From the IMG/VR virus record IMGVR_UViG_3300025853_000853, positions 1-20,508 of that record: DNA of 20,508 nt; one strand, 5' to 3'. Positions 1-20,508 of the stretch are shown in pieces (position 1 is the stretch's first letter; each line of letters begins with the position of its first letter). Below the pieces are notes generated by a model. It worked only from the letters and a program-made list of their open reading frames with translations, was not told where the DNA came from and ran no database searches. This DNA comes from a virus. Both the position numbers and the translations under genes were made by a program.

Positions 1-2
1 AC

Positions 3-212
3 GGATTTGAGGTTTATTATCTTCAACCTGCTTTTGTTAAATATCATAATCAGGTCACTAGCGAAGCTTACGAGCAGTTAACAGCAGAGCAGCAACATAT
101 CAATGATCGGTTGGCTTATTACAAGCTTATCGATAGCGATAAAGAAAAAAATTGCGCTAATGATAATAACATTGCAAAAAATGAATACCTGCAAGCAATG
201 AGCAATATTTAA
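3..212 (+). CDS. C-terminal end of an unidentified protein (partial)
   Basis: An open frame enters from the left edge and runs 69 codons to a TAA. The visible part is hydrophilic, with a helix-prone Gln/Glu stretch (EQLTAEQQHINDRLAYYK) and an Asn/Lys-rich end. I do not recognise the family. The start lies outside the window, so length and function cannot be judged. A good promoter for the next gene begins one base after its stop, so it probably ends an upstream transcription unit. Confidence 0.6.
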   Translation, partial: GFEVYYLQPAFVKYHNQVTSEAYEQLTAEQQHINDRLAYYKLIDSDKEKNCANDNNIAKNEYLQAMSNI

Positions 213-241
213 TTGACAAGGTAAAAGCCGTTAAGTACAAT
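213..241 (+). promoter_or_regulatory. sigma70 promoter for the Phd-like gene
   Basis: TTGACA (213-218), a 17-base spacer and TACAAT (236-241) form a near-consensus sigma70 promoter directly after the stop of the upstream gene and about 28 bases before the ATG at 270. A GGAG ribosome site lies at about 257-260. Unlike the promoters at 530, 2470 and 3077, it has no hairpin at the predicted transcript start. Confidence 0.7.
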
Positions 242-269
242 AACAGCTTTTTCAAATGGAGAGCCAACA

Positions 270-506
270 ATGTTTAATATAAAATCAACCATAGGTTTTC
301 GTGATCAAATCTCACTGTACGTGAATCAAGCAGTGTTTCAAAAAATCCACTCTATGATTGTCAGGCGCGGCAAAGTCCTAACTGCCGTGATTCCTTACGC
401 TGAATACCATGAATTAATAACATTAGCAGAAAACAATAAGCCAGGAAGCTATAAAAAACACTTGAAAGCCTGCGCAAAACTAGAAAAAGAATATAAACAT
501 TATTAA
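270..506 (+). CDS. Phd/YefM-like antitoxin (orphan)
   Basis: This 78-residue protein resembles the Phd/YefM (prevent-host-death) antitoxin family. The N-terminal half fits the DNA-binding dimer fold, and the stretch RRGKVLTAVIPYAEYHEL (about residues 32-49) matches the family pattern in which a basic RGK turn is followed by a hydrophobic strand and an acidic/aromatic helix. The C-terminus is short and basic. In the family, Phd proteins repress their own operon and neutralise a partner toxin such as Doc or YoeB. No partner toxin follows here; the next genes are a 47-residue and a 61-residue ORF. It has its own promoter and GGAG site. It could be a phage-borne antitoxin against a host toxin, or simply a regulator. 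The family call rests on pattern recognition only. Confidence 0.55.
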   Translation: MFNIKSTIGFRDQISLYVNQAVFQKIHSMIVRRGKVLTAVIPYAEYHELITLAENNKPGSYKKHLKACAKLEKEYKHY

Positions 507-529
507 TTTAAAAAAAACTAAAAAAGTAC

Positions 530-558
530 TTGACGAACTAAAAATAACATACTATAAT
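530..558 (+). promoter_or_regulatory. strong sigma70 promoter (P-left 1)
   Basis: TTGACG (530-535), a 17-base spacer and TATAAT (553-558). The run AAAAAGTACTTGACG is repeated almost exactly at the promoter at 2470, so the two promoters are related copies. It drives the 47-residue ORF at 604 and probably the genes that follow. Confidence 0.8.
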
Positions 559-565
559 AAAAAAC

Positions 566-583
566 ATGCTCACTAGGGAGCAT
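566..583 (+). promoter_or_regulatory. 5'-end mRNA hairpin, copy 1
   Basis: ATGCTC (566-571) and GAGCAT (578-583) form a 6-bp stem around the loop ACTAGG. The hairpin starts 7 bases after the -10 hexamer, so it would lie at the extreme 5' end of the transcript. Two other hairpins, at 2504 and 3089, have the same position and a nearly identical loop but different stem bases. Confidence 0.6.
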
Positions 584-603
584 AGAACAACAAGGAGTTA
601 ATT

Positions 604-747
604 ATGTTATATGATTATTATCAAGGTTATGAAGATGACCTTTTTTTAGGTAAAGCTAGTCAATATAATCCAACTCAACTTAATTATTTTGATGAGTTTA
701 TTTATGAGGAGCATTACTATAAAACAGGAGAACAACATGGACGTTAA
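604..747 (+). CDS. small acidic Tyr-rich protein, unknown
   Basis: A 47-residue ORF that begins with ATG after a strong AAGGAG ribosome site (spacing about 7) and a near-consensus promoter. The product contains nine tyrosines and nine Asp/Glu against three Lys/Arg, so it is strongly negative and aromatic. I do not recognise a family. Its 3' end overlaps the next gene by 11 bases, which suggests translational coupling. A tiny acidic phage protein from a strong promoter next to HTH genes is the profile of many anti-defence or DNA-mimic proteins, but that is inference from context, not homology. Confidence 0.6.
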   Translation: MLYDYYQGYEDDLFLGKASQYNPTQLNYFDEFIYEEHYYKTGEQHGR

Positions 748-922
748 AACCTATAATTTTATTGAACAATACAATGCTTGCGCTAAAGTAAAGCGCGAAT
801 TACAAAAGGCTGGTGTGAATTACTACAAAAATGAGAGTTTGAAGGCTTTAGAAGCGAAGCTAGCCTATGCACGGAATCATCAAAAACCACTTCTCAAAAA
901 ACTGTTTTTACTTTTTAATTAA
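737..922 (+). CDS. small basic hypothetical protein
   Basis: 61 residues, starting at the ATG preceded by AGGAG (about 726-730); the start overlaps the previous gene by 11 bases. An upstream in-frame ATG at 689 is less likely because it lies inside the 47-residue ORF and lacks a comparable ribosome site. The protein is Lys-rich and largely helical in appearance (KVKRELQKAGVNYYKNESL, then EAKLAYARNH), ending in a hydrophobic/basic tail. I do not recognise the family. It pairs an acidic protein upstream with a basic one here. A short hairpin overlaps its stop codon. Confidence 0.6.
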   Translation: MDVKTYNFIEQYNACAKVKRELQKAGVNYYKNESLKALEAKLAYARNHQKPLLKKLFLLFN

Positions 923-992
923 AGCTTTGGGAAAGCTTGCAACAAAACAAAGACTAAGTGCGGATTTAGATTTTTACAAAGTTGCAGGCTTT
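922..992 (+). promoter_or_regulatory. two competing hairpins, attenuator-like
   Basis: AAGCTTT (922-928) can pair with AAAGCTT (932-938) over a GGG loop. The segment AAAGCTTGCAAC (932-943) can instead pair over 12 bp (one G-U) with GTTGCAGGCTTT (981-992), which is followed by TCTAATT. The two pairings share 932-938 and exclude each other, as in attenuators. The long loop (37 bases) and poor U tract make a true terminator doubtful. The stretch separates the 61-residue gene from the pentapeptide-repeat gene at 1025. Confidence 0.35.
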
Positions 993-1024
993 TCTAATTA
1001 ATCGGAACAAAAAGGAGTTAAATT

Positions 1025-1762
1025 ATGTTAGATAAAAACCTAAAAAACCGCTTGCAAACAGAGCACGAACTAAAAAAACGCATTAAAACAATTCGCGAAC
1101 TAAAAAAGCGCATCGTAACACTGTACAAAGAATTAAACGAAGTCGGTTTGCGCGAGATTGACTTGAATTTTGCAAACCTCAGCGGAATTGACTTAAGCGA
1201 CGAAGACTTGATCAGGGCTAAGTTAGTTCATGCTGATTTGAGTCATGCAAATTTAAAAAAAACAAATTTAGAAGAAGCATGTTTAATAACAACAGATTTG
1301 AAGGAGGCTTGCTTACACAAGGCCAATCTAATTAATGCTGATTTGCGTGACGCAAATTTACTTCATGCTGATTTGCGTGACGCAAGTTTAGCGGGTGCAA
1401 ATTTAACGGACGCAGATTTAACGGAAGCAGATTTAACAGGCTCTGAGTTTACTGCGGCAGTGTTAATCAATGCCAGATTACGCTTTGCAAATTTGAGCGG
1501 CTCAAAGTCAATGAATGCAAGTTTACGCTTTGCTGATTTGACTGGTTCAAACCTAAGCAAAAGCATTTTAATAAGAGCTAATTTGAGCGGTGCCAACCTA
1601 AGCAAAAGCAATTTAACGGGAGCAGATTTAGATGGAGCAGATTTAGCAGGGGCAAAGTTGATCGATGCTGATTTGTCCTTTGCTAAAGTCACGAGAAAGC
1701 AATTAAGCCTGGCTAATACAACAGGTGCATTTACTGATAAAATAATATGGCTTGATGAATAA
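1025..1762 (+). CDS. pentapeptide-repeat protein 1 with N-terminal coiled coil
   Basis: 245 residues. Residues 1-44 are basic and helical, with a tandem 10-residue duplication (HELKKRIKTI / RELKKRIVTL) that looks like a short coiled coil. Residues 45-234 are 38 uninterrupted pentapeptides of the A(D/N)LXX type (ANLSG, ADLRD, ANLTD, ADLTG). Such repeats fold into a right-handed quadrilateral beta-helix of about four repeats per turn. An 11-residue tail follows. Known family members include gyrase-protecting or inhibiting DNA mimics (Qnr, MfpA) and many proteins of unknown role. The coiled coil may mediate dimerisation. The start follows AAAGGAGTTAAATT and shares its first codons (MLDK) with genes at 1778 and 2544. 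Function is not established. Confidence 0.85.
   Translation: MLDKNLKNRLQTEHELKKRIKTIRELKKRIVTLYKELNEVGLREIDLNFANLSGIDLSDEDLIRAKLVHADLSHANLKKTNLEEACLITTDLKEACLHKANLINADLRDANLLHADLRDASLAGANLTDADLTEADLTGSEFTAAVLINARLRFANLSGSKSMNASLRFADLTGSNLSKSILIRANLSGANLSKSNLTGADLDGADLAGAKLIDADLSFAKVTRKQLSLANTTGAFTDKIIWLDE
1066..1120 (+). repeat. tandem 30-bp duplication in coiled-coil segment
   Basis: Copies at 1066-1090 and 1096-1120 (period 30 bases) agree at about 21 of 25 positions and encode two successive ELKKRI(K/V)T(I/L) units. They keep the heptad-like phase of the helix, so the coiled coil seems to have grown by duplication. Confidence 0.7.
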
Positions 1763-1777
1763 CAAAAGGAGTTAATA

Positions 1778-2086
1778 ATGCTAGACAAAGGAAAAAAAAC
1801 AATAATGACAAAGAAATTCAATTCCGTTTGGAATGCGCTTGAAAACACAGAAGCAGAAGCTGCAAATATGAAAGCAAGATCAGAGTTGATAATCGCATTA
1901 CATGATGTTGTTGAAGGAATGGGGTTGACACAAGCAAAAGCATCGGAAAAGCTTGGTATTACTCAGCCACGGCTTAATGACCTTTTAAGAGGGCGTATTA
2001 ACCGTTTTAGTCTAGATGCTCTTTTCGAACTAGCTGCACGTGCTGGACTAGAGGTTCACCTTCAATTTAAAAAGTCAACTTTTTAA
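1778..2086 (+). CDS. XRE-family HTH protein, HigA/NadS-like antitoxin
   Basis: 102 residues. From residue 10 (MTKKFNSVWNALE) to the end it matches the small XRE regulators of COG5606 type: FxSVWxALE, a region with AEAANMKARSELI, and a helix-turn-helix GLTQAKASEKLGITQPRLNDL (about 50-70), then RGRINRFSLDALFELAARAGL. Relatives usually act as the antitoxin and autorepressor of a HigB/RelE-type pair. No toxin gene is adjacent. The first nine residues (MLDKGKKTI) are not typical of the family and copy the start of the neighbouring repeat genes, together with their AAAGGAGTTAATA ribosome site. The ancestral start is probably the ATG at 1805; 1778 has the far better ribosome site and is chosen here. 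Confidence 0.8.
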   Translation: MLDKGKKTIMTKKFNSVWNALENTEAEAANMKARSELIIALHDVVEGMGLTQAKASEKLGITQPRLNDLLRGRINRFSLDALFELAARAGLEVHLQFKKSTF

Positions 2087-2096
2087 GGATTATAAA

Positions 2097-2429
2097 ATGC
2101 AACTACCTAAGATTAGTAAAGCAGAATTATTTAAAATTTTAGATGAGAAAAATAAAAAAACACTTCACCCAGGAGAAGTGTTAGATAAGATTTTTAACTT
2201 TCTTGATATTAATTATAAGGACGTAGCTTTAAAGATGCAGGTGTGGTCTTGTTATCTTCAAGAGATCATGATTACTACACGAAGTATAAGTGATGAAGAT
2301 GACAGGAATCTTGCAAGAATACTAGGCATACCTAGAGGGTTGTTAATGGACATGCAAGCGGAATATGATGAATTTAAGCACAAAGAACATAAGTTGTGGC
2401 TTACAAAATATCAACAAAATACTTTGTAA
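2097..2429 (+). CDS. divergent HigA-like HTH protein
   Basis: 110 residues. After an extra N-terminal helix (KAELFKILDEKNKK), residues 24-92 follow the HigA pattern: HPGEVLDKIFNFLDI, an HTH-like segment, SISDEDDRNLARILGIP, then LLMDMQAEYDEF. The recognition helix region (MQVWSCYLQEIM) is unlike standard HigA proteins, which normally have a clear GxSxxxLSxxxxG pattern, so DNA binding may be altered or lost. It has an AAGGAT ribosome site 10 bases after the upstream HTH gene and is probably in the same operon. No toxin neighbour is seen. Confidence 0.65.
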   Translation: MQLPKISKAELFKILDEKNKKTLHPGEVLDKIFNFLDINYKDVALKMQVWSCYLQEIMITTRSISDEDDRNLARILGIPRGLLMDMQAEYDEFKHKEHKLWLTKYQQNTL

Positions 2430-2469
2430 ATATTATTCTCTGTTCAGATGTCAAAAATAAAAAAAGTAC

Positions 2470-2498
2470 TTGACGCACAAATAAAGGCTTGCTATAAT
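2470..2498 (+). promoter_or_regulatory. strong sigma70 promoter (P-left 2) with extended -10
   Basis: TTGACG (2470-2475), a 17-base spacer and TATAAT (2493-2498) preceded by TGC, an extended -10. The upstream AAAAAGTACTTGACG matches the promoter at 530. It drives the second pentapeptide-repeat gene. Confidence 0.85.
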
Positions 2499-2503
2499 TT
2501 ACT

Positions 2504-2523
2504 CATAGTCACTTGGGACTATG
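2504..2523 (+). promoter_or_regulatory. 5'-end mRNA hairpin, copy 2
   Basis: CATAGTC (2504-2510) and GACTATG (2517-2523) form a perfect 7-bp stem around the loop ACTTGG, starting 5 bases after the -10. It ends about 10 bases before the AAAGGAG ribosome site and so would not block it. Confidence 0.65.
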
Positions 2524-2543
2524 TATAACTAAAGGAGTTAATA

Positions 2544-3068
2544 ATGTTAGATAAAACAGATAAAAAAATCAAAAAGCGTTTGCAAAAAATGCGCGAAAAA
2601 TTAGGCAGTGTCGACATAAGCGGAATTGACTTGGTCGAAGCTGACTTAAGCAAAATTAACTTGAGCGGAGAAGACTTGAGCGGGGCCGATTTATACGATG
2701 CTGACTTACACGGGGCCGATTTGCGCGGAACGGATTTACACGGGGCCGATTTAGGCTTTGCTGATTTGATAGGGGCAAATTTGAGTGCGGCTAATTTAAA
2801 CGATGCCAATTTGGGCGAAGCGGAACTTAGCGGGGCCGATTTGCGCGGGGCCGACTTAGGCGGGGTTTATTTGCGCTGGGCCAATTTGCGCGGGGCCGAT
2901 TTAAGAGAGGCCAATATGAAAGGTGCCGATTTGAGCGGGGCCGATTTGCGCGGCGCTGATTTGCGCAAGGCCGATTTAAGCGAGGCCGATTTACGAGATG
3001 CTAATTTAAGAGGGGCCGATTTGCGCGGGGCTGATTTGTCCAAGGCTAAAATTAGAGTAATCATATAA
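2544..3068 (+). CDS. pentapeptide-repeat protein 2
   Basis: 174 residues. A 22-residue Lys-rich leader (MLDKTDKKIKKRLQK...) is followed by 30 consecutive pentapeptides (residues 23-172), mostly ADLRG, ADLSG and ADLHG, with almost no tail. This should make a beta-helix of about seven and a half turns with a strongly charged face (Asp on most repeats, many Arg). Two repeats break the pattern (VYLRW, ANMKG), near residues 108-127. Proteins of this fold can mimic DNA and bind topoisomerases, but nothing here proves that target. It follows a strong promoter and ribosome site and is followed by a HigA-like gene, as is repeat protein 1. Confidence 0.85.
   Translation: MLDKTDKKIKKRLQKMREKLGSVDISGIDLVEADLSKINLSGEDLSGADLYDADLHGADLRGTDLHGADLGFADLIGANLSAANLNDANLGEAELSGADLRGADLGGVYLRWANLRGADLREANMKGADLSGADLRGADLRKADLSEADLRDANLRGADLRGADLSKAKIRVII
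2610..3059 (+). repeat. 15-bp tandem repeat array encoding pentapeptides
   Basis: Thirty 15-base units. Many are almost identical at the DNA level (GGGGCCGATTTGCGC and close variants), not only at the protein level. Base composition is clearly more G/C-rich than the flanking DNA. This points to recent growth by unequal recombination or slippage, in contrast to the more diverged array in the gene at 1025. Confidence 0.8.
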
Positions 3069-3073
3069 AAGCT

Positions 3074-3082
3074 TGCTATAAT
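3074..3082 (+). promoter_or_regulatory. extended -10 promoter (P-left 3, truncated copy)
   Basis: TTGCTATAAT with the flank AAAAGCTTGCTATAAT copies the 3' half of the promoter at 2470 (AAAGGCTTGCTATAAT). No good -35 lies upstream, since the region is the end of the repeat gene, but the TGC extended -10 could give activity on its own. It precedes the HigA-like gene at 3129. Confidence 0.5.
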
Positions 3083-3088
3083 GTATTT

Positions 3089-3105
3089 ATAGTCACTGGG
3101 ACTAT
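3089..3105 (+). promoter_or_regulatory. 5'-end mRNA hairpin, copy 3
   Basis: ATAGTC (3089-3094) and GACTAT (3100-3105) form a 6-bp stem around the loop ACTGG, 6 bases after the -10; a flanking T-G wobble can extend it. It has the same position and loop type as the hairpins at 566 and 2504. Confidence 0.6.
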
Positions 3106-3128
3106 GAATAACAAAAAAGGATTGTAAA

Positions 3129-3368
3129 ATGAAAAAATCATTAAAAGTTCACCCTGGCAAAGTGTTATTAGAGGAATACTTAACCCCACGGTCTTTGGGG
3201 CAAGTTAAACTAGCTTTTGAAATGAAATTGCCACCGATTTATATCAACGAAATTGTCAAAGGCTTGCGAGATATAACCGAAGATACAGACAAAAGGCTAT
3301 CGGAAGCTCTAGGAACATGTCCAGGCTTTTGGCTTGGTTTGCAAACTAAATATAATCGAGAAGTTTAA
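3129..3368 (+). CDS. HigA-like addiction-module antitoxin (orphan)
   Basis: 79 residues, a complete small HigA-type protein: VHPGKVLLEEYL (7-18), an HTH region ending in YINEIVKGLRDITEDTDKRL, then the family signature FWLGLQTKYN (about 67-76). HigA proteins repress their operon and neutralise the mRNA-cleaving toxin HigB. HigB is normally directly upstream of higA; here the upstream gene is a pentapeptide-repeat protein, so this is an orphan. Ribosome site AAAGGAT with spacing of about 6. A strong hairpin terminator follows 17 bases after the stop, so the left-end block ends here. Confidence 0.85.
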   Translation: MKKSLKVHPGKVLLEEYLTPRSLGQVKLAFEMKLPPIYINEIVKGLRDITEDTDKRLSEALGTCPGFWLGLQTKYNREV

Positions 3369-3384
3369 AGGCAAGTTTTATAAT

Positions 3385-3414
3385 ATAAACCCCTTATTCA
3401 TAGGGGTTTATTTG
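3385..3414 (+). terminator. rho-independent terminator
   Basis: ATAAACCCCT (3385-3394) pairs perfectly with AGGGGTTTAT (3402-3411) over a 7-base loop and is followed by TT. The U tract is short, but the 10-bp stem right after the HigA-like gene fits a terminator. The A-run upstream could let it work in both directions. Confidence 0.65.
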
Positions 3415-3466
3415 CGTAAGTTTAAGCTGCAATTGGCTTTTGCTTTTTTTTATATAACCTTTTTTT

Positions 3467-3498
3467 TTGTAGAAAACATATAATAGAAATTATATAAT
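3467..3498 (+). promoter_or_regulatory. possible promoter for ParB-like/mom operon
   Basis: TTGTAG (3467-3472) and the AT run TATATAAT (3491-3498) could form a weak promoter with an 18-20 base spacer; another TATAAT lies at 3479. The 158-base gap 3369-3526 otherwise holds only the terminator and T/A-rich DNA. No GATC site of the Mu mom-promoter type is present. Confidence 0.3.
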
Positions 3499-3526
3499 AA
3501 TTCTTTTAAACATTAAGGGGTTTTTT

Positions 3527-4168
3527 ATGAAGTGGCCTGCTGACGCTATAGTATACTATAAAACAGTGGATTTGATACCATACGTTAACAACGCGCGAGT
3601 TCATAGTGAATCTCAAGTGGCTCAAATAGCAGCAAGCATCAAAGAGTGGGGCTTTACTAATCCGATTTTAATAGACGAGCAAGGTGGCATTATAGCAGGT
3701 CATGGTCGAGTACAAGCAGCAAAAAAACTTAAAATTGACAGGGTGCCTTGCGTAATAGCAAAAAACTGGACTGAGGCACAAAAAAAAGCTTATGTTTTAG
3801 CAGACAATCAACTGGCGCAAAATTCAAGTTGGGATGATGAACTTTTATCGATAGAAATTGAAGAAATTAAAAACTTAGGCTTTAGCTTTGAAATAATCGG
3901 TTTTGATAACGAATTTTTAAATTCAATTAATGAAAAAAATATAAATAATGCGCTTGATGACTTCCCAGAACTAGCAGATGGCGAAAAACAACCTTTTCAA
4001 CAAAAAACTTTTATGTTACATGATGAACAAGCGCAAGTTGTAGATGACGCAATAACACTAGCAAAAACAGAACCGCTTGTTGATACTGGATTAAATGAGA
4101 ACTCAAAGGGCAACGCGCTCGCACTAATTTGTGAACAGTGGTTAAAATTTAAAAATGCTAACAGCTAA
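3527..4168 (+). CDS. phage ParB/sulfiredoxin-fold protein
   Basis: 213 residues. The N-terminal 100 residues are a ParB-like domain: DLIPYVNNARVHSESQVAQIAASI (15-38), GGIIAGHGRVQAAKKL (53-68, with the GHGR nucleotide-binding motif), then the phage-type VLADNQLAQNSSWD (90-103). The C-terminal part (about 150-213: TFMLHDEQAQVVDDAI and NSKGNALALICEQWL) occurs in other phage ParB-like proteins. Many relatives are fused to DNA methylases; this one stands alone but overlaps a DNA-modification gene by 14 bases, so it probably helps that modification, or acts as a DNA-binding or CTP-binding/nuclease factor, rather than in partitioning. No ParA is nearby. Ribosome site AAGGGG. Confidence 0.8.
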   Translation: MKWPADAIVYYKTVDLIPYVNNARVHSESQVAQIAASIKEWGFTNPILIDEQGGIIAGHGRVQAAKKLKIDRVPCVIAKNWTEAQKKAYVLADNQLAQNSSWDDELLSIEIEEIKNLGFSFEIIGFDNEFLNSINEKNINNALDDFPELADGEKQPFQQKTFMLHDEQAQVVDDAITLAKTEPLVDTGLNENSKGNALALICEQWLKFKNANS

Positions 4169-4874
4169 AGACATTATAGTAAAGCCAATAAAGGCGTCAG
4201 CAGCAATTGCCCTTGTTAAAAAAGTACACTACAGCGGCAAAGTAGTAAACAATAGCTTCTTACATCTTGGTGTTTTTTTGAGCGGCAAGCTCGAAGGTGT
4301 CATGTCCTTTGGCTCGCCATTAGATAAAAGAAAGGTTTTGTCCCTTGTAGAGGATACAAAATGGACTGGCATGCTTGAATTGAATAGAATGGCTTTCACC
4401 GATTTATTGCCTAGAAATAGCGAAAGTCGTGCTTTAGCTATCGCGTTTAAGTTGATAAAAAAAAATTATCCTCACATAGAATGGATACTATCTTTTAGCG
4501 ATGCCACACAATGCGGGGACGGTACTATATACAGAGCAAGCGGTTTTGTTTTAACGCAAATAAAAAAAAACATGACTATTTATAACACACCAAGCGGAAA
4601 AACAATGGCTCGTTTGACGTGGGACGCTAGAAGCCCAGAGGCCAGAAAAGCCCTTGCTCTAAAATACGGTTTTGTAAAGTATGATGTAGGGTCTTTTTTT
4701 GTTAAAACGGCAAAAATGAACGGAATGTCTAGACTTGTTGGCTATCAGCTACGTTATATCTACTTTCTTAATGAAGCAGCGAGAGAAAGATTAACAGTGC
4801 CAATTGTGCCATTTTCAAAAATTGACGAAATGGGAATCGGCATGTATAAAGGGAAAAAAAAGCGTGTAAAATAG
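4155..4874 (+). CDS. Mom-family adenine-modification protein
   Basis: 239 residues, resembling the Mom family, which in phage Mu converts adenine to N6-carbamoylmethyl-adenine and so protects phage DNA from restriction; the fold is GNAT-like. Conserved features: VHYSGKVVNNSFLHLGVF (24-41), ELNRMAF (75-81), NSESRALAIAFKLIKK (88-103), SFSDATQCGDGTIYRASGF (113-131) and the C-terminal YQLRYIYFL with VPIVPFSKID. The segment 150-190 (WDARSPEARKALALKYGF) is an extra stretch I do not recall from typical members. Its ATG lies inside the ParB-like gene and lacks a clear Shine-Dalgarno, so translation is probably coupled to that gene. A structured RNA overlaps its stop codon. Confidence 0.75.
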   Translation: MLTAKDIIVKPIKASAAIALVKKVHYSGKVVNNSFLHLGVFLSGKLEGVMSFGSPLDKRKVLSLVEDTKWTGMLELNRMAFTDLLPRNSESRALAIAFKLIKKNYPHIEWILSFSDATQCGDGTIYRASGFVLTQIKKNMTIYNTPSGKTMARLTWDARSPEARKALALKYGFVKYDVGSFFVKTAKMNGMSRLVGYQLRYIYFLNEAARERLTVPIVPFSKIDEMGIGMYKGKKKRVK

Positions 4875-4927
4875 CAGGCTCTAAATGACCAATTTAGACT
4901 GGGCGGCGCGAAACCGACCTACACGCT
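4861..4927 (+). promoter_or_regulatory. predicted three-way-junction RNA
   Basis: The outer stem AGCGTGTA (4861-4868) pairs perfectly with TACACGCT (4920-4927). Inside are hairpin 1 (CAG 4875-4877 / CTG 4899-4901 plus TCTAAAT 4880-4886 / ATTTAGA 4892-4898, loop GACCA) and hairpin 2 (GG-CGG 4902-4906 / CCG-A-CC 4914-4919, loop CGCGAAA). The three helices abut with unpaired junction bases only on the 5' side (AAATAG, which contains the mom stop codon). It ends 16 bases before the ATG of the next gene, so it may regulate that gene or protect the mom mRNA 3' end. No known riboswitch or ribozyme core was recognised. Confidence 0.45.
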
Positions 4928-4943
4928 CCAACTTGGTGAAAAA

Positions 4944-5315
4944 ATGAAAACAACACAATTTAAAAAACTATTCTATCAGTTGTCAAAAAAAGAACAGCGC
5001 GAGATTAAAGAACTTGTAGCTGGCTTTAGCGTAGCTGATCAAGTTGAGCGCGGGGGTGAAAAATTTGAAGGTTACAACAAGCCAAAGCGCACACCGAATC
5101 ACCCGACAAAGTCTCACGCAGTGCTAGCAAAAGAAGGCGACCAAGTCAAGCTAATACGATTCGGCGAGCAGGGCGCAAAAACCGCAGGAAAGCCGAAAGA
5201 AGGCGAATCAGAAGCAATGAAAAAAAAGCGGGCGGCATTTAAAGCCAGGCACGCTGAGAACATCAAAAAGGGAAAAATGAGCGCAGCATATTGGGCTAAT
5301 AAAGTTAAGTGGTAA
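4944..5315 (+). CDS. conserved basic phage protein, unknown function
   Basis: 123 residues, very basic and hydrophilic. The C-terminal half has a pattern I associate with a conserved phage family of unknown role: KSHAVLAKEGDQVKLIRFGEQG (about 57-78), then SEAMKKKRAAFKARHAENI and KGKMSAAYWANKVKW at the very end. The N-terminal 50 residues are helix-rich (FKKLFYQLSKKEQREIKEL). Homologues in other phages are unassigned or suggested to be structural. Ribosome site GGTG with an A-rich spacer, weak; a structured RNA lies just upstream. Its TAA is directly next to the TAA of the leftward HTH gene (TAATTA), so there is no intergenic space. Confidence 0.7.
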   Translation: MKTTQFKKLFYQLSKKEQREIKELVAGFSVADQVERGGEKFEGYNKPKRTPNHPTKSHAVLAKEGDQVKLIRFGEQGAKTAGKPKEGESEAMKKKRAAFKARHAENIKKGKMSAAYWANKVKW

Positions 5316-5579
5316 TTAGTCGTACAGCTCGCGAACTTCAGGCTCGTCATATTCCCCGCGATATATTCGTTGTTTTTTGTCTCTGGCTACATCCTCATGT
5401 ATTTCTTTATGCAGATCAACAAGTGGGATAAGATAGCTATTTTGACATTCGCAGATTTTAGCGCGTAAAAAGTGCCCACGGTGCATCCTGTATTGAACTA
5501 GCTGCCGGCTTATACCTAAAAACTTAGCAGCTTGTGCAACCGTAAACCATACATCCTCATGTTTTTTTTTATAATTCAT
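5316..5579 (-). CDS. small helix-turn-helix protein (excisionase/MerR-like)
   Basis: 87 residues, the only supported leftward gene. Residues 10-57 form a winged-helix/HTH_17-like domain: VWFTVAQAAKFLGISRQLV (10-28), then YRMHRGHFLRAKIC and SYLIPLVDLHKEIHEDV. Proteins of this type are excisionases, MerR-like regulators or small phage repressors. There is no integrase nearby, so a regulatory role at the divergent region to its right is more likely. No strong Shine-Dalgarno precedes its ATG. The long inverted repeats around 5638-5709 lie between it and the terminase genes and are natural candidates for its operators. Confidence 0.7.
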   Translation of the reverse strand: MNYKKKHEDVWFTVAQAAKFLGISRQLVQYRMHRGHFLRAKICECQNSYLIPLVDLHKEIHEDVARDKKQRIYRGEYDEPEVRELYD

Positions 5580-5764
5580 AGTTTTTTTTTGTAAATAAAA
5601 AAGACAAATAAGGTAATTAAAGCGTACAATTTTTTCATGCGCAAGTCAAGCTGCCTTGCTTTTATGCTAATATTAACATAATATTAAAATAATTATGTAC
5701 ACTTGCGCAAAGCAAAATTACGTTATCGCAAAAGCGGTACATTAATTGAACAGCTAGGAAAACT
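5580..5764. promoter_or_regulatory. divergent control region with operator-like repeats
   Basis: This 185-base gap separates the leftward HTH gene from the rightward terminase block. It contains a perfect 9-bp inverted repeat TGCGCAAGT (5638-5646) / ACTTGCGCA (5701-5709), and two copies of the palindrome TAATATTA (5668-5675 and 5679-5686) exactly 11 bp apart, about one helical turn. On the minus strand TTGACT or TTGCGC with a 17-base spacer to TACGCT or TTTAAT could be a promoter, and the left repeat arm overlaps its -35. On the plus strand TGCTAATAT at 5665 could be an extended -10. Which promoters are used is not decidable by eye. Confidence 0.5.
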
Positions 5765-6199
5765 ATGCCGCCTCGGAAAACACTACCCAAAACACGGGCG
5801 AAGCCCAAAAAACCTAATAACTCGTTTGTCTTGACTGATGACATACTTGATAAGATTCGTTTTATGTCGCGTTTATTCTACACACAGCAACAAATGCAGA
5901 TTGAGCTTGGCATATGTCACACTACTTGGATAAAACTAAAGAAAAAAGATGACCGAATTGAGCGAGCGATGCAGCGAGGCGAGCTTGATACTTATCACGT
6001 TGCAGCAGCGACAGTTGTTAAAGCAGCTAACAACGGCAATCTATCAGCAGCAGGCTTGCTATTAAGAACTAAGTTCAAATGGGCGCCAGCGTCACAATCA
6101 ACCGTTGTCAATGTCACACCAGAAGTCAAGCCTTTGCCGGACTCACTTGGCAGCGATCCTGTCGAGGCATCACGAATTTATCAAGATTTGATTAAATAA
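5765..6199 (+). CDS. terS: probable terminase small subunit
   Basis: 144 residues. A basic Pro/Lys-rich N-terminus is followed by a helix-turn-helix (LFYTQQQMQIELGICHTTWI, about 37-56), then ERAMQRGELDTYHVAAATVV and GNLSAAGLLLRTKFKW (91-106). This order (HTH, helical oligomerisation segment, short repeat-like helix ending in W) is that of phage small terminase subunits, which bind pac/cos DNA and hand it to TerL. Ribosome site AGGA. Its partner TerL is about 5.3 kb downstream, separated by fibre genes, which is unusual. It could instead be a DNA-binding regulator. Confidence 0.6.
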   Translation: MPPRKTLPKTRAKPKKPNNSFVLTDDILDKIRFMSRLFYTQQQMQIELGICHTTWIKLKKKDDRIERAMQRGELDTYHVAAATVVKAANNGNLSAAGLLLRTKFKWAPASQSTVVNVTPEVKPLPDSLGSDPVEASRIYQDLIK

Positions 6200-6288
6200 T
6201 TGCAATATTCTGTACATAATAAATCATACTAGAGTTGCTTTTTTTTTGATAAAATATAACTTAGTTTATTTTTCAAAAAGAGGTAGTT

Positions 6289-6489
6289 ATGGCTATCACT
6301 GTACAAAGTGCCAAAGGCTTTGGAATAGAAACAGTAGCGTTGCCGATTTGCAGCTTGCCTATGTCGTTTACGTATAACGGCAGCGATTTAACACAAGCAA
6401 TTGTTGTTTATAATGGCGTTACTTACATCCAGACTTTTACATACACAAACGGCAACTTAACAAGCGTTAGCGCTTGGGAGCCTCAATAA
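6289..6489 (+). CDS. small hypothetical virion-associated protein
   Basis: 66 residues starting at ATG after AGAGGT. The sequence is beta-rich, with MSFTYNGSDLTQAIVVYNGVTYIQTFTY and an end in SVSAWEP. I do not recognise a family. The YNG/W pattern resembles short repeated motifs in the neighbouring fibre proteins, so it is probably a small appendage or fibre-base component. Its stop overlaps the next start by one base (TAATG), a sign of coupled translation. The 89-base gap before it holds only a T-run and a poor promoter-like sequence. Confidence 0.6.
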   Translation: MAITVQSAKGFGIETVALPICSLPMSFTYNGSDLTQAIVVYNGVTYIQTFTYTNGNLTSVSAWEPQ

Positions 6490-7166
6490 TGTGCACTTGT
6501 CCGTCGGAGTTCTATAAATGGCTTCGCGTATTTAAAGTTGTAGGTGGTAACCCGCAGATATCCTACGGCGAGATGGTTATCACAAACAACGTGAGACCCA
6601 CTGGCGGCGTTATATATCCGACACCTAATTGGCAAAAGGTCGAAGCGGGCAACCCCAACGCACCGATTACACCACCTGATTACAGCTTGTATGGACCTGG
6701 AGACCTAAATAACTGGAGCTTTGACGCGACAAGCGCGCGGCTAGTTTATACGGGCAATAGCAGCGGTTACTTTCAAGTTAAAGTTAGCTTGTCGGTTTGC
6801 ATGGACTCAGGCAATACTACGTTTATTAAATTTGCGCTTAGAAAAAATAACGATATCACAACAGACAACGAGCTGTTTCTTAAGTCACAAATGCCGCTCA
6901 CAGCGCGGGAGGGCTTATCTCAAGGCGCTATAGTTAACGCTGACTCAGTAACATTGCAGGGCGTTGATTTTTTTACAACTAATGATTACGTTGATTTAAT
7001 AGTGCAAAACAATGCTACACCATCACGGCCAATTGTCACACAAATGAATTTTGTTGTATCAAGCTTAGGCGACGCACAAAGCGACGTTGACGCTAACTTT
7101 ATTATAACTAATACCGGCGCTTTTATAGCCAACAATAACGGCGACTTATTAATCGCTAACGAGTAG
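6489..7166 (+). CDS. jelly-roll-domain appendage/fibre protein
   Basis: 225 residues. The start is the ATG at 6489, overlapping the previous stop, with GGGAG 8 bases upstream; a TTG at 6474 is less likely. Residues 1-75 are Pro/Gly-rich. Residues about 80-195 form a C1q/TNF-like beta-sandwich pattern: RLVYTGNSSGYF (84-95), LSVCMDSGNTTFIKFALRKN (101-120), then FFTTNDYVDLIVQNNATPSR and MNFVVSSLG. The C-terminal 30 residues repeat IITNTGAFIANNNGDLLIANE-like short strands. The same domain occurs in the proteins at 7178 and 9002, so these are paralogous modules, probably in receptor-binding appendages. Confidence 0.65.
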   Translation: MCTCPSEFYKWLRVFKVVGGNPQISYGEMVITNNVRPTGGVIYPTPNWQKVEAGNPNAPITPPDYSLYGPGDLNNWSFDATSARLVYTGNSSGYFQVKVSLSVCMDSGNTTFIKFALRKNNDITTDNELFLKSQMPLTAREGLSQGAIVNADSVTLQGVDFFTTNDYVDLIVQNNATPSRPIVTQMNFVVSSLGDAQSDVDANFIITNTGAFIANNNGDLLIANE

Positions 7167-7177
7167 GAGCATTAAAC

Positions 7178-8833
7178 ATGTCACAATTTGAAATTTATCA
7201 ATTGCCAGAAAACATAAGCCCAAGTCCAGAAGACTTAGGTATTATGAGTAACGAGGCAGAGCCCGGTCACGTCACGGAAAAAGTGACTTTTCAAAACTTG
7301 TTTAGTACTGTAGCAAAGCTTGAAACAAACGCAGTGCCAGCAGAAAGCGACCGATTTTTAGTTGCACCTCTTGCTGGTTCTTCGTATCAAATGACAGCGC
7401 AAGAGCTAAGCGACTACTTAATAAGCTTGCAGCCGGTAGCGTTGGCCGTCGGTGAGGTATACTTTCAAGGTAACGCGCTAGCGACCAACTTTGTAGGCGT
7501 TGGCCAGCCAATCATTGTTGAAGCTACTTATACAGCAGGCCAGCTAACTAACTTCACGGAATTTGACGGACGCTTAACTTATACCGCAAGCGATACGCTA
7601 AAGTTTTATTGCCAAGCTGATTTAACTGTTAGCATGCAAAACGCAACGGCCGAGCTATCATTCTATATAGTATTAAATGGTGTTGTAGTTGCTAAGTCCG
7701 GTATGTCTCCGAGTGTTGACGGTGTAACACCCAGCTACCACCATGTAGGCTTAAGTTGTGTTTTAGATTTAACCCAAAACGATGAAATAGCCGTCCATGT
7801 ACAGAATGATACAGACACAACGCCTGTTATCGTTAAAGACTTTAACTTGAAAGTGTTTAACCCTGGCGGTTCTGATTCAACTACCACAACACTACAACAA
7901 GCATACACAGCGCAGAACGATGGTGTTATAGAGCTAACAGCAGCTAAGCCGATTGAGATCCTATCAGACACCATTGCAATTTTGCCAGAGCTTAACTTTA
8001 AGCAAACAGCTATCCCCGCGGTAGATGATGTCATTGCTTTGCAGAACTATTTTTCAAAAAATAGCGCAGGTGATGAAAAGCTTTATTTTAAATTCGAGCA
8101 ATCTGTAGCAGATCCAACAGCTAACTCCGAAGCATCAGCAATAATGCTATCAGCTCGCAAAAATGACAATGTTACAGAGACTGGACTCTATCCGATTTTA
8201 ACATATAGCGGTTTAAGAGATTTAACAAACTTTCCACGGCGCGCAAGTGTAGGCCCAAGTGGGCGCGGTATTGCTTCTACTCTTTTTACTATTAGCAGCC
8301 CGACAGAAAACTATCCAACTACACAATATACAAATATCGCGCAAACAATACGAGGACAAAACATAATTTTGCCCAATTCTTTTGATGTTGGTGATGTTAT
8401 AGAAATAGATTGTTATGGCGCGCTAGAGATTGTTGTATCCGACGTAGCAGTAGGTGACCCATCAACCTTTCGCATTTCTTTCGGTAACATTTTAACTGTT
8501 ACATCAAACAATGTTTCAGCTACAACACTACCCCAGGACTATTCGGGCTGGTTTCATTTCAAATTTAAGATTATACGCAGTGACTTAAATGCGGGCTCTC
8601 GCTTGAACGTTTCCGGAAGCGGACTCTATTTGCCACCAGAGGGGCTTAAAACAATCTCATGGCCTAACACAGTGTTTACAACGCAATATGTACCAGGGCA
8701 AAGCTACCCCTTGAGCATTGAGTTTCAACGTGGGGTAACAGGGTTTAGTCAGCCGGGTGACCGCTATGATTTTGTGGCATGGGGTTGCAACGTTCAACAA
8801 TATAGCGCTGGCGATAATCAACCGGCTTTTTAA
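7178..8833 (+). CDS. tail-fibre-like structural protein with jelly-roll domains
   Basis: 551 residues. Residues 1-85 (IYQLPENISPSPEDLGIM, FQNLFSTV, DRFLVAPLAGSSYQMTAQEL) resemble N-terminal attachment parts of phage fibre proteins. Residues 128-228 are the jelly-roll-like domain shared with the neighbours: RLTYTASDTLKFYCQADLTV, SFYIVLNGVVVAKSGM, NDEIAVHVQNDTDTTPV. Then TLQQAYTAQNDGVIEL marks a linker module also found at 9002. Residues about 370-545 look like a second beta-sandwich, a possible receptor-binding head. Ribosome site GGAG. Only low-level similarity to fibres is visible, so the precise virion position is unknown. Confidence 0.65.
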   Translation: MSQFEIYQLPENISPSPEDLGIMSNEAEPGHVTEKVTFQNLFSTVAKLETNAVPAESDRFLVAPLAGSSYQMTAQELSDYLISLQPVALAVGEVYFQGNALATNFVGVGQPIIVEATYTAGQLTNFTEFDGRLTYTASDTLKFYCQADLTVSMQNATAELSFYIVLNGVVVAKSGMSPSVDGVTPSYHHVGLSCVLDLTQNDEIAVHVQNDTDTTPVIVKDFNLKVFNPGGSDSTTTTLQQAYTAQNDGVIELTAAKPIEILSDTIAILPELNFKQTAIPAVDDVIALQNYFSKNSAGDEKLYFKFEQSVADPTANSEASAIMLSARKNDNVTETGLYPILTYSGLRDLTNFPRRASVGPSGRGIASTLFTISSPTENYPTTQYTNIAQTIRGQNIILPNSFDVGDVIEIDCYGALEIVVSDVAVGDPSTFRISFGNILTVTSNNVSATTLPQDYSGWFHFKFKIIRSDLNAGSRLNVSGSGLYLPPEGLKTISWPNTVFTTQYVPGQSYPLSIEFQRGVTGFSQPGDRYDFVAWGCNVQQYSAGDNQPAF

Positions 8834-8834
8834 A

Positions 8835-8984
8835 ATGAATTATGATTTAACGCAAACCAAGATTATAACAGAAGAGACAGACTGCGAGGGCGCTTACGCT
8901 GGCGCCATTGTTTATAATCTAAGCCTTAAATTATTTCAGTTTTACAACGGCGCGATATGGCTTAACTTAGGCGGACAACCCTAA
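8835..8984 (+). CDS. 49-residue fibre-linked small protein
   Basis: The ATG lies one base after the preceding TAA without a clear ribosome site, so it is probably translated by coupling. The sequence ends in YNLSLKLFQFYNGAIWLNLGG, the same pattern (YN..... L..YNG..W...GG) as the N-terminus of the 9002 protein (IYNTDTSTLEVYNGSSWVAAGG). This pattern is common near fibre N-termini in phages. The upstream in-frame ATG at 8757 would overlap the fibre gene by 77 bases and is not supported. Probably a fibre accessory or a detached module. Confidence 0.55.
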   Translation: MNYDLTQTKIITEETDCEGAYAGAIVYNLSLKLFQFYNGAIWLNLGGQP

Positions 8985-9001
8985 CCTTTGGAGTAAAAAA
9001 A

Positions 9002-10999
9002 ATGAGCAAGACTTTAAGTGTACCACAACTTACCACATTAGAGCGTGACGCTCTTGTATCACCGGCGGAAGGAACAGAGATTTACAATACAGACACAAGC
9101 ACCCTTGAGGTTTATAACGGCTCAAGCTGGGTTGCAGCTGGGGGCGGCTCAGTTTCTTTGCAATCTGCTTATGACGGAGGCTCAACAATCAACATGCAGG
9201 CCGGCGTTGATATAGAGGTTAAAACAAGCGGCAACGTTTCAGTTTTTTCACTTTCAGAATCTAGCAATTTTGCACTTGTGCAAAACTTACTTGCATCAGA
9301 AAGAGTCATAAGTGCACAAAATGTACTTACTAATCCAGCACAAGTTTCCCCGTTTCCATTAGAAGACTTTGTAGAAAATACTGGACCAGCTTCCAACTCA
9401 CAAGTAATTTATGAAAAACAAATTATCGGTAAAAATTCCTTAAATAACCCAGTGCCATATAGCCGTATTGAATACGTAGCAGCAGATACAGCGGCATCAA
9501 ACGAGCGAGGTCAAGTTAAATTTTATTGTATGGAAAACGGCACCAGCACTGAATATATGCGCTTAGAGGGTACTGCAGATCAAGTTAGTATTTATAAAAA
9601 TTTAGATATGCAGGGGCAAAATATCTTTGCACTATCAACTGTACAAGCTGGTTCCGGTTATATTGACTTTTCTAACTTTGTAAACCCCACAGCTTTTGAA
9701 ATTAAAGCTAACGGTACTCAAGATTTATCGCTTGATACAACAACGGGGAATATTGTTCTTGGTCGTAAAGTTGTCTATGTTCAAGACGGGCAGGTGCCTG
9801 GTTTTATTGCTGCTAATACAACCTATATTTTCCTTGGCAACCGCACAATTACATCACCGATTGTAATCAATCAGCCTGGTGTTGTGTTCAAAGGTACAGG
9901 GCGAGACAATTCAAGCATTACAATGACAGGCAGCTATATCGGCGGCATGATTCAAGTTTTCGACCAAGACTTTGAGATATCCGACATAAACTTAAGCGCG
10001 CAGGGTGACAACACCTACGCAATTTATGGATTTAACATTGACGCAGCCAACCCTTTCAATGCAGGAAGGACAAAGACACTTAATATTACGAATTGTCAAT
10101 TTAGAAACTGCATAAATGGTATGTTGATTGAGGGCTTTGATTTAGTTGATATATCTCAAACACTTTTTTATTATTTCCAAGCGCCAAGTGTTGCTCAACC
10201 ACAATTCGGTATCAGCTTACTTGGAAGCTCAAAAGTAGAGTTCACAAGTTGTGAGTTTTTAAGGTGGTATGATGAGAGCACTAACCCAACACCCTCAAAT
10301 TTTTTCGAGGGCAATATGCTCCAATTTGAAAATCATCCCTCAGGCGTAGGTTTTGGCGCAGTTAACTTAGCAACTTTAATTGTACACCCACAGCAGAATC
10401 AGAACGGCATATTTATTGACCCAGCCGCTACTTTTGGCTTTGCTAATTTAACTGGTTCAACGTTTGTTGATGCCAATTTAAACTTGCCGACTTATCAACC
10501 GCTTGTAATTGATATCAATACACAGCCAAGCTGGATAGTAGAAGCTAATCAAAACGTACCCAATCTAGTGGCTTTTATTAATGCAGAAGTTGATAACAAC
10601 ACTTTAGTAACAACAATTAGCGCAGTGTCAACTCCGACACCTTTTGCAGCAACAGCTTTTGTTGATAACGGTTTGTCACGTGTAACGTTGAACCCAACAA
10701 CAGGCGTTATAACTAAAGATAGTAAAAGGCCTAATTATTTTACTATTAATCTAACGGGCCAGCTCACACTACAAACAGGTGGCAACAATCAAGACTTGGT
10801 TATCGGTTTACTACAAAATGGTGTGCCCGCTGGACCAACGGCAAAGTTACAAGCAGATAGTGGAGTCCCAGCCGGTTTTAGCTTTAATGTAATTGGTTTT
10901 GCGGTTCAAAATGATACATTTCAATTGTACGTGCAGAACAACACAGGCACTAACAATATTTTATTAAATAATTTACAGCTAGCAGGTGTTGAAGCATAA
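9002..10999 (+). CDS. tail fibre/tailspike-like protein with beta-helix
   Basis: 665 residues. N-terminus: LTTLERDALVSPAEGTEIYN and LEVYNGSSWVAAGG (10-48), a widespread phage fibre start. A linker SLQSAYDGGSTINMQAGVDI follows. Residues about 260-430 look like a right-handed beta-helix of pectate-lyase/tailspike type (TITSPIVINQPGVVFKGTG, SSITMTGSYIGGMIQVFDQD, TLNITNCQFRNCINGM, SSKVEFTSCEFLRW). The C-terminal 110 residues are the jelly-roll-like module shared with 6489 and 7178 (FTINLTGQLTLQTGGNNQDL, NDTFQLYVQNNTGTNNI). Role: host adhesion and possibly polysaccharide binding or cleavage. No catalytic residues can be assigned by eye. Ribosome site GGAG. Confidence 0.7.
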   Translation: MSKTLSVPQLTTLERDALVSPAEGTEIYNTDTSTLEVYNGSSWVAAGGGSVSLQSAYDGGSTINMQAGVDIEVKTSGNVSVFSLSESSNFALVQNLLASERVISAQNVLTNPAQVSPFPLEDFVENTGPASNSQVIYEKQIIGKNSLNNPVPYSRIEYVAADTAASNERGQVKFYCMENGTSTEYMRLEGTADQVSIYKNLDMQGQNIFALSTVQAGSGYIDFSNFVNPTAFEIKANGTQDLSLDTTTGNIVLGRKVVYVQDGQVPGFIAANTTYIFLGNRTITSPIVINQPGVVFKGTGRDNSSITMTGSYIGGMIQVFDQDFEISDINLSAQGDNTYAIYGFNIDAANPFNAGRTKTLNITNCQFRNCINGMLIEGFDLVDISQTLFYYFQAPSVAQPQFGISLLGSSKVEFTSCEFLRWYDESTNPTPSNFFEGNMLQFENHPSGVGFGAVNLATLIVHPQQNQNGIFIDPAATFGFANLTGSTFVDANLNLPTYQPLVIDINTQPSWIVEANQNVPNLVAFINAEVDNNTLVTTISAVSTPTPFAATAFVDNGLSRVTLNPTTGVITKDSKRPNYFTINLTGQLTLQTGGNNQDLVIGLLQNGVPAGPTAKLQADSGVPAGFSFNVIGFAVQNDTFQLYVQNNTGTNNILLNNLQLAGVEA

Positions 11000-11031
11000 C
11001 ATGACAAAAAAACAAAATTTAAAAAGAATTA

Positions 11032-11059
11032 TGTACAGTCTTGTTAGTTGTAGTATAAT
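11032..11059 (+). promoter_or_regulatory. promoter upstream of small genes and terminase
   Basis: TATAAT (11054-11059) with TGTACA (11032-11037) as a possible -35 at 16 bases. The 11-mer AATTATGTACA (11027-11037) also occurs at 5691-5701 in the other control region. TGTACA recurs at 11059-11064. The 101-base gap 11000-11100 holds nothing else convincing. Confidence 0.5.
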
Positions 11060-11100
11060 GTACAATGTTGTTTTTTGTTTAACGTACAAATGAGGTTAAC

Positions 11101-11280
11101 ATGAATAAAGATTTAAAAGTTATTATCGGAAAAGAAGTATTAGAGTTTTTGTTAAGGACTGTTGAAGAGCTAGCAGCTAAAAGCGGACTAGCAATTGCTC
11201 ATCACGGCGCGCAAGATATTGTACATAAAGTTAAAAACACAGTGCAGCCTTATGACGAGCAAGGCGAAAACGCTGAATAA
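11101..11280 (+). CDS. 59-residue hypothetical protein
   Basis: Starts at ATG after GAGGTT (spacing about 5) and a TATAAT-type promoter. The sequence (KVIIGKEVLEFLLRTVEELA, then GLAIAHHGAQDIVHKVKN) looks helical and amphipathic; the end is acidic. I see no membrane segment and do not recognise a family. It ends 6 bases before the ATG of the membrane protein at 11287, so the two are probably expressed together with the terminase. Confidence 0.55.
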   Translation: MNKDLKVIIGKEVLEFLLRTVEELAAKSGLAIAHHGAQDIVHKVKNTVQPYDEQGENAE

Positions 11281-11286
11281 TTAGAC

Positions 11287-11547
11287 ATGCTTGGGCCTAG
11301 GCAGGATATCATTAATTTTATATCGATTATATTCGGTATTTTAATTGCTGGTATAGCACTGTCTAGGCTTGCCGTTAGAGCAGTAATTAAAGTTTTCCAA
11401 TCTTTTAAGCAGATAGAAAAAAATGAAACAATGCTAGAAAATCACGTAACGCAAAGTGAAAAGCGATACAATGAAATTGAAGCGAAAGTCAACAACATAG
11501 ATCAAAAGATCGATAAAATCTATACTATTTTAATTGATAAGCATTAA
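11287..11547 (+). CDS. small membrane/coiled-coil protein (lysis candidate)
   Basis: 86 residues. Residues about 8-28 form one hydrophobic segment (DIINFISIIFGILIAGIALS), followed by a basic patch and a predicted coiled coil (about 40-82: EKNETMLENHVTQSEKRYNE, NNIDQKIDKIYTIL). A single N-terminal membrane anchor with a helical soluble part is the shape of Rz-type inner-membrane spanins and some small holin-like proteins, but no family motif is visible and no endolysin is in this window. It lacks a clear ribosome site. It ends one base before the TerL start. Confidence 0.6.
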   Translation: MLGPRQDIINFISIIFGILIAGIALSRLAVRAVIKVFQSFKQIEKNETMLENHVTQSEKRYNEIEAKVNNIDQKIDKIYTILIDKH

Positions 11548-11548
11548 A

Positions 11549-13168
11549 ATGCCTTTACCGTTTAAGTTTGACTATAAAAAACCGGACTTTATCCTTGCGC
11601 TTGAATGGCGCGTAGCTTTTTTAAAAAAATTACGTAAAACGCCCGAAAAGTTACCAGTTTTAAAAAAATTTTATCAAGATAACCCGGCTCAATTTATAAT
11701 TGACTGGGGCACTACGTACGACCCGCGCAATCCCGAAAAAGGGCAACCGGCACTAATTCCATTTTTACTTTTTCCAGCTCAAGAAGAGTGGGTAGAATGG
11801 GCTATAGAACGCTGGAAAAATGGCGAGAGCGGCTTAACTGATAAATCAAGGGATATGGGCGCAAGCTGGCTATCTGTTGCTCTAGCGGTTACATTGTGCC
11901 TCTTTAATAAAGATTTAACCATTGGCTTTGGTTCTAGAAAACAAGAATATGTTGACAGCCTAGGCGACCCTAAAACAATTATAGGAAAAGTTAGAGAGTT
12001 TACTCGTAACATACCTCCCGAGTTTCGCGGCTCGTGGGATATGAAAAAACACGCGCCTTTTATGAAATGTTTTTTTCCCGATACTAACTGTCAGATAATC
12101 GGCGAAAGCGGAGACAACCTAGGCCGTGGCGGTCGTTGCTCAATCTTTTTTTTAGATGAATCTGCATTTATGCCTAAGCCCAAGCTAGTTGAGGCAGCAT
12201 TATCTCAAAACACTAATTGCAGGATTGACATAAGCACACCATGCGGACGCGCTAACCCTTTTGCTGAAAAGCGCTTTAGCGGGCTTGTGCCGGTCAAGAC
12301 ATTGCATTGGCGAGATCATCCGGCTAAAGATGAAGATTGGTACAAGCGAGAATGTGAGAAGATTATAGATCCGGTAATTATAGCACAAGAAATTGATATC
12401 AATTACGACGCATCCGTCGAGGGCGTTGTTATACCCAGCGAATGGGTGCAAAGCGCTGTTGATAGTCATTTAAAGCTAGGTATTGAAGCCACAGGGGCAC
12501 GATTTACAGCGCTTGACGTTGCAGACCAAGGAAAAGACTTAAACGCGCTAGCAAGCCGCAAGGGTGTCTTATTAGACTTTATTGAAGAGTGGTCCGGCAT
12601 GGGTAGTGATATTTTTCACACTGTAAGCAGGACGTTTGCGCTCTGTAAGCGCTTAGGCTTTAATAGTGTACGTTATGACGCGGACGGGCTAGGCGCAGGG
12701 TGTCGCGGTGATGCTAAGCAAATAAACAAACAATATCACACTGGCGAGCAGATACTTTTTCAAGCTTTTAGAGGCAGCGGCGCGGTTATAAACCCAAAGC
12801 AAGATCCGTTTGGCGCTGGTGTTGATGGGCCTAAAGGTCGCAAAAATGAAGACTATTTTACAAACTACAAAGCACAATGCTGGTGGGCTTTGCGGCGTAG
12901 ATTCCAAGTAACTCATCGAGCAGTAGCAGAGGGTGTTAATTGTTCAGAATCTGATATAATATCTATAAGTAGTAAGCTTTGTGATAGCAACGGTAAAAAC
13001 CTTTTAACTAAGCTTATCGCTGAATTATCGCAACCAACCTACGATGTGAATAGCGTAGGAAAGATTTTAATAGAAAAGGCGCCCGACTCGACAAAGTCTC
13101 CGAACTTAGCCGATGCGGTTATGATGGCCTTTGCACCAGCTCGAGCGGGAGGGTTTTTTTGTGCTTAA
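11549..13168 (+). CDS. terL: terminase large subunit
   Basis: 539 residues, the packaging motor. The ATPase domain has a variant Walker A KSRDMGASW (99-107) and Walker B IFFLDES (199-205). The RNase H-like nuclease has ALDVADQGKD (321-330, D323), YDADGLGAG (376-384) and NLADAVMMAF near the end (D522), the expected three acidic positions. The family fits the HI1410-type phage terminases that accompany DUF1073 portals. The ATG at 11549 is one base after the preceding stop; a TTG at 11534 lacks a ribosome site. Its end overlaps the portal start by 8 bases. TerL cuts and translocates DNA into the prohead through the portal. Confidence 0.9.
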   Translation: MPLPFKFDYKKPDFILALEWRVAFLKKLRKTPEKLPVLKKFYQDNPAQFIIDWGTTYDPRNPEKGQPALIPFLLFPAQEEWVEWAIERWKNGESGLTDKSRDMGASWLSVALAVTLCLFNKDLTIGFGSRKQEYVDSLGDPKTIIGKVREFTRNIPPEFRGSWDMKKHAPFMKCFFPDTNCQIIGESGDNLGRGGRCSIFFLDESAFMPKPKLVEAALSQNTNCRIDISTPCGRANPFAEKRFSGLVPVKTLHWRDHPAKDEDWYKRECEKIIDPVIIAQEIDINYDASVEGVVIPSEWVQSAVDSHLKLGIEATGARFTALDVADQGKDLNALASRKGVLLDFIEEWSGMGSDIFHTVSRTFALCKRLGFNSVRYDADGLGAGCRGDAKQINKQYHTGEQILFQAFRGSGAVINPKQDPFGAGVDGPKGRKNEDYFTNYKAQCWWALRRRFQVTHRAVAEGVNCSESDIISISSKLCDSNGKNLLTKLIAELSQPTYDVNSVGKILIEKAPDSTKSPNLADAVMMAFAPARAGGFFCA

Positions 13169-14735
13169 TAAAATTAAAAAAGTGTTTAGCAAGTCAGTTG
13201 AAGTAGCAGAAGAAAAGATACCAACTGTTAAAGAAAAAAAATCTATTTATGACCAGCCGCAGACTAACTGGATAAGCAAAAAGGCATTGAATCAAAGCGA
13301 ATATGACGCAGCAATGGAGCGAACTTTTTTAGTAGACCCAATTGTTAAACAAAGCCATGATGTTGGCGTCATGGACGCAGCAGTAAACGAGGGGCAACCC
13401 TACTCACTAAAATTGCAAAGCCAGGGAGATTCAACTTTGCCACCTGGGCAGTTGGGCTGGTATGCAAGTTTTGGGTTCATTGGATATAACGCTTGCGCTA
13501 TTTTGTCTCAACATTGGCTAGTTGATAAAGCTTGTACCGTGCCAGCTAAGGACGTTGTACGCAATTGGTTTGATATTACAGTCAATGACGGTTTTGAGGT
13601 TGATGAAAAAATATTAAACGAGCTATGCGAACAAGATGAACGTTATCATTTACCAAAAAAAGTAACGGAGTTTGTTCGAAAAGGCCGCGTGTTTGGGTAT
13701 AGGCTGGCTTATTTTAAAGTAGATAGCGACGACCCTAATTATTATGAGTTGCCTTTTAACATCGACGCAGTAAAGCCGGGCGCCTACCGTGGCATCGTGC
13801 AGATTGACCCGTATTGGGTAATCGGGCAACTTGACAGCGAAGCACAAGGAGATCCAGCTTCTCTTAACTTTTACGAGCCTACCTGGTGGCAAGTTGGCGC
13901 TTTACGCATTCATAAAAGTCATTGTGTTATCTTTAGAACTTGCGATTTGCCGGACGTGTTAAAGCCAACCTACCAGTTTGGTGGTGTGCCAGTGCCTCAG
14001 ATGATAGCATCGCGCATTTATGCAGCCGAGCGCTTAGCAGATGAAGCGCCAGCGCTCGCATTAACAAAGCGGACAGATATTTACAAGGTAGACTCAGCTC
14101 AAGCTATAGCTCAGGGCGTTAACTTTTACGACAAAATTAATGATTGGATTTATAACCGGTCGAACTTTGGAATTAAAATAGTCGACAAAGAAAGCGAAGA
14201 CGTAGTCACAAACGATACATCGCTTGACGGATTAAAAGATAACATAATGACACAATATCAGCTTTGTTGTTCAGTTGCAGATGTGCCAGCGGTGAAGCTA
14301 CTAGGTGTGTCACCTACTGGGCTGAACTCGACTGGCGAAGGCGAAGAGGCTATTTATCATGAACTGATAGCAGGTTTACAAGCTGGAGCAGTTACAGATC
14401 TTGTTAACCGACACCACGACTTAGTAATTAAGTCAGTCATAATGCCTAAGTTTAATATTGCTAGTTTTGATACTACGATTAATTGGCGGCCACTTGATGA
14501 GATGACATCAAAAGAAAAAGCAGAGACTAATCAGCTCAAAGCTCAAACAGATGTATTGCTTAGCCAAGCTGGCGCGATAGATGGCGCAGATATTAGAAAG
14601 CGCATCATAACCGATGAGGATAGCGGTTATAACGGCATCGATGAGGAATTGCCAGACGATATTTTTGAGGACGAGGAAGACCTTAAAAGCGTATCAGTGC
14701 AAAAGGTAAGTGCTGAAGATGGCAGAGACATTTAA
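13161..14735 (+). CDS. phage portal protein (DUF1073/HI1409 family)
   Basis: 524 residues. The chosen start is the GTG at 13161, with GGGAGGG 7 bases upstream; a longer frame starting at TTG 13131 is unlikely. Family features: YASFGFIGYNACAILSQHWL (about 102-121), DKACTVPAKDVVRNWFDI, KKVTEFVRKGRVFGYRLA, then YQLCCSVADVPAVKLLGVSP and GLNSTGEGE, the typical HI1409/DUF1073 portal block. It forms the dodecameric DNA channel at the capsid vertex and docks TerL. Databases sometimes attach an 'anti-CBASS Acb1' name to this family; I see no Acb1-type HxT motif pair here. The gene is followed by a short ORF and a methylase instead of the usual head morphogenesis gene. Confidence 0.85.
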   Translation: MLNKIKKVFSKSVEVAEEKIPTVKEKKSIYDQPQTNWISKKALNQSEYDAAMERTFLVDPIVKQSHDVGVMDAAVNEGQPYSLKLQSQGDSTLPPGQLGWYASFGFIGYNACAILSQHWLVDKACTVPAKDVVRNWFDITVNDGFEVDEKILNELCEQDERYHLPKKVTEFVRKGRVFGYRLAYFKVDSDDPNYYELPFNIDAVKPGAYRGIVQIDPYWVIGQLDSEAQGDPASLNFYEPTWWQVGALRIHKSHCVIFRTCDLPDVLKPTYQFGGVPVPQMIASRIYAAERLADEAPALALTKRTDIYKVDSAQAIAQGVNFYDKINDWIYNRSNFGIKIVDKESEDVVTNDTSLDGLKDNIMTQYQLCCSVADVPAVKLLGVSPTGLNSTGEGEEAIYHELIAGLQAGAVTDLVNRHHDLVIKSVIMPKFNIASFDTTINWRPLDEMTSKEKAETNQLKAQTDVLLSQAGAIDGADIRKRIITDEDSGYNGIDEELPDDIFEDEEDLKSVSVQKVSAEDGRDI

Positions 14736-14823
14736 CGATAAAAAGCAGGTTCTAACTGCTTATGAAATCCAACAAAATCAAAAGGAAAAGGTGTTGAAAG
14801 ACAGTGCAATACATGGGAAGTAA
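14719..14823 (+). CDS. 34-residue ORF between portal and methylase
   Basis: The ATG lies inside the end of the portal gene (17-base overlap) and the stop lies inside the methylase start (20-base overlap). The product is helical and polar (DKKQVLTAYEIQQNQKEK). The ribosome site is weak (AAGG, far). It may be a real linker gene, or the remaining 5' end of a gene interrupted when the methylase was inserted. Not recognised. Confidence 0.3.
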   Translation: MAETFNDKKQVLTAYEIQQNQKEKVLKDSAIHGK

Positions 14824-15493
14824 AAATAGAATAGCGAAACATATTCTTCCAATCATGCTTGCGGAAAGAAGCCCAGATCAATTATGGGTGGAGCCCTTTG
14901 TTGGCGGCGCAAATATAATTGATAAGGTTGACGGTAAAAGGATTGGAAACGACATTCATAAACATTTGATAGCCTTACATAAAGCCCTACAGAATGGATG
15001 GATACCACCAACGGAAGTAAACAAGGAAATGTATTATGCTGTAAAGAACAACCAAGAAGACTACAGTGACGAACTTATAGGCTTTATAGGTTTTTTGTGT
15101 AGTTTCGGTGGTAAATGGTGGAATGGGTATGCCGCTAACAATAGCGGCGTTAATTACGCTGACCGAGGTAGCAGGATGTTAGTGAAGCAAGCTAAAAACT
15201 TTGAGGGTATTGAATTTTTATTCGGTAGCTATTTAGACATGAAAATACCCGCCAATAGCATTATTTACTGTGACCCACCTTATGAAGGTACAACAGCGTA
15301 TAAAGACACTGTTAACTATGTTGAATTTTGGCAATGGTGCAGAGATAAAACAAACGAAGGACACAAAGTCTTTGTTAGCGAATACAATGCACCTGGTGAC
15401 TTTGAATGTGTTAAAGTCGTAGAACACAAAACCCAACTTAACAAAAACATCAAATACAAAAGAGTTGAAAAATTGTTTAGGTTTAAAGAATAA
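14804..15493 (+). CDS. D12-class N6-adenine DNA methyltransferase (Dam-like)
   Basis: 229 residues starting at GTG 14804; this start gives MQYMGSKNRIAKHIL, the usual beginning of the D12 family. Motifs: GSK (5-7), SAM-binding EPFVGGANI (30-38), ND (49-50) and the catalytic DPPY (157-160). The target recognition segment lies about residues 70-145. It transfers methyl groups from S-adenosylmethionine to N6 of adenine; the recognised sequence cannot be read from the protein by eye. It sits as an accessory gene between portal and MuF-like genes, and with Mom at 4155 gives the phage two adenine-modifying enzymes. The stop is followed by AAGGA for the next gene. Confidence 0.85.
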   Translation: MQYMGSKNRIAKHILPIMLAERSPDQLWVEPFVGGANIIDKVDGKRIGNDIHKHLIALHKALQNGWIPPTEVNKEMYYAVKNNQEDYSDELIGFIGFLCSFGGKWWNGYAANNSGVNYADRGSRMLVKQAKNFEGIEFLFGSYLDMKIPANSIIYCDPPYEGTTAYKDTVNYVEFWQWCRDKTNEGHKVFVSEYNAPGDFECVKVVEHKTQLNKNIKYKRVEKLFRFKE

Positions 15494-15507
15494 GGATGAT
15501 GAATATA

Positions 15508-16347
15508 ATGGAATTTAAAAAGCACGTTAAAGGCAGGCGCTTAGCTTACAACGCTGGAATACAGGCTTGGTATAAGCGCGAGCTAAAAAAATTAGTCAGG
15601 CGCATGGGAAAAGAAGTCAGTAATGAAGTTTTACGGCTTTTTCGTTCTAATTTAGCTAAAGACTACCGCGAGCAGCAAAAGCAAATTGCTACGATGGATG
15701 CAAGTTTAGCTAGTCAAGCTCGAATATTAATGAATAAGTTGAAAGACAAATACACGGCTTTGTTTGACGATAAAGCGCCTTTTTTAGCTAAAGAACTAGT
15801 AAGCAGATCCGAAAAACAAAGCAGAAACAGTCTGAAAGATAGCTTTGAGGGCCTTATTAATGAGTATACATTAAGCCCCAATTATTTACCGGCAGGTGTT
15901 AAAGAGGTAGCTAAAAGCACTATTGCTGAAAATGTATCGCTTATAACAACCATACCAGAGGAATACTTTAAAAACATAACCGGCGCAGTGATGCGCTCTA
16001 TAACAACTGGGTATGGAGTGAGTGAACTTAAAAATTATTTATCTAAGTTTTACGGTCAAAGCTCAAGAAAAGCAAAAAATGTAGCGTTAGATCAAACGCG
16101 CAAAGCGTACAATAACATTAATAAACAAAGGATGATGGCTGCTGGCTTAAATTCGTTTGAATGGATACACAGCGGAGGGGGCTTAAAGCCAAGACAAGAG
16201 CATATTGAGTTAAGCGGTAAAATCTTTAGCTTTGATGATTTGCCGGTCATTGTGCCGGACACAGGTGAGAAGGGCATACCTGGACAGGCTATTAATTGCG
16301 GGTGTACAATGAGACCAGTTTATGTTTTTCCGGAGGGGGAGCAATGA
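15508..16347 (+). CDS. MuF/SPP1 gp7-like head morphogenesis protein
   Basis: 279 residues from the ATG at 15508; ATGs at 15496 and 15499 are in frame but too close to the AAGGAT ribosome site (15492-15497). The first 200 residues are helical and basic. The C-terminus has the MuF signature: FEWIHSGGGLKPRQEHIELSG (about 217-237), then GIPGQAINCGCTMRPV (256-271). These proteins are minor head components associated with the portal and needed for correct head assembly, and in some phages they enter the head with DNA. Only the C-terminal domain is diagnostic. Its stop overlaps the next start (ATGA). Confidence 0.8.
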   Translation: MEFKKHVKGRRLAYNAGIQAWYKRELKKLVRRMGKEVSNEVLRLFRSNLAKDYREQQKQIATMDASLASQARILMNKLKDKYTALFDDKAPFLAKELVSRSEKQSRNSLKDSFEGLINEYTLSPNYLPAGVKEVAKSTIAENVSLITTIPEEYFKNITGAVMRSITTGYGVSELKNYLSKFYGQSSRKAKNVALDQTRKAYNNINKQRMMAAGLNSFEWIHSGGGLKPRQEHIELSGKIFSFDDLPVIVPDTGEKGIPGQAINCGCTMRPVYVFPEGEQ

Positions 16348-17525
16348 GCGCAAGAAAAATTGACACAAACGGATGGATTGAAATAAAAGGAAATCCAATA
16401 TCAAAAGCCGGAGTTTTTCAATATCACGGCTCACAATTGCCGGCCTTTTTAGGTTTAGAGCAAGATAAAATGTACAATGTATACAGACCCAAAGAAGAAT
16501 TAGAAAGTAAAGAGGCGCAAGATTCTTTCAAGCTTTTGCCGTGGACTGATGACCACCCGGACCGCTTGCTAGGTTCAACTGATGAGGGTTTAGTGCCAGC
16601 AGAAGCAAAAGGCGTGCACGGTGTAACTGGTGAGGAAATTTTTGTAGACGGTGATTTTTTAAAATGTAATTTAAAAGTTTTTTCCCAAGAATTAGCCGAT
16701 CAAATAAATTCAGGGAAAAAGGATTTATCCATTGGGTATAAAGCTGATTACATTTTGGATAGAGGTGTGTATAATGGTACTGCCTATGATTTAGTGCAAA
16801 CTAATCTACGAGGCAATCATATTTCGTTAGTTGATGAGGGGCGATCAGGCCGTGAAGTCAGCGTACTTGATAACAAAGGTGGAGGGGTAGTTGATATGAA
16901 AGAAGAAAAAGACATCATGGCGCATGATGAAGATCAGGCGCAAGATGGATTGACTCTAGAAATGCTAGCTTCAGAGATGAAAGCTATTAAAGAGGCACTA
17001 GCTAAGTTAATGGGCGTTGCAGAAGGATCAGCCGATGGCGACATGTGCGACATGGGCGAAAAAGCCGAAGCTAAAGACGAAGATGAGGAAGAAGTCGAAG
17101 TTGAAAAGCTAAGCGATTCAGACGAAAACGAAAAAGAATACATTGCTTCTGAAATTAAAGAAGATTTAGACGAAGATGCAGTCTTAGACGAAGATGAAGA
17201 CAAAGACGCTGACAAAAAAGGCGCTATGGATTCAGCTAAGTTTAAAAAAGCAATTATGCAAGAAATCTCACAGCGTAACGAGTTGGCACAGCGCCTATCT
17301 AAACATATTGGGGTTTTTGATAGCTCAAGCATGACTTTGTCAGAAGTTGCTAAATACGGCGTTAAAAAACTTGGCTTATCTTGCAAAAAAGGTATGCACA
17401 GCGCTGTATTAGATGGTTATTTAGCAGGCCGTCGCGCTGCTGGTGTTGTTTCTAAGCCATCAATTGCAATGGACAAAGCTGTGAAGTCTAAGTCAATTGA
17501 TCAGTATCTAAGAGGGGGTAAATAA
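16344..17525 (+). CDS. DUF2213 prohead protease with C-terminal scaffold region
   Basis: 393 residues starting at the ATG preceded by GGAGGGGGAG and overlapping the previous stop by 4 bases. Residues 1-180 are the protease domain; candidate catalytic residues of the phage herpesvirus-type serine protease are His71 (TDDHPD), Ser129 (KDLSIGY) and His159 (GNHISLV). Residues about 190-300 are very acidic and helical (DEDEEEVEVEKLSDSDENE), as in capsid scaffolding proteins. The C-terminal end (MHSAVLDGYLAGRRAAG) is basic and could bind the capsid protein. The protein probably directs capsid assembly and then removes the scaffold. An internal ribosome site and start at 16896 could give the scaffold part separately. 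Confidence 0.8.
   Translation: MSARKIDTNGWIEIKGNPISKAGVFQYHGSQLPAFLGLEQDKMYNVYRPKEELESKEAQDSFKLLPWTDDHPDRLLGSTDEGLVPAEAKGVHGVTGEEIFVDGDFLKCNLKVFSQELADQINSGKKDLSIGYKADYILDRGVYNGTAYDLVQTNLRGNHISLVDEGRSGREVSVLDNKGGGVVDMKEEKDIMAHDEDQAQDGLTLEMLASEMKAIKEALAKLMGVAEGSADGDMCDMGEKAEAKDEDEEEVEVEKLSDSDENEKEYIASEIKEDLDEDAVLDEDEDKDADKKGAMDSAKFKKAIMQEISQRNELAQRLSKHIGVFDSSSMTLSEVAKYGVKKLGLSCKKGMHSAVLDGYLAGRRAAGVVSKPSIAMDKAVKSKSIDQYLRGGK
16896..17525 (+). CDS. possible nested scaffold protein (internal start)
   Basis: Inside the protease gene, GGAGGGG (16881-16887) lies 8 bases before an in-frame ATG at codon 185. This is the strongest Shine-Dalgarno-like site within the gene. The product would be a 209-residue, acidic, helical protein consisting only of the scaffold region, exactly where the protease domain ends. 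The arrangement is like lambda C/Nu3, where scaffold is made from an internal start. Whether it is used needs experimental support. Confidence 0.5.
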   Translation: MKEEKDIMAHDEDQAQDGLTLEMLASEMKAIKEALAKLMGVAEGSADGDMCDMGEKAEAKDEDEEEVEVEKLSDSDENEKEYIASEIKEDLDEDAVLDEDEDKDADKKGAMDSAKFKKAIMQEISQRNELAQRLSKHIGVFDSSSMTLSEVAKYGVKKLGLSCKKGMHSAVLDGYLAGRRAAGVVSKPSIAMDKAVKSKSIDQYLRGGK

Positions 17526-18076
17526 TGGCTTTTCAATCACAAATAAACATTCAACAAGGGTACGGCGTACCGGGTGACAAATACAGTGACTCACCTGTCC
17601 GAGCTGCTGCTTATTCGCTTAACTCTGCTAGCAATGACCTAAATATTGTAGGTCAAACAATGTATACAATCCCAAGCGGTTTGCAGGGTGTGGCTGCGGC
17701 TGGTAACGATACAGGTGTACCTGGCACCAATACTTTTGCTGGCCTTTTAGTTAATCCTAAGGTTTACGCTTCTCTTGGCACTCAGGCTGATGGTCCCTTA
17801 GCGCCTACTATGACTATTAAAAATAATAGCGTCGGAGAACTTGCAACCATGGGGCAATTTTTTGTTAGCTTGCCAGCTTTAGCTAATATCGGTGATTTAG
17901 TCATTTATGACAACCTTAGCGGCGCAATTGAAACAATACCACCAGGCACACCTTTGCCAGCCGGTTATAGTTTTGGTTTTGCAGAAGTTAAAGTGTTTAT
18001 TGCTGATTCTGTTGGTGATGACGGCCGTTTTTTAGCTGTTATTGAGTTAACTCCAACTTTAGTAATTCCAGTATAA
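17525..18076 (+). CDS. phage structural cement (head decoration) protein
   Basis: 183 residues with the pattern of the Gp24-type structural cement family: MAFQSQINIQQGYGVPGDKY at the start, then NTFAGLLVNPKVYASLGT, GPLAPTMTIKNNSVGELATM and IGDLVIYDNLSGAIETI. Such proteins are beta-rich and sit on the outside of the capsid to stabilise it after expansion. Its place between protease/scaffold and major capsid gene fits. The start overlaps the previous stop by one base (TAATG) with GGGGG upstream. Confidence 0.75.
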   Translation: MAFQSQINIQQGYGVPGDKYSDSPVRAAAYSLNSASNDLNIVGQTMYTIPSGLQGVAAAGNDTGVPGTNTFAGLLVNPKVYASLGTQADGPLAPTMTIKNNSVGELATMGQFFVSLPALANIGDLVIYDNLSGAIETIPPGTPLPAGYSFGFAEVKVFIADSVGDDGRFLAVIELTPTLVIPV

Positions 18077-18089
18077 GGGGGAATAGAAA

Positions 18090-19223
18090 ATGAGTTACAC
18101 ACAAGCAAGTCAAGTACATTCTAGCATCCCTGCCGGTGCTGGAAGTCTGAAAGATTTTAGTTTAGATGAATATCGCAGTTCTTACGGTCGCGGCTCTGCT
18201 GTTTTAGATCACGCTTGCGCTGATTTAAAAAGGCTAGGTATTGCTATTCAGCCACAGCAGATCAAAGAGTGGGCTGATAGCGTTGTAATGGATAGTGTAC
18301 AACCTGGAGTTACTACTCCCAGCGTTGTTACCCCTTTGCAATTTTTGCAAGAGTTCTTGCCGGGTTTTGTCTATGTTATGACAGCAGCTCGTAAGATCGA
18401 TGATTTTGTGGGTGTTTTAATTGCTGGTGACTGGCAAGACGAGCAGATTGTACGCGGTATTGTAGAACAAACCGGCTCAGCAGAGATTTACGGCGACACA
18501 ACTAATCTAAGCTATTCAAGCTTCAACAACAACTGGAACACTTCGACAATTGTACGTTTCGAAGAAGGGCTTGAAGTTGGACAGCTAGAGCAAATGCGCG
18601 CAAGTGCACAAAACCTAGATGCAGCAGTACAGAAGCGCATTGGGGCTACTCGCTCACTTGAGATTAATCGTAACCTTGTTGGCTTTTTTGGTTTCAACGG
18701 CGGTTTAAATAATACTTACGGTTTTCTGAATGCGCCAGGTTTGCCTGCTTACTTACCAGCTCCGACAGGTAACTGGGCTGGCTCTACTTATCTTGAAATT
18801 GTGAACGACTTATTGTTTGCGTTTAATCAATTACAAACACAATCACAAGATAACGTTGACCCACGTAGTGTTGCGACCACTTTGGCTGTATCAACAAACA
18901 CTGCCAGCTTCATTAGCCGTTCGACTGATTTCGGTTACAGTGTTGGAAAATGGTTAAGTGAAAACTATCCTAAGTGTCGCATTGTGTCTGCTCCACAGCT
19001 AAACAATGCTAACGGCGGGCAAAACGTATTTTATCTTTATGCAGATAAAATCGAAGACGAGTCAACCGACGGCGGTTTAACTTGGATTCAACCTGTACCA
19101 ACTAAGTTTAGAGCGCTTGGCGTTCAGCAGTTAGTTAAGTCTTATAAAGAAGGCTACTCAAACGCTACTGCTGGTGTAATGTGTCAGCGTCCGACTTTGG
19201 TTGTACGTGTAACTGGTATCTAA
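18090..19223 (+). CDS. major capsid protein (DUF2184 family)
   Basis: 377 residues, normal for HK97-fold capsid proteins. Features of the DUF2184 family: FLQEFLPGFVYVMTAARKID (about 88-107), VRGIVEQTGSAEIYGD, WNTSTIVRFEEGLEVGQLEQ, then LEINRNLVGFFGFN and the conserved end VPTKFRALGVQQLVKSYKEG. The N-terminal 70 residues may include a segment removed by the protease encoded at 16344. The gene has the ribosome site GGGGG and stands alone, 13 bases after the cement gene. The codon choice and spacing suggest high expression as part of the late operon. Confidence 0.85.
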   Translation: MSYTQASQVHSSIPAGAGSLKDFSLDEYRSSYGRGSAVLDHACADLKRLGIAIQPQQIKEWADSVVMDSVQPGVTTPSVVTPLQFLQEFLPGFVYVMTAARKIDDFVGVLIAGDWQDEQIVRGIVEQTGSAEIYGDTTNLSYSSFNNNWNTSTIVRFEEGLEVGQLEQMRASAQNLDAAVQKRIGATRSLEINRNLVGFFGFNGGLNNTYGFLNAPGLPAYLPAPTGNWAGSTYLEIVNDLLFAFNQLQTQSQDNVDPRSVATTLAVSTNTASFISRSTDFGYSVGKWLSENYPKCRIVSAPQLNNANGGQNVFYLYADKIEDESTDGGLTWIQPVPTKFRALGVQQLVKSYKEGYSNATAGVMCQRPTLVVRVTGI

Positions 19224-19237
19224 CTTATAGGTGTATA

Positions 19238-19633
19238 ATGGGAAAATATTACGTTTATTCTACGATGTCTCAAGATGTTCGTTATTGTCAATATTCCAAG
19301 CAAGTGGGAGGGGGTGAGTTCACCCCTACCATTTTGAGGTCAGTAACTATTAAGGGCGGTTCAGGCGTTATCAACCGCAACTTAATAACCCCGCAAGGTG
19401 TTGTTACTCAGATTGATGAAGGCGAGTATAAGTTTTTAGAGGGCGGTGAGGGCCAAGCGCCAGATCGCACGTTTCAGGCTCACAAAAAAGCCGGTTTTGT
19501 TAAAGTTGAGAAGAAAAACTTCAAGGTCGAAAAAGTGGTAAAAGACTTAGAAGCTAGAGATAAGTCTTCTCAAAAAACAAAAGATGACTTTAAAAATAAA
19601 AAAGGCGAGTCTGAAGTGCATTCAGTCGGATAA
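19238..19633 (+). CDS. head accessory protein between capsid and connector genes
   Basis: 131 residues from the ATG at 19238; an upstream frame to 19181 overlaps the capsid gene and is not favoured. The first half is a beta-rich, conserved-looking pattern (YYVYSTMSQDVRYCQYSK, SVTIKGGSGVINRNLITPQG) that I associate with small phage proteins at this map position. The second half is Lys/Asp/Glu-rich and disordered-looking (LEARDKSSQKTKDDFKNKKG). Function unknown; position suggests a minor head or head-tail joining role. Ribosome site AGG. Confidence 0.65.
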   Translation: MGKYYVYSTMSQDVRYCQYSKQVGGGEFTPTILRSVTIKGGSGVINRNLITPQGVVTQIDEGEYKFLEGGEGQAPDRTFQAHKKAGFVKVEKKNFKVEKVVKDLEARDKSSQKTKDDFKNKKGESEVHSVG

Positions 19634-19657
19634 ATGTGAAGAGTCAGGGGGTCGAAA

Positions 19658-20095
19658 GTGGGGACACTAACGTTTAATGTAACACTGTTTCGCGAGCAGT
19701 TTCCCGCTTTCGCAAACCCCGTTGAGTACCCAGACGCACAATTGCAGATGTACTGGGATATGGCCGTTTGTTATGTTGATCCTGTTGAATTTTGTTATTT
19801 AACAGGCGACTGCTTGCAATTGGCCATTAACCAGATGACAGCACACCTAGCCGCTTTATACGGCTTAATTGCTGACGGGCAGAATCCCGGATTTATAAAA
19901 GACGCTAGCATTGATAAGGTGCATGTAAGCTTACAAGCACCACCGGACAGATCGCAGTGGGGAACTTGGTTAGCTTCGACACCCTACGGGCAAATGCTAT
20001 GGGCACTGTTACAAGCTAAAGCGGTGGGCGGCTACTATGTTGGAGGCACACCAGAAACAGCAGCATTTAGAAAAGTTGGGGGCTATTATCAATGA
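19658..20095 (+). CDS. DUF4054 head-tail connector-type protein
   Basis: 145 residues starting at GTG 19658 with CAGGGGG 7 bases upstream. The pattern TLFREQFPAFANPVEYPDAQ (9-28), QMYWDMAVCYV, CLQLAINQMTAHLAALYGLI and the C-terminal TPYGQMLWALLQAK with YYVGG is that of DUF4054 phage proteins, found next to DUF2184 capsids and thought to form the head completion/connector ring. Its stop overlaps the next start by 4 bases. Confidence 0.8.
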   Translation: MGTLTFNVTLFREQFPAFANPVEYPDAQLQMYWDMAVCYVDPVEFCYLTGDCLQLAINQMTAHLAALYGLIADGQNPGFIKDASIDKVHVSLQAPPDRSQWGTWLASTPYGQMLWALLQAKAVGGYYVGGTPETAAFRKVGGYYQ

Positions 20096-20508
20096 CCGTT
20101 GCCGTAAAGCGCGGAACTGGTGCTAAAAGGTTACAATCGGCACTAAACGACTTAGATCGACACACGCTCAAGGTAGGCTGGGTAGCTGGCAAACAATATC
20201 CAGGCACGCGAATGACGACCGCACAAGTTGCAGCTATTAGCGAGTTTGGTGCACCTGCTAAAAATATACCACCACGGCCAATTATCAGGCCGACTATTAT
20301 TAAAGATCGCAATAAGTGGAGTAAGATAACCACTCAAGAAAGTAAAAACGTTATAAGCGGCAAAAGTACTGTAAAAAATTTTTATGAAGTACTTGGCAAT
20401 TTTGCAAGTGGCGACATTAGAAAAATGATCACTACAATTAAAGCGCCACCGCTAAAGCCTGCTACTATTCGCGCAAGAGAGCGCACTTACACAAGAAAAT
20501 CAAACAAA
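20092..20508 (+). CDS. gp10-like neck/tail completion protein (partial)
   Basis: The first 139 codons are in the window and the frame continues beyond the end. The sequence LKVGWVAGKQYPGTRMTTAQ, then ISEFGAPAKNIPPRPIIRPT (about 50-69) fits the phage gp10/neck or minor tail family in which a VGW...YP...EFG...PPRPF pattern is conserved. A basic and helical region follows. Position after the DUF4054 gene supports a tail completion or head-tail joining role. The ATG overlaps the previous stop (ATGA). Confidence 0.65.
   Translation, partial: MTVAVKRGTGAKRLQSALNDLDRHTLKVGWVAGKQYPGTRMTTAQVAAISEFGAPAKNIPPRPIIRPTIIKDRNKWSKITTQESKNVISGKSTVKNFYEVLGNFASGDIRKMITTIKAPPLKPATIRARERTYTRKSNK

Follow-up and report, generated by a model that had tools for sequence, protein, structure and literature searches.

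Nested protease/scaffold genes are known from phage lambda (C/Nu3), phage Mu (I/Z) and the herpesviruses (UL26/UL26.5). In lambda, the scaffold is encoded in frame at the C-terminal end of the capsid protease gene, and the protease itself, C, is a ClpP-like member of the S49 family. The I/Z pair of Mu involves a protease gene family other than DUF2213. In herpesviruses, a protease-scaffold fusion with the assemblin fold is accompanied by a nested, scaffold-only product, which comes from a separate transcript. A nested start has also been proposed for gene 27 of PaMx73, a Mu-like phage of Pseudomonas aeruginosa, in which Val177 is the putative start and a plausible Shine-Dalgarno (SD) sequence is present (PMC4378225). 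For DUF2213 genes, the initial annotation of the locus analyzed here was aware of no nested scaffold start, and our literature search, mostly of open-access sources, likewise found no description of one; the accessible text of two further papers (PMC10945586 and PMC12796354) contains nothing bearing on nested starts.

The gene of interest encodes a DUF2213 protease-scaffold protein of 393 residues and occupies positions 16344-17525, stop codon included, of the window (the whole 20,508-nucleotide stretch of viral DNA analyzed); all features of this gene and of the two genes downstream of it are on the plus strand. Its full-length start, the ATG at 16344, has the context GGAGGGGG-AGCA-ATG and is served by the SD GGAGGGGGAG at 16332-16341 (-10.6 kcal/mol; SD strengths throughout are energies calculated against an anti-SD sequence, not measured values). 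The program-made open reading frame (ORF) list begins the gene further upstream, at a TTG at 16296, which is not needed. Within the gene, the sequence GGAGGGG at 16881-16887, with a calculated energy of -9.8 kcal/mol, is separated by the 8-nucleotide spacer TAGTTGAT from an ATG at 16896-16898, which is codon 185 in the frame of the first ATG, since (16896-16344)/3 = 184. The ORF that begins there runs in frame to the common stop (16896-17525, stop included) and encodes an acidic product of 209 residues (pI 4.6, 22.9 kDa). The initial annotation had singled out this SD, its 8-base distance to an in-frame ATG and the 209-residue reading frame, all of which are borne out. It had also placed the site at the edge of the protease domain, and rightly so: the Pfam DUF2213 domain ends at residue 176 and predicted disorder covers residues 178-202, so the internal start falls at the domain boundary. 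The gene has, at the boundary between protease and scaffold, a probable second start with its own ribosome site and with the same frame and stop as the first.

The protease domain (residues 4-176, positions 16353-16871) matches Pfam PF09979 with an E-value of 2.1e-43, and the protein matches the head maturation protease family phrog_3778 of PHROGs (E 5.2e-100); NCBIfam offers no family for the three proteins scanned. In Burkholderia cenocepacia, DUF2213 is reported to be a putatively essential domain (PMC8770471), and our guess is that it is of prophage origin there. An AlphaFold model of the window protein, built with 53 sequences (mean pLDDT 72.8, pTM 0.47), is mostly confident for a first domain, which extends to about residue 177; the disordered stretch that follows, residues 178-202, holds the internal start. 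When the protease domain of this predicted model was compared with known structures by VIA-align, it matched T4 gp21 (Z 10.3, rmsd 2.9, 128 residues aligned) and the VZV protease (Z 8.5, rmsd 3.4, 110 aligned), the first unrelated row having a Z of 5.6; Foldseek alone gave a weak signal, with T4 gp21 as the best match (E 1.3e-3). The predicted structure points to an assemblin-like fold for the protease part. Structural matches to MCE/LetB were taken as chance similarity. Three residues, H71 (16554-16556), S129 (16728-16730) and H159 (16818-16820), are identical in all 12 rows of alignment A1 and in all 65 rows of alignment A2, which excludes L005; S129 is the proposed nucleophile, H71 a proposed catalytic residue and H159 the proposed third one. 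The catalytic residues of herpesvirus proteases are Ser-His-His, and the order H71-S129-H159 resembles theirs; for the cytomegalovirus protease, structure titles name H157 and S134 as catalytic-site mutants.

The likeness to lambda C/Nu3 proposed in the initial annotation holds for the gene layout; by fold, T4 gp21 and the herpesvirus protease are closer. While lambda C belongs to S49, the window protein is a DUF2213 protein with an assemblin-like predicted fold, and no S49 match was found in its Pfam scan, which returned DUF2213 alone (the two were compared through Pfam only). The herpesvirus genes resemble the arrangement proposed for the window gene in pairing an assemblin-fold fusion with a nested scaffold-only product, but they differ in the separate transcript and in having another cleavage motif. 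In PaMx73, compared by description, the putative start is a Val codon, whereas 108 of 117 DUF2213 genes have an ATG (see below).

Of particular interest is gp24 of Pseudomonas phage Pa193 (PDB 9b40 chain G), the sole PDB sequence to match at an E-value of 0.001 or better (E 7e-47), which is homologous to the window protein over both the protease and the C-terminal parts. Unlike the two-product gene proposed here, it has been described as a single putative scaffold of 478 residues. Mass spectrometry detected the protein in virions, and it was named a putative scaffold; below the five-fold vertex of the capsid, its residues 286-326 assemble into a pentamer of helix-turn-helix units. No similar density was seen in E217, a related phage, and cleavage of gp24 was left undecided by the authors (PMC11042391). 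Neither 'protease' nor 'start codon' is used in the preprint's main text (PMC11042391). The nested part of the homologous gene of Pbunavirus Ab28 matches gp24 residues 195-478 end to end, and the pentamer-forming residues fall inside this match.

The C-terminal parts of the family are also consistent with a scaffold. Across 66 genes their median pI is 4.8 and the maximum 5.4, against 4.6 for the nested product of the window. Past the disordered stretch, the AlphaFold model contains a helix at residues 205-225. An acidic linker of low confidence, in which a single helix is predicted, leads from there to a conserved, confidently modeled helical domain in the C-terminal part (residues 295-362, 17226-17429). 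The gene is preceded by a Mu F-like head gene and lies directly upstream of the genes for the capsid cement or decoration protein (Phage_cement in Pfam; 17525-18076) and the major capsid protein (Pfam and PHROGs; 18090-19223), and the same order is found in ten phage records. Gene order, acidity, predicted architecture and the Pa193 capsid structure together support the scaffold reading of the initial annotation, in which the short protein would be made from the internal start. No nested coding sequence is annotated across 21 phage records with a DUF2213 gene, which give one protein there.

The internal SD of the window gene is about as strong as that of the gene's own start and those of the next two genes (-11.4 and -10.4 kcal/mol), and of 262 internal ATGs, counted across 19 ORFs in the window, the ATG at 16896 has the strongest SD. 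The ATG at 9194, in frame inside a 665-residue ORF (9002-10999), also reaches -9.5 kcal/mol, however, so SD strength alone is no proof of a start. When, in the window gene alone, the codons upstream of the internal ATG are redrawn synonymously, 46% of the draws are equally strong (p 0.46), because the Gly-Gly-Gly linker (GGT-GGA-GGG) forces the use of G-rich codons. A judgment from the window gene alone was therefore rejected, as glycine codons by themselves encode an SD. Met 192, the column with Met in 56 of 65 rows, was also rejected as a start, because its SD is weak (-1.8 kcal/mol) and one close copy has lost it. Three such copies were found: L002 (whole) and L004 (partial) are identical to the window at the site, and L003, which is 95% identical, keeps the SD and ATG 185 and has lost Met 192. 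These copies are weak evidence for the internal start.

More distant relatives were drawn from IMG/VR and from a phage collection; the latter has 938 matching records, many of which are nearly the same, and 19 of its records were fetched. The first collection comprised 102 sequences, the window included, among the matches listed; the best 80 matches were taken in one scan of each set, and the sample consequently leans to nearer relatives. Apart from six distant genes (L097-L102), which were considered one at a time, this left 96 sequences; with the conserved GNH motif as anchor and redundancy removed at 70% identity, 66 genes remained. Counting codons from this anchor, 61 of the 66 non-redundant genes have an ATG with an SD of -5 kcal/mol or better between +17 and +60. 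In 39 of the 65 genes with an ATG in this region, the best ATG is at +33 or +34. If the genes are divided into bins of 15 codons, an ATG with an SD of -6 or better occurs in 38 of 66 at +25 to +39 and in 0 to 8 in the other bins. Only 11% of the other in-frame ATGs (n=526) reach -5.

A second set was assembled from alignment scans of the Pbunavirus, Jedunavirus and Obolenskvirus types and from named bacterial genomes. It gave 140 loci, 130 of which have the anchor, and removal of near-duplicates of the first set and of each other left 51. The ATG with its SD is present in 47 of these 51, a set that is not wholly blind, as its queries were genes already collected. Three of its members closely copy distant genes of the first collection: L147 copies L099, L227 copies L097 and, judged by record length, L240 copies L100; L240 lacks a sufficient SD (-2.5). 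A search of the genome contigs with the single window protein found no relative, and a search of the same contigs with an alignment instead found nine.

In both sets combined, 108 of 117 genes have the ATG and SD at +17 to +60. Since choosing the best Met at the boundary favors the boundary, the same rule was applied to equal windows elsewhere in the genes: six other 44-codon windows gave 5, 8, 8, 16, 18 and 14 of 117, and a 15-codon window gave 7 of 117. With GTG and TTG added as start codons, the count becomes 112 of 117 at the boundary versus 16-27 elsewhere, and a plain string search for the SD core finds 108 of 117 versus 6, 2, 11 and 16 in four other windows. The position is sharpest in the Jedunavirus-like clade, in which all 23 genes have the site in the +25 to +39 bin and no other bin exceeds 3 of 23. 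In the Pbunavirus-like clade, 15 of 17 genes have the site (z -4.1 in the synonymous comparison below), with a less sharp peak (10 of 17 at +25 to +39). Neither of two small groups reaches significance by itself: group A' has the site in 5 of 5 genes (z -1.6) and group D in 4 of 6 (z -1.0). As a separate observation, 6 of 17 genes of the second-set Pbunavirus-like clade also have an ATG with an SD of -5 or better at -5 to +9, inside the end of the protease domain.

The site as defined is missing from nine of the 117 genes, among them L005, L006, L009, L050 and L063; in L006, a GTG follows GAAGGAG in place of the ATG. Among the distant genes set aside, L097, L099, L101 and L102 have a boundary ATG with an SD of -5.4 to -6.6, L098 has a boundary SD of only -3.9, and L100 reaches -5.6 but with a GTG only. 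Of the ten second-set loci without the anchor pattern, one (L110) is a fragment, and the nine that are readable all have a boundary ATG with an SD of -6.6 or better, seven of them having nearly one and the same site. Burkholderia phage Bcep43 also has a boundary ATG (SD -6.4). The initial annotation had named conservation of the SD and ATG in homologous genes as one way to check its proposal, and both are present, in 61 of 66 and 47 of 51 genes, together with selection at the codon level.

This selection can be seen when the amino acids are held constant. In the first set (65 genes), the mean SD energy is -6.86 versus -4.75 kcal/mol in synonymous draws (z -8.8), and the lowest of 500 null means is -5.35; taken individually, 10 of the 65 genes fall below p 0.05. 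The 50 genes with an ATG in the second set give a z of -7.6. A common peptide before the internal Met is Lys-Glu-Leu/Phe, and at Lys/Arg-Glu sites, selected by peptide and not by base, the codons are strongly biased: Lys is AAG in 21 of 21 cases (background 34%) and Glu is GAG in 20 of 23 (background 28%). The combination AAG-GAG is used at 19 of 21 Lys-Glu boundary sites versus 3.5 expected from the codon usage of each gene; of the 238 Lys-Glu pairs in other parts of these proteins, 8 use it. When the SDs of 115 genes are aligned, positions -12 to -9 show a base profile rich in G and A, and 82 distinct tripeptides lie under the aligned SD, a variety that leaves protein conservation as no explanation for the SD. 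At the level of the family, and not of the window gene alone, the internal start is, by these sequence comparisons, conserved beyond the constraint on the protein.

A second recurrent feature is a short motif common to the scaffold and the capsid protein. The 66 scaffold parts contain 58 copies of the pattern [AG]MD[SA] versus 1.5 expected by shuffling, and the N-terminal 110 residues of 63 capsid proteins contain 45 versus 0.5 expected; the pattern occurs 0 times in the 66 protease parts and 0 times in the remainder of the 63 capsid proteins. At least one strict copy is present in 47 of 66 scaffold parts (19 have none) and in 39 of 63 capsid N-arms. In the window gene, AMDS (residues 294-297, 17223-17234) is a proposed cleavage site and AMDK (residues 375-378, 17466-17477) a possible second one; D296 and D377 are identical throughout the 65 rows of A2 and in 11 of the 12 rows of A1 (L016 differs), an identity that depends on the alignment used. 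In the N-arm of the window's capsid protein, VMDS (residues 66-69, 18285-18296), which fails the strict form, is the proposed maturation cleavage site. The capsid protein of Pbunavirus Ab28 has A-M-D-S at residues 62-65, directly before residue 66, and the capsid proteins of E217 (PMC10329688) and Pa193 (PMC11042391) are visible only from residue 66. The pattern suggests that the M-D-S/A motif shared by the scaffold and the capsid N-arm may mark the cleavage sites of the protease.

Taken together, the internal ATG is very probably a real, selected start that gives a scaffold. Three other explanations of the same site were considered, the most serious of which is that the gene makes the fusion only and that the protease frees itself at the linker, the conserved motif there being a cleavage site and the SD a by-product. 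Many first-set relatives have a recurrent F-T-x-D-S/T-K peptide a few codons before the internal ATG, often as F-T-x-D-S-K-E before the Met, with Asp in that column in 57 of 65 rows, like the D-S/A of the proposed motif; by this resemblance the peptide may be a self-cleavage site that releases the protease. Such cleavage could coexist with an internal start. As a replacement for it, cleavage is improbable: synonymous bases are under selection (AAG-GAG at 19 of 21 sites; z -8.8 and -7.6), an ATG lies at SD spacing downstream of the site, and the window gene and the listed Jedunavirus-like genes keep the SD, yet have no FTxDSK.

The window gene by itself would also be compatible with coincidence, its GGT-GGA-GGG glycine linker being merely SD-like, as its synonymous p of 0.46 and the other strong in-frame SD (-9.5 kcal/mol) at 9194 illustrate. 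However, the same position holds a site in 108 of 117 genes, and its strength equals that of the neighboring gene starts, which makes coincidence a very improbable account. Equally improbable is an elongation pause, in which an SD-like site at the domain boundary would aid folding of the protease and start nothing. The position, between a folded domain and a disordered linker, would suit such a pause, but a pause needs no start codon 4-12 bases away, and an ATG is there in 108 of 117 genes; the encoded tripeptides, moreover, vary.

With an internal start, the gene would encode two proteins in one frame. Initiation at 16344 would give the 393-residue protease-scaffold fusion, and initiation at 16896 the unfused scaffold of 209 residues, which is probably made in excess. 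As the head assembles, this scaffold, together with a few copies of the fusion, may line the inside of the procapsid through their common C-terminal part. After closure, the assemblin-like protease would cut the scaffold and the capsid N-arm at sites of the [AGV]MD[SA] type, and the fragments would then either exit or remain inside the capsid.

Whether the arrangement holds for DUF2213 phages at large, the Pbunavirus, Jedunavirus and Obolenskvirus lineages included, we regard as evenly balanced. Under this wider proposal, a single gene would specify a nested scaffold as well as the fusion with a Ser-His-His protease of the assemblin type, with an [AG]MD[SA] cut code in the scaffold and the capsid protein, as a phage counterpart of herpesvirus UL26/UL26.5. 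As far as the literature search shows, the family-wide extent of the nested start and the common motif are new here, and the nested protease/scaffold kind of gene is already known. The internal start would supply a scaffold for a large group of tailed phages, represented by the 938 matching records. It would also account for the presence, in the Pa193 capsid, of a fragment from a protein that has a protease domain as its N-terminal part. In addition, the analysis shows that nested genes can be found cheaply by comparing how distant relatives choose among synonymous codons at ribosome sites.

Several minor features of these genomes were also observed. In the Pbunavirus record of Pseudomonas phage vB_PaeM_FBPa35 (L246), the protease and most of the scaffold are missing here and only a C-terminal piece remains, behind the minor capsid gene; the gap is either a deletion or an assembly error. 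In Pseudomonas phage BL9 (L244), the DUF2213 gene is unannotated, and ORFs on the opposite strand are given there instead. The window itself carries a D12-class adenine DNA methyltransferase gene (14804-15493) within its head operon, between the portal and head morphogenesis genes. Judged from their translations, two proteins of the window are pentapeptide-repeat-like (1025-1762 and 2544-3068), and the two small genes between them (1778-2086 and 2097-2429) resemble antitoxin-type regulators.
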